Shown here: positions 1 to 64,000 of the stretch, piece after piece
How the letters are laid out: each line of letters starts with the position of its first letter
How positions within the stretch are numbered: the first letter of the stretch is position 1
Assembly: GCA_945883235.1 (NCBI GenBank)
Contig: CAMCXF010000004.1
Coordinates: 1-64,000 of the forward strand
Direction: 5' to 3'
DNA from: Phenylobacterium deserti
GTDB taxonomy: Bacteria; Pseudomonadota; Alphaproteobacteria; Caulobacterales; Caulobacteraceae
Length of the DNA: 64,000 nucleotides
The notes under the pieces: generated by a model
Told to the model about the DNA's origin: nothing
The model's input: the letters and a program-made list of their open reading frames with translations, nothing else
Databases searched by the model: none
Translations under genes and position numbers: made by a program

Positions 1-1
1 C

Positions 2-307
2 GGTCGAATGCAGCCATCCAAGATCTTCCAGGTCGTCACCGCCGATATACCCCTGAACGACGACGCGATAGTCGCCTATGCGCGGGGTCGAAACGCGCTT
101 TTGGCCGGTGACTGGGACGCGGCGATCGTCGCGTTCGAGACGGCGCTCAGCGCGGCACCTGGCGATAGTCCGTCCATCCTGATGCTGGAGCGCGCGCAGA
201 TCCCGGCGGAGGCTCCGCCGGTCGCAGGATGGGACGGTGTCTGGGATTCCGCGCGCGCGGCTCGAGCCTCAGCGCGCCGCCTTGCAAGGCTTAATGTCGG
301 CAGGTAG
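2..307 (+). CDS. C-terminal end of a probable class III adenylate/guanylate cyclase (partial)
   Basis: The gene is cut by the window start; the open frame runs from base 2 to a TAG at 305-307. The visible 100 or so residues hold a short helical segment rich in Ala/Gly followed by a PGDSPS motif and, near the end, WDGVWD. This pattern (helical TPR-like stretch, PGDxPS, then WDGVW) is typical of the tail after the cyclase domain in CHASE2/adenylate cyclase proteins of proteobacteria. The catalytic domain itself lies outside, so the function is inferred from the tail only. The last 39 bases overlap the convergent methyltransferase gene. Confidence 0.5.
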   Translation, partial: GRMQPSKIFQVVTADIPLNDDAIVAYARGRNALLAGDWDAAIVAFETALSAAPGDSPSILMLERAQIPAEAPPVAGWDGVWDSARAARASARRLARLNVGR

Positions 308-991
308 GGGTCGAACTTTCGGGGCTTCAAAAATCGCGATGTAGCCGGTGCCACCAGCCATCTCGACATTGGATACTCGCCGATAGCCGACGGCCTCGAA
401 CTCACACTGCAGCAGGGCCGGCGGCGTGCCGTGGCTTTCAATTCTCCGGTCGAGGTCGATGACGCCGACCTGGCCGCCCGGCTTCATGGCACCTGCCAGG
501 TTCCAGAGGAGCGCGTAGGGACTTTCGATCTCGTGGTACATGTGGACCAGCACCGCACGATCCATGATGCCAAGGGGAAGCTTTGGATCGTCAGCCGTGC
601 CGATCACGATGCGGATATTGGTGAGTTTGCGGCGATCGACCTCGCGGCGCAGGTCGGCGATGTAGGCCTCGACGATGTCCTCGGCGTAGACGATGCCCGT
701 GGGCCCAACGGCCGGCGACAGGCGCAGCGTGTGATAGCCTGATCCCGCGCCGATATCGGCCACCACCATGCCCGGTTTGATGCCAAGGGCCCGGATCAGC
801 TGGCCAGACTCATCGGCGGCGTCACGATCTGGCCCGCTGGACCACTCGGGTGACACGATGCCGGCGACGGGCCGGTCCGGAGCGGGGAAACCGGCCGCGT
901 CGCGGGTGACCGCGGGCGCACCGATGCTCTCAGACGTTGGAGAACATCCGCAAAGGATGGCCGTTATGATGAGTGCGATGCCGGGTTTCAT
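269..991 (-). CDS. SAM-dependent methyltransferase, predicted lipoprotein
   Basis: 240 residues. The N-terminus is a lipoprotein-like signal peptide with a Cys (ILCGC) about 16 residues in, so the product is probably exported and lipid anchored, which is unusual for a methyltransferase but recurrent in this alphaproteobacterial family. A class I Rossmann motif is seen around residues 75-90 (VVADIGAGSGYHT), followed by the acidic strand-2 residue (YAEDI) and a later strand with VLVHMYHEIE. The substrate cannot be predicted. It is divergent from the helicase gene with about 70 bp between them and overlaps the cyclase tail at its 3' end. Confidence 0.75.
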   Translation of the reverse strand: MKPGIALIITAILCGCSPTSESIGAPAVTRDAAGFPAPDRPVAGIVSPEWSSGPDRDAADESGQLIRALGIKPGMVVADIGAGSGYHTLRLSPAVGPTGIVYAEDIVEAYIADLRREVDRRKLTNIRIVIGTADDPKLPLGIMDRAVLVHMYHEIESPYALLWNLAGAMKPGGQVGVIDLDRRIESHGTPPALLQCEFEAVGYRRVSNVEMAGGTGYIAIFEAPKVRPLPADIKPCKAAR

Positions 992-1061
992 AGGGCGACA
1001 CTGAACCTGAATTCACACCAAACGCCAGTGAAACGGAACGGGAACCTGCTATAGGCCGGAT

Positions 1062-3644
1062 ATGGCTGACGCCGCTGGACCCGCCGCCGAACTGTTGCCG
1101 CCCCTCTTCCGCGACTGGTTCGCCGGGCGTGGATGGACCGCGCGATCGCATCAACTGGAAATGGTGGCGAAGGGTCGGTCCGGTCGCGACGCGCTGTTGA
1201 TCGCGCCGACCGGTGGCGGCAAGACCCTGGCGGGGTTCCTGCCCAGTCTCATAGACCTGTCGGAGCGACCACCCGCCAATACGCCGCGCGGATTGCACAC
1301 GATCTACATCTCGCCGCTGAAGGCGCTGGCGGTGGATGTGGAACGAAATCTCGGCGCGCCAATCGCCGAGATGGGCCTGAAGATCGTGGCTGAGAGCCGC
1401 ACTGGCGACACTGGCATCGCGCGCCGCCAACGCCAACGGATCAAGCCGCCGGACATCCTGCTGACCACGCCGGAACAGCTGGCGCTACTGTGTGCTTGGG
1501 AAGGGGCGCGGCTATTCTTTGAAGACCTGCACTGCGTGATCCTGGACGAGATTCACACCCTGCACTCGTCCAAACGCGGGGATCTGCTGGCTCTGGACCT
1601 GGCGCGGTTGCAGGTGCTGGCACCACGGATGCGGCGGGTCGGGTTGAGCGCGACGGTGGACGATCCCGAGGTGATCAAGGCGTGGATGGGGAACCATCGG
1701 AGGGTGGAGGTGGTGCTCCCCTCCCCCTTGCAGGGAGGCGTCGGGGGTGGGGATGACCAAGTCGGAACCTCGGAGCCGACGCCCCCACTCCCAACCCTGT
1801 CCTCGCAGGGGGGAGAGGGCTCTCACGCCATCGACCTCGTTCGCGGACCACCGGGCGCCCAGCCCATCGTCGATATGCTGCTGTCCGAGGGCCGGGTGCC
1901 GTGGGCCGGGCATACGGCCAAGCATGCGATGGCCGAGGTTTATGAGGTCATCCGGAACAGCCGGATCGCGCTGGTCTTCGTCAACACGCGGTTTCAGGCG
2001 GAGTTTGCATTTCAGGAGCTGTGGCGGCTGAACGAGGACAGCCTGCCGATTGCCCTGCACCACGGCAGCCTGGCGGCGGAGCAACGGCGCAAGGTCGAAG
2101 CGGCAATGGCGCGGGGTGACCTGCGCGCTGTGGTCTGCACGTCAACGCTGGATCTGGGCATCGATTGGGGCGACGTCGACCTTGTGATCCAGCTTGCCTC
2201 TCCAAAAGGGGCGTCACGGATGGTACAACGGATCGGCCGCGCCAACCATCGGCTGGACGAGCCGTCGCGCGCGCTGTTTGTCCCCGCGAACCGGTTCGAG
2301 ATGCTGGAGTGTCAGGCGGCACGCGAGGCCATCGCGGAGAACAAGCTGGATGGTGATCCGCCACGGGTGGGGGCGCTGGACGTACTGGCCCAGCATGTGA
2401 TGGGGTGCGCGGTCTCCGAGCCGTTCGATCTGCTGGACCTCTACGACGAGGTTCGCTCGGCCGGACCCTACCGCGATCTGGCGTGGGAGGACTTTGAGCA
2501 GGTCGTCGATTTCGTCTCGACCGGCGGGTACGCGCTGAAAACTTATGACCGGTTCCGCCGGATCGTGAAGGGGCCAGATGGTCGGTGGCGCGTGCGCGAC
2601 CTGCAGACGGCGCAGCGGCATCGGCTGAACGTCGGTGCCATTGTCTCGCCGGCCATGCTGGCGGTGCGGATCGCCATGCGCGGCGGACGGGGTGGCCGCA
2701 AGATCGGCGAAGTGGAAGAGGGCATGCTGGAGATGCTCGATTCCGGCGACACCTTCGTCTTTGCCGGTCAGGTGTGGTCGCTTGTCGGTGTGACCAATCT
2801 CGACGTGCTGGTGAAGCCAGCCAACGACAAAGACCCCAAGATGCCGTCCTGGGGCGGGTCAAAATTTGCGCTGTCGACCTATTTGGCCAAGCGGGTGCGG
2901 CAGCTGATGTTCGACGAAAGCCACTGGGGAGTCCTGCCCGCCGATGTGCGCGAATGGCTGGAGGCACAGAAGGACCGCTCGCTGATCGTCGGCGAGGACG
3001 AAATGCTGCTGGAGACGTTTCCGCGCGGCAAGCGCAACTTCATGGTGGTGTATCCGTTTGAGGGGCGGCTGTCGCACACAACGCTGGCCATGCTGCTGAC
3101 CCGGCGGCTGGAACGGCTGGGGATCGGGCCGCTGGGGTTCGTCTGCAACGACTATGCGATGGCGATCTGGGCGCTGAACCCGATGGACGCGCTGGACTAT
3201 GACGAGCTGTTTGCCGAAGACATGCTGGGCGACGATCTGGAAGCGTGGCTCTCGGAGAGCTTCATGATGAAGCGGGCCTTCAAGGGCTGCGCGATCATTT
3301 CCGGGCTGATTGAAAAGCGGTTTCCGGGTCAGGAACAGAAGACGGGGCGCCAGATCACCTTCTCCACCGACCTGATCTATGACGTGCTGCGTCGACACCA
3401 ACCAGACCACCTGTTGCTGCGCTGCGCGCGGGCGGACGCGGCGACGGGGCTGGTCGACGTGGCGCGGCTGGCGGGCATGCTTTCGCGCATCAAGGGCCGG
3501 ATACGGCACGCAGCCCTGGAGCACTTGTCGCCGTTCTCGGTGCCGATCCTGCTGGAGATCGGCAAGGAACGCTCACCGGGCGGCGCATCGGAGATGATCC
3601 TGGCGGAGGCCGAAGATGACCTGATCGCAGAGGCCATGGGATGA
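1062..3644 (+). CDS. Ligase-associated DNA damage response DEXH-box helicase (Lhr-like)
   Basis: 860-residue superfamily 2 helicase. Walker A is APTGGGKT at about residues 48-55, the DEIH box at 162-165, SAT at 196-198, and the C-terminal RecA domain ends with a QRIGRANHR motif VI near residue 389. Winged-helix and Lhr-core regions follow. Members of this family act in DNA repair beside a PdeM nuclease, and here the stop overlaps the pdeM start by ATGA. Residues about 219-256 are encoded by a GC-rich palindromic repeat inserted in frame between SAT and the second RecA domain, which is Pro/Gly-rich and not expected in the family. No ATP-dependent ligase or the usual exonuclease gene is next to it. 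Confidence 0.9.
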   Translation: MADAAGPAAELLPPLFRDWFAGRGWTARSHQLEMVAKGRSGRDALLIAPTGGGKTLAGFLPSLIDLSERPPANTPRGLHTIYISPLKALAVDVERNLGAPIAEMGLKIVAESRTGDTGIARRQRQRIKPPDILLTTPEQLALLCAWEGARLFFEDLHCVILDEIHTLHSSKRGDLLALDLARLQVLAPRMRRVGLSATVDDPEVIKAWMGNHRRVEVVLPSPLQGGVGGGDDQVGTSEPTPPLPTLSSQGGEGSHAIDLVRGPPGAQPIVDMLLSEGRVPWAGHTAKHAMAEVYEVIRNSRIALVFVNTRFQAEFAFQELWRLNEDSLPIALHHGSLAAEQRRKVEAAMARGDLRAVVCTSTLDLGIDWGDVDLVIQLASPKGASRMVQRIGRANHRLDEPSRALFVPANRFEMLECQAAREAIAENKLDGDPPRVGALDVLAQHVMGCAVSEPFDLLDLYDEVRSAGPYRDLAWEDFEQVVDFVSTGGYALKTYDRFRRIVKGPDGRWRVRDLQTAQRHRLNVGAIVSPAMLAVRIAMRGGRGGRKIGEVEEGMLEMLDSGDTFVFAGQVWSLVGVTNLDVLVKPANDKDPKMPSWGGSKFALSTYLAKRVRQLMFDESHWGVLPADVREWLEAQKDRSLIVGEDEMLLETFPRGKRNFMVVYPFEGRLSHTTLAMLLTRRLERLGIGPLGFVCNDYAMAIWALNPMDALDYDELFAEDMLGDDLEAWLSESFMMKRAFKGCAIISGLIEKRFPGQEQKTGRQITFSTDLIYDVLRRHQPDHLLLRCARADAATGLVDVARLAGMLSRIKGRIRHAALEHLSPFSVPILLEIGKERSPGGASEMILAEAEDDLIAEAMG
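1716..1820. repeat. REP-like palindromic element inserted in frame inside the helicase gene
   Basis: About 105 bp with two imperfect inverted arms. The left arm reads CTCCCCTCCCCCTTGCAGG and then GGCGTCGGGGGTGGGG; the right arm ends CCCCCACTCCC and CGCAGGGGGGAGAGGG, so each arm is itself a small palindrome and the two arms pair with each other. It adds about 38 codons to the helicase without a stop or a frameshift. Composition differs sharply from the flanking coding sequence. Confidence 0.8.
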
Positions 3645-4372
3645 ACGCAGTTACGCCCCCGCCTGCTCCCTATGCCTTTGTGGCCAGCGACTGCGGCGGA
3701 TTGCGAATGAGCGTGCGCGGAACGCCGGTGGTGATGCGGTGTTCGGGCGCGCTATGGCTTGAGGCTGAGCGGACCCTGGTGGTGGCTGACCTGCACCTGG
3801 AGAAGGGCAGTTCGTACGCAGCGCGCGGCCAGATGCTGCCGCCGTACGACACGCGAGAGACCCTACGGCGGCTGGAAGCGGAGGTCGCGGATCTAGCGCC
3901 CTCCGCCGTGATCCTGCTTGGCGATACCTTTCATGACCGGCGGAGCGAGGATCGGCTGGCGTCAGACGACGCCGAAAAGCTTCGTACGCTGGCGACAGGT
4001 CGCAGACTGGTCTGGGTTGTCGGCAACCACGACGCCGACGGACCGCAGGCGTTGCCGGGCGAGGTGGCAGACGAGCTGACACTGGCTGGACTGACATTTC
4101 GCCATGAGCCACAGGCCGGACCGCAAACTGGCGAGGTGGCGGGCCACCTGCACCCGGCGGCGCGGGTGAAAGCTCCGCGCGGGACCGTGCGCCGCTATTG
4201 CTTCATCACCGACGGCCAGCGCCTGATACTACCGGCGTTCGGGGCCTATGCCGGTGGGCTAAACGTGCGAGATGCGGCGTTCGCCGGGATGTTCGGGCGG
4301 CAACCGCTGGCCGGGGTGCTGGGGCCGAGCCGGGTGCGGGCCATCGGCTGGCGGCAACTGGTAGGGGACTAG
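3641..4372 (+). CDS. pdeM: Ligase-associated DNA damage response endonuclease PdeM (metallophosphoesterase)
   Basis: 243 residues with the full calcineurin-like metal set: DLH at residues 50-52, GD at 94-95, GNHD at 128-131 and GHLHP at 168-172. It is predicted to be a cytoplasmic metal-dependent nuclease/phosphodiesterase working with the upstream Lhr-like helicase in DNA repair. Start overlaps the helicase stop (ATGA), so the two are translationally coupled. Its last four bases overlap the convergent DUF3429 gene. Confidence 0.88.
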   Translation: MNAVTPPPAPYAFVASDCGGLRMSVRGTPVVMRCSGALWLEAERTLVVADLHLEKGSSYAARGQMLPPYDTRETLRRLEAEVADLAPSAVILLGDTFHDRRSEDRLASDDAEKLRTLATGRRLVWVVGNHDADGPQALPGEVADELTLAGLTFRHEPQAGPQTGEVAGHLHPAARVKAPRGTVRRYCFITDGQRLILPAFGAYAGGLNVRDAAFAGMFGRQPLAGVLGPSRVRAIGWRQLVGD

Positions 4373-4836
4373 GTGTGCAACGCCTTTTCCAAGGCCAGGG
4401 CCAGCGACACACAGGATGTACTGGTAACCGCCGTCGACAGTATCGGATAGCGAGCCGGGGTGTCGGGGGTCTGGTGATCGAATAGCCATTGGATCAGGAA
4501 GGCGGCGATGAACCCGCCCATGATCCACGTGTCCGGAGCGTGTCCGCGGGCCAGCAGAATGACCCATGCAGCAACCGCGCCCAGAGCGGAAAAGGCATGG
4601 CGTTGCCAGCGCGGATTGGGTTCGCGGGTTTCAAGTCCCCAACGTACGCCGCCCAGAAATGATAGCGTCACAGCGCACCAGGTCAGCAGGACACCAAGCG
4701 AGGTCGCTGCGTACCCGGCGGGACCGTAGCTGTAGACGAGCGCCGCCATGGCGAACGGCGTCAACGCGAGCAGGGCGATCGCCCAAAGCGCTAGCGGCGG
4801 AGACTCGCGTTTCTTCTCGGGCAATACGTCATCCAT
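4369..4836 (-). CDS. DUF3429 family inner-membrane protein
   Basis: 155 residues, four to five hydrophobic segments, with the family-like sequence GVRWGLE after the second segment. DUF3429 proteins are small integral inner-membrane proteins of unknown function common in alphaproteobacteria. It lies six bases from the TIGR02186-type gene upstream of it on the same strand and probably belongs to that transcript. The function is unknown; the membrane location is clear from the sequence. Confidence 0.8.
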   Translation of the reverse strand: MDDVLPEKKRESPPLALWAIALLALTPFAMAALVYSYGPAGYAATSLGVLLTWCAVTLSFLGGVRWGLETREPNPRWQRHAFSALGAVAAWVILLARGHAPDTWIMGGFIAAFLIQWLFDHQTPDTPARYPILSTAVTSTSCVSLALALEKALHT

Positions 4837-4842
4837 GAGCTG

Positions 4843-5628
4843 TCAATCTCTCCGGAATGCCGCCGAGGCCGCCCAACCGGCCGCCAAGGCGAATACCATG
4901 GAGGCCAATCCGTAGGACCATGGCCTTACATGCGCCCACACGTAAAGAGCTCGTTCAAGTCCGACTTTCTCGACCGTGAGAGTGCGGGATCGAACCGCGA
5001 CCGGGCGGCCATCCTTAAAGAGGAGAATGTCCGCGCGATAAACCCCTGTGGGCGCACCGGCTGGCAGCGAAATCTCGGCCCGGAACAGGCCCCGATCCAC
5101 AAACCTGACCCCGCGTTCGTCCTCATCGTAGAGGCCCGCATTTTGCTTCAGGCGAACAACAGCGCGCCGCCAGACGTAGTAGTCAGCACCAAGTCTTGAG
5201 ACGACGACATCGCGAACGCCGTAGCGGGTTTCGGTGCGCTGTTCGGCTGGAGCGCTGATCGGCAGGTGATCCATCCCGGCACCAAGTCGCCTCAGCGTGC
5301 CGAAGTTGGCGATGTCGGCCAGGGGTCGGTTTGAGGCTGCACGGTAGAAACCGGGGGCACCGCGAAATACAACTGGCGGGCTGTTGAGCCAAAGACCTGC
5401 GACCTTGTGTCGCCGCGTGATGCGGACGGGCTGTTCCGGCCCGCGCACCAACACCACCACGTCACTGGGCCACGTCGAGGGGTCAAACACGGCACCGTAG
5501 AGGATGATCCGCGCGCCGCTGAAGTCTGACGAAACACGGACGTTGGTGTCCGTCAGCGCGGCGGAGATTACCGGTGCCGTCGAGGTTACCGGTGCGGTGG
5601 CCAAAGCAAGGGCTGCCAGAAGGGTCAT
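4843..5628 (-). CDS. TIGR02186-like membrane-anchored protein linked to TauE exporter
   Basis: 261 residues: a hydrophobic N-terminal signal sequence, a long beta-rich periplasmic part and a single transmembrane segment about 20 residues before the C-terminus, ending in a basic FRRD tail. The family matched from memory, TIGR02186, is encoded next to sulfite/anion exporters of the TauE/SafE group, as here: its ATG overlaps the stop of the exporter gene upstream (ATGA). It may be an accessory periplasmic subunit of that exporter; this role is inferred from gene context. Confidence 0.75.
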   Translation of the reverse strand: MTLLAALALATAPVTSTAPVISAALTDTNVRVSSDFSGARIILYGAVFDPSTWPSDVVVLVRGPEQPVRITRRHKVAGLWLNSPPVVFRGAPGFYRAASNRPLADIANFGTLRRLGAGMDHLPISAPAEQRTETRYGVRDVVVSRLGADYYVWRRAVVRLKQNAGLYDEDERGVRFVDRGLFRAEISLPAGAPTGVYRADILLFKDGRPVAVRSRTLTVEKVGLERALYVWAHVRPWSYGLASMVFALAAGWAASAAFRRD

Positions 5629-6548
5629 CCGACCATGCCTGACATCAGGACAAACGGTTCGCTCGGGGTGAGAAACAGACCCAGGCCCATGCGAAGACCG
5701 ACCAGCAAAACAATCAGGGCCAGAACGGCGCGGAGTTCCTCAGCCCGGAACCGCGACGATGCTCGCGCGCCAAGCTGGGCACCAACGACACCCCCGATCA
5801 GCAGCAAGGTCGCCAGAACGACGTCAACGGTCTGGTTCCGGCCGGCTTGGAGTACGCCGGTCAAGGCGGTGGTGACAATGATCTGCAGGAGACTGGTGCC
5901 CACCACCATCCCGGCCGGCATTCGCAGAACGTAGATCATGGCAGGGACCAGGATGAATCCGCCGCCAACACCCATAATCGCCGAGAGCACGCCGACGAAG
6001 GCACCCAACACCAAGGGCGGAATGACACTGATGTACAGGCGCGAGCGCGGGAACCGAAGCTTCAATGGCAGTCCATACAGCCAGATCGGTCGCCGATCGC
6101 GATGGGCCAAGGCAGGTTCGCCGCGCCGCCGGCGCACGATGGCTCCCAGCGACTCGGTCAGCATCAACCCGCCGATCACGCTGAGAAACACAAGGTACGA
6201 CAGCGCTACGACCAGATCAGCCTGACCCAACAGGCGCAGCACGCGGAACAGCTCGACACCGACTACCGCACCCACCAGGCCGCCGGCCGCCAACACGCCA
6301 CCCATCCGCAAATCAACGGCGCGCCGACGACCATAGGCCATGACGCTGGACATGGAGGACCCGGCAACATGCAGGGCCATGCTGGAGACCGCAACGGGCG
6401 CGGGAATACCAAAGAATACTAGCAGCGGCGTCATCAGGAAGCCGCCGCCGATCCCGAACATGCCGGAGATGAAACCGACCAGCGCGCCCAGCGCCACAAT
6501 CAACGGGGCGTTCACAGCGACCTCGGCGATCGGAAGATAGATGTCCAC
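5625..6548 (-). CDS. TauE/SafE family sulfite or anion exporter
   Basis: 307 residues with about eight hydrophobic segments. The first half carries the family motif GxxSGMFGIGGGFLMTP near residues 26-41 and the second half repeats it as AIMGVGGGFILVP, the internal duplication typical of TauE/SafE permeases. The substrate is likely a small sulfur anion or organosulfonate, but the sequence does not decide which. It is first in a three-gene minus-strand operon with the TIGR02186-like protein and the DUF3429 protein. Confidence 0.88.
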   Translation of the reverse strand: MDIYLPIAEVAVNAPLIVALGALVGFISGMFGIGGGFLMTPLLVFFGIPAPVAVSSMALHVAGSSMSSVMAYGRRRAVDLRMGGVLAAGGLVGAVVGVELFRVLRLLGQADLVVALSYLVFLSVIGGLMLTESLGAIVRRRRGEPALAHRDRRPIWLYGLPLKLRFPRSRLYISVIPPLVLGAFVGVLSAIMGVGGGFILVPAMIYVLRMPAGMVVGTSLLQIIVTTALTGVLQAGRNQTVDVVLATLLLIGGVVGAQLGARASSRFRAEELRAVLALIVLLVGLRMGLGLFLTPSEPFVLMSGMVG

Positions 6549-6586
6549 GTTTTACGCCTAGTGTTCCGATCCCAGAGCCGGGCGTA

Positions 6587-9169
6587 TCACCGTTGCGCGG
6601 TATAGGGTCGAGGTTCGGAACGCTGGTTGGTCATGTCGCTCTGGTAAGACATAAGCGCCGTCCTGTAGCTGTCGCTGGAGATGCCGTCAGCCGGGCCTGA
6701 ATAATATCCGAGACGTGACAGGATGAGCTGCGTTTGCCGGACATTCTGGGATGTCGTGGCGACCGGTTTGCGTGACGTAGGCGGCGCGCGAACGCCGGGT
6801 TGAACACCGGTTGTCGTCATGGCGGCCAGCGCCAGGCGCGCCTCGGCATCCCCCTTGGCAGCGGCTTGACCAAACCAGTGACGGGCTTGATCCAGATCGC
6901 GACGCACGCCCGATCCGCTTTGATACAGCAGGCCAAGATTGTACTGGCTTTCCACCACCCCGCCGTCGGCCGCTTTTCGGAACCACTGAGCGGCGCTGTT
7001 CAGATCCTGAGGACCACCCTCGCCCCGGAAATAGAAGACACCCAGATTATGCATCGCCTGCCGATCACCGTTCTCGGCGGACAGGCTTATCAGGCGGCGG
7101 GCCTCAACTGGGTCACGCACCAACCCCGCCTCGCCGAGATCGTAGAGCTGCGCCAGGTAGAGTTGGGCTTGCGGATGGTCCGCTTCGGCCAGCGCTTTCA
7201 ATCGACCGACTGCGCCGGGGATCCCGGCCTCGACGTCTGATCGCACCTGCTCGTAGACGGGCGCGGTCAGCGCCGCGGTCGCCCCTGGTGGTGCCAGGTT
7301 GCCGGTCGATCGCGCAACGGCAGCGCGTGGTGCGATCGACGAAACCTCGGTATCTTGTCTGGGCTGAGGCGCAGGACCCTGCATCAAGGTGAGGCCTGCA
7401 GCGCCAACGCTCAGGAACGCTGCACCGCCGGCAACCATCAAGGCCGTTTGCAGTGTAGTGCTCTGTCGCCGGGCCTTGGGTTTTGCCCCGAACCCCTGAA
7501 ACAGCCGCCCCGTCGCGGCGCGCCCCTCGACTTTGGCGCTCACGTCCACGCGGCCGGTGCCGTTGGCGGCGCGCGCGGCGGCGCGCGCGCGGGAAATAAC
7601 CTCACGGGTCGACAGTTCTGGCTCGTGCGGCGAGGTTTGAGGTGGCGCGAACAGTGCCTCGTCCTCATGTTCAACGATTGGGGCAAACACCTCTGGCGTG
7701 TCGTCTTCCGGAACGTCGAGATCAAGACGGTGCCAAGGCGCATCGAAGGTTTCCGAGGCCGGCGCACTGTCCACTTCTGCACGGGAGAACAGCTCGGCTC
7801 CGAACGGGCTGGAAGCGGCCGCGGCCGTTTCCAGCGGCGCATCGGCGCTGATCGCCGGTTCGATCCCTGCGTCTTTGGCGAGACCCATCGGCAATGCGGT
7901 TTCAGGCTCGGGCTCGGGTGGAGGACCAAGACGCTCCCGCGCTTCGGCCAGCAGGGCGGCGATCTGGGGGTCCGGCTCGGTTTCAGACGCCAGCGAGTTT
8001 TGCAACTCGGCGAATTCCGGGGTGGCGACCTCGATATCCGCAGAGAGGTCAACGCTGAAATCCTGAACGTCAGACGAAGGGCTGGTCAGAGTTGCCGTAA
8101 CGCGGGACAGCTCGGCACCCAACCGTTCAAACGCCTCCGCCTGGAGATGTTCGCCGCGCGCCAGCCGCAGTTCGACGGCTCCGGCGATCCGGGCGACTTC
8201 GGTTCCCACCTGATCAATGGCGTCAGCGCTGCGTTGATCAACTTCACCCAGTTTGCGGCCGACCGCTTCGGCCATCGACAGGACCTGACGGCCGATCGCC
8301 TCAACAGCCTGGGTCGAACGGCGCTCGGCGTCACGCACAGCCTGGGACATCGCCGCGAAACGCGTTTCGAACTCGGGACCTACAGCGGCCTCAAGTTTTT
8401 GGACGACCTCGGCGCGGACCGCCGCGACCCGACGGGTCAGATCTTGCCCCAGCGCTTCGAACTTCTGATCAACGCAGCCGACAGTACCGGCCTCTATTGA
8501 CTGCATTCGCTGATCGAGCGTCCCGAGGGCAGCGCTGAGGTCTTCCAGGGCCGTCGAAGTTCGGGCTTCAGCCAGCGCCAGTCGCTCGCCAAGGCGCTCA
8601 AGCACATGCTCAGTGACCACCTCCGGCTCAACTCTGGCCAGTCGGGATTCCATCAACCGCAGAGCTTCAGCCGAACGTGGCCCGCCCGGTTCCGACTCCA
8701 GTCGATGGAGACGCTCTCCCAGATAACTTTGCTCAGTCGCCGTCTCGGCCAGTTGGGCGGCCAGCCCATTGGCTGCGGCGTACTGTTCGCGTTCGGCCGA
8801 CTCGATCCGGGCAAGCGCCTGGCGCACGGAATGCTCGACGCTGTTGATGGCCAGGCCGGTACGGGTCTCGGAGGCCTCGATCCGGTCCGTGACGCGATCC
8901 AGGGCAAACGCGATGCGCGCCAGGTCGGGCGACGTCGGAACGATGGACAGGCGAGGCGCGCTTTGGGAGGTGCGATGCAGCCGATCAGTGAACTGGGTCT
9001 CGGCAGTCAGCTCCTCAGGCAGGTCATCCTCAAGGATGACCCGGTTCAACCACTCGCCAAGGGTCATACCGGAACGACGAGCGAGGTCTTTGGCGACCTC
9101 GCGGGCCTTCGGGTCGATACCCTTGACGCTCCAGGGCGCGCCCGCGCTCATCCGAATCGGATCTCCCAA
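6587..9169 (-). CDS. podJ: PodJ-like polar organizer: coiled coil, single TM, Sel1 repeats, C-terminal peptidoglycan-binding-like domain
   Basis: 860 residues. A conserved N-terminal block (WSVKGIDPKAREVAKDLARR, residues 13-32, then GMTLGEWLN) is followed by a long coiled-coil region (about 60-370), an acidic/proline-rich linker, one transmembrane helix near residue 575, three to four Sel1 repeats (about 645-790; LYLAQLYDLGEAG, MHNLGVFYFRGEG, QYNLGLLYQSGSG) and a C-terminal ILSRLGYYSGPADG motif like peptidoglycan-binding domain 1. This order matches PodJ, the Caulobacter cell-pole scaffold that recruits PleC and pilus/holdfast factors. The cytoplasmic part would be the coiled coil and the Sel1 part periplasmic. 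It is shorter than the roughly 970-residue Caulobacter protein, so a PodJ paralogue is possible. Confidence 0.7.
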   Translation of the reverse strand: MGDPIRMSAGAPWSVKGIDPKAREVAKDLARRSGMTLGEWLNRVILEDDLPEELTAETQFTDRLHRTSQSAPRLSIVPTSPDLARIAFALDRVTDRIEASETRTGLAINSVEHSVRQALARIESAEREQYAAANGLAAQLAETATEQSYLGERLHRLESEPGGPRSAEALRLMESRLARVEPEVVTEHVLERLGERLALAEARTSTALEDLSAALGTLDQRMQSIEAGTVGCVDQKFEALGQDLTRRVAAVRAEVVQKLEAAVGPEFETRFAAMSQAVRDAERRSTQAVEAIGRQVLSMAEAVGRKLGEVDQRSADAIDQVGTEVARIAGAVELRLARGEHLQAEAFERLGAELSRVTATLTSPSSDVQDFSVDLSADIEVATPEFAELQNSLASETEPDPQIAALLAEARERLGPPPEPEPETALPMGLAKDAGIEPAISADAPLETAAAASSPFGAELFSRAEVDSAPASETFDAPWHRLDLDVPEDDTPEVFAPIVEHEDEALFAPPQTSPHEPELSTREVISRARAAARAANGTGRVDVSAKVEGRAATGRLFQGFGAKPKARRQSTTLQTALMVAGGAAFLSVGAAGLTLMQGPAPQPRQDTEVSSIAPRAAVARSTGNLAPPGATAALTAPVYEQVRSDVEAGIPGAVGRLKALAEADHPQAQLYLAQLYDLGEAGLVRDPVEARRLISLSAENGDRQAMHNLGVFYFRGEGGPQDLNSAAQWFRKAADGGVVESQYNLGLLYQSGSGVRRDLDQARHWFGQAAAKGDAEARLALAAMTTTGVQPGVRAPPTSRKPVATTSQNVRQTQLILSRLGYYSGPADGISSDSYRTALMSYQSDMTNQRSEPRPYTAQR

Positions 9170-9286
9170 TAAGGCTATAGCGTAGGCGTCGATCTCTAGG
9201 GTGTAAACGCGTGGTTAACACAACATCTGGTGGCTTCACCGACTTCCTGTGGATTGCCGGTGCTGGAATGAAGTAGGCTAGACCGG

Positions 9287-9493
9287 ATGACGATCTCGAC
9301 CTCTCTGGGCCTCGGGTGCGCGCTGGCAATCCTCGGGCTGTTCGCCGGATGGCGAGGCGCGAGGCCGCCAGATCCGCTCAGGGGTCCTCGTATGATACCG
9401 TGGCGGTTTATCATGCTGCTGGCAGCTGCCGGTACGTTGCTGTTCCTGTTCAGCGCCGTCAGGATGGCTGGCTTCAGTCCACCGGGCCGCTAA
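9287..9493 (+). CDS. Small two-helix membrane protein, unknown function
   Basis: 68 residues with two clear hydrophobic helices (about 6-22 and 41-60) joined by a basic Arg/Pro loop. No family recognised. It fits exactly between podJ and the lipid aminoacyltransferase gene, its stop overlapping the convergent neighbour by four bases, which supports its being real. Confidence 0.6.
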   Translation: MTISTSLGLGCALAILGLFAGWRGARPPDPLRGPRMIPWRFIMLLAAAGTLLFLFSAVRMAGFSPPGR

Positions 9494-11160
9494 GATTTCG
9501 GATCAGGGCGTTCGTCGCCTTTACGGGACGGCCGCTTGGCGAGATTGACCATGCCACCGGATGTCAAAAGGCCGACATCGGCCAGCAAGAGGGGGATTGC
9601 CCATTTGCGGGGCGCCGCGACGTAGCGAGGCTGCCAAAGCGGATCGTATTTGTCCTTGTACCCGCGCACGCCCTGGAAGTTGTAGATCTCCTCGCCACGG
9701 TCGAAAATCAGTCGGCCGACCCGCGAGAGCATCGGTGCCAGGGGTCGGTCGTCCAGGCCAGACAGCGGTGCCATGCCGAAGTCGAACGCGGCATAGCCTT
9801 GCTCACGCCCCCACTCGATCAGCTCGACAAACAAATAGTCCATGATCCGGCGCGGCCCCGCCTCGATGTAGCGCATCAGGTCGATAGAGAACGCTGTACG
9901 CGAGGCCACCGGCCATAGGGTCGCGAACGCGACGATCCGGCCTTCCCATCGCACCACGGCCAAGGGAAACTGCTGAACATAAGGCGGATGGAAACCACCC
10001 AGGGCGAAGCCTTTCTCTCCGCCCGCATGGCCGGCCAGCCAGGCGTCCGAAATAGCACGCAGCTCGGGGATCAGGGGTTCGACAGCTTCTGCAGGGATGA
10101 CTTCAAACGTCGCCCCCTCTTCGGCCGCCTTGCGCCACGCCCGTCGAAGATTGCCGCGCTTGGTGCCCTCAATGGTGAATTCGTCCAGAGGTGCGGCGGC
10201 TGCCTCGCCCAGCTTCTGGATCGCAAAACCGAGCTCAACGATGTCGGGCAGGTCGTCTGCCTCCAGCAAATAGAAGCCTGGGCGCGCAGCATGGGCATCG
10301 GCGAGCTCCCGGAAACGCCACAGCAGCTCAAGGCGTTCGTCGCGCCGACCGACCGGTGGGCCCATTGCGACCCAGCTGCGGCCACGGACGCCGAACATCA
10401 GGAAGGTGTCGCCGGTGGCCGAAAACAGGAAGCGCTTGTCGCCGAGCAACGCGAGGTTAGAGGTTGGTTTCGACACTTCGGCTGTCGCCAGGATTGCACG
10501 CACGCGCTGGAATTCCGGGTCTTCCTCACCAACGATAGGAGGCGTGGCAGCAGAGGCAAACAATCGCCAGACGCCCACAGCCAGCAACGCCATAGCGGCC
10601 CCGACCCAGCCTCGGAGGGATCGCGCCGCGTCCTCGCTGGCCATAACTTCCCACCACGGCATTTCGCCATAGTCGGCATGCTGAAAGGACCAGACCCCGA
10701 GCAGGCCTGCGCCACCGACCAGGCAGGCAGCGGATAACAGCCAACCCGGCGTCACCTCCATGCGGGTCAGCCGGGCCGTCCGCGGAAACGCATGCCGGAA
10801 AGGAACCATCGCCACGGCGAGCACGCCGAGGATGGCCGTCTCTTCCCAGATGAAGCCCTTCAACAGGCTGAGAGGAGCGGCCACGATGAGGACCACCAGT
10901 GTGGCGACCCAGGCCGCGCCCAGCCTGGCGCGCAGGCCAAACGCCAGCATCACCAGAATCAATCCCAGCACGCTGGAGACAAAGTGGCTGAGTTCAACCA
11001 GCAGCACGGGTTCAATCGCCATCACTCTCACGAACCGCAGAGGTTCCGACGGTGTGGCGGCCGATGCCAGCAGCATAACGCCCGCCGCCAGAGTCAGGAG
11101 CGCCGCCGTCCATGGAACGGCGGCGTTTGCAGCAGGCTTGAGATCGGAGAAGAGACTCAT
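9490..11160 (-). CDS. MprF/LpiA-like phosphatidylglycerol aminoacyltransferase (DUF2156) with short membrane domain
   Basis: 556 residues. About six hydrophobic segments occupy residues 1-215; the cytosolic C-terminal half is a DUF2156 tandem GNAT-fold domain with blocks such as FSATGDTFLMFGVRGRSWVAMG, WRKAAEEGATFEV, DLMRY and the closing NFQGVRGYKDKYDPLWQPRY typical of lysyl-phosphatidylglycerol synthases. The enzyme would transfer an amino acid from aminoacyl-tRNA to phosphatidylglycerol, changing surface charge and resistance to cationic peptides. The full bifunctional MprF is around 850 residues; the short membrane part suggests a missing or reduced flippase module. It is divergent from the acyl-CoA dehydrogenase cluster. 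Confidence 0.85.
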   Translation of the reverse strand: MSLFSDLKPAANAAVPWTAALLTLAAGVMLLASAATPSEPLRFVRVMAIEPVLLVELSHFVSSVLGLILVMLAFGLRARLGAAWVATLVVLIVAAPLSLLKGFIWEETAILGVLAVAMVPFRHAFPRTARLTRMEVTPGWLLSAACLVGGAGLLGVWSFQHADYGEMPWWEVMASEDAARSLRGWVGAAMALLAVGVWRLFASAATPPIVGEEDPEFQRVRAILATAEVSKPTSNLALLGDKRFLFSATGDTFLMFGVRGRSWVAMGPPVGRRDERLELLWRFRELADAHAARPGFYLLEADDLPDIVELGFAIQKLGEAAAAPLDEFTIEGTKRGNLRRAWRKAAEEGATFEVIPAEAVEPLIPELRAISDAWLAGHAGGEKGFALGGFHPPYVQQFPLAVVRWEGRIVAFATLWPVASRTAFSIDLMRYIEAGPRRIMDYLFVELIEWGREQGYAAFDFGMAPLSGLDDRPLAPMLSRVGRLIFDRGEEIYNFQGVRGYKDKYDPLWQPRYVAAPRKWAIPLLLADVGLLTSGGMVNLAKRPSRKGDERPDPKS

Positions 11161-11197
11161 TTGGAGCCTCTATAAACGCGGTTGCCCGATTTCCCCT

Positions 11198-11211
11198 CAA
11201 ACAAGCGTTTC
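11198..11211. promoter_or_regulatory. Candidate PsrA/FadR-type operator before the acyl-CoA dehydrogenase cluster
   Basis: CAAAC, four bases, GTTTC. This fits the published PsrA consensus (G/C)AAAC-N2-4-GTTT(G/C) for TetR-type fatty-acid regulators. It sits in the 113-bp space between the divergent MprF-like and first dehydrogenase genes, 63 bases before the dehydrogenase ATG. The match is by eye and the motif is short, so a chance hit is possible. Confidence 0.35.
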
Positions 11212-11273
11212 ATTCAGCTTGCCCTGACGAAGCCGATCACTAAGTTTGGGGAGCCAATTGCAAGGAGACCCGC

Positions 11274-12482
11274 ATGGCCGATTTCGGCGCGACCGACCTT
11301 GATGCCTTCCGCAAGGATGTGCGCGAGCAACTGCAGGCCATGTACCCCGCCGAACTCAGGCAGACCGACTCGGGTTCCGACCCTGAGGCTGTGTGGGGCG
11401 GCCGCACTTTCACCGGCTCCGGCGACCCGCAAATTATCTGGATGAACCGCATGGCCGCGAAGGGGTGGACCACGCCTACCTGGCCACGGGAGTACGGCGG
11501 CGGCGGGATGACAGCAGACGAGGCCCGAATTTTCGAACAGGAAATGGCTGTCGGCAAGTACCGGCCGCCCGTGCTGGCGTTCGGCATCTGGATGCTGGGC
11601 CCGGTGCTGATGGAGTATGCGACGGAAGCGCAGAAGCAGACCCATTTGCGTCGGATTGTGAACGGGGAGGTTCGCTGGTGCCAAGGCTATTCCGAGCCTG
11701 GCGCGGGCTCGGATCTGGCGGCGCTGGCGACCAGATGCGAGGACAAGGGCGACCAATGGCTTATCAATGGCAGCAAGGTCTGGACCAGTTACGCTGACAA
11801 AGCCGATTGGTGTTTCTGTCTGGTGCGGACCGACGCGACGAAGAAGCATGAGGGCATCTCGTTCGTCCTGATCGATATGGGATCGCCCGGCGTCGATACA
11901 AGGCCGATCCAGTTGATCAGTGGCGAGAGCCCGTTTTGCGAGACATTTTTTACGGATGTAACAATACCAAAGGAGAATCTGGTCGGGCGGGTCAATGGCG
12001 GCTGGGAGATTGCCAAGCGGTTGCTGCAGTACGAGCGGCAGAACATCTCGGCCGGGTTTGGTGAAGGCGGTGGCACGGCGGGTGGCGCGTCGGGCGATCT
12101 GGCCACCATGGCCAGGTCCTATGGTGCCCTGCCTGACGCGGACCTGCGCAAGCGGATCACAACCAACAAGATGGACTTTCAGGCACTGCGCCAGACCATC
12201 AATCGCTCCGCGGCTGAAAGCCGGGCCGGGAACGGGCCGTCTGCAGCAACGTCGATCATCAAATATGCCGCCGCCGAGTTCGCCAAGGAGCGTTCCGAAT
12301 TGATGATCGAAGCTCTGGGGCACCAGGGGCTGGGCTGGGACGGCGAGGGCTATGATCCACCTGAGGTCGGTGCCGTGCGCGGCTGGCTGCGGACCAAGGC
12401 CAATTCTATTGAAGGGGGCACCTCCGAGGTGAACCTCAACGTGATCGCCAAGCGCGTGCTTGGCCTGCCAGACATGAAGTAG
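11274..12482 (+). CDS. Acyl-CoA dehydrogenase, alpha-type large subunit (copy 1 of 5)
   Basis: 402 residues; N-terminal, middle and C-terminal dehydrogenase domains are all present. CQGYSEPGAGSDLAAL at about 136-151 and GSKVWTS at 166-172 form the acyl/flavin site. Glu254 in LLQYER lies where IVD/LCAD-type enzymes place the catalytic base. The usual RxQFG flavin-binding motif is absent, replaced by a DADLRKRI helix; the C-terminus reads SIEGGTSEVNLNVIAKRVLG. This resembles alpha chains of heteromeric dehydrogenases, which need a partner. A GGAG ribosome-binding site precedes the ATG. First gene of the cluster, only 8 bp before copy 2. The substrate is unknown; the larger-than-usual set suggests ring or branched side-chain acyl-CoAs. 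Confidence 0.88.
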   Translation: MADFGATDLDAFRKDVREQLQAMYPAELRQTDSGSDPEAVWGGRTFTGSGDPQIIWMNRMAAKGWTTPTWPREYGGGGMTADEARIFEQEMAVGKYRPPVLAFGIWMLGPVLMEYATEAQKQTHLRRIVNGEVRWCQGYSEPGAGSDLAALATRCEDKGDQWLINGSKVWTSYADKADWCFCLVRTDATKKHEGISFVLIDMGSPGVDTRPIQLISGESPFCETFFTDVTIPKENLVGRVNGGWEIAKRLLQYERQNISAGFGEGGGTAGGASGDLATMARSYGALPDADLRKRITTNKMDFQALRQTINRSAAESRAGNGPSAATSIIKYAAAEFAKERSELMIEALGHQGLGWDGEGYDPPEVGAVRGWLRTKANSIEGGTSEVNLNVIAKRVLGLPDMK

Positions 12483-12490
12483 GAAAAAAG

Positions 12491-13699
12491 ATGGCTGATT
12501 TTGGCGGCGACGTAGAAACCTTCCGGGCCGAGGCCAAGGCCTGGCTTGAGGCCAATTTCCCGAAATCCCTGGCCAAGGACCCTATGGCCCAGATGGCCAA
12601 GCTGCAGGTCCAGCCCGAGAGCGCCGAGGCGCTGGCATGGCGCAGGGCGATGGCCGCCAAGGGTTGGGGCACGCCGGTCTGGCCGACCTCCATCGGCGGC
12701 GGCGGCCTGTCGCGCGATGAGGCCCGCGTGCTGGCCGAAGAGATGGCCAAGGTCGGTGCGCGTAACCCCATCGGCGGCATGGGCGTCTCGATGTTCGGCC
12801 CGACTCTGCTGGAGTACGGCAGCGATGCGCTAAAGAAGGAACACTTCCCCGGCATCGTCAGCGGCGATGTTTGGTGGTGCCAGGGCTATTCCGAGCCCGG
12901 CGCCGGATCGGACCTGGCGTCCCTGCAGACCTGGGCCGAGGATAAGGGCGATCATTTCCTCGTAAATGGTTCAAAAATATGGACTTCTGGCGCTCAGTAC
13001 GCTGACCGCTGCTACTGTCTGGTACGGACAGATCGATCCAAGAAGCATGAGGGCATCAGCTTCCTGCTGATCGACATGAAGGCACCGGGGGTCGAGGTCA
13101 GGCCGATCCTGCTGATCAACGGGACCTCGCCGTTCTGCGAGACGTTCTTTACCGACGTGAAAGTGCCGAAGGACCAGCTGTTCGGGCCGCTGAACGGGGC
13201 CTGGACCATTGCCAAGCGGCTGCTGCAGTTCGAACGCGAGGGGATCGGTGCCAGCCTGGGTGCCGGCAACATCGGTGGCGTCAGCAGCGTGCCCACCGTC
13301 GTCGAGGCGGCCAGGGCCGGTGTGGGCGTCGAGGCAGACGGCACCCTGTCGGACGTGGATCTGCGTCGGCGGATTACCGAGCATCTGATGGAAGCGCGGG
13401 CTTTCCAGTTGACGGTTCGCCGCCAGCAGGACGAGAGCAAGTCCGGTAACGGGCCGTCCAACCTGGCCGCTGCCATGAAATACGCCGGGGCCAAGATCGC
13501 CCATGAGCGCAACGAACTCCTGGTCGAGGGCCTGGGAACTCAAGGGTTGGGATGGTCTGGTGAGGGCTTCGCATCGGGCGAGATTGCCGCCGTTCGCGGC
13601 TGGCTGCGGTCCAAGGCCAACTCGATCGAGGGCGGCAGTTCGGAGATCAATCTGAACGTCGTCTCAAAAAGGGTTCTTGGACTTCCCGATCCGAAGTAG
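12491..13699 (+). CDS. Acyl-CoA dehydrogenase, alpha-type large subunit (copy 2 of 5)
   Basis: 402 residues and collinear with copy 1. YSEPGAGSDLASLQT at about 133-147, GSKIWTSGAQYADRCYC at 160-176, candidate catalytic Glu248 in LLQFER, and a C-terminus SIEGGSSEINLNVVSKRVLG like copy 1 and unlike copies 3-5. It differs from the others in having Arg in place of Trp in the ADxC block (ADRCYC instead of ADWCFC), a possible substrate-pocket change. It follows copy 1 after 8 bp, so these two are surely co-transcribed and may be the older pair. Confidence 0.88.
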   Translation: MADFGGDVETFRAEAKAWLEANFPKSLAKDPMAQMAKLQVQPESAEALAWRRAMAAKGWGTPVWPTSIGGGGLSRDEARVLAEEMAKVGARNPIGGMGVSMFGPTLLEYGSDALKKEHFPGIVSGDVWWCQGYSEPGAGSDLASLQTWAEDKGDHFLVNGSKIWTSGAQYADRCYCLVRTDRSKKHEGISFLLIDMKAPGVEVRPILLINGTSPFCETFFTDVKVPKDQLFGPLNGAWTIAKRLLQFEREGIGASLGAGNIGGVSSVPTVVEAARAGVGVEADGTLSDVDLRRRITEHLMEARAFQLTVRRQQDESKSGNGPSNLAAAMKYAGAKIAHERNELLVEGLGTQGLGWSGEGFASGEIAAVRGWLRSKANSIEGGSSEINLNVVSKRVLGLPDPK

Positions 13700-13745
13700 G
13701 ATTAGAATAAGCGGTATCGAGACCGGATAATTTCAGGAGGATAAG

Positions 13746-14951
13746 ATGGCTGATTTTGGAGGTTCTGACCTCGACGCCTTCCGGGGCGAAGCACGGGACT
13801 GGCTGGAGGCCAACTATCCGCAGTCGCTTCGCGAGGACCCCGAGGCGGGCACGCGCATGATCATGGGCGGCGTGAAACCCACCGGCGACTTCCTGGTGTG
13901 GAAGCAGCGGATGGCCGAGAAGGGCTGGGGCACGCCCACCTGGCCCAAGAAATACGGTGCCGGCGGCCTGACGGGCCCCGAGGCCCGGGTTCTGGGCCAG
14001 GAGATGGACCGGATCGGGGCCTACAATCCGATGATCGGCATGGGCCTGTCGATGTTTGGCCCGACCCTGCTGGAATACGGCACCGAAGAGCAGAAGCAGC
14101 GCCACATCCCGCCGATCGTGAAGGGGGAACTGCGCTGGTGTCAGGGCTATTCCGAGCCCGGCGCCGGATCGGACCTGGCCAGCCTGATGACCAAGTGCGA
14201 AGACGCCGGGGATCACTGGAACATCAACGGTTCAAAAATCTGGACCAGCGGTGCCCAGTACGCTGACTGGTGCTTCTGCCTGGTCCGCACAGACACCACC
14301 AAGAAGCATGAGGGCATAAGTTTTGTGCTCATCAACATGGATCAGAAGGGTGTTGAAACGCGACCGATCAAACTGATCGCCGGGTCCTCGCCGTTCTGCG
14401 AAACCTTCTTCACGGATGCCCGCGCCGAGAAAGACGACATGCTGGGCCCGCTGAACGGTGGCTGGACGGTGGGCAAGCGGCTGCTGCAGCATGAGCGGTC
14501 GGGCCAGGGTGGCTCGCGGATGGCCGGCGGCGGCGGGGTTTCGATCCCGGACCTGGCGAAGCGCTATGTGGGCGTCGACACTCAGGGCCGGCTTGCCGAC
14601 AGCGACCTGCGCACGCGGATCTCGCAGCACCAGATCAACGCCAAGGCCCATGCCTTGACCGTCCTGCGCGCCATGGATGAGGCGAAGGGCAATTCGAACC
14701 CCTCGGCCACCACCTCGGTGATGAAGAACTCCGGCACCTGGATCGGTCAAACCCGGTCCGAACTGATGCTGGAGATCATGGGCCACCAGGGTCTCGGCTG
14801 GACCGGTGAGGCGTTTGACAAGGAAGAGATCGAGACCGTGCGTGCCTGGCTGTCCGGCAAGGCCACCACGATCTTCGGCGGTAGCCAGGAAGTGCAGAGC
14901 AATATCGTGAGCAAGCGCATCCTGGGCCTGCCGGATACGACGCAGGGGTAA
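13746..14951 (+). CDS. Acyl-CoA dehydrogenase, alpha-type large subunit (copy 3 of 5)
   Basis: 401 residues. YSEPGAGSDLASLMT at about 136-150, GSKIWTSGAQYADWCFC, candidate catalytic Glu250 in LLQHER, C-terminus TIFGGSQEVQSNIVSKRILG. It shares the IFGG C-terminal signature with copy 5. No RxQFG motif. An AGGAGGATAAG ribosome-binding site precedes the ATG. It is followed by the first 101-bp repeat copy. Confidence 0.88.
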   Translation: MADFGGSDLDAFRGEARDWLEANYPQSLREDPEAGTRMIMGGVKPTGDFLVWKQRMAEKGWGTPTWPKKYGAGGLTGPEARVLGQEMDRIGAYNPMIGMGLSMFGPTLLEYGTEEQKQRHIPPIVKGELRWCQGYSEPGAGSDLASLMTKCEDAGDHWNINGSKIWTSGAQYADWCFCLVRTDTTKKHEGISFVLINMDQKGVETRPIKLIAGSSPFCETFFTDARAEKDDMLGPLNGGWTVGKRLLQHERSGQGGSRMAGGGGVSIPDLAKRYVGVDTQGRLADSDLRTRISQHQINAKAHALTVLRAMDEAKGNSNPSATTSVMKNSGTWIGQTRSELMLEIMGHQGLGWTGEAFDKEEIETVRAWLSGKATTIFGGSQEVQSNIVSKRILGLPDTTQG

Positions 14952-14974
14952 TTGAGCTGATCACTGTTTTGTCC

Positions 14975-15075
14975 GTCATGGCCGGGCTTGTCCCGGCCAC
15001 CCAGATGCGCCGGGGGCTCCGGATGGGCCTGAGAGGTCGGCGCTTCTGGGTCCCCGGGACAAGCCCGGGGATGAC
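14975..15075. repeat. 101-bp palindromic repeat, copy A
   Basis: Begins GTCATGGCCGGGCTTGTCCC and ends GTCCCCGGGACAAGCCCGGGGATGAC in abbreviated form, so the ends are inverted copies of each other (GTCAT...GGGCTTGTCCC / GGGACAAGCCC...ATGAC). The centre holds CCCAGATGCG and CTTCTGGGT, which pair too. Fills most of the gap between dehydrogenase copies 3 and 4. Confidence 0.92.
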
Positions 15076-15118
15076 GAGCGAAGTGTTGGCGGGCGTTTGA
15101 GCAAGGGAGGAACTAAGG

Positions 15119-16324
15119 ATGCCCGATTTCGGCAATACCCTCGACGCGTTCCGGGCGGATGCGCGCGACTGGCTGGCGGCCAACTTTCCCCCGTCGCTGA
15201 GCGGATCGACCGGCGGCGGTGAGCGGCTGGAGGCGCTGACACCGGAGCGCGACAGTTGGCGCAAGGCCATGGGCGACAAGGGGTGGGGCGTGCCGACCTG
15301 GCCCAGAGCCTATGGCGGCGGCGGGCTCTCCAGCGACGAAGCCAAGGTGCTGGCGCAGGAGATGGCCGCCATCGGGGCCTACAATCCCATCGGCGGCATG
15401 GGCGTGATCATGTTTGGCCCGACGCTGCTGGAGTACGGCACCGAAGTGCAGAAGCAGGAACACATCCCGGCCATCGTGAAGGGCGAGCGGATGTGGTGTC
15501 AGGGGTTCTCTGAACCCGGTGCCGGATCGGACCTGGCGTCGCTGCAAACCAAGGCCGTCGATATGGGCGACCACTATGTCGTGGACGGCAGCAAAATCTG
15601 GACAAGTGGCGCCGACAAGGCCGACTGGTGCTTCTGTCTGGTGCGGACCGACACGTCCAAGAAGCATGAGGGCATCAGCTTCCTGCTGATCGACATGCAG
15701 GGTGGCGGCGTCGAGCCCCGGCCGATCCGGTTGATCAATGACACCGCGCCGTTCTGCGAGACGTTTTTCACCGATGTGAAGGTGCCGAAGGCCAACCTGA
15801 TGGGGCCGCTGAATGGTGGCTGGACCATCGCCAAGCGGCTGTTGCAGCATGAGCGGCAGGGCATTTCGGGGGCTGGCGGCGGCCCCGGCCCCGGGGCCGT
15901 ACCCGGCCCGCCGCTGAAGGATCTTGCCCGGGACTACGTCGGTCTGGGCGATGACGGACGGCTTTCCGACGTCGACCTGCGCCGCCGTATTACCGAGCAC
16001 CTGATGGAGGAGCGCGCGTTCCAGCTGACCGGGCGCCGGGCGGCGGAGGAAAACCGCGGCAACTCCGGCCCCAATGCCGCGTCATCGGTGCTGAAGAACG
16101 TGGGATCCAAGGTTCGCCAGGAACGGGCCGAGCTGTCGGTCGAGGTGCTGGGCCATCAGGGTCTGGGCTGGGACGGCCCGGGGTTCACCGACGACGAGAC
16201 CGGCACCATCAAGGCGATGCTACGCACCAAGAGCGGCACGATTGCCGGCGGCTCGTGGGAAGTGCAGTTGAACATTATCTCCAAGCGGATTCTCGGACTG
16301 CCCGAGGTGACGCAGAGGGGGTAA
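15119..16324 (+). CDS. Acyl-CoA dehydrogenase, alpha-type large subunit (copy 4 of 5)
   Basis: 401 residues, collinear with the other copies. FSEPGAGSDLASLQT, GSKIWTSGADKADWCFC (sharing ADKADWCFC with copy 1), candidate catalytic Glu in LLQHER, followed by a Gly/Pro-rich loop GAGGGPGPGAVPGPP that is peculiar to this copy. The C-terminus reads TIAGGSWEVQLNIISKRILG, with Ala where copies 3 and 5 have Phe and 1-2 have Glu. AGGGAGGAA precedes the ATG. Flanked on both sides by 101-bp repeats. Confidence 0.88.
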   Translation: MPDFGNTLDAFRADARDWLAANFPPSLSGSTGGGERLEALTPERDSWRKAMGDKGWGVPTWPRAYGGGGLSSDEAKVLAQEMAAIGAYNPIGGMGVIMFGPTLLEYGTEVQKQEHIPAIVKGERMWCQGFSEPGAGSDLASLQTKAVDMGDHYVVDGSKIWTSGADKADWCFCLVRTDTSKKHEGISFLLIDMQGGGVEPRPIRLINDTAPFCETFFTDVKVPKANLMGPLNGGWTIAKRLLQHERQGISGAGGGPGPGAVPGPPLKDLARDYVGLGDDGRLSDVDLRRRITEHLMEERAFQLTGRRAAEENRGNSGPNAASSVLKNVGSKVRQERAELSVEVLGHQGLGWDGPGFTDDETGTIKAMLRTKSGTIAGGSWEVQLNIISKRILGLPEVTQRG

Positions 16325-16339
16325 AGCACCATATCTTCC

Positions 16340-16440
16340 GTCATGGCCGGGCTTGTCCCGGCCACCCAGATGCGCAGGGGGCTCCGGATGGGCCTGAGAG
16401 GTCGACGCTTCTGGGTCCCCGGGACGAGCCCGGGGATGAC
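16340..16440. repeat. 101-bp palindromic repeat, copy B
   Basis: Same length and orientation as copy A, differing from it at three positions by direct reading (A for C in the CGCCGGGGG block, A for G in GTCGGCG, G for A in the closing GGGACAAG). Lies between dehydrogenase copies 4 and 5. Confidence 0.92.
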
Positions 16441-16476
16441 GACCTGTAATTTTGATCGGATGAAGGACAAACTGAG

Positions 16477-17679
16477 ATGGCGGATTTTGGCGGAACTGAT
16501 CTTGAGGCGTTCCGGGGCGAGGTACGGTCCTGGGTGGAGGCGAACTTCCCCGCCGCGCTGAAGGGCAAGAACCCGATGCAGGTGGAGGAGCGCAACACGC
16601 CCTCGCCCGACATGGAAACCTGGCGCAAGGCCGTGGGGTCCAAGGGTTGGGGCACGCCCACATGGCCTAAGGAATATGGCGGCGGGGGCATGAGCTCGGC
16701 CGAGGCGCGGGTGATCCAGGGCGAATTCGCCCGGGCCCGGGCCTACAACCCCATCGGCGGCATGGGCGTGATGATGTTCGGCCCGACGCTGCTGGAGTAC
16801 GGGAACGAGGCGCAGAAGCAGGAGCACATCCCGCCGATCTGCCGGGGCGAGATCGCCTGGTGCCAGGGTTTCTCGGAGCCGGGCGCAGGATCGGACCTGG
16901 CCAGTCTTCAGACCAAGGCCGAAGACAAGGGCGACCAGTTCGTCATTAACGGCCAGAAGATCTGGACGAGTGGCGCGCAATGGGCTGACTGGTGCTTCTG
17001 TCTGGTGCGGACGGATACTGCCAAGAAGCACGAAGGTATCTCATTTGTGCTGTTCACGATGCATCAGCCGGGCGTGGAAACCCGCCCGATTCCTCTGATC
17101 GCGGGGTCCTCTCCTTTCTGCGAAGTCTTCCTGACGGACGCCGTGGCCGACAAGAAGAACCTGGTCGGGCCGCTGAACGGTGGCTGGTCCATCGCCAAGC
17201 GGTTGCTGCAGCATGAGCGTTCGGGCCTCACGGGCGCCGGCGGCGGACTGGGCGGCGGCGGCAAGGCCATCGAACAGCTAGCCAAGGAATATGTCGGGGT
17301 CGACGAGGAAGGCCGGATCGCCGACTCAGACCTGCGCACCCGCCTGATCAACAACGTCATGAACATGCGCGCGTTTCAGCAGACCGCTGTGCGCGCCATG
17401 GTCGAGGCCCGGGGAAACTCCAGCCCGTCCAGCGCCACGTCGATCATGAAGAACGCCGGTACGTCGCTGATCCAGGAGCGTCACGAAATGGCGCTGGAGA
17501 TCATGGGCCACCAGGGTCTGGGCTGGGAGGGCGACGACTTCTCGGCCGAGGAACTGGGCGCGGTGCGCGGCTGGCTGTTCGGTAAGGCGTTCACGATCTT
17601 TGGCGGCTCGTCGGAAGTGCAGTCGAATATCGTCTCGAAGCGCATTCTGGGCTTGCCGGACCTTACGCAAAGCAAGTGA
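16477..17679 (+). CDS. Acyl-CoA dehydrogenase, alpha-type large subunit (copy 5 of 5)
   Basis: 400 residues. FSEPGAGSDLASLQT, GQKIWTSGAQWADWCFC, candidate catalytic Glu in LLQHERSG, C-terminus TIFGGSSEVQSNIVSKRILG, closest to copy 3 by these signatures. No RxQFG or QxHGGxG motif. The start at 16477 reads MADFGGTDLEAFRGE, the shared N-terminus of the set. A 237-bp gap with two repeats separates it from the small beta-type partner. Confidence 0.88.
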   Translation: MADFGGTDLEAFRGEVRSWVEANFPAALKGKNPMQVEERNTPSPDMETWRKAVGSKGWGTPTWPKEYGGGGMSSAEARVIQGEFARARAYNPIGGMGVMMFGPTLLEYGNEAQKQEHIPPICRGEIAWCQGFSEPGAGSDLASLQTKAEDKGDQFVINGQKIWTSGAQWADWCFCLVRTDTAKKHEGISFVLFTMHQPGVETRPIPLIAGSSPFCEVFLTDAVADKKNLVGPLNGGWSIAKRLLQHERSGLTGAGGGLGGGGKAIEQLAKEYVGVDEEGRIADSDLRTRLINNVMNMRAFQQTAVRAMVEARGNSSPSSATSIMKNAGTSLIQERHEMALEIMGHQGLGWEGDDFSAEELGAVRGWLFGKAFTIFGGSSEVQSNIVSKRILGLPDLTQSK

Positions 17680-17712
17680 TGGTGGCGTGAGACTTACGCC
17701 TACTTTTTGATC

Positions 17713-17813
17713 GTCATGACCGGGCTTGTCCCGGCCACCCAGATGCGCCGGGGGCTCCGGATGGGCCTGAGAGGTCGGCGCTTCTGGGTCCCCGGGACAA
17801 GCCCGGGGATGAC
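17713..17813. repeat. 101-bp palindromic repeat, copy C
   Basis: Identical in length and orientation to copy A, differing at one position by direct reading (GTCATGACC for GTCATGGCC). Lies between dehydrogenase copy 5 and the small dehydrogenase gene. Confidence 0.92.
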
Positions 17814-17838
17814 GAGAACAAATTGGATTTGATGAAAC

Positions 17839-17886
17839 CGGTCCCGGTTCGGGCGGTCCGCAGAGCGGACCTTGGGCCGGGATGAC
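17839..17886. repeat. Short REP-like hairpin next to copy C
   Basis: Inner perfect 7-bp stem GGTCCGC/GCGGACC with an AGA loop at 17855-17871, flanked by GGTCCCGGTTCGGGC and GGGCCGGGATGAC. It shares the GGGATGAC end with the 101-bp elements but has a different body. It lies 30 bp before the ATG of the next gene. Confidence 0.75.
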
Positions 17887-17916
17887 ACGTAATTTTTGAG
17901 GAAGGAAACAACTACT

Positions 17917-19014
17917 ATGGCCGTTCTGACTGAAGAACAGAGCATGCTGCGCGATGCCGCCAAGAGCTGGGTGCAGGAAAAATCGCCCGTCACCGCGTTT
18001 CGCAAGATGCGCGATAGCGGGGTCGAGCTGGGCTATGACACCGCCGCCTGGAACGAGATGGCGGAAATGGGCTGGGCCGGGGTGATCATCCCCGAGGAAT
18101 ATGGCGGATCGGACTTTGGCTATCTGTCGCTGGGTCTGGTGCTGGAAGAGACCGGCCGGACGCTGACCGCCTCGCCGCTACTGGCCAGCGCGCTGGGCGC
18201 CGCCTCGGCGCTGATCCTGGGCGGCTCTGACGCGCAGAAATCGGCATGGCTGTCGAAGATCGCTGAAGGCACCGCCATCGCGACCCTGGCGGTCGACGAA
18301 GGCCCGCACCACCGTCCGGACAAGGTGGCCACCACGGTCGCCGGCGGCAAGCTTTCGGGCAAGAAGACCTTCGTGCTGGAAGGCATGGCGGCCAATGTGT
18401 TCGTCGTCTCGGCCACGTCGGGCGGGGCCATCGAGCTCTATCTGGTAGCCGCAGACGCGCCGGGCGTGACCCGCACCAAGCTGAGCCTGGCCGACAGCCG
18501 CGGCGCCGCCAACGTGACGTTCGACAACGTGGCTGTCAGCGACGCCGACAAGCTGACCGGCGGCGCGGCCCTGCTGGAAAAGACCCTGGACCGTGCGCGG
18601 GCCGGTATCTCCGCCGAAATGCTGGGCGCGGCCGTGCAGGCCTTCGAGATCACGCTGGACTACCTGAAAACCCGCGTGCAGTTCGGCCAGGTGATCGGCT
18701 CATTCCAGGCCCTGCAACACCGTGCGGCCAAGATGTTCACCGAACTGGAACTGTCACGCTCGGCCGTCGAAGCCGCGCTGACCGCCATCGACACTGACGC
18801 CCCGGACACGCCGGAACTGGTGTCGCTGGCCAAGGCCAAGATGGGCGACACCTTCCATCTGGTGAGCAACGAGATGGTGCAGATGCATGGCGGCATCGGC
18901 ATGACCGACGCCCATGATGCCGGGTTCTATCTGAAGCGCGCCCGCGCGGCGGAAGCGGCGTTTGGCAACCAGGCGTTCCACCGGGACCGGTATGCTCGGA
19001 TCCAGGGGTATTGA
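17917..19014 (+). CDS. Acyl-CoA dehydrogenase, beta-type small subunit
   Basis: 365 residues from the ATG at 17917, chosen because GAGGAAGGA lies 11 bases before it; a TTG seven codons upstream is in frame but would overlap that site. It has RVQFGQVIGSFQALQHRAA near residue 250 and QMHGGIGMTDAHD near 320, the flavin-contacting motifs missing in the five large copies. At the catalytic-base position it has LDRARAG, Asp/Ala in place of Glu-Arg, so it may not be active alone. Sizes of 400 and 365 match known alpha/beta pairs such as mycobacterial ChsE4-ChsE5. It is the last gene before a terminator and may serve all five alpha copies. Confidence 0.88.
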   Translation: MAVLTEEQSMLRDAAKSWVQEKSPVTAFRKMRDSGVELGYDTAAWNEMAEMGWAGVIIPEEYGGSDFGYLSLGLVLEETGRTLTASPLLASALGAASALILGGSDAQKSAWLSKIAEGTAIATLAVDEGPHHRPDKVATTVAGGKLSGKKTFVLEGMAANVFVVSATSGGAIELYLVAADAPGVTRTKLSLADSRGAANVTFDNVAVSDADKLTGGAALLEKTLDRARAGISAEMLGAAVQAFEITLDYLKTRVQFGQVIGSFQALQHRAAKMFTELELSRSAVEAALTAIDTDAPDTPELVSLAKAKMGDTFHLVSNEMVQMHGGIGMTDAHDAGFYLKRARAAEAAFGNQAFHRDRYARIQGY

Positions 19015-19021
19015 TCTTAGC

Positions 19022-19094
19022 GGCCCTCGCGGGGCGAGGGCCGGATAGGTTGTGAGATTGAGAAGCCCCGTTGGTGAGAGCCGGCGGGGTTTTT
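19022..19094 (+). terminator. Terminator of the acyl-CoA dehydrogenase cluster
   Basis: Two hairpins. The first is a perfect stem GGCCCTCGC/GCGAGGGCC at 19022-19042. The second is CCCCGTTGG/CCGGCGGGG at 19066-19089 (nine pairs counting two G-T) followed by TTTTT at 19090-19094, a good rho-independent terminator starting eight bases after the stop codon. Confidence 0.85.
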
Positions 19095-19120
19095 CGTTTG
19101 GGAGTGATGGACCGTGCGTG

Positions 19121-19252
19121 CGGCCTGCCCCCTCCACCCCCCGCTCTTCGGCGGGCGGTCCCCCTCCCGCCATTTCATGGGGGAGGTAAAGGCGGCGCTT
19201 TTGGCCAAGGGTTCTTACCTCCCCCGCGGAGCGGCGGGAGGGTGGTGTCTCA
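19121..19252. repeat. Palindromic repeat region of the CCTCCCCC family
   Basis: Inverted arms TGGGGGAGGTAA (around 19178-19189) and TTACCTCCCCCGCGG (19215-19229), with outer CCCTCCCGCC and GGCGGGAGGG pairs. The stretch 19095-19500 has no convincing gene; besides this element it holds a second short palindrome at 19416-19446 and nothing else recognised. Confidence 0.7.
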
Positions 19253-19415
19253 GTGCCTAAAGGCCCTCGCGGAGAGAAGCGCCCCGCCGACGCTGTCGGG
19301 CTGGCCGTGCTGATTGGCAGGAGCGCGAAGGTGTCGACAGACCAGGCGCGCGCTGACGCGATTGGAGCATCCGTTCGGCTTCGTCGACAGTAGCACACCA
19401 GGGCCGCCGCCGCCG

Positions 19416-19446
19416 CCTCGCCCCCGGCGAAGCCGAGAGGGAGAGG
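19416..19446. repeat. Short REP-like palindrome (CCTCGCCCCCGGCGAA family)
   Basis: CCTCGCCCCCGGCGAAGCC followed by GAGAGGGAGAGG. A similar sequence occurs at 34871-34906, which suggests a dispersed family. It ends about 50 bp before the terminase-like gene. Confidence 0.5.
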
Positions 19447-19500
19447 AGGTTTTGCCATGCTACGTCCGGGACTGACGTGGCCGTGTGATCCACTGCCGGG

Positions 19501-20130
19501 ATGCCCTACCCGCGTGGAATCTGGAACCCCGAGCCGCCGATCCCGGAGATGGATCATACCCCTGGCTTCAAGGAGAGTGCGTTCAGCTGGGCGATGGCGC
19601 GCGTGATCCTGTGGCACATTGCCAAGGGGCACACGATGAAGCGGATCACACGGAATCCGAAATTGCCGGCCTATTGCACGGTCTTTCAATGGATGAAGGT
19701 TGTGCCCGAGTTCGGGGAGGCGGTGGCGGAGGCGCGGGCGAAGCTGGCGGCCGCGCGGCTGGCGGCGCGGGATGCGGCCAGGCGGGCCGGGCCACCCCGG
19801 CGGCGGGGCGGGCGCAAGCCGCAGGTGTCGGCCGAGGCGCTGGACGCGTTGCTGACCCGGGTGCGCGAGGGGGCGGCGGTGAGTGAGGCGGTGGCCGCGC
19901 GGGGGGCACCCTCGGCCAAGGCGCTGTACACGCGGGTCAGGGGGTGTCCGGGGTTTCGGGCGGCGTTTGTGGACGCCTGTAACTGGCGGGCTCAGGGGCT
20001 GGGGTTTGAGGCCGAGGATGCGGTGGATTCGTTCCGGACCGTTGGCTACCGGGCGGCGCGGGCGCGGTATGAGGCGCTGGTGGCGCGCAAGGGGCGGCTG
20101 ACGCCCAAGCTGTATCGGAAGATTGCGTAG
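19501..20130 (+). CDS. Orphan terminase-small-subunit-like protein
   Basis: 209 residues, very Arg/Ala-rich. Residues about 35-85 (KGHTMKRITRNPKLPAYCTV then FQWM, VPEFGEAVAEAR) fit the helix-turn-helix DNA-recognition repeat of phage terminase small subunits, and residues about 117-165 (EGAAVSEAVAARGAPSAKAL, then CPGFRAAFVDAC) look like a second degenerate copy. No large terminase, portal or capsid gene is nearby, so it is either a phage remnant or a domesticated DNA-binding protein. GC-rich codon use like its neighbours. Flanked upstream by REP-like repeats. Confidence 0.6.
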   Translation: MPYPRGIWNPEPPIPEMDHTPGFKESAFSWAMARVILWHIAKGHTMKRITRNPKLPAYCTVFQWMKVVPEFGEAVAEARAKLAAARLAARDAARRAGPPRRRGGRKPQVSAEALDALLTRVREGAAVSEAVAARGAPSAKALYTRVRGCPGFRAAFVDACNWRAQGLGFEAEDAVDSFRTVGYRAARARYEALVARKGRLTPKLYRKIA

Positions 20131-20214
20131 GACCGGGCGATTGCGCGCACCCTCGCGCGGCGTCATAGATCGCACAATCGCCCCGTAACCGGGGACGCCT
20201 TTGGGGGATACGGC

Positions 20215-21900
20215 ATGCGCCACCTGACATCGAAGACCTGGGCCGCGCTGGCGGCTGTGGCCCTGATCGGGACGAGCCCGGCGTTGGCGGCGGATGCCCC
20301 GGTGGTGGTGAAGACCGCGAACGGGCCGGTGCAGGCGACCGAGCGCGGGGTGATGCGCTCGTACTTCGGCATTCCATTTGCGGCACCGCCGGTGGGCGAT
20401 CTGCGCTGGAAGGCGCCCGCGCCGGCAGCCAAGTGGACGGCACCGATCGCGCGCAGCAAGACGGCGGCGGCCTGTCTGCAGACCGGGCCGGACAGCCCGT
20501 TCCGCACCCGGGGCGACAGCGAGGACTGCCTCTATCTGGATGTGCACACACCGACGGGCAAGGGCCCGCATCCCGTGATGGTATGGATCCACGGCGGGGC
20601 GTTCACCACGGGTGATGCCTCGACCTATGCGGATCCCGGCCCGATGGTCTCTCGGGGCGTGATCGTGGTCGCGATCCACTACCGACTGGGGGCCATGGGC
20701 TTTCTGGCGCACCCGGCGTTGCGCGACGCGGGCGGCAGTGCCGGCGACTACGGGATGATGGACCAGCAGGCAGCTTTGCGCTGGGTGCGGGCCAATATCA
20801 GCGCGTTTGGCGGCGACGCCAGGAATGTGACGATCTTCGGCGAATCCGCCGGCGGCTTCAGTGTGCTGACCCACCTGGCCTCGCCGCAGTCCAAGGGGCT
20901 GTTCGACAAGGCGATCATCGAGAGCGGTGCCTATGGAGTCGCGGACCAGCTGACCCAGGCCGGGATGGAGACCAAGAGCCAGGCGGCGCTGGAAACAGCG
21001 ATGGCGGGCCAGGACGTGGGTGCGGCGTGTGCGGGCGGGACCGTGACGGCGGCCTGCCTGCGCGGTCTGCCCGATGCGGTGGTGCGTGGCAAGCTGATGA
21101 GCGCATTCGAGCGAGCGACGGGCGGGGTGGTCCCCTCGATCGACGGCAAGGTGCTGACACAGTCGATCAAGGCGACCTTCGCCGCCGGGGCCAACAACAA
21201 GGTTCCGGTGATCAACGGGTCCAATGAAAACGAGAACCTGCTGTTCCTGGCACTGACCGAGATGGGTGCCCGGCTCGCAGCCAAGCCGCCCAACTTCAAC
21301 CCCGCCGACCGCTCGTTCCTGATGACGGCCGAGGGCTTCAACAAGGGTGCCGAGGTGATGGCGGCGCAGACCGGTCTCTCAGCCAGCGCGCTGGCGGGAT
21401 ACTATCCTCTGAACCGGCACGGCGACGACGTCGGTCTGCAGCCCAGCCTCGCGGCGGCGGCGGCCGGCACCGACAGTACCTTCTCGTGCAACGGCGTGAA
21501 CGTGTCCGCGCGGATTGCTGCACAGGGCTCACCCATCTGGATGTACGAGTTCCGCGACCAGACAGCGGTGCCGCTGTTCGGCATGTTCGGTGGCAAGTAT
21601 GGCCTGAGCCTTCCGCAGGGCGCGGCGCATGCGTTCGAGCTGCCCTATCTGTTCGGCATGGCCAGTGCGGCGCAGAACGCCGAGCAGAACGCCCTGAAGG
21701 CGACGATGTCGACCTACTGGACCAATTTCGCGCGGAGGGGGAACCCGAACGGCAGTGGAACGCCGGTGTGGGCGGGGTTCAGGGGCGGCGCGGTCCAGGC
21801 GCTGGACGTGGCCAGCGGCGGCGGGGTGACGGGCATGACGGCGGACGCCTTCCGCGACCAGCACCTGTGTAAGACGGCCTGGGCGAAGCAGACGTTCTGA
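20215..21900 (+). CDS. Secreted type-B carboxylesterase
   Basis: 561 residues with a clear signal peptide cut near ALA-ADA at residue 26. Type-B esterase landmarks are all seen: EDCLYLDVHTP, HGGAF oxyanion hole, FGESAGGFS nucleophile elbow near residue 208, NGSNENENLL acidic residue and GAAHAFELPYLFG with the catalytic His. It hydrolyses ester or lactone bonds in the periplasm or outside; the substrate is unknown. A strong GGGGGA ribosome-binding site lies before the ATG. A second member of the family is at 61335-62867. Confidence 0.9.
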   Translation: MRHLTSKTWAALAAVALIGTSPALAADAPVVVKTANGPVQATERGVMRSYFGIPFAAPPVGDLRWKAPAPAAKWTAPIARSKTAAACLQTGPDSPFRTRGDSEDCLYLDVHTPTGKGPHPVMVWIHGGAFTTGDASTYADPGPMVSRGVIVVAIHYRLGAMGFLAHPALRDAGGSAGDYGMMDQQAALRWVRANISAFGGDARNVTIFGESAGGFSVLTHLASPQSKGLFDKAIIESGAYGVADQLTQAGMETKSQAALETAMAGQDVGAACAGGTVTAACLRGLPDAVVRGKLMSAFERATGGVVPSIDGKVLTQSIKATFAAGANNKVPVINGSNENENLLFLALTEMGARLAAKPPNFNPADRSFLMTAEGFNKGAEVMAAQTGLSASALAGYYPLNRHGDDVGLQPSLAAAAAGTDSTFSCNGVNVSARIAAQGSPIWMYEFRDQTAVPLFGMFGGKYGLSLPQGAAHAFELPYLFGMASAAQNAEQNALKATMSTYWTNFARRGNPNGSGTPVWAGFRGGAVQALDVASGGGVTGMTADAFRDQHLCKTAWAKQTF

Positions 21901-21994
21901 TCGTCTACTTCAGCGCGTGGCTGACGGCGGCGATGATGCGGGTGTCGATCATGGTGTCCTCGCGGGTTGGGGAGAACGTCAGCAGATCAGGCTG
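21901..21994. other. Short gap with no assigned gene
   Basis: On the minus strand it holds an open stretch that would read LTFSPTREDTMIDTRIIAAV, then SHALK and a stop, with a stop codon not far upstream. It may be the tail of a deleted gene, but it is too short to assign. Confidence 0.3.
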
Positions 21995-22492
21995 TCAGGG
22001 GGATGAACGGGGCAGCAGCTTCTTCATGAACACGCGGGGGAAGGCCGGCGGCGGGCCGTCGATCTGGGCGAAGACTTCAAAGCCCAGGCGCTCGTAGAAG
22101 GGTCGGGCCTGAAAGGCGAAGGTGTCGAGCCAGATATCGCGGCAGCCCTGCTGGATCGCCTCGGCTTCAGCCTGGGCCATCAGATCTGTCCCGAGGCCGT
22201 GGCCTCGCGCATCGTCGGGCGCGATCACCAGGGCGACGTAGAACGAGCCCCAGAGCGACAGGGCCCACAGGCCACCGCAGATGGTCTCGGTCCCGGGTTC
22301 ATGGATGACGAGGGCGAAGGGCGTGCCCCCGGCCTCGCCCATGGCGGCGGCGTTGAAGGCCAGCAATCGCTGCAGGATCGGCTCGTAGGCGGCGTCGGGA
22401 TCAGCAGCGCGGGTGATGGTGTAGGTCGATCCGGACGCGACCAACTCAGGCCTCAGGCGCGCCTTGGCCTCAGAGACGAGCATGTCGGTCAT
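21995..22492 (-). CDS. GNAT family N-acetyltransferase
   Basis: 165 residues from the ATG at 22492, chosen because AGGAG lies seven bases before it; a longer in-frame start exists 22 codons upstream but without a good site. Acetyl-CoA-binding block ALVIAPDDARGHGLGTDLMA and a C-terminal ARPFYERLGFEVFAQ are the usual GNAT motifs A and B. The acceptor substrate is unknown. Confidence 0.83.
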   Translation of the reverse strand: MTDMLVSEAKARLRPELVASGSTYTITRAADPDAAYEPILQRLLAFNAAAMGEAGGTPFALVIHEPGTETICGGLWALSLWGSFYVALVIAPDDARGHGLGTDLMAQAEAEAIQQGCRDIWLDTFAFQARPFYERLGFEVFAQIDGPPPAFPRVFMKKLLPRSSP

Positions 22493-22617
22493 CGGCAACT
22501 CCTGACCACCTTGTTGGCTATCTGGCATTTTCCAGCAGGGGTGCCGGGACTGTACCACGCGCCTCCGATGGCTTACGCCTTGGTTCGTACAGCAAGCACA
22601 TCAGGGACGGAGACATC

Positions 22618-23154
22618 ATGCGGCGGATCATCCTTTCGGCAACGGCCTTGCTCGGCGCATCGGCGCTGGCGGTCACAGCGATCGCGCAGGATCACAGCAA
22701 GCATGAGGGCCACGCGATGCCCCTGCCGGCGTCAACCACGCCCTATCCCTCGCTGCCGCAGCCGAACTTCGGCCCCAAGGCGGGGTCGATCACGTTCAAG
22801 GACACTGACCCGGGCCCGACCATCGGCGGCGAACTGACCATGGTTCCTGCTGACAAGGCCGCCGCCGGGATCACCATGTACATGATCCACTGGGGTCTGG
22901 AGGTCGGCAAACCCGGGACGACGGACGACGCCGGGGCGGGCGACCTGGGCGGCAACTGCAAGGGATTTCGCGATACCGGCCATGTGGTGATGATGCCCGC
23001 GGGCGAGGCCGGGAAGGTGATGCGCTGGACCCTGCCGCAGGGCACAAAGGTTCCCGAGGGCGCCGTCTATTTCGTCGGCCACGCAATCTACGGCAAGATC
23101 CACAACCTCAACAAATGCACCCAGATCCCGATCCAGAACGTTGTGAAGGGCTAG
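22618..23154 (+). CDS. Secreted protein with His-rich N-terminus, unknown function
   Basis: 178 residues. Signal peptide to about residue 24 (AIAQ), then a short His/Met cluster DHSKHEGHAM that could bind copper or another metal. The body contains two Cys (GNCKGF and NKCTQ), compatible with one disulfide in the periplasm. Family not recognised. It lies three bases before the esterase gene downstream, so the two are probably one transcript. Confidence 0.7.
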   Translation: MRRIILSATALLGASALAVTAIAQDHSKHEGHAMPLPASTTPYPSLPQPNFGPKAGSITFKDTDPGPTIGGELTMVPADKAAAGITMYMIHWGLEVGKPGTTDDAGAGDLGGNCKGFRDTGHVVMMPAGEAGKVMRWTLPQGTKVPEGAVYFVGHAIYGKIHNLNKCTQIPIQNVVKG

Positions 23155-23157
23155 GTC

Positions 23158-23832
23158 TTGGACATGCTTGAGGGGCCGATGAGGGCACCCGCTTCGGGCG
23201 GCGCGCCGCAATCGATGGTGATCTTTCTGCATGGCTACGGATCGAACGGCGACGATCTGATCGGCCTGGCCGAGTACTGGCGCGGCGTATTGCCGGACAC
23301 GGTGTTCATCTCGCCCAACGCACCCGAGATCTGTCCCGGCGCGCCGGACGGTTATCAGTGGTGGGGCCTGAGCAACCTGACGCCGGGTGGTCGGGCTGGA
23401 GGGGTGCGTAAGCCTGCGGCGGGATTGAACGCCTTCATCGACGCCCAGCTGTCGGCGTACGGCCTGCCTGAGGCCCGGCTGGCGTTGGTGGGGTTCAGCC
23501 AGGGCACGATGATGGCCCTGCACGTGGGGCCGAGGCGAGCGCAGGCGCTGGCCGGGATTGTGGGGTATTCCGGCATGCTGGCCGACCCCGATGAACTCAA
23601 GAGCGAAGTCCGGACCCGGCCACCTGTGCTGCTGGTGCACGGCGATGCGGACGAGGTGCTGCCGGTGGCCTCAATGCCCAAGGCGAAGGTGGGACTGGAA
23701 GCAGCGGGACTGGATGTGGTCACCCATGTGTCGCCGAGGCTGGGCCACAGCATCGATGAGAGGGGTCTGCAACTGGGCGCGACGTTCCTGGCGCACCGGC
23801 TGAGCCGACCCGTGGTCGCCAGCGGGACTTAG
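23158..23832 (+). CDS. Alpha/beta hydrolase of the phospholipase/carboxylesterase family
   Basis: 224 residues from a TTG at 23158, eight bases after an AAGG; an ATG two codons later is equally possible. Motifs: FLHGYGSNGDDL oxyanion loop, GFSQGTMM nucleophile near residue 103, VHGDADEVLP with the acidic residue and RLGHSID with the His. No signal peptide, so cytoplasmic. Similar enzymes cleave short-chain esters or lysophospholipids. Follows the His-rich secreted protein; its end overlaps the convergent receiver-protein gene by four bases. Confidence 0.85.
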   Translation: MDMLEGPMRAPASGGAPQSMVIFLHGYGSNGDDLIGLAEYWRGVLPDTVFISPNAPEICPGAPDGYQWWGLSNLTPGGRAGGVRKPAAGLNAFIDAQLSAYGLPEARLALVGFSQGTMMALHVGPRRAQALAGIVGYSGMLADPDELKSEVRTRPPVLLVHGDADEVLPVASMPKAKVGLEAAGLDVVTHVSPRLGHSIDERGLQLGATFLAHRLSRPVVASGT

Positions 23833-24641
23833 GCGGCCTCGACGTTGCGTCGGGCGTCGTCCTCGGTCAGGAATCCGAGCATCGGCGCCGCCCAGTTTTC
23901 GGCGTCGGCCCTGGTGAACACCCCGCCCGCGTGCGCGGCTCTCGAGAGGTGACGGAAGAACTCCGACGCCGCCAAAGTCAGTTTGAGGTCGGTGGCAATT
24001 TCCCGGAGTGTGGTCGCCTGGGTGACCATGGCGCGCATCGCCTGCTCGCGGTCGGTATCGGAGGCCGCGACAGCCGCCCGAATGATGCGGATCGCCTGAT
24101 TGACTTTCTGCTGGTAGGGCGTTTCCGAGCCGTCGTCGCGACGCCTCAGGGTCCCGGCGTAGTCTCCGGAATTGAACCGGCGGCGATCCGGCCCGATGTA
24201 GGCGATGCCCTCGACCCAGTCGCGATCCCTGAGTGTCACGGCTTCAAGCCGACGGACCAGGTCTTTCATGCTGTAAGGCTTGCGCAGAAATTCGTGCACC
24301 CCGGCGTCACGTGCCGCCAGGATAGAGGCCTGGGTTGCAGCTCCGGTAATGGTGATGACCGGGGCCTTGCGTGAGCTCCAGTTGCTGCGGCGGAGCGCCC
24401 GGGTGAAGGCCAGGCCATCGAACTTGCTGTCGCCAACCTCGACCACAATCAATTGAGGATAGCTGGTCTCGGCGATCTTGAGGGCGCGGGGCATGTCGGT
24501 GGCAGCCCAGCAATAGGAGCGGGCAATGTCGCGCATCAGGTCGCTGAGCAGGCGTGCACTGGCCGGTTGCGGATCAGCGATCAACACCCGCTTCAGCAGC
24601 GGTGCCATCGCAGCGTAAGATAGCTTTTCACCGTCGAACAC
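23829..24641 (-). CDS. Degenerate response-regulator receiver protein (Glu at the phosphoacceptor position)
   Basis: 270 residues from a GTG at 24641 with GGAG seven bases before it. Residues about 15-135 fold as a receiver domain: KRVLIADPQ (strand 1), LIVVEVGDSKFDG (strand 3), PVITITGAAT (strand 4), FLRKPYS (strand 5 with Lys121). The residue where Asp is phosphorylated is Glu68, and the acidic pair is reduced to one Asp (AD). It is therefore probably not phosphorylated, or is locked in an active-like state. The C-terminal 130 residues carry IGPDRRRF and a helical region without a DNA-binding motif, suggesting a protein-protein adaptor. The partner is unknown. Confidence 0.75.
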   Translation of the reverse strand: MFDGEKLSYAAMAPLLKRVLIADPQPASARLLSDLMRDIARSYCWAATDMPRALKIAETSYPQLIVVEVGDSKFDGLAFTRALRRSNWSSRKAPVITITGAATQASILAARDAGVHEFLRKPYSMKDLVRRLEAVTLRDRDWVEGIAYIGPDRRRFNSGDYAGTLRRRDDGSETPYQQKVNQAIRIIRAAVAASDTDREQAMRAMVTQATTLREIATDLKLTLAASEFFRHLSRAAHAGGVFTRADAENWAAPMLGFLTEDDARRNVEAA

Positions 24642-24727
24642 GGAGCAGCTCCGGCTATCCAGTCGAACGCTCTAGCCCAAACCGGTAAAGAACCACTTGA
24701 TGACGGCGGCGTATCTTCAGGTCGATC

Positions 24728-26014
<1,287 letters not shown>

Positions 26015-26042
26015 TTTGGATACGATCTCCCGACCTGCCCGG

Positions 26043-26083
26043 AAAAAACCCGCAAGCCCTTCGACAGGTGCTCGGCAAGCGGG
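26043..26083 (-). terminator. Terminator-like hairpin in the purA leader
   Basis: On the minus strand: CCCGCTTGCC, a 15-base loop, GGCTTGCGGG, then TTTTTT. The stem pairs CCCGC/GCGGG and GCC/GGC with a TT/TT internal loop. It ends 29 bases before the purA ATG. With no minus-strand gene immediately upstream, it may attenuate purA, or mark the end of an unrecognised short RNA. Confidence 0.5.
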
Positions 26084-26155
26084 CGGAGATCAATTCGGGG
26101 CCGGTTTAGACCAGCTGGACCTCGCCCTCAAGAGGGTCGCGCGTTATCAAGCGTC

Positions 26156-26575
26156 ATGGACATCCCGCGTTTTCATCTCGCCTTCCCGGTCCGCGACCTG
26201 GCCGAGGCCCGCGCCTTCTACGGCGAGCTGTTGGGGTGCCCGGAGGGGCGGTCCAGCGCGGACTGGATCGACTTCAACTTTCACGGCCATCAGATCGTGG
26301 CGCACCTTTCGTCCGGCGAGGCGGGTGGAGGCGCGACCAATGCGGTGGATGGCCATCAAGTGCCGGTCCGCCACTTCGGCCTGCTGCTGACCCTGCCCGC
26401 CTGGGAGGCTCTGGCCGCGCGGCTGAAAAGCGCAGGGACCGACTTTATCATCGAGCCTCACATCCGTTTCCCTGGAGAGCCGGGCGAGCAGGCGACGATG
26501 TTCTTCCTTGACCCCTCGGGCAACGCGCTGGAATTCAAGGCCTTCGCCGACGACGCGATGGTGTTCGCAAAATGA
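26156..26575 (+). CDS. VOC (glyoxalase/dioxygenase-fold) family protein
   Basis: 139 residues from the ATG at 26156. Starts [20 protein letters not shown], the first beta-alpha-beta repeat of VOC proteins, and ends [16 protein letters not shown] with the Glu metal ligand; VRHFGLLL holds a candidate His ligand. Likely a metal-dependent lyase or dioxygenase of unknown substrate. Its stop overlaps the dehydratase start by ATGA. An open frame extends far upstream but runs antisense to purA and has no start signal. Confidence 0.83.
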
Positions 26576-27561
26576 CCGGGTTCGCGATTTCCCTCGCCAA
26601 CATTGAGGCCGCAGCCGACCGTCTGGACGGCCATGCTGTGAAGACACCGTTGATCGAGAGCGCGGCGCTCAATGAACGGCTGGGCCTGCGGGTGCTGATC
26701 AAGCCCGAGACCTTGCAGCGGGTGGGGGCGTTCAAGTTTCGCGGGGCGTACAACCGGCTGGTCCAGCTGAGCGCCGAGGAACGGGTCCGGGGCGTCGTCG
26801 CGTTCTCGTCCGGCAACCATGCCCAGGGCGTGGCGCTGGCGGCGCAGATGCTGGGTATGCCGGCGGTGATCGTGATGCCCAGCGATGCGCCCACGGTGAA
26901 AGCCGAGGCCACACGGGGCTATGGCGCCGAGGTGGTCTTCTATGATCGTCTGACCGAGAGCCGCGAGGCGATCTCGGCCGCCATCGCCGCCGAGCGTGGG
27001 GCGGTGATGGTGCCGGCGTTTGATGATCCACACATCATGGCCGGGCAAGGCACCGTCGGGCTGGAGATGGTGCAGCAGGCCGAGGCGCTGGGCGTGTCGA
27101 TGCACGCCGTCATCGCGCCCTGCAGTGGCGGCGGATTACTGTCGGGCATCGCCACGGCGGTGAAGGCGCTCTCGCCACGCACGGCGGTGATCGGGGTCGA
27201 GCCGGCGGGCTATGACGATACGCTGAAGTCTTTGCAGGCTGGCGCGCGGACGCCGATGAAGCCGACCCACCGGACGCTCTGCGATGCGTTGGAAACCCCC
27301 TGCCCCGGCGAGCTGACTTTCCCGATCCTGCTCAGGACGGTGGCTGATGTCGCCGTGGTCACCGACGCCGAGGTGGCCGAGGCCATGCGCTATGCGTTCA
27401 GCGTTCTGAAGCTGGTGGTGGAGCCGGGTGGGTCGGTGGGACTGGCGGCGTTGCTGGCCGGCAAGATCGGCGGGTTCGGCGGAAAGACCCTGGGCCTGGT
27501 ACTGTCAGGCGGCAACGTGGATCCGAAGCTGTTTGCGCGGGTGTTGCGGGGCGAGATCTGA
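26572..27561 (+). CDS. PLP-dependent threonine/serine dehydratase
   Basis: 329 residues of the fold-type II PLP family. Lys55 in [10 protein letters not shown] is the Schiff-base lysine; [11 protein letters not shown] and CSGGGLLSG bind substrate and phosphate; the end VLSGGNVDP is typical. There is no C-terminal ACT regulatory domain, which points to a catabolic enzyme (threonine/serine ammonia-lyase, or hydroxyaspartate lyase) more than a biosynthetic IlvA. Coupled to the VOC gene. Confidence 0.85.
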
Positions 27562-27604
27562 CGTGCTTCCTGCAGGTTCCGCAGTGGGCCAGATACCCCG
27601 CCTC

Positions 27605-27719
27605 TAGAGCACGACAGCTTGAAGTGGAGACCGGTTCAGGCGCCCGTCACGCTCTGAATGTATGAAAACGCACCTGTTTATCCGTTTCAGATGAGTCCAT
27701 CTGAAACGGACAGGCTCTA
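27605..27719. repeat. MITE-like palindromic element with inverted TAGAGC ends
   Basis: 115 bp bounded by TAGAGC (27605-27610) and GCTCTA (27714-27719). Near the right end is a perfect 13-bp stem TCCGTTTCAGATG/CATCTGAAACGGA with AGTC as loop (27681-27710). No T-run follows on either strand, so it is not an ordinary terminator. The right end supplies the stop codon of the RND permease gene. It fills the space between convergent genes. Confidence 0.75.
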
Positions 27720-30700
27720 AAGGTGATCGTTTGGCGTAGCCTGCCCCGGGGCCTCACGCGGCGTCACAAATCGCCCCAGTTTCGGCTTCAGCCAGTTTTC
27801 GAAGTCGTCAACGAAGCTGTAGACCACGGGCACCAGCACCAGCGACAGCACGGTCGAGGTGATCAGGCCACCGATCACGGCGACGGCCATCGGCTGACGG
27901 AACTCCGAGCCAGCCTCCAGCGCAAACGCCGTCGGCAGCATGCCGGCGGCCATGGCCAGCGTAGTCATGATGATCGGCCGCGCCCGCTCACGGCAGGCGT
28001 CGATCAGGGCGTCATGCTGGGTCATGCCCTCACGCTCACGCTCGATGGCGTACTCGACCAGCAGGATCGAGTTCTTGGCGGCCAGACCCAGCAGCATCAG
28101 GAACCCGATCAGCGACGGGATCGACAGCGACAGGTTGAAGGCCAGCAGGCCCAGGAAGGCGCCGCCGACGGAGAGCGGCAGGGCCGACAGGATCACCACC
28201 GGCTTGAAGAAGCTGCGGAACAGCAGCACCAGCACGGCATAGATCATCGATACGCCAGTGAAAATGGCGATGCCAAAGCCGCTAAACAACTCGGCCATGG
28301 CCTCCTGATTGCCGACGGCGGCGGGCCGGACGCCGGCGGGCAGGTTTTTCATGATCGGCAGATTGGCGACGGCGGCCTGGGCAACGCCTGCCTCAACACC
28401 GTTCAGCTCAGCCTGGATGGTGATCTGGCGTTCACGGTTCAGCCGGTCGATGCGCGCCGGACCAGCCTGGAAAGAGATATCGGCTACGCTTTCCAGCGTC
28501 GTCGAGCCGCCGCCGGCAGTGGGCACGCGCAGGGACCGGATTCGCTCGATGTCAGCGCGGGCCGATTCCGGTAACCGAATGCGGATCGGGATGCGGCGTT
28601 CGCCGTCGTTGAACTTGGCCACGTTGGCGTCGATGTCGCCCACGGTCGAGACCCGCGCGATATTGGCGATGACGTCGGACGAAACGCCCAGCCGTGCAGC
28701 CTCATCCGCCTTGGGACGGATAACAAGTTCCGGGCCGATCGGCGGCCGGGTCGGTCGGGGATCGGCAACCTCGCTCAGACCGCGCATCTCGCGCTCCAGC
28801 TGGAGGCCGGCAGCCTGCAGGTTGGCAGCGTTGGAGCCGATCAGGATCTGCTGGTACCCGGCCGAGCCTTCGGAGCCCAGGAATGTCAGGCGGGCATCGG
28901 GAATGGCGCGCAGCTCGCTGCGCAGGCGCCGGCGCATCTCGTCGCCCGTGGTCTTGCGGTCGGCTTTCAGCAGGATGGTGGCCGTTCCGGTGCGCAGGTC
29001 ACTGCCGCCGCCACCACTGAAGCCAGGGCCGAAGTTGGAGACGGTCGAGCCGATCTGGATGAATACATCGGCGACTTCCGGTTGTTTGCGGAACAGGGTG
29101 CTGATCTGTTCGGCGATCCCTTCCATGTCGGCGACCGTGGAACCGGGGGGACCCTGAATATTCACGTAGGCGAAGTCGGGGTCGCCGGCCGGCTGAAAGC
29201 CGCGCGGCAGCAAGGGCACCAGCATCAGCGACGCGAGGAACAGGATGCCGCCGAATATCGAGGCTATGATCCGGTGTGCCAGCGCCCACTCCAGCGCATT
29301 GCGATAGATGCCCTCAAACGGCTTGCGCGAATGGGCGGTGACGTTGGCTTTCAAGAAGTAGGCCGCCATTGGCGGGGTGACCAGCCGGGCGACCAGCAGC
29401 GAGAAAAGCACCGCCACCGAAACGGTCAGACCGAACTCCTTGAAGAACTGGCCTGGGATGCCCGGCATGAAGCTGACCGGCGTAAACACCACGACGATGG
29501 CCATGGTGGTGGCCACCACCGCCAGACCTATGGAGTCAGCCCCTACCAGGGCGGCCTGATAGGGCCGTTCGCCCCGCGCCACACGCTTTTCGATGTTTTC
29601 GATCTCGACGATGGCGTCGTCGACCAGAATGCCGATCACCAGGGTCAAGGCCAGCAGCGTGACGATATTCAGCGAGAACCCGGCCAGGTTCATGATCAGG
29701 AAGGTCGGGATCAACGAGATAGGCATGGCCACAGCGGTGATCAGTGTCGCCCGCCAATCGCGCAGGAAGAACAGCACCACCAAGGCCGCCAGGATCATGC
29801 CTTCCAGCAGCACGTTCTTGGTGGCGGTGAAGCTGGCGCGGGTTTCGTCGACCGCCGAGAAGACCTTTACGAATTTCACGCTGGGGTAGGATTTGGCCAT
29901 CTCGGCGAGCTTCAGGATGACGGCGTCCTCGGTGTCGACATCACTGGCTTCCTTGGTTTTGGAAACCTGGAAGCCCACCACGGGCCGGGCATTCAGGCGC
30001 GCAAAGCCTCGCTGTTCGGAGGCACCGTCGCCGACGTCGGCTACGTCCGACAGCCTGACAAACTTCCCGCCACCGGTGGGGATGGTGATCTCGCGGAGCT
30101 GGGCGACGGTTGTGACCGATCCCAACACGCGCAAGGTCTGTTCGCGACCGCCGACCGCAACCCGGCCCCCGGGTGCATCGACCTGGAAACTGCGCAATGC
30201 GTTGTTGACCTGGCTGGCGGTAAGGCCGCGCGCGGCCAGCTTGTCCGGGTTGATCACGACGTTGATTTCGCGCGCGACGCCGCCCACGCGGCTGACCCCG
30301 GCCACGCCCTTGGCACTTTGCAGACCCCGACTGAGGGTGTCATCGACGAACCATGACAGTTGGTCGTCGCTCATGCCGGGCGCTTCGACGGCATAGGTCA
30401 GGATCGGCGCGGCCTCGTCGATCTCGAGCTGATTGACGTTGGGCTCGTCGATGTCGCGCGGCAACACGGCGCGCGCCTGATCGATCTTGGAGCGGATTTC
30501 GTCCGTCTTTTTCTGCAGGTTCTCACCGAGCTCGAACTGCAGAGATGTGGTGGAGACTCCCTGCGTCACCGTCGAGATGATGGTCTTGACGCCCGAGATA
30601 CCGGCCACCGCATCCTCAACGGGCCTTGTGATCTGGGTTTCCATTTCCCCTGGCGCTGCGCCGCTCTGGGTAATGGTCACCGCGACAACCGGGAACTGGA

Positions 30701-30833
30701 TGTTGGGATACTGCTTCACCGGCAGCCCGGCGTAGGCGATCAGCCCGCCCAGCACGAGACCCAGGAACAGCACCACGACCGGGATCGGGTTGCGGATCGC
30801 CCAAGCGGAAACCGGGAACCCTTGATCGCTCAT
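27717..30833 (-). CDS. RND multidrug efflux permease (HAE1 type)
   Basis: 1038 residues, full length for the family, with twelve predicted transmembrane helices in two halves separated by large periplasmic loops. The TM4 proton-relay motif is seen in VIGILVDDAIVEIENI. Other hallmarks are the N-terminal RNPIPVVV, GVSTTSLQFEL and the final block RARPIIMTTLAMAAGMLPTA. It pumps hydrophobic drugs or toxic compounds from the inner membrane with proton antiport. Its ATG overlaps the adaptor stop (ATGA). The stop codon lies in a repeat element. Confidence 0.95.
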   Translation of the reverse strand: MSDQGFPVSAWAIRNPIPVVVLFLGLVLGGLIAYAGLPVKQYPNIQFPVVAVTITQSGAAPGEMETQITRPVEDAVAGISGVKTIISTVTQGVSTTSLQFELGENLQKKTDEIRSKIDQARAVLPRDIDEPNVNQLEIDEAAPILTYAVEAPGMSDDQLSWFVDDTLSRGLQSAKGVAGVSRVGGVAREINVVINPDKLAARGLTASQVNNALRSFQVDAPGGRVAVGGREQTLRVLGSVTTVAQLREITIPTGGGKFVRLSDVADVGDGASEQRGFARLNARPVVGFQVSKTKEASDVDTEDAVILKLAEMAKSYPSVKFVKVFSAVDETRASFTATKNVLLEGMILAALVVLFFLRDWRATLITAVAMPISLIPTFLIMNLAGFSLNIVTLLALTLVIGILVDDAIVEIENIEKRVARGERPYQAALVGADSIGLAVVATTMAIVVVFTPVSFMPGIPGQFFKEFGLTVSVAVLFSLLVARLVTPPMAAYFLKANVTAHSRKPFEGIYRNALEWALAHRIIASIFGGILFLASLMLVPLLPRGFQPAGDPDFAYVNIQGPPGSTVADMEGIAEQISTLFRKQPEVADVFIQIGSTVSNFGPGFSGGGGSDLRTGTATILLKADRKTTGDEMRRRLRSELRAIPDARLTFLGSEGSAGYQQILIGSNAANLQAAGLQLEREMRGLSEVADPRPTRPPIGPELVIRPKADEAARLGVSSDVIANIARVSTVGDIDANVAKFNDGERRIPIRIRLPESARADIERIRSLRVPTAGGGSTTLESVADISFQAGPARIDRLNRERQITIQAELNGVEAGVAQAAVANLPIMKNLPAGVRPAAVGNQEAMAELFSGFGIAIFTGVSMIYAVLVLLFRSFFKPVVILSALPLSVGGAFLGLLAFNLSLSIPSLIGFLMLLGLAAKNSILLVEYAIEREREGMTQHDALIDACRERARPIIMTTLAMAAGMLPTAFALEAGSEFRQPMAVAVIGGLITSTVLSLVLVPVVYSFVDDFENWLKPKLGRFVTPREAPGQATPNDHL

Positions 30834-31957
30834 CGCTTGGCCGCCGGAGCTGTCGGCGCAGGTTGCACGGTCGCGGCGACAGGCTTCACCAGATCACCAT
30901 CCAGCATCAGGGCCGCAGCGTTTGCGACCACACGTGAGCCGGCGGGCGGACCCTTGATGATCTGCACCAGGCCGGAACCGCGCTGGCCAGCCTGGATCAT
31001 CACCCGCTTCACGCGGTTGTTGGAGCCTACCACCATCAAACTGGCGCCATCGGCGTCATAGCGGATGGCGGTTTCAGGCACCGCCAGCGCCTGACCGGAT
31101 GCGTCGGCGAACACCGCCCGCGCGAAACCGCCGACCCGGATATCCGACCGAACGGGCAGCAGGATACGCACCTGGCCCAGCCGGGTCTGCGGGTCGATCT
31201 GGGGGCTGATCAGGCGCACCTGACCCTGCACCGTCGCGCCGCTGGGCAAGGTGACCGTGGCCGACTGGCCGACCCGGATGCGGGTCAGGTCGTCCTCGCT
31301 CAGGTCAGCGGACAGCTCGACCTGGCCGTCGCGAGCCATCCGGAACCACGGGGTGGCACCGCCGGACGACAGATCACCGGGGCGGACGTTCTTTTCCAGG
31401 ATCAACCCAGCGACCGGTGCCGTGACCGCCAGCTTGCCTGACCGGGTGCGCAGATCACGCAGCGATGCAGCCTGAGCGCGGGCCTGGGCGCGGACGGCGC
31501 GGGCCTGCAGGCGGCGTTGCTCGATCTGTTCCTGCGACAGCACGCCTTGACCGTCCAGGTCACGGACGCGGTTGGCCTGGTCTTCGGCCTGGAGGGCGTT
31601 GGCCTCGGCCTGGGCCGCCAGCGCTTCGGCCTGGGCGACCTGTGAGGAGATCAGCGTGGGATCCAGTTGGACCAGCGTCTGGCCGGCACGGACATAGTCG
31701 CCCACATCGGCCAGGACGCGTGCCACGCGATAGCCGTTGACCTCCGGCAGGACCGCAGCTTCCTCACGCGCGGTCAGATCGCCGGACGCGGCGAGTGCGC
31801 CGGCAATAGGTCGCGCTTCGATGACAACGACGCGGACCGCGCGCGCCTGATCGGCCTCGGTCTGTTTTGGAGGATCGGCCTTCTGGCAGGCGGCGAGCGC
31901 CAGGGTCATCAGAGCCGGGAGAAGGATACGGGTCGAGGTCATGAGGTCTTGTCTCAT
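30830..31957 (-). CDS. RND efflux periplasmic adaptor (membrane fusion protein)
   Basis: 375 residues. Lipoprotein signal with LAAC near residue 24, then barrel-sandwich lipoyl part (VLPEVNGYRVARVLADVGDY), an alpha-hairpin coiled coil rich in Ala/Gln (about 105-165), and beta-barrel and membrane-proximal domains. It links the inner-membrane pump to the outer-membrane channel. Middle gene of the efflux operon, overlapping both neighbours by four bases. Confidence 0.92.
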   Translation of the reverse strand: MRQDLMTSTRILLPALMTLALAACQKADPPKQTEADQARAVRVVVIEARPIAGALAASGDLTAREEAAVLPEVNGYRVARVLADVGDYVRAGQTLVQLDPTLISSQVAQAEALAAQAEANALQAEDQANRVRDLDGQGVLSQEQIEQRRLQARAVRAQARAQAASLRDLRTRSGKLAVTAPVAGLILEKNVRPGDLSSGGATPWFRMARDGQVELSADLSEDDLTRIRVGQSATVTLPSGATVQGQVRLISPQIDPQTRLGQVRILLPVRSDIRVGGFARAVFADASGQALAVPETAIRYDADGASLMVVGSNNRVKRVMIQAGQRGSGLVQIIKGPPAGSRVVANAAALMLDGDLVKPVAATVQPAPTAPAAKR

Positions 31958-33366
31958 CGGGCCTTGGCGTAGGTCTGGGAGGCCCAGCCTCCGCCCAGCG
32001 CCTTGTAGGCTTGCACGGAGCGCCGGAGCGCCTGGACCTGGGCGGCGGTCAGCTGGGCGCGGACCGCGCGCCAGGACCGTTCGGCCGACAGGGTGGTGGA
32101 AAGATCGGTCAGGCCCCGGGCGTAGCCGGTGGCCGAGGCCTTGTAGGCGCGCGCCGCCCGAACCTCGCCGTCCGTCAACAGCGTTACGCGTCGCCGGTCG
32201 GCATCCAGATTGACCAAGGCGGCTTCGGATTCCTGGAAGGCCGTCTGTACGGCCTTTTCATAGGCGGTGACGGCCTGTTCTGTGCGCGCGTCCTTGACTT
32301 TCAGGTCGGCCAACAAGCGCGGAATCGACAGGATCGGCTGGGTCACCGAGCCGCCGATGGACCAGTTCTGGGTCTCGGACTCGAAGCTCGGCTGAATGAT
32401 TTTGGACCAGCCCAGGCCCGGTGAAAGGGTGAAGGTCGGGAAGAACGCCAGGGCCGCCAATTTCTGCTGGCCGACAGCAGAGCGAAGACGCTGCTGGGCT
32501 TGTCTGACATCGGGCCGGCGTTGCAGCAGATCGCTGGGGATCAGGGTCGGGACGGCAGGTGCCTGGCCAACGTTTGGGGGCGCGACGATACTTGACGTGG
32601 GATCGACCACGCGACCGGCGAGGATCAAGATGGCGCGCTTCTGGACCTGTAATTGAGCCTCCAGAGCGGCCACCTGGGCCTGGGCCTGGGCCAGGTCACC
32701 GGCGACCCGATCCGGCTCGGTGGTTGCCGAGAGGCCGACCGCCGCGCGCTTGCTGGCGATCTCGTAAAGCTGGGTCTGGATACGCGCCGTTTCCTGGGCG
32801 TCGGCCAACTGGATCGACAGGCCCCGGGCCTGGAACCACGCGTCCGCCGTCTGGGCGGCGATGGAGGCACGCGCAGCCTCATACGCAAACCGGACGGCAT
32901 CTTCTTCTGCGTTGGCGGACCGGATGGCGGCCGTCGCGCGAAACGGGTCCAGTTCCCAGCTGACATTGAAGTTGCCGGTGTAGCTTTCCGAGGTCCCGCT
33001 GGTGGAGAAGCCCGGGATGTTGGCCAGCGTGCCAGACAGCTGTTCCGTCGTGGTCCTGCGGCCATTCAAGACGGCATTGCCGGTCGGAAGGTACTGAAGG
33101 ATCGCGCTCATCTTCTGAGCCTTGATCTCGTCCAGGCGGGACTTCGCGGTGCGGACGTCCGGATTGCGGACTAGCGCTTGCTCGATCAGCGTCGTCAGGT
33201 CGGGATCGTCGAAGGCCGTCCACCAGGTGTCGAGCGCGATAGCCCCGGGCGGCGCCACGGGTGCTTCATAGGCCGTCGGCAGGGACAGATCCGCCTTGCG
33301 CGGCGTCACGCACCCGGCCAACGCCAGAGCGGCCAGCGAAACAGAGGCGATAGTGGCAAGGCGCAT
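31954..33366 (-). CDS. NodT family efflux outer-membrane lipoprotein
   Basis: 470 residues from the ATG at 33366, chosen because the next residues form a lipoprotein signal with LALAGC near residue 17; the frame stays open 119 codons upstream but that part runs into the divergent regulator gene. TolC-like duplicated helical structure with the family blocks DTWWTAFDDPDL, LLQRRPDVRQAQQRLRSA and a late AYKASATGYARGLTDLST. Forms the outer-membrane channel of the pump. First gene of the operon, divergent from a TetR gene 185 bp away. Confidence 0.92.
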   Translation of the reverse strand: MRLATIASVSLAALALAGCVTPRKADLSLPTAYEAPVAPPGAIALDTWWTAFDDPDLTTLIEQALVRNPDVRTAKSRLDEIKAQKMSAILQYLPTGNAVLNGRRTTTEQLSGTLANIPGFSTSGTSESYTGNFNVSWELDPFRATAAIRSANAEEDAVRFAYEAARASIAAQTADAWFQARGLSIQLADAQETARIQTQLYEIASKRAAVGLSATTEPDRVAGDLAQAQAQVAALEAQLQVQKRAILILAGRVVDPTSSIVAPPNVGQAPAVPTLIPSDLLQRRPDVRQAQQRLRSAVGQQKLAALAFFPTFTLSPGLGWSKIIQPSFESETQNWSIGGSVTQPILSIPRLLADLKVKDARTEQAVTAYEKAVQTAFQESEAALVNLDADRRRVTLLTDGEVRAARAYKASATGYARGLTDLSTTLSAERSWRAVRAQLTAAQVQALRRSVQAYKALGGGWASQTYAKAR

Positions 33367-33550
33367 TCGGTTTTCGTTCACGCGTGTGGTCGAAGGACTA
33401 TGGACTTGATTGACACGTGGCGCTCGAGGCGCCGCAACTTCGCGCAGTCTGTGCGTATCCCCGCAGAGCCTCTTCGGGCGCTTGCGAATGGACATTTGCC
33501 GGAAACTCCGTATGATGTAAAGTGTTTTGTCTGTAATGTTCAGGAGCGGC

Positions 33551-34321
33551 ATGAACTCGCATACCCCCGATGGCGGCGACCCCCAGCGGAGCCTTGAACG
33601 GCTCTGGGGCCGACAGGAGCCTGGACGGCGCGGGCCCAAGCAACGCTTGTCCACCGTCGAAGTCGTGGATGCGGCCATCGCACTGGCCGACGCCGAAGGC
33701 GTGCAGGCGCTGTCCATGCGCAAGGTCGCCGAGGCGGTCGGCGTCTCGCCGATGTCGCTCTACACCTACGTGCCGTCCAAGGCGGAGTTGCTGGATCTGA
33801 TGTTCGACCGGGTGCTGGGCGACACCGCCGATCCGGACGAGAGCGTGACCCGCTGGCGCGACAGGCTTGCGTTCATGGCCCGGGAACGCTGGGCGCTGAG
33901 CGAACGACATCCGTGGTTGCTGGATCTGGCGACACATCGCCCGCCGCTCGGCCCCAATATGATGCGCAAGGCCATGGCTATGCTCGGCACCCTGGCAAAC
34001 ATGGGCCTGGCCCCGGAGGAGACGGTCCTGGCGGCGGATGCGCTGCAGGACTACATCACCGGCGCCCTGCGATCCGCGCGCGAGGCGCGCGAGGCCGAAC
34101 AACTTAGCGGCCTTTCCGACGCGCAGTGGTTTTCCATCGTCTGGCCAGTGCTGGAGAAGCATCTGGACCCGCAGCACGTCGAGGTGGTCAGCCGCATGAG
34201 CGAGGCACGGCGCGAGCGGACGCGTTCACCCGACGAGCGCGCCGCACGGTTTGAGTTTGGCCTGGAACGTGTGCTGGACGGGCTGGAAGTGTTCATCAAC
34301 ACCCGCAAATCCACCACCTAG
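33551..34321 (+). CDS. TetR/AcrR family regulator, probable repressor of the adjacent efflux operon
   Basis: 256 residues from the ATG at 33551, chosen for CAGGAG five bases before it. Helix-turn-helix at about 45-75: ALSMRKVAEAVGVSPMSLYT followed by YVPSKAELL. C-terminal ligand domain of the TetR_C type with FEFGLERVLDGLEVF. Divergent orientation to the RND operon argues for local control of it. The spacer holds a TATGAT (33511-33516) that may be its -10 box; no clear operator palindrome was found. Confidence 0.88.
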   Translation: MNSHTPDGGDPQRSLERLWGRQEPGRRGPKQRLSTVEVVDAAIALADAEGVQALSMRKVAEAVGVSPMSLYTYVPSKAELLDLMFDRVLGDTADPDESVTRWRDRLAFMARERWALSERHPWLLDLATHRPPLGPNMMRKAMAMLGTLANMGLAPEETVLAADALQDYITGALRSAREAREAEQLSGLSDAQWFSIVWPVLEKHLDPQHVEVVSRMSEARRERTRSPDERAARFEFGLERVLDGLEVFINTRKSTT

Positions 34322-34381
34322 CTAATTGGGTTAGCGCTCACTAGGGTCGCGCAACTTATCGATCCCCTTGCGAGTGTCTCG

Positions 34382-34863
34382 ATGCAAAAGCTGTTCCTGA
34401 GCGCAACCTTTATGGCCTTTATGGCCTTTGTGTCCGGCGCCGCGGTCGCCGCCCCGTCGGTCATCGATGCAACCCGGATCCTGCGGGCGATCTGATGAAG
34501 AGCGGCGCGCGGGCGTGGACCCAGGATGTGCCGCTGGCCCGTTCCCGCACCACCGGACCGATCGCCATCAGTGTCACCGCCGGCGGCAAGACCAGCGCGT
34601 GGTCGCAGGGCGAGGAGATCGCAATCCGGGCCGCCCAGACCGGCATCAACCGCCTGACGGTGAAGGACGCGCCGGTCGTGTTCATCGGCTACGGCGTCAA
34701 GGCGCCGGAGCGCAACTGGGACGATTTCAAGGGCTTCGGGGCCGAATGGACAATGCTGTTCGACCTGGGCCAAAAGCTGGCCAATAGCCGCGTCTGGCCG
34801 GAGTGGAAGGACGGGGCCGAGTTCAAGGCGACGCGCGACGCGACCAAGGCAATGCGGAAGTAG
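34382..34863 (+). pseudogene. Remnant of an M28 family metallopeptidase
   Basis: From 34382 a signal peptide and the start of the mature protein (SVIDATRI) are read and then stop at TGA 34492. In another frame the sequence goes on as GDLMKSGARAWTQDVPLARS, then VFIGYGVKAPERNWDDFKGF, the PA-like region of secreted M28 peptidases; it then jumps directly to LFDLGQKLANSRVWPEWKDG and ATRD, which is the extreme C-terminus of the same family. The whole zinc-binding catalytic domain is missing. Total coding potential is about 160 residues compared with about 550. So at least two deletions and one frameshift. Family identity is from recalled sequence patterns. Confidence 0.75.
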
Positions 34864-34870
34864 GGGGCGT

Positions 34871-34906
34871 TTCCTCGCCCCCGACGCGCAGCGCGAGGGG
34901 AAGGTG
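34871..34906. repeat. Short REP-like palindrome
   Basis: TTCCTCGCCCCCGACGCGCA followed by GCGCGAGGGGAAGGTG; arms TTCCTCGC and GCGAGGGGAA pair. Same family as 19416-19446. Directly after the M28 remnant, in the 174-bp gap before the SDR gene. Confidence 0.5.
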
Positions 34907-35037
34907 CGCGCGCCGGCGGCGGCCATGGCGTTTATCAAGCGAGTAGACCCGGAGTTCGTTGCAGGCTGAACCGACAGTTGACCGACCCTGCGTCAGGGCG
35001 TCCGAATGGCGCTCTGAAACCCTCAAGGAGCCTGACG

Positions 35038-35964
35038 ATGGCCGAACTCACCATGGACGACATGATGTTCAAACCCGGCTTGATGAAGGGTCAGCGGATC
35101 CTGATCACCGGCGGCGGCACGGGCCTGGGCAAGGTGATGGCCGAGGCCTGCGTGATGCTGGGCGCAGACGTCTATATCTGGGGTCGCCGCGGCAACGTCA
35201 TCGAAGGTACGGCCAAGGAGTTGATGGACGCCCATCCCACCGGCGGCAAGTGCATCGGCATGGCCTGCGACATCCGGGTGCCCGAGGCGATCCACGAGGC
35301 CATGGACACCATCTGGGCCGACGGGGCGCTGACCGGCCTGGTCAACAATGCAGCGGGCAATTTCATCAGCCGGACCGAGGATCTGTCGCCCAAGGCCTTT
35401 GACGCCATTGCCAACATCGTCTTCCGGGGCTCGTTCTTTGTGACGCTGGACGCCGGCAAGCGCTGGCTGGCCGAGGGCAAGCACGCCTCGGTGATTTCGA
35501 TCCTGACCACCTGGGTCTGGCATGGCGGGCCGTTTACGGTGCCGTCGGCGATGTCCAAGGCGGGCCTCAACGTCATGACCCAGTCGCTGGCTGTCGAGTG
35601 GGGCGGGCGCGGCATCCGCCTCAACGCCATTGCGCCGGGGCCCTTCCCCACCGAAGGGGCCTGGGCCCGCCTCAACCCCGGCAGTACCGAAGCCACCAAC
35701 GGTGGACCGCCCAGCAAGCCTGATCCGACCATCCCGCTGGGTCGCAACGGAGAGATGCGCGAACTGGCCAATATGGCTGTTTATCTGCTGGATCCGGGCT
35801 CGGCCTATATCAACGGCCAGACCATCGCCATCGACGGCGGCGGACATCTGAAGGGTGGCGGCGGGTTCGCGCGCCTCTCCGAGTGGGGCGATGCCGAGTG
35901 GGAAGCCGCGCGCAACGCCATCAAGGGCGCCAATGAGAAAGACCGGGCGCAGCGGACTGTGTGA
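35038..35964 (+). CDS. SDR oxidoreductase, 2,4-dienoyl-CoA reductase-like
   Basis: 308 residues from the ATG at 35038, which has AAGGAG at eight bases; a longer frame upstream lacks this. Glycine motif TGGGTGLGK, NNAAGNF, and at the active site SAMSKAG, where the classical YxxxK Tyr is replaced by Ser. Together with LAVEWGGRGIRLNAIAPGPF this fits the DECR branch, which reduces 2,4-dienoyl-CoA with NADPH in breakdown of unsaturated fatty acids. Possibly works with the dehydrogenases elsewhere in the window. Confidence 0.85.
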   Translation: MAELTMDDMMFKPGLMKGQRILITGGGTGLGKVMAEACVMLGADVYIWGRRGNVIEGTAKELMDAHPTGGKCIGMACDIRVPEAIHEAMDTIWADGALTGLVNNAAGNFISRTEDLSPKAFDAIANIVFRGSFFVTLDAGKRWLAEGKHASVISILTTWVWHGGPFTVPSAMSKAGLNVMTQSLAVEWGGRGIRLNAIAPGPFPTEGAWARLNPGSTEATNGGPPSKPDPTIPLGRNGEMRELANMAVYLLDPGSAYINGQTIAIDGGGHLKGGGGFARLSEWGDAEWEAARNAIKGANEKDRAQRTV

Positions 35965-36026
35965 CAAACTCGTAAGTTACGGCCCCTTAACTTGTGACCC
36001 CCTGGGCTGCGTGACGTACTGGCGGC

Positions 36027-37364
36027 ATGAACCCGCTCAAAGTTCTGGCCACCATCCTCGCCATTTCCCTGCCCGCCGCTGCGGCCAGCGCCCCACTGCC
36101 CGATGACGTTGCCTGTCGGCTGGGTGCCTATGCAGCGCCAGGCGGCGGCGCGGTTATTCTGGTACCTGCGGACAATGGCGGCCTCCGATACCTGATGCCC
36201 GATGGCGAGCGCGGGACGCTTCGACAGACTGACGGAGGCGACTTCATCGAGACGCCGCCGCGGCCGGCTGTGCGGCTGTCGTTTCCGCAGTGTAACAGTG
36301 AGCCGCGCCTCACCCTCGGGAGTGGCGCGACCCTGACCCTCCGCCGTGTAAAATTCCGCGAGACCCCCTTGCAATTCGACAGTGGCGGCCTGCGCTTATC
36401 CGGAAAACTGGTGACGAAAGGCACGAGGCCTGCGCGGCAGATCGCGATCTTTGTCGACGGTTCCGACCAGATTGCCGCGGTTGATCGTACCGACTGGCAA
36501 TACTCCCTGCCGCTGCGCGACGTCGGCGTTTTCGTCCTCGACAAGCGTGGGACGGGCGGCTCGGCGGGGGCGCAGACGGCGAACTTTCACTTGCGTGCAG
36601 CAGATGTTGTCGCCGCCGTTCGGGAGGTGCGCCGCCGCGTTGGGGCCCGGACGAAGGTGGGCTTGCTGGGCCTCAGCCAGGGCGGCTGGGTAGCCCCGCT
36701 GGCTGCGTCGCTTGAGCCGGTAGACTTCGTGGTGGTGGGCTACGGCCTGGCCGAAGGCGTCACGTCGGAAGACCGGGACGAGGTGATCCAGGACCTGCAG
36801 GCCGCGGGCTTTGGACCTGCGGACCTGGCCGACGCGCTCGAGCTTCAGTCCGCCGCCGCAGATGTCGCAAAGTCTCACTGGACGACAGGTTGGGAGCGCT
36901 TGGACGAGCTGAAAATCAAGTACGCCAAGGCTCCCTGGCTGAAGGCCATCGGCAATGATGGCTTCACCGGATTACTGGCCCGAATGCCGTCCAAGCTGGC
37001 ACGCGAAATCGCCCCGAAGGTGGATCTCGGGGTCAGTTTTGAGTATGAGCCGCGCCCCGTCATCGCCGGGCTGCGGACTGCGCAGCTATGGGTTCTCGGC
37101 GGCGACGACCACAGCGCGCCGAGCGCCCGGACCCTGAAGATCCTGACCGAGGTTCAGGCGCAGAACGCGACTTTGTCCGTGGCTGTGTTTCCCAAGGCCG
37201 ATCACGGCATTGTCGAGACATTCCAGTCGGAAGGCGTCTCGCATGTCCGATCAGCGCCTGGATATCTCGACCTGGTTGCGGGCTGGATGCGCGACGGGCG
37301 CGTGCGGGCTGTCGAAGGTGCCAATGTGCAGCCGGCACGAAGCCGGGGGACGCACACCCATTAA
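36027..37364 (+). CDS. Secreted alpha/beta hydrolase
   Basis: 445 residues with a signal peptide cut near AAASA at about residue 21. An N-terminal beta-rich region (about 25-110) is followed by an alpha/beta hydrolase domain: LDKRGTGGSAG, LLGLSQGGWVAP with the nucleophile near 217, LGGDDHSAP and KADHGIVE with the catalytic His. It resembles the extracellular serine-hydrolase/peptidase-like group that follows an N-terminal accessory domain; the substrate is unknown. Confidence 0.78.
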   Translation: MNPLKVLATILAISLPAAAASAPLPDDVACRLGAYAAPGGGAVILVPADNGGLRYLMPDGERGTLRQTDGGDFIETPPRPAVRLSFPQCNSEPRLTLGSGATLTLRRVKFRETPLQFDSGGLRLSGKLVTKGTRPARQIAIFVDGSDQIAAVDRTDWQYSLPLRDVGVFVLDKRGTGGSAGAQTANFHLRAADVVAAVREVRRRVGARTKVGLLGLSQGGWVAPLAASLEPVDFVVVGYGLAEGVTSEDRDEVIQDLQAAGFGPADLADALELQSAAADVAKSHWTTGWERLDELKIKYAKAPWLKAIGNDGFTGLLARMPSKLAREIAPKVDLGVSFEYEPRPVIAGLRTAQLWVLGGDDHSAPSARTLKILTEVQAQNATLSVAVFPKADHGIVETFQSEGVSHVRSAPGYLDLVAGWMRDGRVRAVEGANVQPARSRGTHTH

Positions 37365-37395
37365 GGCTTGCTCCGGCGCTCGACACCCGCAAGAG

Positions 37396-37407
37396 TGACG
37401 CACGTCA
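37396..37407. promoter_or_regulatory. Candidate operator of the TetR gene at 37424
   Basis: Perfect inverted repeat TGACG-CA-CGTCA placed 16 bases before the tetR start, a usual place for autoregulation. Confidence 0.45.
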
Positions 37408-37423
37408 TTTTTGTAAGTCGAGT

Positions 37424-38047
37424 ATGATGCCGGACGACGCCTCTATTTCCGTTGGCAAGCGCGAACAGACCAAGGTCCAGAACCGGCTGGCGATCCTGGA
37501 TGCCGCGCGCGAGGTGTTCGGCGAGCTGGGCTATGAGACGGCAACGGTGCGCGACATCATCCGTCGCACGGGCCTGGCGGCAGGCACCTTCTATAACTAC
37601 TACCGTTCCAAGGAAGAGGTGTTCGCTGCACTGGCCGATGACGGCGCGCGGCGGTTTGCGCCCATCCTCAAGGCGTTGCGCAGCAAGGGAAATTTCGACA
37701 CCTTTGTCCGTGAAGCCATCGTCGCCTATTTCGAATTCATGGCCGACGAGCACATCACCTGGGCTGCGCGGCGACCGGCGGGCGAGCCACACATCCATGT
37801 TCAGGGCGAGACGCCGGAGATGGCCGCCGTGTTCGCCGAAGTGAAGGACGCCATCGAGGACGCTATCCAGCGCGGTCACGGCCCGGCCTCCGACAGCGAG
37901 TACATGGCGGCGGCCTGTATCGCGGTGGCCCGCGAGGTCGGCGACAAGATGCTGATGCGACGGCCTATCGACACCGCTGCCGCCGCCGATTTCGCGGTCG
38001 ACATGATCCTGAACGGGCTGAACGGCCTGCGCGGAGCCGAGGTCTGA
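37424..38047 (+). CDS. TetR/AcrR family regulator heading a hydrolase-reductase operon
   Basis: 207 residues from the ATG at 37424 (a second ATG follows directly). Helix-turn-helix at about 20-62: ILDAAREVFGELGYETATVR, then GLAAGTFYNYYRSKEEVF. The ligand-binding part has no recognised subfamily. The stop overlaps the next ATG (TGATG), and the third gene is joined the same way, so the regulator is co-transcribed with an HSL-type esterase and a quinone-reductase-like enzyme and likely controls them in response to an ester or aldehyde substrate. Confidence 0.87.
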   Translation: MMPDDASISVGKREQTKVQNRLAILDAAREVFGELGYETATVRDIIRRTGLAAGTFYNYYRSKEEVFAALADDGARRFAPILKALRSKGNFDTFVREAIVAYFEFMADEHITWAARRPAGEPHIHVQGETPEMAAVFAEVKDAIEDAIQRGHGPASDSEYMAAACIAVAREVGDKMLMRRPIDTAAAADFAVDMILNGLNGLRGAEV

Positions 38048-39087
38048 TGGCGTCAGTCGCTATTCAACGCTTCGTCGCCCGGACCATCCTGTCACTGCCC
38101 AGTCCGATCCTGCGACTGATGTCCGGCGGCGGGGTGGCGTATGTGGGCGGCCGTACCCTCGATCCGCGTTTGCAGTTCCTGGCGGTGCAGAGCCGCAACG
38201 CGCCGCCGATCAACAGCCTTTCACCGCAGGACGTTCGGCGCGGCGAGGCCGCGGGTCTGGCCGCTGTCTCCGTCGGTCTTGAGCGGGGCGTAACCTGCAC
38301 GACGCTGAGCGTTCCAGGTGCTGTTGGTGATATCCCTGCCCGCCTCTATCGACCGGCGCGACAGGATGCGTCTACGCCGCTGCTGGTCTGGGCGCACATG
38401 GGCGGCGGTGTGATCGGGACCCTGGATACCAGCCATGGCTTCTGCGGCCTGCTGGCTCAGATCACCCAGGCACCGGTGCTCTCGGTGGACTATCGTCTTG
38501 CTCCGGAGCACCGGTTTCCGGCGGGGCTGGAGGATGTGCTTGCTGCCTATCGCTGGGCGCGGGATCACGCCGCGACATACGGCGCGACCGGCGTGGCCAT
38601 CGGTGGCGATTCCATGGGCGGCAGCTTTGCAGCGATCATCTGCCAGGAGCTGAAGCGCGGCGGCGAGGATCAGCCAGTGATGCAGCTGTTGATGTATCCC
38701 TGCACCGATGTCGCGTCAGAGACACCTTCGATGGCCACCTACGCCGAGGCGTTTCCGCTGAACCGGGCGATGATGGACTGGTTCATGGGTTACTACATGA
38801 CGGCCGACGCCGATCCTGCAGACCCTCGCCTGTCGCCGGGGCGCGAGGATGATCTTGCGAGGCTGGCCCCGGCGATTGTGGCGACAGCCGGGTTCGACCC
38901 ATTGATCGATCAGGGTGCGGCATATGAGCGGGCGATGCGGGAGGCGGATGTCACGACCGTCTATCGCGCCTATGACAGCCTCTGCCACGGCTTTGCGTCG
39001 TTCACCGGTGCCGTGCCGGCGGCGGATGCGGCCTGCCGCGAGATCGCGGGCCTGGTCCGCAAACACTATGAAGGACGGACAGCCTGA
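38047..39087 (+). CDS. Alpha/beta hydrolase of the hormone-sensitive lipase family
   Basis: 346 residues. HSL landmarks: AHMGGGVIG oxyanion segment (Met in place of the first Gly of the usual HGGG), DYRLAPEHRFPAGLED, IGGDSMGGSFAA with the nucleophile near residue 196, AGFDPLIDQG and LCHGFASF with the acid and His of the triad. No signal peptide. Hydrolyses short to medium acyl esters. Second gene of the TetR-led operon. Confidence 0.9.
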   Translation: MASVAIQRFVARTILSLPSPILRLMSGGGVAYVGGRTLDPRLQFLAVQSRNAPPINSLSPQDVRRGEAAGLAAVSVGLERGVTCTTLSVPGAVGDIPARLYRPARQDASTPLLVWAHMGGGVIGTLDTSHGFCGLLAQITQAPVLSVDYRLAPEHRFPAGLEDVLAAYRWARDHAATYGATGVAIGGDSMGGSFAAIICQELKRGGEDQPVMQLLMYPCTDVASETPSMATYAEAFPLNRAMMDWFMGYYMTADADPADPRLSPGREDDLARLAPAIVATAGFDPLIDQGAAYERAMREADVTTVYRAYDSLCHGFASFTGAVPAADAACREIAGLVRKHYEGRTA

Positions 39088-40067
39088 TGCGCGCACTGGT
39101 GGTCGAGGAACTGAAGGCCGACTACGCCGGCTGTGTCGTCAAGGACATCCCAACGCCGGAACCGGGCCCGGGGCAGGTGCGCATCCGGGTGCGCGCGGCG
39201 GCGGTGAACTTTCCCGACCTTATGCAGACGCGCGGTGAGCACCAGCACAAGCCGGAGGTGCCCTTTGTGGGCGGTCTGGAACTGGCTGGCGAGATCGACA
39301 AACTGGGCGACGGCGTCACCAGCTTTGCGGTGGGTGAGGCCGTGGTTTGCGGTGGTCGGGGCGGGTTTGCAGAGTTTGCCATCGTCCCCGTTGAGGGGCT
39401 GCGGCGCAAGCCCGTCAATCTGACGTTCGGCCAGGCGGCGGGGTATCCGGTGGCGTACCTGACCGCCTATGTAGCGCTGAAGCGCTGTGCGGACGCCCAG
39501 CCCACCGAGTGGGTGCTGGTGCATGGCGCAGCGGGCGGTGTGGGGCTGGCGGCGGTAGACTATGCCAAGCTGCTGGGTTGCAAGGTAATCGCCGCCTCGG
39601 CCTCAGACGCCAAGCTGGCCGTGATCGCGGCGGAGTACGACGTCGACGCCACGGTCAATGTCACCGGCGGCTTCCGTGAACGGGTGAAGGAGATCACCGG
39701 CGGGCGCGGTGCCGATGTGATCTATGACCCTGTGGGCGGCGACGTGTTCGACGAGAGTGTGCGCTGCATCGCCTTTGGGGGGCGGCTGCTGTCCATCGGA
39801 TTTACGTCAGGCCGCCTGCCGGTGATGCCGGTCAATATCGCCCTGATCAAGGGCATCTCGCTGATGGGCGTCCGCGCCGGCGAATACGGCCGCCAGTTCC
39901 CCCGCAAGGGCCGCGAGAACAACGAGGCGATCTGGAAGATGGCCGAGGACGGGTTGGTGAAACCCCGTGTCGACGCGGAATATCCATTGAGCGAATGGCG
40001 AGCCGCCTTCGAAACCTTGGCCCAGCGCACAGTGGTGGGAAAGACGATCATCCGGCCGGATTTGTGA
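39087..40067 (+). CDS. Zinc-independent NADPH:quinone oxidoreductase-like MDR enzyme
   Basis: 326 residues. N-terminal GroES-like part with PGPGQVRIRVRAAAVNFPD, nucleotide motif HGAAGGVGLAAVDYAKLLG near residue 148, and GGRGADVIYDPVGG. No structural or catalytic zinc cysteine cluster. Members reduce quinones or alpha,beta-unsaturated carbonyl compounds. Third gene of the TetR-led operon. Confidence 0.88.
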   Translation: MRALVVEELKADYAGCVVKDIPTPEPGPGQVRIRVRAAAVNFPDLMQTRGEHQHKPEVPFVGGLELAGEIDKLGDGVTSFAVGEAVVCGGRGGFAEFAIVPVEGLRRKPVNLTFGQAAGYPVAYLTAYVALKRCADAQPTEWVLVHGAAGGVGLAAVDYAKLLGCKVIAASASDAKLAVIAAEYDVDATVNVTGGFRERVKEITGGRGADVIYDPVGGDVFDESVRCIAFGGRLLSIGFTSGRLPVMPVNIALIKGISLMGVRAGEYGRQFPRKGRENNEAIWKMAEDGLVKPRVDAEYPLSEWRAAFETLAQRTVVGKTIIRPDL

Positions 40068-40087
40068 GCCAGCACCGCACCCGCATC

Positions 40088-40372
40088 ATGTACATCGAGG
40101 ACAAGTCGTCCGGGCTGAACGGCCAGGCCCGGATCGGGCGCGTTACGTTCTCAAAGTCTGGCCGGTCGGTGTCGTATGACGACCGCACGTTCCATCGCAC
40201 CGGCAGCGGGTACAAGTACAACTTCTTTGATGTGGAAACGGACGAACACTTCTGGAAATCTGGACCGCGCAAGGATGGCGCTGATCGTCTTTATCCGGAC
40301 AGCTCGGCACCTGTCGAAATCGATGCGGATGTGGCTGAAGAGTATTGGGCCACAATCAGAAGTCGGAAATGA
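40088..40372 (+). CDS. Small conserved protein of unknown function
   Basis: 94 residues from the ATG at 40088. Sequence is MYIEDKSSGLNGQARIGRVT followed by FSKSGRSVSYDD, with a YNFFDVETDEHFWKSGPRKDG core. I recall a widespread small-protein family with this core that is often misnamed; no function is established. It follows the MDR gene by 20 bases. Confidence 0.72.
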   Translation: MYIEDKSSGLNGQARIGRVTFSKSGRSVSYDDRTFHRTGSGYKYNFFDVETDEHFWKSGPRKDGADRLYPDSSAPVEIDADVAEEYWATIRSRK

Positions 40373-40510
40373 CGGGCCGGGTCACCAACGACCCCTTCTC
40401 CTCCGAGGGCTTTGCGCACAAGAACGGCTACAGCTTGGTAAGGCCCCTTGCCAGCCATGGCGTCGGTGGTGCTGACGCTGGCGTAGACGGCGTTGCTCCG
40501 GACACGGTGG

Positions 40511-40539
40511 TTGACACACACCCGCCCATCCCCTATCCA
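40511..40539 (+). promoter_or_regulatory. Promoter of rpmH
   Basis: TTGACA (40511-40516), 17-base spacer, TATCCA (40534-40539), about 35 bases before the rpmH start codon. The -35 box is a full sigma-70 consensus, fitting a housekeeping ribosomal operon. The rest of the gap 40373-40573 shows nothing recognised. Confidence 0.7.
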
Positions 40540-40573
40540 CCGCCGCTCGATTTTCGACCCCGGAGCTTTCCCC

Positions 40574-40708
40574 GTGAAGCGCACTTTTCAACCGTCCCGC
40601 CTCGTGCGCGCGCGCCGTCACGGCTTCCGCCTTCGCATGTCCACGAAGAATGGTCAGAAGATCCTGGCGCGTCGCCGCGCCAAGGGCCGCAAGCGCCTGA
40701 GCGCCTAA
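40574..40708 (+). CDS. rpmH: 50S ribosomal protein L34
   Basis: 44 residues, starting with GTG at 40574, GGAG eight bases before. [18 protein letters not shown] and [20 protein letters not shown] are the L34 signature. It is the first gene of the block rpmH-rnpA-yidC-yihA conserved across bacteria. Confidence 0.97.
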
Positions 40709-40735
40709 GACCGGTCTTTGAGTTAAGGTGTCCGC

Positions 40736-41149
40736 GTGACGGACGCCCAACGCCTCATCCGCAAACTGACCAAGCGCAGCGAGTTCCTCGCCTGCGCCAA
40801 AGCGCCCTACTGCGCAAAGGGTGCCATCGTCGTGCAGGCCCGCCCCCGCGAGGATGATGATGCTCTGGTGCGCGTGGGCTTCACTGCCACCAAACGCATC
40901 GGCGGGGCCGTGCAGCGAAACCGCGCCAAACGCCGGATGCGCGAGGCGGCTCGCCAGATCCTGCCCCTGATGGCAACCCCCGGAACCGACTATGTGATCA
41001 TTGCTCGCACCGGGGTGATCACGCGCGACTGGACCCGTTTGCTTGACGATGTAAAAAGCGCGCTGTTAAGGCTCGCCACCGAACGCCCGGCTCCCCACGT
41101 CGGTGGGCCTGCTCCCTCCCCTGTTGGAAACTCGCGTCCCCGCTCATGA
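40736..41149 (+). CDS. rnpA: Ribonuclease P protein component
   Basis: 137 residues from a GTG at 40736, 28 bases after rpmH. Contains the RNR motif region [15 protein letters not shown] and [12 protein letters not shown]. It is the protein cofactor of RNase P, which trims tRNA 5' ends. Its stop overlaps the yidC start (ATGA). Confidence 0.96.
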
Positions 41150-42948
41150 GAGACGACAACACTCGCAACACGATCATCTTCTTCGTGTGCGCGGCCCTGC
41201 TGCTGATGGTCTATCAGTTCTTCGTCATTGAACCGCAGGACCGGCAGCGTCAGGTGGAGGCTGCGGCCACTGCGGCGGCGACGGCCCCCGCTGTCGGCCC
41301 CGGTCTGGCCGCACCGCAGGTTCCCCAGGCCATGACCCGCGACGCCGCGATCATCGCCAGCCCCCGCGTCCCCATCGCCACGCCGGCCCTTAAGGGTTCG
41401 CTCTCGCTCAGGGGTGGCCGGATCGATGACCTCTATCTGGTGGGCTACCGCCAGACCCTGGACAAGGGATCGCCGCCGGTGGAGCTGCTGCGCCCGGAAG
41501 GCACGCAGTATGCCTGGTTCGCCGACATGGGCTGGACCGGGGCCAATGTCCCGGGTCTGCCCACCGCACAGACGCTGTGGACGCTGGCTGGTGGCTCGGT
41601 GCTGTCACCCGGCCAACCGATCACCCTGACCTATGCCAACGGTCAGGGCCTGACCTTCACGCGGCTGATCTCTGTCGACGACAAGTTCATGTTCACGGTG
41701 AAGGACACCGTGGCCAACACCGGCGCATCGGCGATCACACTCGCGCCCTATGGTTCGATCCAGCGGCAGGGTGTTCCGGACAATCTGGGCAAGAACTCGG
41801 TCGTGCACGAAGGCGGCATGGGCTGGTTCGCTGGCGAACGGCGGCCGGTGAAATACGCCAAATGGGCAAAGGAGGGCGGCGGTCCTGCCCTTACCTCCAC
41901 CGGAGGCTGGATCGGCATTACCGACCACTACTGGCTGGCGGCCCTGATTCCCGCCCAGGGTGAACAGTTCGAGGCTAGCTACCGCCTCACCAAGGCTGCG
42001 GCGCTAAACATCTTCGACGCCAATTTCGTCGGCCAGGCGCGCGCTATCCCGGTGGGCCAGCAGGTCAGCTCAACCATCCACATCTTTGCCGGTGCCAAGC
42101 AGGAGCCCGTGCTGAAGGGTTACCAGACCAGCATCGGTGCAACCAATCTGGACGAGGCCATCGACTGGGGGATGCTGTGGTTCATCACCCGGCCGATCTT
42201 CCAGTTCCTGGCCTTCATCTTCCATCACGTCGGCAACTTCGGCGTCGCCATCCTGGTGCTCACGGTCGTGGTGCGACTGATCTTCTTCCCGCTCGCCAAC
42301 AAGCAGTACGAGTCGATGACGAAGATGAAGAAGGTCCAGCCGGCGATGGAGGAGCTGAAGGCCAAGTTCAAGGATGACCCGGCCAAACAGCAACAGGAAC
42401 TGATGGAACTGTACAAGCGCGAGAAGGTAAACCCGCTGGCCGGGTGTTTCCCGATCCTGCTGCAGATCCCGGTGTTCTTCGCCCTGTTCAAGGTGCTGCA
42501 GATCGCCATCGATATGCGCCACGCGCCGTTCGTGGGGTTCATCAAGGACCTGTCGGCGCCCGACCCGACCACGATCTTCAATGTGTTCGGCCTGATCCCG
42601 TGGGATCCAGGCACCTTGCCGCTGATCGGCAGCCTGATGGCCTATGGGACCCCACCCGGGTTCCTGCACATCGGCATCCTGCCGATCCTGTACGGGATCA
42701 CCACCTGGCTGACCACGTCGATGAGCCCACCGGCCCCGGACCCGATGCAGCAGCGGATATTCCAGCTGATGCCGATCCTGTTCACCTTCATCATGGCGCA
42801 ATTCGCCATCGGGCTGCTGGTCTATTACACGTGGTCGAACATCCTGACGGCCATGCAGCAGTATGTGATCATGCGGCGCTTCAAGGTGGACAATCCCATC
42901 GACAAGCTGATCCGGCGGATCACCGGGAAACCGGCGGAGCTTGCGTGA
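41146..42948 (+). CDS. yidC: Membrane protein insertase YidC
   Basis: 600 residues. N-terminal transmembrane helix, a large periplasmic beta domain (about 60-340), then the conserved five-helix insertase core with [40 protein letters not shown] and [20 protein letters not shown]. Inserts and folds inner-membrane proteins. The stop overlaps the yihA GTG. Confidence 0.98.
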
Positions 42949-43601
42949 GCGAGCCTCTCGAAACCACCGCAGCGTTCGACGACGAGGCGCTGGAGGCGGC
43001 CCGGATATTCTTTGCCCATCCGGTGAGCTTCATGATGGGGGCGGTGGCGATTGCGGGCCTGCCGCCGGCGGACCTGCCAGAGGTGGCCTTTGCCGGGCGG
43101 TCCAACGTGGGCAAGTCGTCGCTGATCAATGCGGTGACGGGGCGGACGCATCTGGCGCGGGCCTCGACGGCACCGGGGCGGACGCGGGAGATCAATTTCT
43201 TTGTCTGTGACGAAACGCTGCGGCTGGTGGACCTGCCTGGCTATGGATTTGCCAAGGTCAGCCGGGAGGCCAAGAACAAGTTCCAGAACCTGGGGCGATC
43301 CTACCTGCGCGGACGGCCCAATCTGAAGCGCGCCTATCTGCTGATCGACAGCCGTCACGGCCTGAAGGACGTGGATCTGGAGGCGATGGAGGCGTTTGAT
43401 CTTGCGGCTGTTTCATACCAGATCATTCTCACAAAGGCTGACAAACTGAGTGCGCGCGATGTGGCTCAAGTGACGGCGGAGACGCAGCGAAAGATTGCAA
43501 AACGTCCGGCTGCCTTTCCCCGCGCGCTGGCGACCTCGGCGGAGAAAGGCCTTGGAATTGCTGAACTCAGGGCGGAAATCGTGGCGGCCTGCGCGGCCTG
43601 A
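42945..43601 (+). CDS. yihA: Ribosome biogenesis GTPase YihA/YsxC (EngB)
   Basis: 218 residues from a GTG at 42945 overlapping the yidC stop. G motifs: GRSNVGKSS (G1), [11 protein letters not shown] (G2), DLPGYGFA (G3), TKAD (G4). Needed for large-subunit assembly. In Caulobacter argB usually follows; here the next gene is a convergent RDD-family gene only four bases away. Confidence 0.96.
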
Positions 43602-43605
43602 CGCG

Positions 43606-44460
43606 TCAGGTGTCGAACTTGTCCTTGCGCCTGTGTCCAAACAACATCCGGCTCTCCAATCTCCCCCGCAGCCCTGTGTAATAGGCGTTCAGGAATGTCA
43701 GATCCGGCAGATCATCGGCCCCCTGCCAGTTGATCTTGACACGGATGCGCGTGGCGACCTCGGCCAGGGATTTACGGTTGTTGGCGCGAAGCACGTCTTC
43801 CAGAACGTGGAGTTCCTTGACCCCGTAGGCATCGAGCTGGGCGGGCGTGAAGACAAGGCTGCGTGAGACGGTGCGCTCGGCGTCGGCGAGGTCCGGGCGC
43901 AGAACCCGCCGGGAGGCCTTGACCACCATGGAGCCCGCCGCCAGATCGCCGAGCCGCCGCCGGTCGCGGTTGAAAAGCGGGAACACCACAAACACCCCGC
44001 TCCAGATGGCGCCGAGCGTGATCAGAGCCGCATCCACGCCCTGTCCACTGGCAGCGAGAAAGGTCAGGGGCAGGAACACCTCGACGTCGCGCATGGCGTT
44101 GCGGACGAACACCGCGTCGGCGGTCAGGCGACCCCCGTCGGCAGCAATCACCCGCAAGCCCATGGCGCGCTTGCCGGGCGTCGCGGCGCGGGACTGGATC
44201 TCGAAGGCCACGAAGTAGAAGTTGCGACCCAGAAAAGCACCAAGCAGCCAGACAACGCCAAGCACCTCGCTCATCCAGGAGATGTCGGTCACACCGGCGA
44301 CCAGCAGGGCGGCGAGACTGAATACCGCAAGGCCCCCGCCCAGGATCAGGAAGTCGAGCAGCAGCGCCACGAACCGGTCGGCGTAGGACGCCACCTTCAG
44401 ACGCAGGTCCACGCCCTCCGGGGTCACCAGCTCGCGATTGACCACCCCCGTCGTCGTCAT
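43606..44460 (-). CDS. RDD family membrane protein of the MoxR operon
   Basis: 284 residues; RDD domain with about four hydrophobic segments and the paired charges YADRFVALLLDFL, TPGKRAMGLRV and DRRRLGDLAAG. Last gene of the MoxR/DUF58 operon; the ATG overlaps the upstream stop. Function unknown. Confidence 0.85.
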   Translation of the reverse strand: MTTTGVVNRELVTPEGVDLRLKVASYADRFVALLLDFLILGGGLAVFSLAALLVAGVTDISWMSEVLGVVWLLGAFLGRNFYFVAFEIQSRAATPGKRAMGLRVIAADGGRLTADAVFVRNAMRDVEVFLPLTFLAASGQGVDAALITLGAIWSGVFVVFPLFNRDRRRLGDLAAGSMVVKASRRVLRPDLADAERTVSRSLVFTPAQLDAYGVKELHVLEDVLRANNRKSLAEVATRIRVKINWQGADDLPDLTFLNAYYTGLRGRLESRMLFGHRRKDKFDT

Positions 44461-45452
44461 GTGGCCACTCGCCGGGGCCAGTAGAAATAGGCCAGCCAGC
44501 CCGCGAGCATCAGGCCGGCGATGGCGTATCGCACCAGATCAAGCTGGATCAGTTGCCGCGCGAAGCCCTCCAGCAGGCCGGCCACCAGCAGCATCACCAC
44601 GACACCGGCCATCACCACGCCCGCGCGCCGCCCGGCCTCGCCAGCCGCATCAACCCGGGTTCGATCACCGGGAAAGGCGACGGCCCAGCCAATCGAGAAC
44701 CCGGCCGCCCCGGCCAGCACGATGGCGAACAGCTCGGTAGTGCCGTGGATCATCAACCATCCCGTGAGCTCGAAACCCAGATCCCGGGAGAAGAACAGCG
44801 CCAGAAAAGCCCCCAGCATCGCGCCGTTCATCACCATCAGGGCGGCAGTCGGGAGGCAGAAGGCGAACCCGAGGGCAAAGGCAAACAGAGCTACCTGCGA
44901 ATTGTGGGTGAAGAGGAAGGTCGCCATGGTCGACAGGCCTTCAGACGTGGTCGCCGGGCTGTAGAGTGTTTCGCGGAGGAAGGCCGTAGTCGCCATCGGA
45001 TCACGGCCACCCGCCAGGCCTGCGTCCACAAAGCTGAAGAACCAGTCACCGTCGCGCCGGACCAGCACATAGGCCGCCACCGCCGCCAGGGCCGAGATCA
45101 GAAACGAGGCAAGAGTCTCGCGCCAGAGCGCCTGTACCGCCGCCGGCCAGTCGTGGCGGAAAAACCGGACAATGCGGGCGCCCAGTCGGGTGCGCGTGCC
45201 ATAGACGACAAAATAGGCCCGGGTGCACAAGCCCTCCAGATAGTCGGTCAGGTTCTGATCCAGGGAAATCGAGCGGGCCACCGACAGGGACGACAGCGCC
45301 TGGCGATAGAGTAGCGGAATTTCCAGCAGCTCCTCGCGGCGCAGCTTTACGGCCCCCAGCGTTTCCACCTTGCCCAGCAGGACCTCGAGCCTGCGCCAGT
45401 CCGCTTCGCGCTCGGCGCGGAACCGCCCGCTTTTGAGGTGCAGCTCGGCCAT
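44457..45452 (-). CDS. Stage II sporulation protein M-like (DUF95) membrane protein
   Basis: 331 residues with about six hydrophobic segments in the C-terminal two thirds. NSQVALFAFALGFAFCLPTA and GWLMIHGTTELFAIVLAGAA are family blocks. In non-sporulating bacteria the protein belongs to the MoxR operon, where its role is not known. Overlaps DUF58 stop by ATGA. Confidence 0.85.
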   Translation of the reverse strand: MAELHLKSGRFRAEREADWRRLEVLLGKVETLGAVKLRREELLEIPLLYRQALSSLSVARSISLDQNLTDYLEGLCTRAYFVVYGTRTRLGARIVRFFRHDWPAAVQALWRETLASFLISALAAVAAYVLVRRDGDWFFSFVDAGLAGGRDPMATTAFLRETLYSPATTSEGLSTMATFLFTHNSQVALFAFALGFAFCLPTAALMVMNGAMLGAFLALFFSRDLGFELTGWLMIHGTTELFAIVLAGAAGFSIGWAVAFPGDRTRVDAAGEAGRRAGVVMAGVVVMLLVAGLLEGFARQLIQLDLVRYAIAGLMLAGWLAYFYWPRRVAT

Positions 45453-46765
45453 CAGATCAAGCCCCGCCGTTTCACATCAAGGTAGCCGTTGAGCAGGCCC
45501 GCCGAGAGGCCGTCGGCGGGGGCATCGACAATCTGGGCGCCCATCCGCTTGAGGCGGGTCGCCACCGATCCACGCTGGGCCAGCAGGCGCTCGGCGATGA
45601 CCGCGCGGGTCACATCCTCGGCATCGCGCGGCTCGCGGGTGACCAGACTTTCCAGCTCATCGTCACGGAACACCACGAACAGCACCAGGTGCGTGCGCAT
45701 CAGCCGCGCCACATTCTCGATCATCAGTTCGGCACTGGTGGCGTCGGCGAAGTCGGTGAACACTACCACCAGGGCGCGGCGGTCGAGCCGCCCGGCCAGA
45801 GCTGTCAGCCCGAGGGTGAAATTAGTCTCCTCGGTGGAATAGTCGATGGCGGTGGCCAGCTTTTGCAGCAGGAGAAACGCCGCCTGGCCCGAGGTCAGTC
45901 CGCTGGCCAGACGCGGGCGGGAGTCGAAGGCGAACAGGCCGACCCGGTCGCCCATCCGCAGAGAGACAAAGGCCAGTAACAGGGCCGCATTGATGGCCCG
46001 GTCGATGCGCGGCAGGCCGGCGGCAGGCGCGCTCATCAACCGTCCGGTATCCAGCGCCAGCAGGACATGGTGGTTGCGTTCGGTGCGGTACTCACGGCCG
46101 ATCAGCTTGCTGTGTCGGGCGCTCTGCTTCCAGTCGATGTCGGCCAGGTCCATGCCGGTCTGGAAGTCCTTGAGGGCGTGAAAATCGGTCCCCTCGCCCG
46201 CGTCGCGCAACGGCTTGGCCCCCAGCGGGGCGTTGCGGGCGAAAAGCCGAAGCGCCGCCTCCTTGACCCCCTCTACGTCGGGCGTCACCAACAGCGAAGG
46301 GCCGGCGGGGGCCGGGCTCTGCAGCCACATCAGGCCCAGCGGTCCAGACCACCGCGCCCAGACGCCCTCTATCCGGCCCTCGCCGCGTCGCAGGGGCGCG
46401 ATCTGCACCGCGGCGCTGGCCTGACCCTCGTGGACGCTCACCGACTGGCGGTCAGGTTCGGCGGCCAGTCGCGCGTTGACCCCGATGGCCAGTTCGACCG
46501 AACGCGGCGCACGACCGGTGAAGGCGGCAGTGAGGGTGGCCCCGGCCGGCCGGCCGATGCCCATGACGAGGGGCGCGCTGGTCGTCAGCGTCATCCGGCG
46601 CTGAGGCGCTGCCAGCATGGCGTCGGCCAGCATCAGCCCCGCGATCAGCACGATCCAGACCACCCCCACCGTCCACAAACCCGGCATCGCCAGGGCTACG
46701 CCCAGCGCCAGGGGTGCGCCGGTAGCCATCAGCGCAATCGCGCGGCGGGTGGGATAGAGCCTCAA
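45452..46765 (-). CDS. DUF58 protein (vWA-like) of the MoxR operon
   Basis: 437 residues from a TTG at 46765. Two N-terminal transmembrane helices, then a DUF58 core with FQTGMDLADIDWKQSARHSK and a vWA-like fold (VLLALDTGRLM as MIDAS-like Asp, VVFTDFADA). MoxR ATPases are thought to act as chaperones for such vWA proteins. Starts five bases after the moxR stop. Confidence 0.87.
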   Translation of the reverse strand: MRLYPTRRAIALMATGAPLALGVALAMPGLWTVGVVWIVLIAGLMLADAMLAAPQRRMTLTTSAPLVMGIGRPAGATLTAAFTGRAPRSVELAIGVNARLAAEPDRQSVSVHEGQASAAVQIAPLRRGEGRIEGVWARWSGPLGLMWLQSPAPAGPSLLVTPDVEGVKEAALRLFARNAPLGAKPLRDAGEGTDFHALKDFQTGMDLADIDWKQSARHSKLIGREYRTERNHHVLLALDTGRLMSAPAAGLPRIDRAINAALLLAFVSLRMGDRVGLFAFDSRPRLASGLTSGQAAFLLLQKLATAIDYSTEETNFTLGLTALAGRLDRRALVVVFTDFADATSAELMIENVARLMRTHLVLFVVFRDDELESLVTREPRDAEDVTRAVIAERLLAQRGSVATRLKRMGAQIVDAPADGLSAGLLNGYLDVKRRGLI

Positions 46766-46769
46766 TCGG

Positions 46770-47726
46770 TTACCGTGGTGCTGTGGCCAGATTGACCAGA
46801 TCGCCCAGGATCTGGTCCGGACGCCGACCGTCGATTTCGGCGGACGGCGACAGGATCACGCGGTGGCGCAGCACCGGCAGGGCCAGCGCCTTCACGTCGT
46901 CGGGGATCACGTAGTCGCGCCCGTCTAGGGCCGCGCGGGACCGGGCCGCCAGCGCCAGCTGGGCGGCGCAGCGGGGCGACGCACCGCTGGAAAAGTCCGG
47001 AGTTTCGCGGGTCGAGCGGACCAGGTCCAGCACATAGCCCACGATCTCGTCGGTCAGGCGAACGCCGGCCACCGCGGCGTGTGCCTCGCTTAGCTGGGCG
47101 GCGGTGACCACGCGGGCGACGCCGCGTTCGGCGGGGTCGGTGTGGCCGCTCTGCATGCCGTATTCCGCGACAATCTGGCGTTCTTCCTCGCGGCTCGGAT
47201 AGCCCATCGACTGCTTGAACAGGAACCGGTCAAGTTGGGCTTCCGGAAGTGGATAGGTACCCTGTTGCTCCAGCGGGTTCTGGGTCGCCACCACCATGAA
47301 GCTGGAGCTCAGTTCGCGGGACTTGCCGTCTATGGTGACGCGGCGCTCCTGCATGGCTTCCAGCAGGGCGGCCTGGGTCTTGGGCGGAGTGCGGTTGATC
47401 TCGTCGGCCAGCAGGAGCTCGCAGAACAGCGGGCCTTCGGTGAGCGAGAACGTCGAGGTCTGGAAGTTGAAAACGTTGGACCCGATGATGTCGGCGGGCA
47501 TCAGGTCGGGCGTGAACTGGATGCGTCCGAAATCGAGCCCCAGGGTGCGGGCAAAGCACTGGGCCAGATAGGTCTTGGCGACTCCGGGTGGCCCCTCCAG
47601 CAACACATGGCCCCGGGCGAACAACGCGGTCAGCAGCAGGTCGATGGTGTCGCGCTGACCCACGATGGCCTTGCCGACCTCGGCCCGGACCTGCTCGGCC
47701 AGCCCCTTCACTTCAGCGACGTTCAC
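46770..47726 (-). CDS. MoxR family AAA+ ATPase
   Basis: 318 residues from a GTG at 47726. Walker A GPPGVAKT near residue 41, Walker B LLADEINR near 107, sensor 1 ATQNP near 148 and arginine finger region LDRFLFK. Forms a ring ATPase that assembles or activates vWA-domain partners, here the DUF58 and DUF4350 proteins. Overlaps the upstream gene by 14 bases. Confidence 0.93.
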   Translation of the reverse strand: MNVAEVKGLAEQVRAEVGKAIVGQRDTIDLLLTALFARGHVLLEGPPGVAKTYLAQCFARTLGLDFGRIQFTPDLMPADIIGSNVFNFQTSTFSLTEGPLFCELLLADEINRTPPKTQAALLEAMQERRVTIDGKSRELSSSFMVVATQNPLEQQGTYPLPEAQLDRFLFKQSMGYPSREEERQIVAEYGMQSGHTDPAERGVARVVTAAQLSEAHAAVAGVRLTDEIVGYVLDLVRSTRETPDFSSGASPRCAAQLALAARSRAALDGRDYVIPDDVKALALPVLRHRVILSPSAEIDGRRPDQILGDLVNLATAPR

Positions 47727-48933
47727 GGGTCATCTCTCCTCGCCAGTCATGCAGTTTTCGCGCGATGGCCATCAGGTCGTCGCGGGTTTTGGCCGTCGCG
47801 GCTTCGGCGGCCAGGTCATCGGGGGACGCAGCACCGCGGCGGCGCGCCAGTTCATCCAGCCATTGTCCGCCGGTGTGGCCTGCGGCGCGCGCCACCAGGG
47901 CGTTGGTCAAGGCGGCATAGGCGGGGGCGAACTCGTGTTCCTTGCGGGCCATGCGCACCAGATCGGCGGAATTGTCCACCAGGGCGCGGCCGCCCAGCGC
48001 AAACGCGCGACCCTTGCGGCGCGGCTGACCGAAACGGGCGAGCGCGTGCAGACCCATCAGGATCCCGGTCGCCACTGCAATCAGGGTCGCCGCCAGCCAC
48101 GGCGGTTCCAGCATCAACCGGCCAAGACCGCGCCCGCGTTCGAACCCGTTCAGCGTCACGTCGAATAGCAAAGGTTCCTTGCCGCCACGTAGGGCGGTCA
48201 GCATCAAACTGGCCGCGCGGGCAGTTTCAAGATTGACCAGACCCTGGTTGTTGAGCAGATCCGGATCGGCAAGCACCCAGATGCCGGGCGACTTTTTCGA
48301 TCGGGCCAGCACGATGCGTCCGCCCTCGTCGACCAGCACCGGTGCCCAGCCGTCACCCGACAGTGTCTGCAGGCGGTCGACAGGCCCAATCGACATACCG
48401 ACGCGGTTCGCGAAACCGCCGCTGACGCCGCGCAAGACATGACGGAAGCGCCCCTTGCTGCGCGCCACCCGGGATATCGGCGCATAGGAGGAGAGCAGGT
48501 CCGTGAAGGTGTCGCCGCCTTTCACCAGCCCGACCTTTCGAACCCAGCCCTGATGGAGCGGGTCAGGTGCGGCCTGCCACTTCGGCAGCACGATCAGGGT
48601 CATCGGACCCTTGGGGTAGGCCTGTAGCGCCTTTGGTCCCAGACCCGGCTCCGGCGTGAGGATAACCACCGAACTTGTGGGGCGCAGCGGGCGGGCACGG
48701 CTGACGACGACTGGCGCGCCCAGCGCCTTCATCAGGATCGGCGCGCCCGAGTAGCCGATGGCGGACTTCGACAGCGCGTGGGCTTGACCGTCGTTGCCGC
48801 CGCGCAGGTCGGGCGCATAGGCCGACAGCACCGCAAGCCCGGCCAGGGACACGATCCCGACCAGGACCAGCGCCAGCATCGTGCGACTGGAGAAGGCGAG
48901 GCCGCGCGCCGGGCCCTCGTCGGCGAGGCTCAT
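47713..48933 (-). CDS. DUF4350 domain protein of the MoxR operon
   Basis: 406 residues from the ATG at 48933 (a TTG two codons upstream is possible); this ATG overlaps the stop of the DUF4129 gene as ATGA. N-terminal transmembrane helix (about 18-42), a periplasmic or extracytoplasmic DUF4350 region including VILTPEPGLGP and VLADPDLLNNQGL, a second helix at about 270-290 and a cytosolic helical tail. Function unknown; context ties it to the MoxR ATPase. Confidence 0.82.
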   Translation of the reverse strand: MSLADEGPARGLAFSSRTMLALVLVGIVSLAGLAVLSAYAPDLRGGNDGQAHALSKSAIGYSGAPILMKALGAPVVVSRARPLRPTSSVVILTPEPGLGPKALQAYPKGPMTLIVLPKWQAAPDPLHQGWVRKVGLVKGGDTFTDLLSSYAPISRVARSKGRFRHVLRGVSGGFANRVGMSIGPVDRLQTLSGDGWAPVLVDEGGRIVLARSKKSPGIWVLADPDLLNNQGLVNLETARAASLMLTALRGGKEPLLFDVTLNGFERGRGLGRLMLEPPWLAATLIAVATGILMGLHALARFGQPRRKGRAFALGGRALVDNSADLVRMARKEHEFAPAYAALTNALVARAAGHTGGQWLDELARRRGAASPDDLAAEAATAKTRDDLMAIARKLHDWRGEMTRERR

Positions 48934-49544
48934 CGCCAACCTGCGTCAAAGGCGAATGCCTCATAGTCGCGCCTCGCGGCATCGAACACGTCGGAGCCCA
49001 CCGGCTGGCCGCCGAAGAACGCGCGCTCCACCGCCTGAGCCAGTCGGGCGAAGGCAGCACGGGGTTGCGAGGGCAAGACGTCGAGGTTGGCAATGTCGCG
49101 GCTGGTCAGGGCCGGGCGCACCGCACCGGGGCGGCGCCCGGAAAGGTCGTCAATCGAGCGGAACAACAACAGGTGGATCGCCTCACCGAAACGCCCCTGC
49201 GCAGCCAGCCCGTCAGCATCGTCCAGCAGGGCCAGCGCTGTCGCAGGCTCCGGCCGCCAGTCTGTGGCCACTATGCTGGTTTTCTTGCGGAACAGGCGGT
49301 CCGGGAGAAGCTCGCCCAGCAGCAGATAGGCCAGCAGGGCCACGCCCAGGATCAGCCCACCCCAGAAGACGTACTGGAACACCGGTGCCACGGCCGCGAG
49401 GATTTCCAGGAGAGGTTTCAGCCAGGCGGGCGGGGTGTATTCCGGGGCAGCGGTAAAGCTGAACTGCAGTCCACGGGTGTCCAGCAGGGCCTGATGCGCC
49501 AGGGCGAACTCGCGCCCCGCCACCTGACCGCCAGCCGTCGCCAT
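48930..49544 (-). CDS. DUF4129 domain protein, first gene of the MoxR operon
   Basis: 204 residues from the ATG at 49544; a GTG seven codons upstream is an alternative. One transmembrane helix (about 57-80) and a C-terminal DUF4129 domain with FGEAIHLLLFRSIDDL and the closing FDAARRDYEAFAF. In transglutaminase-linked and MoxR-linked operons this domain accompanies vWA proteins. The 126 bp before it probably contain the operon promoter, but no convincing boxes were seen. Confidence 0.82.
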   Translation of the reverse strand: MATAGGQVAGREFALAHQALLDTRGLQFSFTAAPEYTPPAWLKPLLEILAAVAPVFQYVFWGGLILGVALLAYLLLGELLPDRLFRKKTSIVATDWRPEPATALALLDDADGLAAQGRFGEAIHLLLFRSIDDLSGRRPGAVRPALTSRDIANLDVLPSQPRAAFARLAQAVERAFFGGQPVGSDVFDAARRDYEAFAFDAGWR

Positions 49545-49691
49545 GTCCCCGCCCTGCACGCACACTCCCGAGTTGCAGGCGCGAGCCTAAACGAGCGCAG
49601 GTTTGCCGCAAGGTGTCGAATGGGGGTGGCAGACAGCAGCGGCCGAGAGGAGAGCTTGACCGACAGGCGGTTCGCGGAGAGGAGATGAGGC

Positions 49692-50714
49692 ATGATGCCA
49701 TCCGACGCCTTCATTCTGGGCCTGCCCAAGGCCGAAATACACCTGCATATCGAGGGCAGTCTGGAGCCGGAGCAGATGTTTGCGTTCGGGCGGCGAAACC
49801 GCATCGCGCTGCCGTTCGCGACGGTGGAAGACGTGCGGGCGGCCTATGCGTTCTCCAACCTGCAGGACTTTCTGGACATCTATTATCAGGGCGCGGGCGT
49901 GCTGATGACGGAGCAGGATTTCCACGACCTGGCGATGGCCTATTTCCGGCGGGTGGCGCCAGATGGGTGCCGGCATGTGGAGCTGTTTTTTGATCCGCAG
50001 ACCCACACGGACCGGGGGCTGCCGTTTCGCGTCGCGGCCGACGGGTTGCTGTCGGGCATGGCCGAGGCCGAGCGGACGTTGGGTATCACGTCGAGCCTGA
50101 TCCTGTGTTTTCTGCGGCATCTGGATGAGGACGCGGCGTTTGCGACTTTGAGAGCGGCGGAGCCCTGGCTGAACCGGATCGCCGGCGTGGGGCTGGATTC
50201 CTCGGAGGTCGGACATCCACCGTCGAAGTTTTCGCGCGTGTTCGCGGCGGCCGGGGAGCGAGGGCTGAAGCGCGTGGCGCATGCGGGTGAGGAAGGCCCA
50301 CCGGCCTATGTGTGGGAGGCGCTGGACCAGTTGCACGTCGACCGTATCGACCACGGCAATCGCGCGCTGGAGGATTCGGCTCTGGTCGCGCGTCTGGTGG
50401 CCACGGGTATGACGCTGACGGTGTGTCCGCTGTCGAACCTGAAGCTGTGTGTGGTGGATGACCTCGCCGCGCACCCTCTGAAGCGGATGCTGGATCTGGG
50501 GCTGAAGGTGACCCTGAATTCTGACGATCCGGCCTATTTCGGGGGTTATCTGGGGCGAAACTGGACGCAGACGGCACGGGCATTGGCGTTGTCGCGGGAG
50601 GACCTGGTCACGCTGGCGAAGAACAGTTTTGCGGGCTCGTTCCTGCCGGCGACGGATGTGGCGCGCCATGTGGCGGCGATCGACGCCTATGCGTCGCGGG
50701 GCTCACCGACATAG
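49692..50714 (+). CDS. Adenine deaminase (adenosine-deaminase superfamily, type 2)
   Basis: 340 residues. Zinc ligands in KAEIHLHIEGSL, VAHAGEEG with His and Glu, and LNSDDPAYFGG with Asp. The blocks VGLDSSEVGHPPSKF and TVCPLSNLKL match the adenine-deaminase (Aah1-like) group better than adenosine deaminases. It converts adenine to hypoxanthine in purine salvage, complementing purA. GAGGAGATGAGGC lies before the ATG. The 3' 28 bases overlap the convergent MFS gene. Confidence 0.88.
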   Translation: MMPSDAFILGLPKAEIHLHIEGSLEPEQMFAFGRRNRIALPFATVEDVRAAYAFSNLQDFLDIYYQGAGVLMTEQDFHDLAMAYFRRVAPDGCRHVELFFDPQTHTDRGLPFRVAADGLLSGMAEAERTLGITSSLILCFLRHLDEDAAFATLRAAEPWLNRIAGVGLDSSEVGHPPSKFSRVFAAAGERGLKRVAHAGEEGPPAYVWEALDQLHVDRIDHGNRALEDSALVARLVATGMTLTVCPLSNLKLCVVDDLAAHPLKRMLDLGLKVTLNSDDPAYFGGYLGRNWTQTARALALSREDLVTLAKNSFAGSFLPATDVARHVAAIDAYASRGSPT

Positions 50715-51883
50715 CTGAGCGCCAGGGTGGCGATGGCGGCGACGATCACCACCGGGATCATGGTCGTGAAGACCTGGCTGCCGCTGAAGCCGGCCTGGCG
50801 CAGTTCGCCGGCGATCAGCGGCCCGATAATGGCCCCCATGCGACCGACCCCGATGGCCGCCCCGGCACCCACTGCGCGGACGTGCGCGGGATAGAGTCCG
50901 GGTGCCTGACCATAGAGCGAAAACTGTGCGCCCATGACCATGAACCCCGCCAGCGCGGCGCAGATCAGGGTCGATGAGAGGTCCATCGCATTGGCGAACG
51001 TATAGAGGGAGGCGGCCAGCACCGCGAAGAACAGCGTCAATATCCGGCGCAGCCCGAACCGGTCGACCAGCACGCCCGCGACCAGGGCCCCGAAGACGCC
51101 GGAGAGGTTGAATACCAGCGCCGCCGTTGCACCGTCGCCGGCGGTCAAGCCCTTTGCGGTCACCAGGGTCGGCAGCCAGTTCAGCAACAGATTGAGCACT
51201 AGCACGATCAGCAGGAAAGCCACCCAGATCAGCAGGGTCGCCGCCGCGCGGCCGCCCCCGAACAGCGCCGTCGCTGCGCGCCGATCCGCGCCCTCTCTGG
51301 CCTGCGGTCTGGTTTCCGGCAGCAGGAAATAAACTACGGGGGCCAGCACCACCGGGATCAGACCGCCGATGACGAACAGCATCCGCCAGTCCAGGGCCTC
51401 ACCGCCAAGCCGCGCCACGAGTGAGACCAGAACCCCGCCCGCGGGAAGGCCGCAGAACATCAGCGTGGTGGTCGCGGTACGACGGCCCGGTGCGCTGATT
51501 TCGGTGGCGACGGTGACCAGATTGGTCATGGCGCCGCCAAACCCCAGCCCCGTGAGAAATCGAGCCAGGAACAGGCTTTGGTAGTCCTGGCAGAACGCGG
51601 TGGAGAGGGAGAACACCCCGAAGGCGGCCACGGACATCGCCAGCAAGGGTCTGCGGCCAACCCGGTCTGCGGCCCAACCCCCGAAGAAGGCGCCCAGGAG
51701 CATTCCGATCATCGCAGCAGCAGCAGCCCAGCCCTGCTGTCCCGCTGACAGGCCGAGTTCCGCCACCAGCCGGGGTGCGGCCACACCGAACGCCTGGATG
51801 TCATAGCCCTCGAGGGCGGCGATGAAGAAGCAGATGAAAACAATCAGGCCTGCGCTGGCGTGGCCTTTTGTGGCCTCGGTCAA
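50687..51883 (-). CDS. MFS transporter, aromatic acid:H+ symporter type
   Basis: 398 residues and twelve predicted helices. GYDIQAFGVAAPRL in helix 1 with the acidic Asp and GWAADRVGRRPLL in the 2-3 loop are typical of the AAHS group (benzoate, 4-hydroxybenzoate, 3-hydroxybenzoate uptake). No aromatic-degradation gene is next to it, so the substrate is open. Its start overlaps the end of the upstream GNAT gene by four bases. Confidence 0.85.
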   Translation of the reverse strand: MTEATKGHASAGLIVFICFFIAALEGYDIQAFGVAAPRLVAELGLSAGQQGWAAAAAMIGMLLGAFFGGWAADRVGRRPLLAMSVAAFGVFSLSTAFCQDYQSLFLARFLTGLGFGGAMTNLVTVATEISAPGRRTATTTLMFCGLPAGGVLVSLVARLGGEALDWRMLFVIGGLIPVVLAPVVYFLLPETRPQAREGADRRAATALFGGGRAAATLLIWVAFLLIVLVLNLLLNWLPTLVTAKGLTAGDGATAALVFNLSGVFGALVAGVLVDRFGLRRILTLFFAVLAASLYTFANAMDLSSTLICAALAGFMVMGAQFSLYGQAPGLYPAHVRAVGAGAAIGVGRMGAIIGPLIAGELRQAGFSGSQVFTTMIPVVIVAAIATLALSYVGEPRDA

Positions 51884-52323
51884 ACGGGCCTCCCCGGCAT
51901 GCCGTCGAATTCGTAGAAGTACATCATGATGCCTTCCCCGTCAGAACCTCGACCCTCATAGAGCGCCCGCGCCGGTCCGTTGTCGTCCTCGGTCAGCACC
52001 CAAGCTTGCACGCAGCCTAAGCTGCGGCTCCAGACCGTTAGATCATCAAGCAGTCGCGTCGCGATGCCTTCGCGTTTGCGGGCCGGGGCGACGCCCAGAT
52101 TGTCGATGTAGAGTTCGGGCTGCTCGTCCGGCTGTCGATGCACCACGCCTCGGGCCTGGCCGACCACCTCTCCATTGGCGACCGCGACCACCATCAAATG
52201 AGACGGTTCCGCGAGATAGGCGGACAGGTGCGCCAAGTCGATCCGACGATCAAAGACGTCCTCGGCAACCCGGTCAAGCAAACCTGACTGGTCCGGGCCC
52301 ACGCGTATGATCTGGACTTCCAT
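51880..52323 (-). CDS. GNAT acetyltransferase resembling the AAC(3)-I fold group
   Basis: 147 residues from the ATG at 52323, with the frame open beyond but antisense to the beta-helix gene. IDNLGVAPARKREGIATRLL is motif A and ALYEGRG is motif B. The layout (VGPDQ start, YIDNLGV, DDNGPARALYEGRG) resembles AAC(3)-I-type enzymes, but this is general similarity and no resistance role is claimed. Coupled to the MFS gene. Confidence 0.78.
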   Translation of the reverse strand: MEVQIIRVGPDQSGLLDRVAEDVFDRRIDLAHLSAYLAEPSHLMVVAVANGEVVGQARGVVHRQPDEQPELYIDNLGVAPARKREGIATRLLDDLTVWSRSLGCVQAWVLTEDDNGPARALYEGRGSDGEGIMMYFYEFDGMPGRPV

Positions 52324-52384
52324 GCGCCTGACCTTAGGGTCTGCACCTGATTTGTGAAGTGTTGCAGCCCTCGGAGAGACGACC

Positions 52385-53596
52385 ATGCTCAAGTTCGCCA
52401 CCGTGTTGCTGGCGGCCATCGCGCTGGCCGGCGTATCGCACGCCCGCACCCTGGACGTCGCGCCAGGGCCGGACGCCCAGGAGCGGATCCAGACCGCTCT
52501 GCTCGACGCCAAGCCGGGCGACACCGTGCAGCTGGCGGCGGGCCGGTATGAGCTGACCGACGGCCTGTCGCTGGACGTCAACAACGTTACCGTCAAGGGC
52601 GCGGGGCCGCAGACCACGGTGTTGTCGTTCAAGGGCCAGAAGGGTGCGGGCGAAGGGCTGCTGATCACCTCGGACCAGGTAACCGTCCGCGACTTCGCTA
52701 TCGAGGACAGCCGTGGCGACGGGATCAAATCCAAGGGTGCCGACGAGATCAGTTTCGTGAATGTGCGCGTGGAATGGACCGGCGGTCCGAAAGAAACCAA
52801 CGGCGCATACGGCGTTTATCCGGTGTCTTCGACCAATGTGCTGATCGACCGGGTGGTGGTCCGCGGCGCGTCTGACGCTGGGATCTATGTGGGCCAGTCG
52901 AAGAACATCGTGGTCAAGAACAGCCGCGCCGAATTCAACGTGGCCGGGATCGAGATCGAGAACTCGATGAATGCCGATGTGTTCGACAATGTCGCCACGC
53001 GCAACACCGGCGGCATCCTGGTGTTTGACCTGCCCAACCTGCCGCAAATGGGGGGCCATTCCACCCGCCTGTTCCGCAACAAGGTGGTGGACAACGATAC
53101 GCCCAACTTCGCGCCCAAGGGCAATATCGTGGCCGGCGTGCCCACCGGTACCGGCATCATGGTGATGGCCAACCGCAACGTCCATGTGTTCGATAACGAG
53201 ATCGCCGGCAACCAGAGCACGGCGGTTATGTTGGTCAGCTATACCCAGAAGTTCGATGACAAGACCTACAATCCCCTGCCGCGCGACATCGTGGTGCGCG
53301 ACAACAAGATCGGAAAGAACGGCTGGAACCCCCAGTTCAGCGGCGGCCCGATGATCGCGAAGATGATGGGCGGTGCCTTGCCGCCGATCGTCTGGGACGG
53401 CGTGACCACGTTCGCAGGGCTGCCAGACGTGGTGAATGTGCGCATCAACGATGGGCCGGTCCTGAACCTCAACCTGCCGGGACCGGGCCAGGTAGAACAG
53501 GCCAAGCCCTCGGTGGCCAAGACCATCGGCGGCAAGCCGGTCGCCGAACCCAGTGCCGTGGTGCTGCCGAAGCGTCAGGCCGACCTGAGCGCATGA
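52385..53596 (+). CDS. Secreted parallel beta-helix protein (TIGR03805-like)
   Basis: 403 residues. Signal peptide to about residue 20 (SHA). Residues 30-290 form repeated right-handed beta-helix turns (LDVNNVTVKGAG, VLIDRVVVRGASDAGIYVGQ, NIVVKNSRAEFNVAGIEIEN, NADVFDNVATRNTGGILVFD). Such proteins of this family sit next to a di-heme cytochrome, exactly as here: the stop overlaps the cytochrome ATG. The pair has no established function; a polysaccharide- or surface-binding role is a guess from the fold. Confidence 0.83.
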   Translation: MLKFATVLLAAIALAGVSHARTLDVAPGPDAQERIQTALLDAKPGDTVQLAAGRYELTDGLSLDVNNVTVKGAGPQTTVLSFKGQKGAGEGLLITSDQVTVRDFAIEDSRGDGIKSKGADEISFVNVRVEWTGGPKETNGAYGVYPVSSTNVLIDRVVVRGASDAGIYVGQSKNIVVKNSRAEFNVAGIEIENSMNADVFDNVATRNTGGILVFDLPNLPQMGGHSTRLFRNKVVDNDTPNFAPKGNIVAGVPTGTGIMVMANRNVHVFDNEIAGNQSTAVMLVSYTQKFDDKTYNPLPRDIVVRDNKIGKNGWNPQFSGGPMIAKMMGGALPPIVWDGVTTFAGLPDVVNVRINDGPVLNLNLPGPGQVEQAKPSVAKTIGGKPVAEPSAVVLPKRQADLSA

Positions 53597-54648
53597 GAGG
53601 CTGGTTCGCCGTTCTGGCGGCGCTGGTCTGCCTTGGCGCGACTAAGCCTCCGGCGGACGTGGCGCTTGACGTCCTGATGGCGGAAACGCCAGCACCAAAG
53701 CTAGGCGACTATCGGCTGTTTAGCGACGCGGGTGCGCGGCGTCCGAACGCCGGGTTGACGCCCTATACGCTGAACACCCCGCTGTTCAGCGACTATGCGG
53801 AAAAATTCCGGCTGGTCTGGCTGCCGCCGGGGACGAAGGCCGGATATGCGACCGAGGGCGTGCTGGGTTTTCCGGTGGGTTCGGTGCTGGTCAAGACTTT
53901 TGCCTATCCTGCTGATATGCGGAAACCGCACGACAGCATCCGCTACGTCGAGACTCGCCTGCTGATCCATCAGGCTTCCGGCTGGGTCGCCCGGACCTAT
54001 CTGTGGAATGCCGAACAGACCGAGGCGGTGCTGAAGCGCGCGGGTGCCCGGCTCGAGGTGGCCTTTGTCGACGGCCAGGGACGGGCGCGCACCATCGACT
54101 ATGCCGTGCCCAATCAGAACCAGTGCAAGGAGTGCCATCAACTCGACAAGACCGTCACCCCGATCGGTCCGAAGGCCCGCAATCTGAACGGCGACTTTGC
54201 CTATGCCGGGGGGACCGAGAACCAGCTCGCCCACTGGACGCAGGTAGGATTGCTGAGCGGTGCGCCTACGCCCGAAGCCGCTCCACTCACGGTTCGATGG
54301 GATGATCAGGCGGCGTCGGTGGACGACCGGGCCCGGGCCTATCTCGATGCCAACTGCGCCCACTGTCACAACCCCCGCGCGGTAGCCAGCAATTCAGGCC
54401 TGTTCCTGGGGGTCGAGGAGACGCGGCCCGCCGCGCTGGGCGTGGGCAAGCAACCGGTGGCCGCCGGGCGCGGGGCGGGAAACCTCAACGTCGGCATCGA
54501 TCCGGGACACCCCGAGACCTCGATCATCGCCTACCGGATGGCCTCCAGCGAGCCCGGCGTGATGATGCCGGAACTGGGGCGGTCGGTAATCCACCAGGAG
54601 GGTCTGGCACTGATCCGCCAGTGGATCTCGGGCATGAAGGCACCTTGA
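53593..54648 (+). CDS. Di-heme c-type cytochrome (SO2930/TIGR03806-like)
   Basis: 351 residues with an N-terminal hydrophobic signal and two CxxCH heme sites: CKECH near residue 178 and CAHCH near 254. A conserved N-terminal domain (LFSDYAEKFRLVWLPPG, FPVGSVLVKTFAYP) precedes the hemes. An electron carrier or oxidoreductase in the periplasm. Overlaps the beta-helix stop by ATGA and is itself overlapped by the next gene. Confidence 0.87.
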   Translation: MRGWFAVLAALVCLGATKPPADVALDVLMAETPAPKLGDYRLFSDAGARRPNAGLTPYTLNTPLFSDYAEKFRLVWLPPGTKAGYATEGVLGFPVGSVLVKTFAYPADMRKPHDSIRYVETRLLIHQASGWVARTYLWNAEQTEAVLKRAGARLEVAFVDGQGRARTIDYAVPNQNQCKECHQLDKTVTPIGPKARNLNGDFAYAGGTENQLAHWTQVGLLSGAPTPEAAPLTVRWDDQAASVDDRARAYLDANCAHCHNPRAVASNSGLFLGVEETRPAALGVGKQPVAAGRGAGNLNVGIDPGHPETSIIAYRMASSEPGVMMPELGRSVIHQEGLALIRQWISGMKAP

Positions 54649-55448
54649 GCAAGTCGCGACGCGCGGTGCTGGCGCTGGGAGCCGCCGCCATCGCCGATCA
54701 GGCGTTCGCGCAGCGAGGGGCCGCAGCGGCAAATACGCCGACAGCCGCCGACACCTCGGCCTGGGAGCGTTATGAGACCCGGCTCCGGGATCGATTGAAG
54801 GACGCAGGCGGCGGCACCTTTGATCTCTCCGCCGCCCGCATCGTTCTCAACATAACCAACAGGGCCCGCGCCGTGGCCGACAAGCCGCCGGTCGTATGGC
54901 ACGAGGAGTTGGCCGATACGGCGCGCGCTCACGCCGGCGATCTGGCCAGGCGGGGGTATGTCGAGCATGTCTCACCCGAGGGCTTCGAGCCCAGCCACCG
55001 GTTCTGGCTGATCAGTCGCACCACCATCGGCTCGCCCTCTGAAAACATCGCCTATCACCGGGGATCAGACGCGCCGGCCACGCCGGCCGATCTGGTGAAG
55101 CTGTGGCGGAACAGCCCTGGGCATTGGCGCAACCTCCTGCGGCCGACTCACACCCACGCAGCTTTCGCCATTGTCAGAAGACCAGAGAAGGCTTGGCTGG
55201 TCGGCCTGTTCGCGCGGCCCCTGGCGACCCTGACCGAACCCCTGGCGTTGCGGGCTACGGGTCCAGAGATCAGCCGGGCACTCCGCGGCCTGGCCACGGA
55301 TCTGCACGCCAGCGTCTCGATCCCGCAGGGTAGCCGCATGGGAGCCGTGAATGGCCCACCTCCAGTCCTGCAGATCACGGCGACCCGCGCGGCAGGCCTC
55401 GGCGACTTCGACGTGATCGGCGGGCCGATTTTTCTGGCCGGTAGCTGA
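54645..55448 (+). CDS. CAP/SCP-like domain protein with Tat-type signal
   Basis: 267 residues from a TTG at 54645, whose TGA-overlap (TTGA) couples it to the cytochrome; the next residues SKSRRAVLALGAAAIADQAF, followed by AQ, form a twin-arginine signal. The CAP domain has VWHEELADTARAHAGDLARR, then GYVEHVSPEG, SENIAY and HWRNLL with the two His and Glu residues of the family cavity. Exported folded to the periplasm; function unknown. Third gene of the beta-helix/cytochrome unit. Confidence 0.78.
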   Translation: MSKSRRAVLALGAAAIADQAFAQRGAAAANTPTAADTSAWERYETRLRDRLKDAGGGTFDLSAARIVLNITNRARAVADKPPVVWHEELADTARAHAGDLARRGYVEHVSPEGFEPSHRFWLISRTTIGSPSENIAYHRGSDAPATPADLVKLWRNSPGHWRNLLRPTHTHAAFAIVRRPEKAWLVGLFARPLATLTEPLALRATGPEISRALRGLATDLHASVSIPQGSRMGAVNGPPPVLQITATRAAGLGDFDVIGGPIFLAGS

Positions 55449-55465
55449 AAACGCCGGATTTGCCC

Positions 55466-55489
55466 GACCTAGCGGAAGTCCGCTAGGTC
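55466..55489. promoter_or_regulatory. Perfect operator-like palindrome before the Old Yellow Enzyme gene
   Basis: GACCTAGCGG-AAGT-CCGCTAGGTC, ten-base arms without mismatch, 30 bases before the start codon. GATACT at 55495-55500 may be the -10 box, so the palindrome would overlap the -35 and spacer. No T-run follows, so it is not a terminator. Best explained as a TetR- or MarR-type operator. Confidence 0.6.
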
Positions 55490-55519
55490 TGCACGATACT
55501 GTATGTTCGGAGTTACCCC

Positions 55520-56602
55520 TTGGCCGACCTCTTCGACCCCCTGACCTTCGCCCATGGCCCCGCCATGAAAAACCGGTTCATGCTGGCACCGCTGACCAAC
55601 TGGCAGAGTCATCCCGACGGGCGGCTGTCCGACGATGAGTTCAAGTGGCTGACCCTGCGCGCCGAGGGCGGGTTCGGCCTGACCATGACCTGCGCGGCCC
55701 ATGTGCAGGCGGTGGGTCAGGGATTCCCCGGCCAGCTGGGCGTGTTCGGCGATCAGCATCTGGAGGGCCTCAGCCGGCTCGCCGCCGCGATCAAGGCCCA
55801 CGGCAGTGTCTCGTCGCTGCAGATGCACCACGCGGGCCACCGTTCGCCCAAGGAACTGGTCGGACAGCCGGTCTGTCCGTCGGATGACCCCGAGACCGGA
55901 GCCCGCGGCCTGTTGCTGGGCGAGGTCGAACAACTGATCGAGGACTTCGTAGCCTCCGCTGTCCGGTCCGAGCAGGCGGGCTTCGAGGGCGTCGAGATCC
56001 ACGGTGCCCACGGCTACATCATTGCCCAGTTCCTGTCGGCGGAGCTCAACCATCGTGCCGATCGCTACGGCGGCTCGGTCGAGAACCGTGCGCGCATCAT
56101 CCACGAGATCATTGACGGCGTCCGTAGTCGATGCCGCCCCGACTTCCAGCTGGGCCTGCGACTGTCGCCAGAGCGTTTCGGCCTTAAGCTGGGTGAGATC
56201 CTGGAGACGGCGCAGGTGATCCTGACCGACGGCCGCATCGACTATCTGGACATGTCGCTATGGGATGTCGCCAAGGAACCGATGGAAGCGGAATTCCAGG
56301 GCCGCTCGCTGATGTCGCATTTCACCGCGCTGGATCGCGGTCAGGTGCGGCTGGGTGTGGCGGGCAAGGTAACCAGCCCGGCCGTGGCGCGCGAGATGCT
56401 GGCCCAGGGTGCCGACTTCGTCCTGATCGGCCGCGCCGCGATCCTGCACCACGATTTCCCCGAGCTGTCCCGGGATCCGGCGTTTGAACCCATTGCACTG
56501 CCGGTGTCGCGTCAGCATCTGGTGAACGAAGGGCTGGGCCCGGCGTTTGTCGACTATATGGCGACGTGGAAGGGCTTCATTCAGGAGCCGGTGGACGCAT
56601 AG
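55520..56602 (+). CDS. NADH:flavin oxidoreductase, Old Yellow Enzyme family
   Basis: 360 residues from a TTG at 55520. TIM-barrel FMN enzyme: MKNRFMLAPLTNWQS at the N-terminus, LQMHHAGHRS, the EIHGAHGYIIAQFLSAELNH block followed by RADRYGGSVENR, and DFVLIGRAAILHHDFP at the phosphate site. Reduces activated alkenes or quinones with NAD(P)H. Single gene; expression probably controlled by the palindrome upstream. Confidence 0.92.
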   Translation: MADLFDPLTFAHGPAMKNRFMLAPLTNWQSHPDGRLSDDEFKWLTLRAEGGFGLTMTCAAHVQAVGQGFPGQLGVFGDQHLEGLSRLAAAIKAHGSVSSLQMHHAGHRSPKELVGQPVCPSDDPETGARGLLLGEVEQLIEDFVASAVRSEQAGFEGVEIHGAHGYIIAQFLSAELNHRADRYGGSVENRARIIHEIIDGVRSRCRPDFQLGLRLSPERFGLKLGEILETAQVILTDGRIDYLDMSLWDVAKEPMEAEFQGRSLMSHFTALDRGQVRLGVAGKVTSPAVAREMLAQGADFVLIGRAAILHHDFPELSRDPAFEPIALPVSRQHLVNEGLGPAFVDYMATWKGFIQEPVDA

Positions 56603-56646
56603 GGCGCTCACTTGATTTCCTCAGATGTAATCCTGAACCATCGACG

Positions 56647-56687
56647 CTGGGGGTCCCGGTCTTCGCCTATGCCGAAACCGGGATGAC
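56647..56687. repeat. REP-like hairpin overlapping the 3' end of glcF
   Basis: On the glcF strand it reads GTCATCCCGGTTTCGGCATA, then GGCGAAGACCGGGACCCCCAG. CCCGGTTTCGGC pairs imperfectly with GCGAAGACCGGG. The GTCATCCCGG end and the GGGACCCCCAG end match the 101-bp elements' termini. It supplies the last residues and the stop codon of glcF. Confidence 0.65.
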
Positions 56688-57944
56688 ACTCTGGGGTGGG
56701 GGTAGGGCAGCCGGCTTCGGCCCGCCCGTGGCCCAGTCCAGCAACTCTACGGGATGGACCACCGGCACCGAGAGCACCGGCGCCAGCTGCGTCATGCAGC
56801 CGATGTTGCCCGCCGCCACAACTACCGCGCCGGTGCGGTTGATGTTGGCGGCCTTGCGGTCGCGAAGTCGGGTGGCCAGGTCGGATTGCAGGATGTTGTA
56901 GACGCCGGCCGATCCACAGCAGAGGTGACCCTCGGCGACCGTGCGCACGTCGAACCCGGCCTCGGTCAACAGCGCCGGAGGACCGGTCTTGATCTGCTGA
57001 CCGTGCTGAAGCGAGCAGGCCGCGTGATAGGCCACGGCCAGACCCGAAGGCGTTGTCACCGGCGGCAGGCCGACCTCGGCGATGAATTCCAGGATATCTT
57101 TGGCGGGTACAGCCTCGCCTGCGACGCGCTGGTAGGCTTTCAGCATGGTGCCGCAGCCGGCCGCCGTGGTGATGATAGCGTCGACCTGGCCGGCGCGGGT
57201 CCAGGCGGCGAGGTTGTTGCGAGCCATGGATCTGGCTTCATCGGCGCGGCCGAGGTGTTCGGATAGCGCACCGCAGCAGCCTTCGCCCTTCGGGAGAACC
57301 ACCTCGTAGCCAGCACGGTTGAGCAGGCGCGTGGCAGCCTCGCGGATGTGTGGAGCCATGACCGGTTCCACGCAGCCTTGCAGCAGGATCACGCGTCCAC
57401 GGAGCGTGGCGGCTACCGGATTTTTCTGGGTGACTCCTCGGTCTTCGACGCCTTGTGGGAGAAGGTTGAGCATCGCCGACAGGGGTTTCAAACCCAGTCT
57501 GGTGAAGAGCGGCGTCAGTGGTTTGGCAAATCGCCCAACGGACAGCGCCGCCCGCAACCGTCCGGGTCGTGTCAACACCCCCGCCAGCACCGCGCGCAGG
57601 AGCCGCTCGGGCCAGGGCCGCACATGGTGCGTCTCGATATGCGCCCGGGCGTGATCGATCAGCTGGGCGTAGTCGACGCCGGAGGGGCAGGTGGTGGTGC
57701 AGGCCAGGCACGACAGGCAGCGGTCCACGTGAGTGACGGTGCTGGCAGGGGGCGGACCGCCATCCTCCAGCATCGCCTTGATCAGTTCGATCCGGCCGCG
57801 CGGGCTGTCGCGTTCGTCGCCCAACAGGACGTAGGTTGGGCAGGTCGCGGTGCAGAAGCCGCAGTGGACGCACTTTCGGATTGCCTTGGCCGAGGCGGCG
57901 ATTTCGGGGTCGACCAACTGGGCGGGTGTGAATGAGGTTCTCAT
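56667..57944 (-). CDS. glcF: Glycolate oxidase iron-sulfur subunit GlcF
   Basis: 425 residues. Two 4Fe-4S motifs at the N-terminus: Cys25/28/31/35 and Cys76/79/82/86, both CxxCxxCxxxCP, followed by two CCG-type domains (GCCGALSEHLGR, LCCGSAG). It carries electrons from GlcDE to the membrane. Last in glcDEF; its final residues SVIPVSA derive from a REP-like repeat. Start overlaps the glcE stop by four bases. Confidence 0.93.
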   Translation of the reverse strand: MRTSFTPAQLVDPEIAASAKAIRKCVHCGFCTATCPTYVLLGDERDSPRGRIELIKAMLEDGGPPPASTVTHVDRCLSCLACTTTCPSGVDYAQLIDHARAHIETHHVRPWPERLLRAVLAGVLTRPGRLRAALSVGRFAKPLTPLFTRLGLKPLSAMLNLLPQGVEDRGVTQKNPVAATLRGRVILLQGCVEPVMAPHIREAATRLLNRAGYEVVLPKGEGCCGALSEHLGRADEARSMARNNLAAWTRAGQVDAIITTAAGCGTMLKAYQRVAGEAVPAKDILEFIAEVGLPPVTTPSGLAVAYHAACSLQHGQQIKTGPPALLTEAGFDVRTVAEGHLCCGSAGVYNILQSDLATRLRDRKAANINRTGAVVVAAGNIGCMTQLAPVLSVPVVHPVELLDWATGGPKPAALPPPQSVIPVSA

Positions 57945-59113
57945 GCGCCCGCCTCCATACGTCCGGGATTGAGTACCCCCAGAGGATCAAATGCCGCCTT
58001 TACCCGCGCCTGGAGCGCACCAAGTGACCCGCTTCGTCCCGTAAAGGCTTCACCGCCCCGGAGGCAAAGCGCGTGGCCACCAAGGCTGTGAACCACGGCA
58101 CGAACCTGTTGCGCCGGGACATCGGTGAGCAGCCAGACCTGGCCGCCAGCCCAGTCGTAGAGCGCGTCGCCTGGCAATTGATGCGGCCCGCGCCAGCCGT
58201 CAGCGGGCGGCAGCGAAAGCCGCCACAGGGGTCGCGGGTCTCCGACAAAGGCATCGAGCTCGCGGATCTGGCCCCAGAACTCACGGCTGTGCGCGGCGTC
58301 CAGTCGCTCGATCCGTCCGAAGGATTTCAGCGCGGCGACCAGGGCCTCGATCCGCGACGCCACCGAAGACTCAAACCCGTCAAGGCGCAGCGCGGTCACG
58401 GCCATTGCGGCCTTGAGCGGTGCGGCCCCCGCCGCGAACGCCGGAAGATGCGCCGCGCCGGAGACATCGAACGGGCCGTTCATGGCCACGCCCATTGCCT
58501 CGCAGGCTGCCTCGTCGGTGAGGCCAAACATCAACAGGCTGGTCTCCGCGCGCGGGGCGGGCAGCACCTTGATGGTAACTTCGGTGAGAATCGCCAACGT
58601 GCCCCACGACCCGGCCATCAGCTTCATCAGGTCGTAGCCGGTGACGTTCTTGACGACCTTGCCGCCGGCCTTGAACACCTCGCCGCGACCGGACACGGCC
58701 TCGAAGCCGAGGAAGTGGTCGCGGGCGGCGCCGGCGCGAACGCGTCTGGGTCCGGAGAGATTGGTCGCCAGCACGCCACCAAGCGTTGGCTCGCCTTGTG
58801 CGCCCAGCAGCCTGGTCAAGCGCGGCGGCTCGAAGGCCAGCATCTGGCCGCACCCGGCGACCAGTGTCTCAAGATCGGCGATGCGAACGCCGGGCTGTGC
58901 GGTCAGCACAAGTTCGTCCGGTGCGTAGTCGATCACCCTGTTCAAGCCCGCCGTCGAGACCACCAGATCGGCCGCGCCAAGGACACCGATCGCGCGTTTG
59001 GTGCCGCCGCCAATTACTTCGATATGCCGACCCTTTGCCCCGGCTTCGGCGACGGCATGCACCACCGCGTCAGGCGTTGCTGGCGAAATAGTACGGATCG
59101 GTACGTTTCGCAT
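57941..59113 (-). CDS. glcE: Glycolate oxidase FAD-binding subunit GlcE
   Basis: 390 residues. FAD_binding_4 domain with IEVIGGGTKRAIG, EPTLGGVLATNLSGPRRVRA and VVKNVTGYDLMKLMAGSWGT, the GlcE signature. Forms the catalytic part with GlcD. Start overlaps the glcD stop by one base. Confidence 0.93.
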   Translation of the reverse strand: MRNVPIRTISPATPDAVVHAVAEAGAKGRHIEVIGGGTKRAIGVLGAADLVVSTAGLNRVIDYAPDELVLTAQPGVRIADLETLVAGCGQMLAFEPPRLTRLLGAQGEPTLGGVLATNLSGPRRVRAGAARDHFLGFEAVSGRGEVFKAGGKVVKNVTGYDLMKLMAGSWGTLAILTEVTIKVLPAPRAETSLLMFGLTDEAACEAMGVAMNGPFDVSGAAHLPAFAAGAAPLKAAMAVTALRLDGFESSVASRIEALVAALKSFGRIERLDAAHSREFWGQIRELDAFVGDPRPLWRLSLPPADGWRGPHQLPGDALYDWAGGQVWLLTDVPAQQVRAVVHSLGGHALCLRGGEAFTGRSGSLGALQARVKAAFDPLGVLNPGRMEAGA

Positions 59114-60636
59114 CAGAAGCGCGGCAAGTCAGGGAAGGCCAGCTTCCCGCGATGGACGTGCACGCGCCCTAGCTCAGCGCAGCGATGCAACACCGGGAAA
59201 ACCTTGCCCGGATTGAGCAGCAGGCCGGGATCGAAGGCGCATTTGACTCGCTGCTGGCAGGCCAGATCGGTCTCGTCGAACATCTCGCCCATCAGATCGC
59301 GCTTCTCGACACCGACGCCGTGCTCGCCGGTCAGCACGCCGCCGACGGCTACGCACAGCTTCAGGATATCGGCCCCGAAGGCCTCGGCCTTTTCCAGGTC
59401 GCCGGGAATGTCAGCGTCATACAGGATCAGGGGGTGCAGATTGCCGTCGCCAGCGTGGAAGACATTGGCGACGCCCAGTCCGTACTGCGTGCCGAGCTCG
59501 GAGATCCGGCCAAGCACCTGTGGCAGCTTTCCGCGCGGGATGGTGCCGTCCATGCAGAAATAGTCCGGCGCGATCCGGCCCACCGCCGGGAACGCGGCCT
59601 TGCGACCGGCCCAGAATGCCTGACGTTCCGCCTCCGACTGTGACACGCGCTCGAAGGTGACGCCGCGGGCCGCCGCCATTATCCGGATAAGATCGACAAG
59701 TTCATCGCACTCGGCTTCCGGTCCATCCAGTTCGACGATCAACAGGGCTGCGCAGTCGACCGGGTATCCCACACCCACGAACGCTTCGGCCGCCCTGATC
59801 GCGGGACTATCCATCATTTCCAGGCCAGCCGGGATCACGCCGGCCGCGATGATGTCTCCCACCAGCGCACCAGCTTCCTCTACGGAATGAAACCCCAGCA
59901 GCATCGCCTTGGCGGTTGCGGGCTTCGGCAGGATGCGCACCGTCACCTCGGTCACAATGCCCAGCAGACCCTCCGAGCCCGTGACGAGCCCCAATAGGTC
60001 ATAGCCGTCGGCGTCCATCGCCTTGCCGCCCAGGCGCACGATTTCACCGCTCATCAGCACCAGTTCGCAGCCCAGCAGGTTGTTGGTGGTCAGGCCGTAT
60101 TTCAGGCAATGCACTCCGCCGGAATTCTCCGCCACATTGCCGCCGATGGTGCAGGCGATCTGACTGGACGGGTCGGGGGCGTAGTAGAACCCTTTGGCCT
60201 CCACAGCCCCGGTGATCGCCAGGTTGGTGACGCCCGGTTGCACGACGGCACAACGGTTGGCGTAGTCCACCTCCAGGACGCGGTTGAATTTCGACAGACC
60301 CACCACGACGCTGTCGGCCAGCGGCAGCGCACCGCCGGACAGCGAGGTCCCCGCCCCGCGCGGTACCACCTTGACGCCGTTGGTCTGACACCAGGCCAGG
60401 ATCCGCGCGACCTGGTCCGTGGTGTCCGGCAGCACCACCGCGATGGGGGCCTGCCGATAGGCCGACAATCCGTCGCTCTCGAAGGGGACGAGGTCCGAGG
60501 GTTCGCTGACCACGCCTTCGCCGGGCACGATCTGCGACAACGCCCGCACGATCTCAGCCTTTCGGGCGATCAACGTGGGGTCCGGCGCAGGCATCTTCAT
60601 GGGGGGACGGTAGGCGGAGACGGCGTGCAGCGCCAT
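59113..60636 (-). CDS. glcD: Glycolate oxidase subunit GlcD
   Basis: 507 residues from the ATG at 60636; another ATG at residue 13 is possible. FAD_binding_4 motif VVPRGAGTSLSGGALPLADS and GNVAENSGGVHCLKYGLTTN, then FAD-oxidase C domain with FHAGDGNLHPLILYD and GVLTGEHGVGVEKRDLMGEM. It oxidises glycolate or a similar 2-hydroxyacid to the oxoacid. First of glcDEF. Confidence 0.94.
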   Translation of the reverse strand: MALHAVSAYRPPMKMPAPDPTLIARKAEIVRALSQIVPGEGVVSEPSDLVPFESDGLSAYRQAPIAVVLPDTTDQVARILAWCQTNGVKVVPRGAGTSLSGGALPLADSVVVGLSKFNRVLEVDYANRCAVVQPGVTNLAITGAVEAKGFYYAPDPSSQIACTIGGNVAENSGGVHCLKYGLTTNNLLGCELVLMSGEIVRLGGKAMDADGYDLLGLVTGSEGLLGIVTEVTVRILPKPATAKAMLLGFHSVEEAGALVGDIIAAGVIPAGLEMMDSPAIRAAEAFVGVGYPVDCAALLIVELDGPEAECDELVDLIRIMAAARGVTFERVSQSEAERQAFWAGRKAAFPAVGRIAPDYFCMDGTIPRGKLPQVLGRISELGTQYGLGVANVFHAGDGNLHPLILYDADIPGDLEKAEAFGADILKLCVAVGGVLTGEHGVGVEKRDLMGEMFDETDLACQQRVKCAFDPGLLLNPGKVFPVLHRCAELGRVHVHRGKLAFPDLPRF

Positions 60637-60644
60637 CGCCTGAT

Positions 60645-60794
60645 CTATCCAAACAGCCGATAGACGGCGGTGCCCAGTTCACGGTGGATTTTCAACACCC
60701 GCAGACGGGAATGTCGATCCACGGCGTTGATGGCCCGTTCGGCGCGGGCCGCATCGCGGGTCTGCAGCACGACTCGGGATGAAACCCGGCCCAT
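60645..60794 (-). CDS. Small basic protein upstream of glcD
   Basis: 49 residues, sequence MGRVSSRVVLQTRDAARAER followed by AINAVDRHSRLRVLKIHREL, GTAVYRLFG. GAGGAA lies four bases before the ATG. It ends nine bases before glcD, so it would lead the glc operon. No family recognised. The rest of the region 60795-60954 holds the divergent upstream sequence with no clear promoter boxes. Confidence 0.5.
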   Translation of the reverse strand: MGRVSSRVVLQTRDAARAERAINAVDRHSRLRVLKIHRELGTAVYRLFG

Positions 60795-60954
60795 GATTCC
60801 TCAATGAGCAAGGGTAGAGCCCATGGCTCAGGATCACGACGCCATGCCTTCAAGTCCACCATTGGCCCGTTGTAGGATTTCCGTTCGTGTGACGGATTGT
60901 AGACAAAATAGCATCGGTCCCCTCAAGTTCGGGTAGAGCGCAACGAGGAAACAC

Positions 60955-61347
60955 ATGGACATCCGACTTCTCGGCCACGCTTCCAGTCTAGCCATGCTTC
61001 TTGCGACGGGAACCGGTGTGGCGGCCCGCGCTCAGGCCCCCTCGAACGAGATTCAGGAGGTGATCGTTTCCGCCCGCAAGACCGAGGAGAAGCTCAAGGA
61101 CGTGCCGATCGCGGCAACCGTTCTGGACGAGACGGCCATCCGCGACCAGGGCGGCGTGCGAACCATGGAAGACCTGCTCGCCGATGCCCCGGCTGTCCAC
61201 TTCCTCGACACCACTTCGCCGACCAACTCAGAAGTCACCATCCGGGGTTCCGGCACCAGCCGCGGCACCAAGGCCGAGGCTGCCGTCGGCCTCTACAGGA
61301 ACGGGGCCTATGTGGGCGGCGAGGGGACCTTGAGATGCGCAGGATGA
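60955..61347 (+). pseudogene. TonB-dependent receptor reduced to signal peptide and plug
   Basis: 130 residues. Signal peptide to about residue 27, then the start of a receptor plug: EVIVSARKTEEKLKDVPIAA, MEDLLADAPAVHF, VTIRGSGTSRG and AVGLYRNGAYVGG. It then runs into EGTLRCAG and a stop, in the place where the rest of the plug and the beta barrel (normally 600 more residues) should be. The remaining open frame overlaps the carboxylesterase start by 13 bases. GAGGAA precedes the ATG. Confidence 0.78.
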
Positions 61348-62867
61348 AGACTTTTGTCGCGGGCTTCGGACTGGCGCTCTTTGCGTCACTGTCGGCGTCA
61401 GCGGTGGAGCCGGTCGTGAACATCGCCCAGGGATCGCTTCGCGGCGAGACCCTGGGGGCAATCTCCCGCTTCATGGGGGTTCCCTTCGCACTGCCGCCGA
61501 CGGGTGACCTCCGCTGGCGTCCTCCGACGGCTCCGGCGGCATGGCCGGGCGTGCGGGCTGCGACGTCTGCGGGACCCGCCTGTCCCCAGGCGGCGGTCGC
61601 AAGTCTTGCCGGTGATCTGCGCAATCTGCCGCAGGACGAGGATTGCCTCTATCTCAATGTGTGGGCCCCGGCGGACGGCAAGCGCCTCCCCGTCATGGTC
61701 TGGATCTACGGCGGTGCCTATCGTCAGGGAGCTTCCAACCTGCCGCTCTACAACGGCGCGCCTCTGGCCAGGCAGGGCGTCATTGTCGTGACGCTCAACT
61801 ATCGCTTGGGCCCCTTCGGTTTCTTCGCCCATCCCGCATTGACCCGCGAAGCCGCGCCGGATGCGCCGCTCGGTAATTATGGACTAATGGACCAGCTCGC
61901 CGCGCTCAGGTGGGTCCAGCAGAACATCGCAGCCTTCGGCGGAGACCCCGCCCGGGTGACGGTGTTTGGCGAGTCTGCCGGCGGCGGCAGCATTCTGCAC
62001 CTGATGACGATCCCCGAGGCTCGTGGCCTGTTCGCCCAGGCCATCGTCCAATCCGGGGGCGGGCTTACCAATCCCGCGGATCTAAAGACCCGCGAGGCTG
62101 TGGGCCTGCGCCTTGCCCAAGCCGCGGGCGCGCCGGCGGACGCGATAGCCCATGACCTCCGCGCCTTGAAGCCGGGCGATCTGGTGGAGGCCGCAAACCG
62201 GGTTCCCGGCTCAGCGCCCGCGCCCTTCCTTGACGGGCGCCTGCTCAAGACGGCACCGTGGCGGGTCTTTCAGGCTGGCGGCGCGATGGACATTCCGCTG
62301 TTGATCGGGGCCAACAGCAATGAGGCCAGCGTGATGGCCGCCTTGGGCGTACCCCTGACGGCGGCGGACGCCTTCCTCGGGCCGGACAAGGCCAGGGCCA
62401 AGGCGGTCTATGGCGACATCGCCGACACCGAACGCGCCCGCCAGGTACTGGGAGACGCCTGGTTCGTAGCGCCGGCGCGCTGGGTCGCAGGCGCGTCCGG
62501 CGCTCCGGCCTATCTGTATCACTTCGACTATGTGCTCGAGGCCCAAAGGGGTCGGGTGGCCGGCGTGAATCACGGTGGCGAGATCCCTTACGTCTTCAAG
62601 ACCTGGGACGCGTACCCAGCGCTGGCAGTCAACATGACGCAAGGTGACCGCGCCTATGTGGAACGGGTATCGGCCTGCTGGGTGAGCTTTGCCAAATCCG
62701 GCCAGCCAGACTGCATCCCGGGCGGGACTTGGCCAGCCTACGACCCGGCCAAGGACGCGCTCGTGTTGTTCGCAGACACGCCCGCGGTCCGCGCCGGGTT
62801 CCGGAAGCAGCAACTGGACCTGCTTCTGGACGAGTTCTTCCGGACGGTGCGGCCTGACGCGCCCTGA
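61335..62867 (+). CDS. Secreted type-B carboxylesterase
   Basis: 510 residues with a signal peptide to about residue 23 (ASA). EDCLYLNVWAP, WIYGGAY at the oxyanion site, FGESAGGGS near residue 213, NSNEASV and GVNHGGEIPYVF hold the triad. ATG at 61335 is chosen because GAGGGGA lies before it; a second ATG follows three codons later. It sits at the broken end of the TonB receptor and likely uses its promoter. Same family as the enzyme at 20215-21900. Confidence 0.9.
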   Translation: MRRMKTFVAGFGLALFASLSASAVEPVVNIAQGSLRGETLGAISRFMGVPFALPPTGDLRWRPPTAPAAWPGVRAATSAGPACPQAAVASLAGDLRNLPQDEDCLYLNVWAPADGKRLPVMVWIYGGAYRQGASNLPLYNGAPLARQGVIVVTLNYRLGPFGFFAHPALTREAAPDAPLGNYGLMDQLAALRWVQQNIAAFGGDPARVTVFGESAGGGSILHLMTIPEARGLFAQAIVQSGGGLTNPADLKTREAVGLRLAQAAGAPADAIAHDLRALKPGDLVEAANRVPGSAPAPFLDGRLLKTAPWRVFQAGGAMDIPLLIGANSNEASVMAALGVPLTAADAFLGPDKARAKAVYGDIADTERARQVLGDAWFVAPARWVAGASGAPAYLYHFDYVLEAQRGRVAGVNHGGEIPYVFKTWDAYPALAVNMTQGDRAYVERVSACWVSFAKSGQPDCIPGGTWPAYDPAKDALVLFADTPAVRAGFRKQQLDLLLDEFFRTVRPDAP

Positions 62868-62871
62868 TCGC

Positions 62872-63717
62872 TCACCCGTCGTAGAACAGCGCCGGGTGCA
62901 GACCGATGACGCGGCGGTCGCGTTCCGTGGTTGCCCGGGCGATGGCCTCCGGCGACAGCTGATTGGCATCATTGGTCGGTAGAAGGCGCTGGGCGATATC
63001 GCGGCGGCCATAGTGAACCTGGAGGAAGAACCGGCCGTGGTCGCCGTCCTTCGTCGGCATGCGGCGATGCCAGACGTCGGAGACAAACAGGCCCGCATCT
63101 CCCGCCCGGGTCAGTAGCGGCACCACGCGCTGGCCCTCATAGTCTAGATCATCATCCATGCTGCGCGCGTGAGGCGGTGCCCGGCCTGACAGGTGGCTGC
63201 CCGGTAGCACGCCGGTCGGACCGTCTTCCCGCGCACAGTCCTGCAGATAAAGATGAACCCCGATCGCGAACACGGGGTGGGGAATGTCGGCGGGCCAGCG
63301 CACCCCCGCGGGCAGAGGTACATGCGGCCCGGCGTCGATGTGCCAGCTCTGGCCGCCGTGCGAGCCGGGATGGCCCGCCGGGTTCCGCCAGGCGGTGTTG
63401 GCGATCACGTGGCAGTCCTCGCCCAGCAGGGGCTCGATCACCGACAACAGGCGCGGGTGCGCGCAGGCACGCTGGGCGGCGGGGCTGCGGTTGAGCATGG
63501 CATATCGGAACATGGCCGCGTCTTCAGGCGACCGGTCGCCACGCGGGTCGGCCGGATCGTGGTCGTAAATTTCGCCGATCTCGGCGCGCAGATCGGCGAT
63601 TTCACCCGGCGAGAACAGGTCCCGGATGATGGCGTAACCGTCCCGCTCCAGCTGGATGGACTCGTCGGGTGCCGGCTCGTTGCGGACTTCAAGATACGGG
63701 CGGCCGCGTCGGATCAT
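62872..63717 (-). CDS. Phytanoyl-CoA dioxygenase (PhyH) family protein
   Basis: 281 residues. Fe(II)/2-oxoglutarate oxygenase fold: LERDGYAIIRDLFSPGEIAD at the N-terminus, WHIDAG (HxD iron ligands) near residue 124, and VWHRRMP with the distal His and a downstream Arg for 2-oxoglutarate. It hydroxylates a hydrophobic or small-molecule substrate that cannot be told from sequence. Convergent with the esterase gene, four bases away. Confidence 0.85.
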   Translation of the reverse strand: MIRRGRPYLEVRNEPAPDESIQLERDGYAIIRDLFSPGEIADLRAEIGEIYDHDPADPRGDRSPEDAAMFRYAMLNRSPAAQRACAHPRLLSVIEPLLGEDCHVIANTAWRNPAGHPGSHGGQSWHIDAGPHVPLPAGVRWPADIPHPVFAIGVHLYLQDCAREDGPTGVLPGSHLSGRAPPHARSMDDDLDYEGQRVVPLLTRAGDAGLFVSDVWHRRMPTKDGDHGRFFLQVHYGRRDIAQRLLPTNDANQLSPEAIARATTERDRRVIGLHPALFYDG

Positions 63718-63781
63718 GCTCAGGCTCCATACAAACCCAGCCTATCCGCCGCCCGCGCGGCGCGCCACTGTGAAGGATCGC

Positions 63782-64000
63782 CTACTCGCCCCGGAACGCC
63801 GGCGTCCGCTTTTCGTTGAAGCTCGCAACGCCTTCGCGGCGGTCGGCGGTGGTGAAGAGGTGGTTGTAGAGGCTGAGTTCCAGATCCATCGCCTGCTTCA
63901 GGTCCAGGTCCTGGCCGCCGTGGACAACGCGCTTCAACGCTCGCACCGACAGTGGCGCGCGGCTGGCGATCTGGGTGGCCACGGCCAGCACGGTATCCAG
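63782..64000 (-). CDS. C-terminal end of an enoyl-CoA hydratase/isomerase (partial)
   Basis: The gene enters from the window end and stops at TAG 63784-63782. The visible 72 residues, ASRAPLSVRALKRVVHGGQD, then LELSLYNHLFTTADRREGVA and FNEKRTPAFRGE, are the C-terminus of crotonase-family hydratases/isomerases. The active site lies outside. A beta-oxidation role fits the dehydrogenases in the window, but linkage is only positional. Confidence 0.85.
   Translation of the reverse strand: MDTVLAVATQIASRAPLSVRALKRVVHGGQDLDLKQAMDLELSLYNHLFTTADRREGVASFNEKRTPAFRGE

Follow-up and report, generated by a model that had tools for sequence, protein, structure and literature searches.

The motifs RxQFG and QxHGGxG contact the ADP side of FAD in homomeric acyl-CoA dehydrogenases (ACADs). 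This role agrees with the available excerpt of PMC11153573 on the heteromeric enzyme ChsE4-ChsE5, in which the alpha chain binds the isoalloxazine ring and carries the catalytic Glu and the beta chain meets the ADP-ribose side; an excerpt of PMC8399759 adds that there is one FAD per interface and that the heterotetramer is essential. The excerpted literature treats heteromeric ACADs as cognate pairs. In the window, by which we mean the whole 64,000-nucleotide stretch of Phenylobacterium deserti DNA that was analysed, the open reading frames (ORFs) agree with an earlier sequence-only reading that recognised five collinear alpha-type ACAD genes and one beta-type gene on the forward strand at 11274-19014. 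We regard it as reasonably probable that the locus forms a single gene unit encoding an alpha2beta2-type heteromeric ACAD family with a common beta chain.

According to the ORF list and motif reading, the alpha genes occupy 11274..12482 (a1; 402 residues, catalytic Glu254, C-terminal signature IEGG), 12491..13699 (a2; 402 residues, Glu248, IEGG), 13746..14951 (a3; 401 residues, Glu250, IFGG), 15119..16324 (a4; 401 residues, Glu245, IAGG), and 16477..17679 (a5; 400 residues, Glu247, IFGG), with a5 being the alpha nearest the beta gene; the five signatures and the Glu positions of the first three copies are as originally read. The beta gene (17917..19014) encodes 365 residues from its ATG, contains RVQFGQVIGSFQ and QMHGGIG, and lacks both the catalytic Glu and EPxxGSD; the ORF tool also gives a longer variant that begins at a TTG at position 17896. 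Three copies of a palindromic repeat of 112 nt lie in the a3/a4 (14967..15078), a4/a5 (16332..16443), and a5/beta (17705..17816) spacers, the second and third being 94% and 97% identical to the first, respectively. A terminator-like stem with a T run, seen by eye on the forward strand directly 3' of beta (19065..19094) and not among the matches of a hairpin scan with a loop limit of 8, suggests beta as the last gene of the transcription unit, and the alphas are apparently tandem copies within one operon.

The division of motifs between the chains was counted across the collected homologues. The catalytic Glu and the flavin-side motif EPxxGSD each occur in 266/266 alphas and 0/101 betas, whereas RxQFG occurs in 0/266 alphas and 99/101 betas; QxHGGxG is carried by 99 of the 101 betas, and a looser pattern, QxxGGxG, is carried by 2 of the 266 alphas. 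Neither RxQFG nor QxxGGxG was found in a1 to a5, and the window beta has no Glu at the position aligned to the alpha catalytic residue, in agreement with the initial assignment of both ADP-side motifs to the sixth chain only. The alphas have an invariant Glu (E341 in a5) where beta bears the first Gln of QxHGGxG, and the alpha variants listed retain a G.QG remnant at this site. In sequence searches, the best solved relatives of a1, the one alpha so compared, were the Tcur3483 alpha chain of 6WY9/6WY8 (147.7 bits) and, in third place, 4X28_A; beta matched 6WY8_A (Tcur3481) first (116.3 bits), followed by two other ACADs and, in fourth place, 4X28_D. An AlphaFold model of an in-frame alpha5-beta reading, which is not a complex of separate chains, had a pTM of 0.54 and a mean pLDDT of 72.6, and Foldseek ranked its relatives in the order 4X28_B, 6WY8_B, 4X28_A, 6WY9_A, and then 6WY8_C, with the alpha chains of both heterotetramers leading. 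The motif split and the nearest solved heterotetramer chains make the assignment of the window chains to the alpha and beta types of the ChsE4-ChsE5 class of heteromeric ACADs, as first proposed, well supported. By itself, the Glu/RxQFG split characterises the class as a whole and carries no information on the sharing of beta.

The order a1-a2-a3-(a4)-a5-beta recurs in Phenylobacterium and its near kin, with each copy forming an old orthologue group and with one beta; by best match, a1-a2-a3-a5-beta is present at 27 loci and a1-a2-a3-a4-a5-beta is present at 16, the window included, each with one beta, and a4 is the copy most often missing. At cutoffs of E<=1e-160 for alpha and E<=1e-120 for beta, 66 of 119 family genomes have both chains, 1 has alpha only, 0 have beta only, and 52 have neither; the alpha-only genome (G061) has a beta fragment at a contig end, as G002 has the N terminus of beta, and the absence of beta was demonstrated in 0 of the 67 family genomes with array-type alphas. 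All 30 system-bearing genomes of six genera without an array (g15, g20, g21, g23, g28, and g30) have equal numbers of alphas and betas (26 at 1:1 and 4 at 2:2). Alphas number 4 to 8 per genome in genus g1, 3 to 9 in g27, and 1 to 6 in g29, with one beta (two in G022), and one g11 genome (G040) has three alphas and two betas. Gene amplification is confined to alpha. In the tree, a1-like single alphas from other Caulobacteraceae branch outside the array copies, and a1 is the array copy most similar to the single alpha in most of the 1:1 genera examined. The array betas form one lineage (support, 83/93; 100/98 with the g23 betas), members of which also accompany only a1-like alphas at some loci and only a5/a3-like alphas at others. 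At three g23 loci (L125, L126, and L130), the single alpha was not found next to beta, and linkage of the two genes is therefore unnecessary.

The copies themselves are old, since a1 to a5 are only 52 to 65% identical in pairwise comparisons, and their C-terminal signatures are kept within orthologue groups: IEGG in 71/71 genes labelled a1 orthologues and 45/46 labelled a2, IYGG or IFGG in 60/60 labelled a3 and 67/67 labelled a5, and IAGG in 19/19 labelled a4. The residues at ADxC, which had been thought to differ by copy, do so in the window only in a2 (ADRC, present in 21/46 a2 orthologues), with a1, a3, a4, and a5 all having ADWC. As judged from codon positions, the six genes are under purifying selection; 75 to 82% of nucleotide differences from locus L013 fall at position 3, as do 52 to 68% of those from the more distant loci L023 and L026. 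The suggestion that the alphas have diversified in substrate specificity gains indirectly from the copy-specific signatures, but a test for specificity-determining sites returned one column only at the set cutoffs, and such diversification is thus weakly supported.

Rates of evolution relative to PurA+RecA are reversed between the two genomic arrangements. In g30, a 1:1 genus, beta evolves at 2.56±0.14 and alpha at 1.43±0.10; in g1, beta evolves at 1.39±0.14 and the alphas evolve at 1.72 to 2.52. Across 42 array loci, and in pairs that are not independent of one another, beta is more conserved than a1 in 821/861 comparisons, than a2 in 789/861, than a3 in 828/861, and than a5 in 588/861, whereas across 17 1:1 loci beta is more conserved than alpha in 1/92 pairs. 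Of seven near-independent array pairs, one (G116-G155) runs in the opposite direction against all four alphas, and G010-G020 does so against a2 by a tiny margin. A second 1:1 genus, g28 (four genomes), has the same sign as g30 (beta more conserved in 0/6 pairs), with rate ratios (2.07±1.24 and 1.16±0.94) that are too noisy to count. The reversal may represent one single evolutionary change, and faster alphas after duplication account for part of it; the finding that in array genomes beta is usually more conserved than alpha is as expected of a hub subunit and indirectly suggests sharing.

We propose that each alpha would hold the catalytic Glu and form both the pocket for the substrate and the part of the FAD site that faces the isoalloxazine ring, and that beta, its own active site lost, would contribute Arg and Gln/Gly motifs to hold the FAD bound by alpha at its ADP side. 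From an ancestor with one alpha-beta pair, alpha alone would have duplicated and diverged into a1, a2, a3, a4, and a5, with the lone beta completing the flavin site of several alphas, so that several substrate specificities would be obtained from n+1 genes and not 2n. The original proposal of one beta for five alphas fits the comparative evidence insofar as one beta serves several alphas: amplification is of alpha only, no alpha-bearing genome was shown to be free of beta, all the other betas found in this genome lie beside their own alphas, and the rates are reversed. Sharing of beta by all five alphas is likely on these comparative grounds; for any given alpha, we infer physical pairing with beta in an alpha2beta2 state and distinct substrates. 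The genome has two further alphas of the same clade outside the array (C1:75545-76747 and C34:17646-18809), giving seven alphas to one beta, and it is conceivable, if doubtful, that beta is a true hub that completes the FAD sites of these unlinked alphas as well as those of the array, with mixed alpha-i/alpha-j/beta2 tetramers yielding a combinatorial set of dehydrogenases per cell; the evolution of beta would then have slowed because several partners must fit.

An alternative is that the extra alphas pair with betas encoded elsewhere in the genome, and inspection of all 38 ACAD-like matches in the genome did reveal five further beta-type genes (L095, two in L100, L102, and L103). Each of these adjoins its own alpha, that of L103 being cut by the contig start, and all are distant kin of the window beta (140 to 198 bits versus 847); no spare beta for the array was found among the 38 matches, and array-type alphas track the window-beta lineage across the 119 family genomes, which leaves this explanation with a very slight chance. 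A less remote but still unlikely arrangement is one in which beta partners its neighbour a5 alone, or a5 and a1, with the remaining alphas being beta-independent homo-oligomeric dehydrogenases. Stand-alone pairs of beta with an a5/a3-like alpha, which other genera carry as a second pair (L121, L123, and L127), and with an a1-like alpha at other loci are consistent with it, as are the G.QG remnant and the presence in this genome of alpha-hallmark genes from a different subfamily for which the fetched sequence contained no beta (L096, L098, and L099; L097 is a short contig), which imply that some alpha-type chains may act without beta or share an unlinked one. However, the array copies, like all 266 alphas, lack RxQFG; the invariant Glu replaces the first Gln of the beta motif; none of the 67 genomes was shown to be beta free; and the conservation of beta relative to a1, a2, a3, and a5 in most pairs is not tied to a5 only.

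The array might instead reflect dosage or redundancy, with copies of the same specificity retained for enzyme amount. Tandem copies in one apparent operon with identical catalytic motifs would accord with this, but the low identity between copies, the retention of orthologue groups across the genus, and the constancy of IEGG, I[YF]GG, and IAGG inside those groups make it improbable. If the shared-beta reading is correct, this genus-wide array, in which one beta is linked to as many as five alphas, would demonstrate that an inactive half-enzyme can act as a shared scaffold, a cheap means of widening the acyl-CoA substrate range in such bacteria and a fixed platform on which enzyme designers could swap alphas; the rate reversal, with beta faster in 1:1 genomes and slower in array genomes, would offer a testable hub-subunit signature for other one-to-many enzymes.

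With respect to substrate, the commonest recurring neighbour of the array is an LPG-synthase-like gene (LPG_synthase_C; 40 loci), followed by ORFs that match no Pfam family clearly and a gene of the Sel1-repeat/peptidoglycan-binding (PG_binding) type; at three loci, a neighbouring gene matches Plug weakly. None of the recurring neighbours was recognised as a steroid-type gene, and a steroid substrate is not supported by these surroundings.

Among described systems, PimC/PimD, the large and small subunits of pimeloyl-CoA dehydrogenase (TIGR03204/TIGR03203), provide the top NCBIfam models for all alphas and beta, but this identity was rejected because the scores lie far below the curated cutoffs (255.9 to 290.7 bits for a1 to a5 versus 623.85; 183.7 bits for beta versus 652.7); NF050027 (IpdE2), at 149.3 bits, is also below its cutoff of 450. 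Tcur3483-Tcur3481 of Thermomonospora curvata (6WY8/6WY9), presumably the enzyme from this organism that is termed bile-acid-specific in the excerpt of PMC8399759, includes the best solved relatives of a1 and beta and is a single pair, unlike the five-alpha array. ChsE4-ChsE5 (FadE26-FadE27) of Mycobacterium tuberculosis (4X28) resembles the window chains in having an alpha with the Glu base and the isoalloxazine side and a beta with the ADP-side contact, but it has one alpha per beta, in contrast to five linked alphas (seven in all) here, and is a cholesterol side-chain enzyme, whereas no steroid gene was recognised adjoining the array. In work by Wipperman et al. (2013), FadE31 of M. tuberculosis reportedly copurified with two partners, FadE32 and FadE33, a possible precedent for a shared chain although not a five-copy array. 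The single alpha-beta pairs of other Caulobacteraceae, such as g28 and g30, are orthologues, with a mostly a1-like alpha and, at the loci of these two genera, a beta 58 to 65% identical to that of the window; unlike the array, they have 1:1 or 2:2 gene numbers and a beta that evolves faster than its alpha.

The segment at 11274-19014 is occupied by six same-strand genes, found by ORF calling: five alpha-type acyl-CoA dehydrogenase (ACAD) genes, a1 to a5, encoding proteins of 400-402 amino acids, and one beta-type gene encoding 365 amino acids. This bears out the sequence-only reading of five alpha-type genes and one beta-type gene in collinear arrangement. All six proteins match Pfam ACAD domains, with the middle domain of beta under the Pfam cut-off; a1 to a5 share 52-65% mutual identity, and beta is 21% identical to a1. 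The spacers between successive genes, from a1 to beta, measure 8, 46, 167, 152, and 237 nt. Three successive spacers carry a 112-nt palindromic repeat (14967-15078, 16332-16443, and 17705-17816), the copies being 94-97% identical, that is matched elsewhere in the genome at only two places at an E value of ≤1e-10 (72-73% identity); these repeats could be partial terminators or mRNA stability elements that set the alpha:beta ratio. A promoter and terminator scan of the array gave no signal exceeding shuffles, and a stem resembling a terminator, together with a T run, was seen by eye in the sequence 3' of beta, at about 19065-19094. Downstream of the array, 19501-20130 encodes a 209-aa protein with a domain resembling the phage Sf6 terminase small subunit.

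The distribution of motifs proposed earlier, with the Glu in the alphas only and RxQFG and QxHGGxG in beta, holds across an alignment of 266 complete alphas and 101 complete betas drawn from the window, loci L013-L094, and outgroup loci L113-L132; 6 short alphas and 14 other ACADs (scores under 450/300) were excluded, and L001-L012 were left out as duplicates of search hits. The Glu of LLQxER and the EPxxGSD motif are each present in all 266 alphas and in none of the betas. RxQFG occurs in 99 of the 101 betas and in no alpha, and QxHGGxG likewise occurs in 99 betas, a looser QxxGGxG pattern being found in 2 of the 266 alphas. In the window's beta, these two motifs read RVQFG and QMHGGIG.

We propose that one beta chain may complete the FAD site of several alphas, and the numbers of the two genes in other genomes are compatible with this arrangement. 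Families were counted in 119 genomes (alpha E ≤ 1e-160, beta E ≤ 1e-120; 15-16 candidates scored per genome), and alpha numbers were read from a per-genome table. In six of the genera, which are coded here (g15, g20, g21, g23, g28, and g30), alpha and beta numbers were equal in all 30 system-bearing genomes (26 were 1:1 and 4 were 2:2). In genus g1, alphas numbered 4-8 and were accompanied by a single beta in 18 of the 19 carrier genomes and by two in G022, the twentieth genome (G151) having neither gene; the 4 genomes of g27 had 3-9 alphas per one beta, the 12 of g29 had 1-6 alphas per one beta, and G040 (g11) had 3 alphas and 2 betas. With the beta cut-off of 1e-120, which was set once the E values were seen to jump from 5e-122 to 1e-94, both genes were present in 66 of the 119 genomes, alpha only in 1 (G061), beta only in 0, and neither in 52. 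The apparent alpha-only state of G061 dissolved once a piece of beta was located at the edge of a contig, as did that of G002, in which the start of beta is present at the end of its contig. Four genomes (G008, G016, G021, and G151) were without array-type alphas (E ≤ 1e-100) and without the array beta lineage; their best beta-like matches ranged from 1.2e-58 to 5.5e-32, and G008 and G021 are 73% and 77% complete, respectively. At the level of the order, 15 of 16 genomes paired a single alpha (E ≤ 1e-120) with a single close beta (E ≤ 1e-80) lying no more than 2 kb away and usually next to it, and the sixteenth, G029, had neither gene; G024 had an additional, distant beta. On these counts, multiplication was confined to alpha.

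An array alpha could instead be served by some other beta, and we inspected all 38 ACAD-like matches of the window's own genome (3.82 Mb, 109 contigs). This genome holds seven alphas of the array clade versus a single beta of the array lineage; two of the seven are unlinked to the array (contigs C1:75545-76747 and C34:17646-18809), with no beta within the surrounding 16-kb stretches. Five other beta-type genes are present, each adjoining its own alpha, and the six weakest ACAD matches include no further beta-type gene. Use of other betas by the array alphas was therefore rejected, as every other beta found has its own adjacent alpha. The hallmark tally for the genome is about 16 alphas, one of which may span two contigs, and 6 betas. 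Loci L096, L098, and L099 hold alpha-hallmark ACADs of another subfamily, with no beta nearby in the fetched stretches, so that beta-free function or a wider sharing of beta is also possible. L097 likewise carries an alpha-hallmark ACAD of that subfamily, with no beta detected in the stretch fetched. Recent amplification of the alphas was rejected because the copies are 52-65% identical and fall into orthologue groups that are conserved.

Of the 80 named loci closest to the window beta, 43 come from Phenylobacterium, 21 from Caulobacteraceae/Caulobacterales, and 16 mostly from other Alphaproteobacteria/Proteobacteria, which places the host probably in Phenylobacterium or close beside it. In 9 of the 80, beta was without an upstream alpha in the available stretch. 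By best-match labelling, the order a1-a2-a3-a5-beta recurred in 27 loci and a1-a2-a3-a4-a5-beta in 16, including the window; shorter versions were also present, some truncated by contig ends. Each copy retains its specific C-terminal signature, and the array is old and conserved. In the alpha tree, built by a quick method and made less certain by the two long branches of the unlinked alphas, most single alphas from other genera of the Caulobacteraceae are a1-like and lie outside the array copies. The beta tree places array betas in one lineage (support, 83/93; 100/98 with the g23 betas), which also contains the betas of a second, stand-alone pair consisting of an a5/a3-like alpha and a beta (L121, L123, and L127). 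According to these placements, the same beta lineage is found in some cases where every alpha is a1-like and in others where every alpha is a5/a3-like; nearly half of the residues differ between these two kinds of alpha. The stand-alone pair is nested within the array lineage in both trees, and its genera retain their own a1-like pair; lateral transfer of a minimal unit is a possible explanation. In L068 and L086, the order of the pair is reversed, with one a3-like alpha approximately 0.8 kb after beta and none before it.

If one beta must fit several alphas, its evolution is expected to be slowed compared with theirs. Protein distances were compared in 30 selected genomes (15 with arrays from g1, 11 from g30, and 4 from g28, a second genus with one alpha per beta but too few genomes for firm ratios), with a jackknife over genomes; a4 was present in 6 of the 15 array genomes. 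In g30, with one alpha per beta, distances were 0.197 for beta, 0.110 for alpha, and 0.077 for PurA+RecA, and in none of the 55 pairs was beta more conserved than alpha. In g1, they were 0.193 for beta, 0.245, 0.270, 0.334, and 0.239 for a1, a2, a3, and a5, and 0.139 for PurA+RecA, and beta was more conserved than these alphas in 94, 94, 100, and 75 of 105 pairs, respectively; the pairs are non-independent, and the change may represent a single event. The ratio of beta to PurA+RecA was 2.56 ± 0.14 in g30 and 1.39 ± 0.14 in g1 (1.51 ± 0.11 when G005, with a divergent PurA, was omitted as a check). For alpha, the ratio was 1.43 ± 0.10 in g30 and 1.72-2.52 in g1; part of the rate effect is due to faster alphas, not to a slower beta. 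Among loci, excluding those with two copies of one kind, beta was more conserved than a1, a2, a3, and a5 in 821, 789, 828, and 588 of 861 pairs from 42 arrays, and than a1, a3, and a5 in 17, 21, and 19 of 21 pairs from seven loci with only these genes and beta; in 17 loci with one alpha per beta, it was the more conserved in 1 of 92 pairs. One of seven near-independent array pairs (G116-G155) ran in the opposite direction.

Only a5 is in frame with beta, a1 to a4 being out of frame as judged by coordinates. The native in-frame a5-spacer-beta reading (16477-19011, with stops read as Gly) was modeled with AlphaFold from a 67-row alignment, which included 19 of the 23 in-frame loci and 32 of the 54 listed alpha rows. 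Both halves were well formed and ACAD-like, with a pTM of 0.54 and the interface undecided.

A survey that queried 123 ORFs taken from 11 loci, confined to families in at least five loci, recognized no conserved metabolic neighbor of the array. Downstream genes show little conservation. Upstream, a divergent LPG-synthase-like gene is the commonest neighbor, with homologues in 40 loci; next come an ORF of 623 aa that has no Pfam match above the cut-off (29 loci), a gene with Sel1 repeats (14 loci), and an ORF of 611 aa that has no Pfam match (13 loci). Three loci carry a same-strand gene of approximately 975-1000 codons between a2 and a3 (L018, 4261-7260; L020, 3019-5955; and L022, 1388-4309); that of L020, the one scanned, gave a weak match to the TonB-dependent-receptor Plug domain, just under the Pfam cut-off. 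The unlinked alpha of contig C34 (a7; L094, C34:10000-26000) has no beta of its own and is surrounded by acyl-CoA synthetase/CoA ligase-, enoyl-CoA hydratase-, and sulfatase-like genes, TonB receptors, an MFS transporter, and a TetR-like gene, identities judged from the first residues of each protein, and looks like a member of a catabolic cluster. Together with the Plug-like gene, these surroundings hint that a substrate from outside is taken up and degraded. The search for specificity-determining positions (≥85% conservation within groups and at least three residues among groups) yielded one column, a5 position 324. PMC11153573 connects prolines in the E-helix, seen in ChsE4 and LCAD, to a large cavity for the substrate; at the presumed equivalent column, a5 Pro92, Pro is found in 246 of 266 alphas, and this conservation is only a hint that substrates may be bulky.

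The motif split between array alphas and beta corresponds to the division of labor known for ChsE4-ChsE5, in which, according to PMC11153573, alpha holds the isoalloxazine, the Glu, and the substrate and beta contacts the ADP-ribose moiety of FAD; PMC8399759 describes one FAD per alpha-beta interface and an essential heterotetramer. With a1 as the sole alpha query, the nearest solved structures were Tcur3483 (6WY9/6WY8) and 4X28 chain A; for beta, Tcur3481 (6WY8) ranked first, followed by two other ACADs and, fourth, 4X28 chain D. Foldseek with the a5-beta model placed 4X28_B, 6WY8_B, 4X28_A, and 6WY9_A at the top and 6WY8_C fifth, with ordinary ACADs close behind; the output was without ranges, and the correspondence of halves to chains was deduced from the targets. 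The nearest NCBIfam models were PimC for the alphas and PimD for beta, all matches being far under the cut-offs, and identity as a pimeloyl-CoA dehydrogenase was rejected because these were missed. Within open-licence PMC papers, none describing a one-beta, many-alpha array was recognized. FadE31, reportedly acting with FadE32 and FadE33, seems to be the main candidate precedent for such an arrangement. The heteromeric ACAD class is already known, and the one-beta, many-alpha array would be a variant within it.
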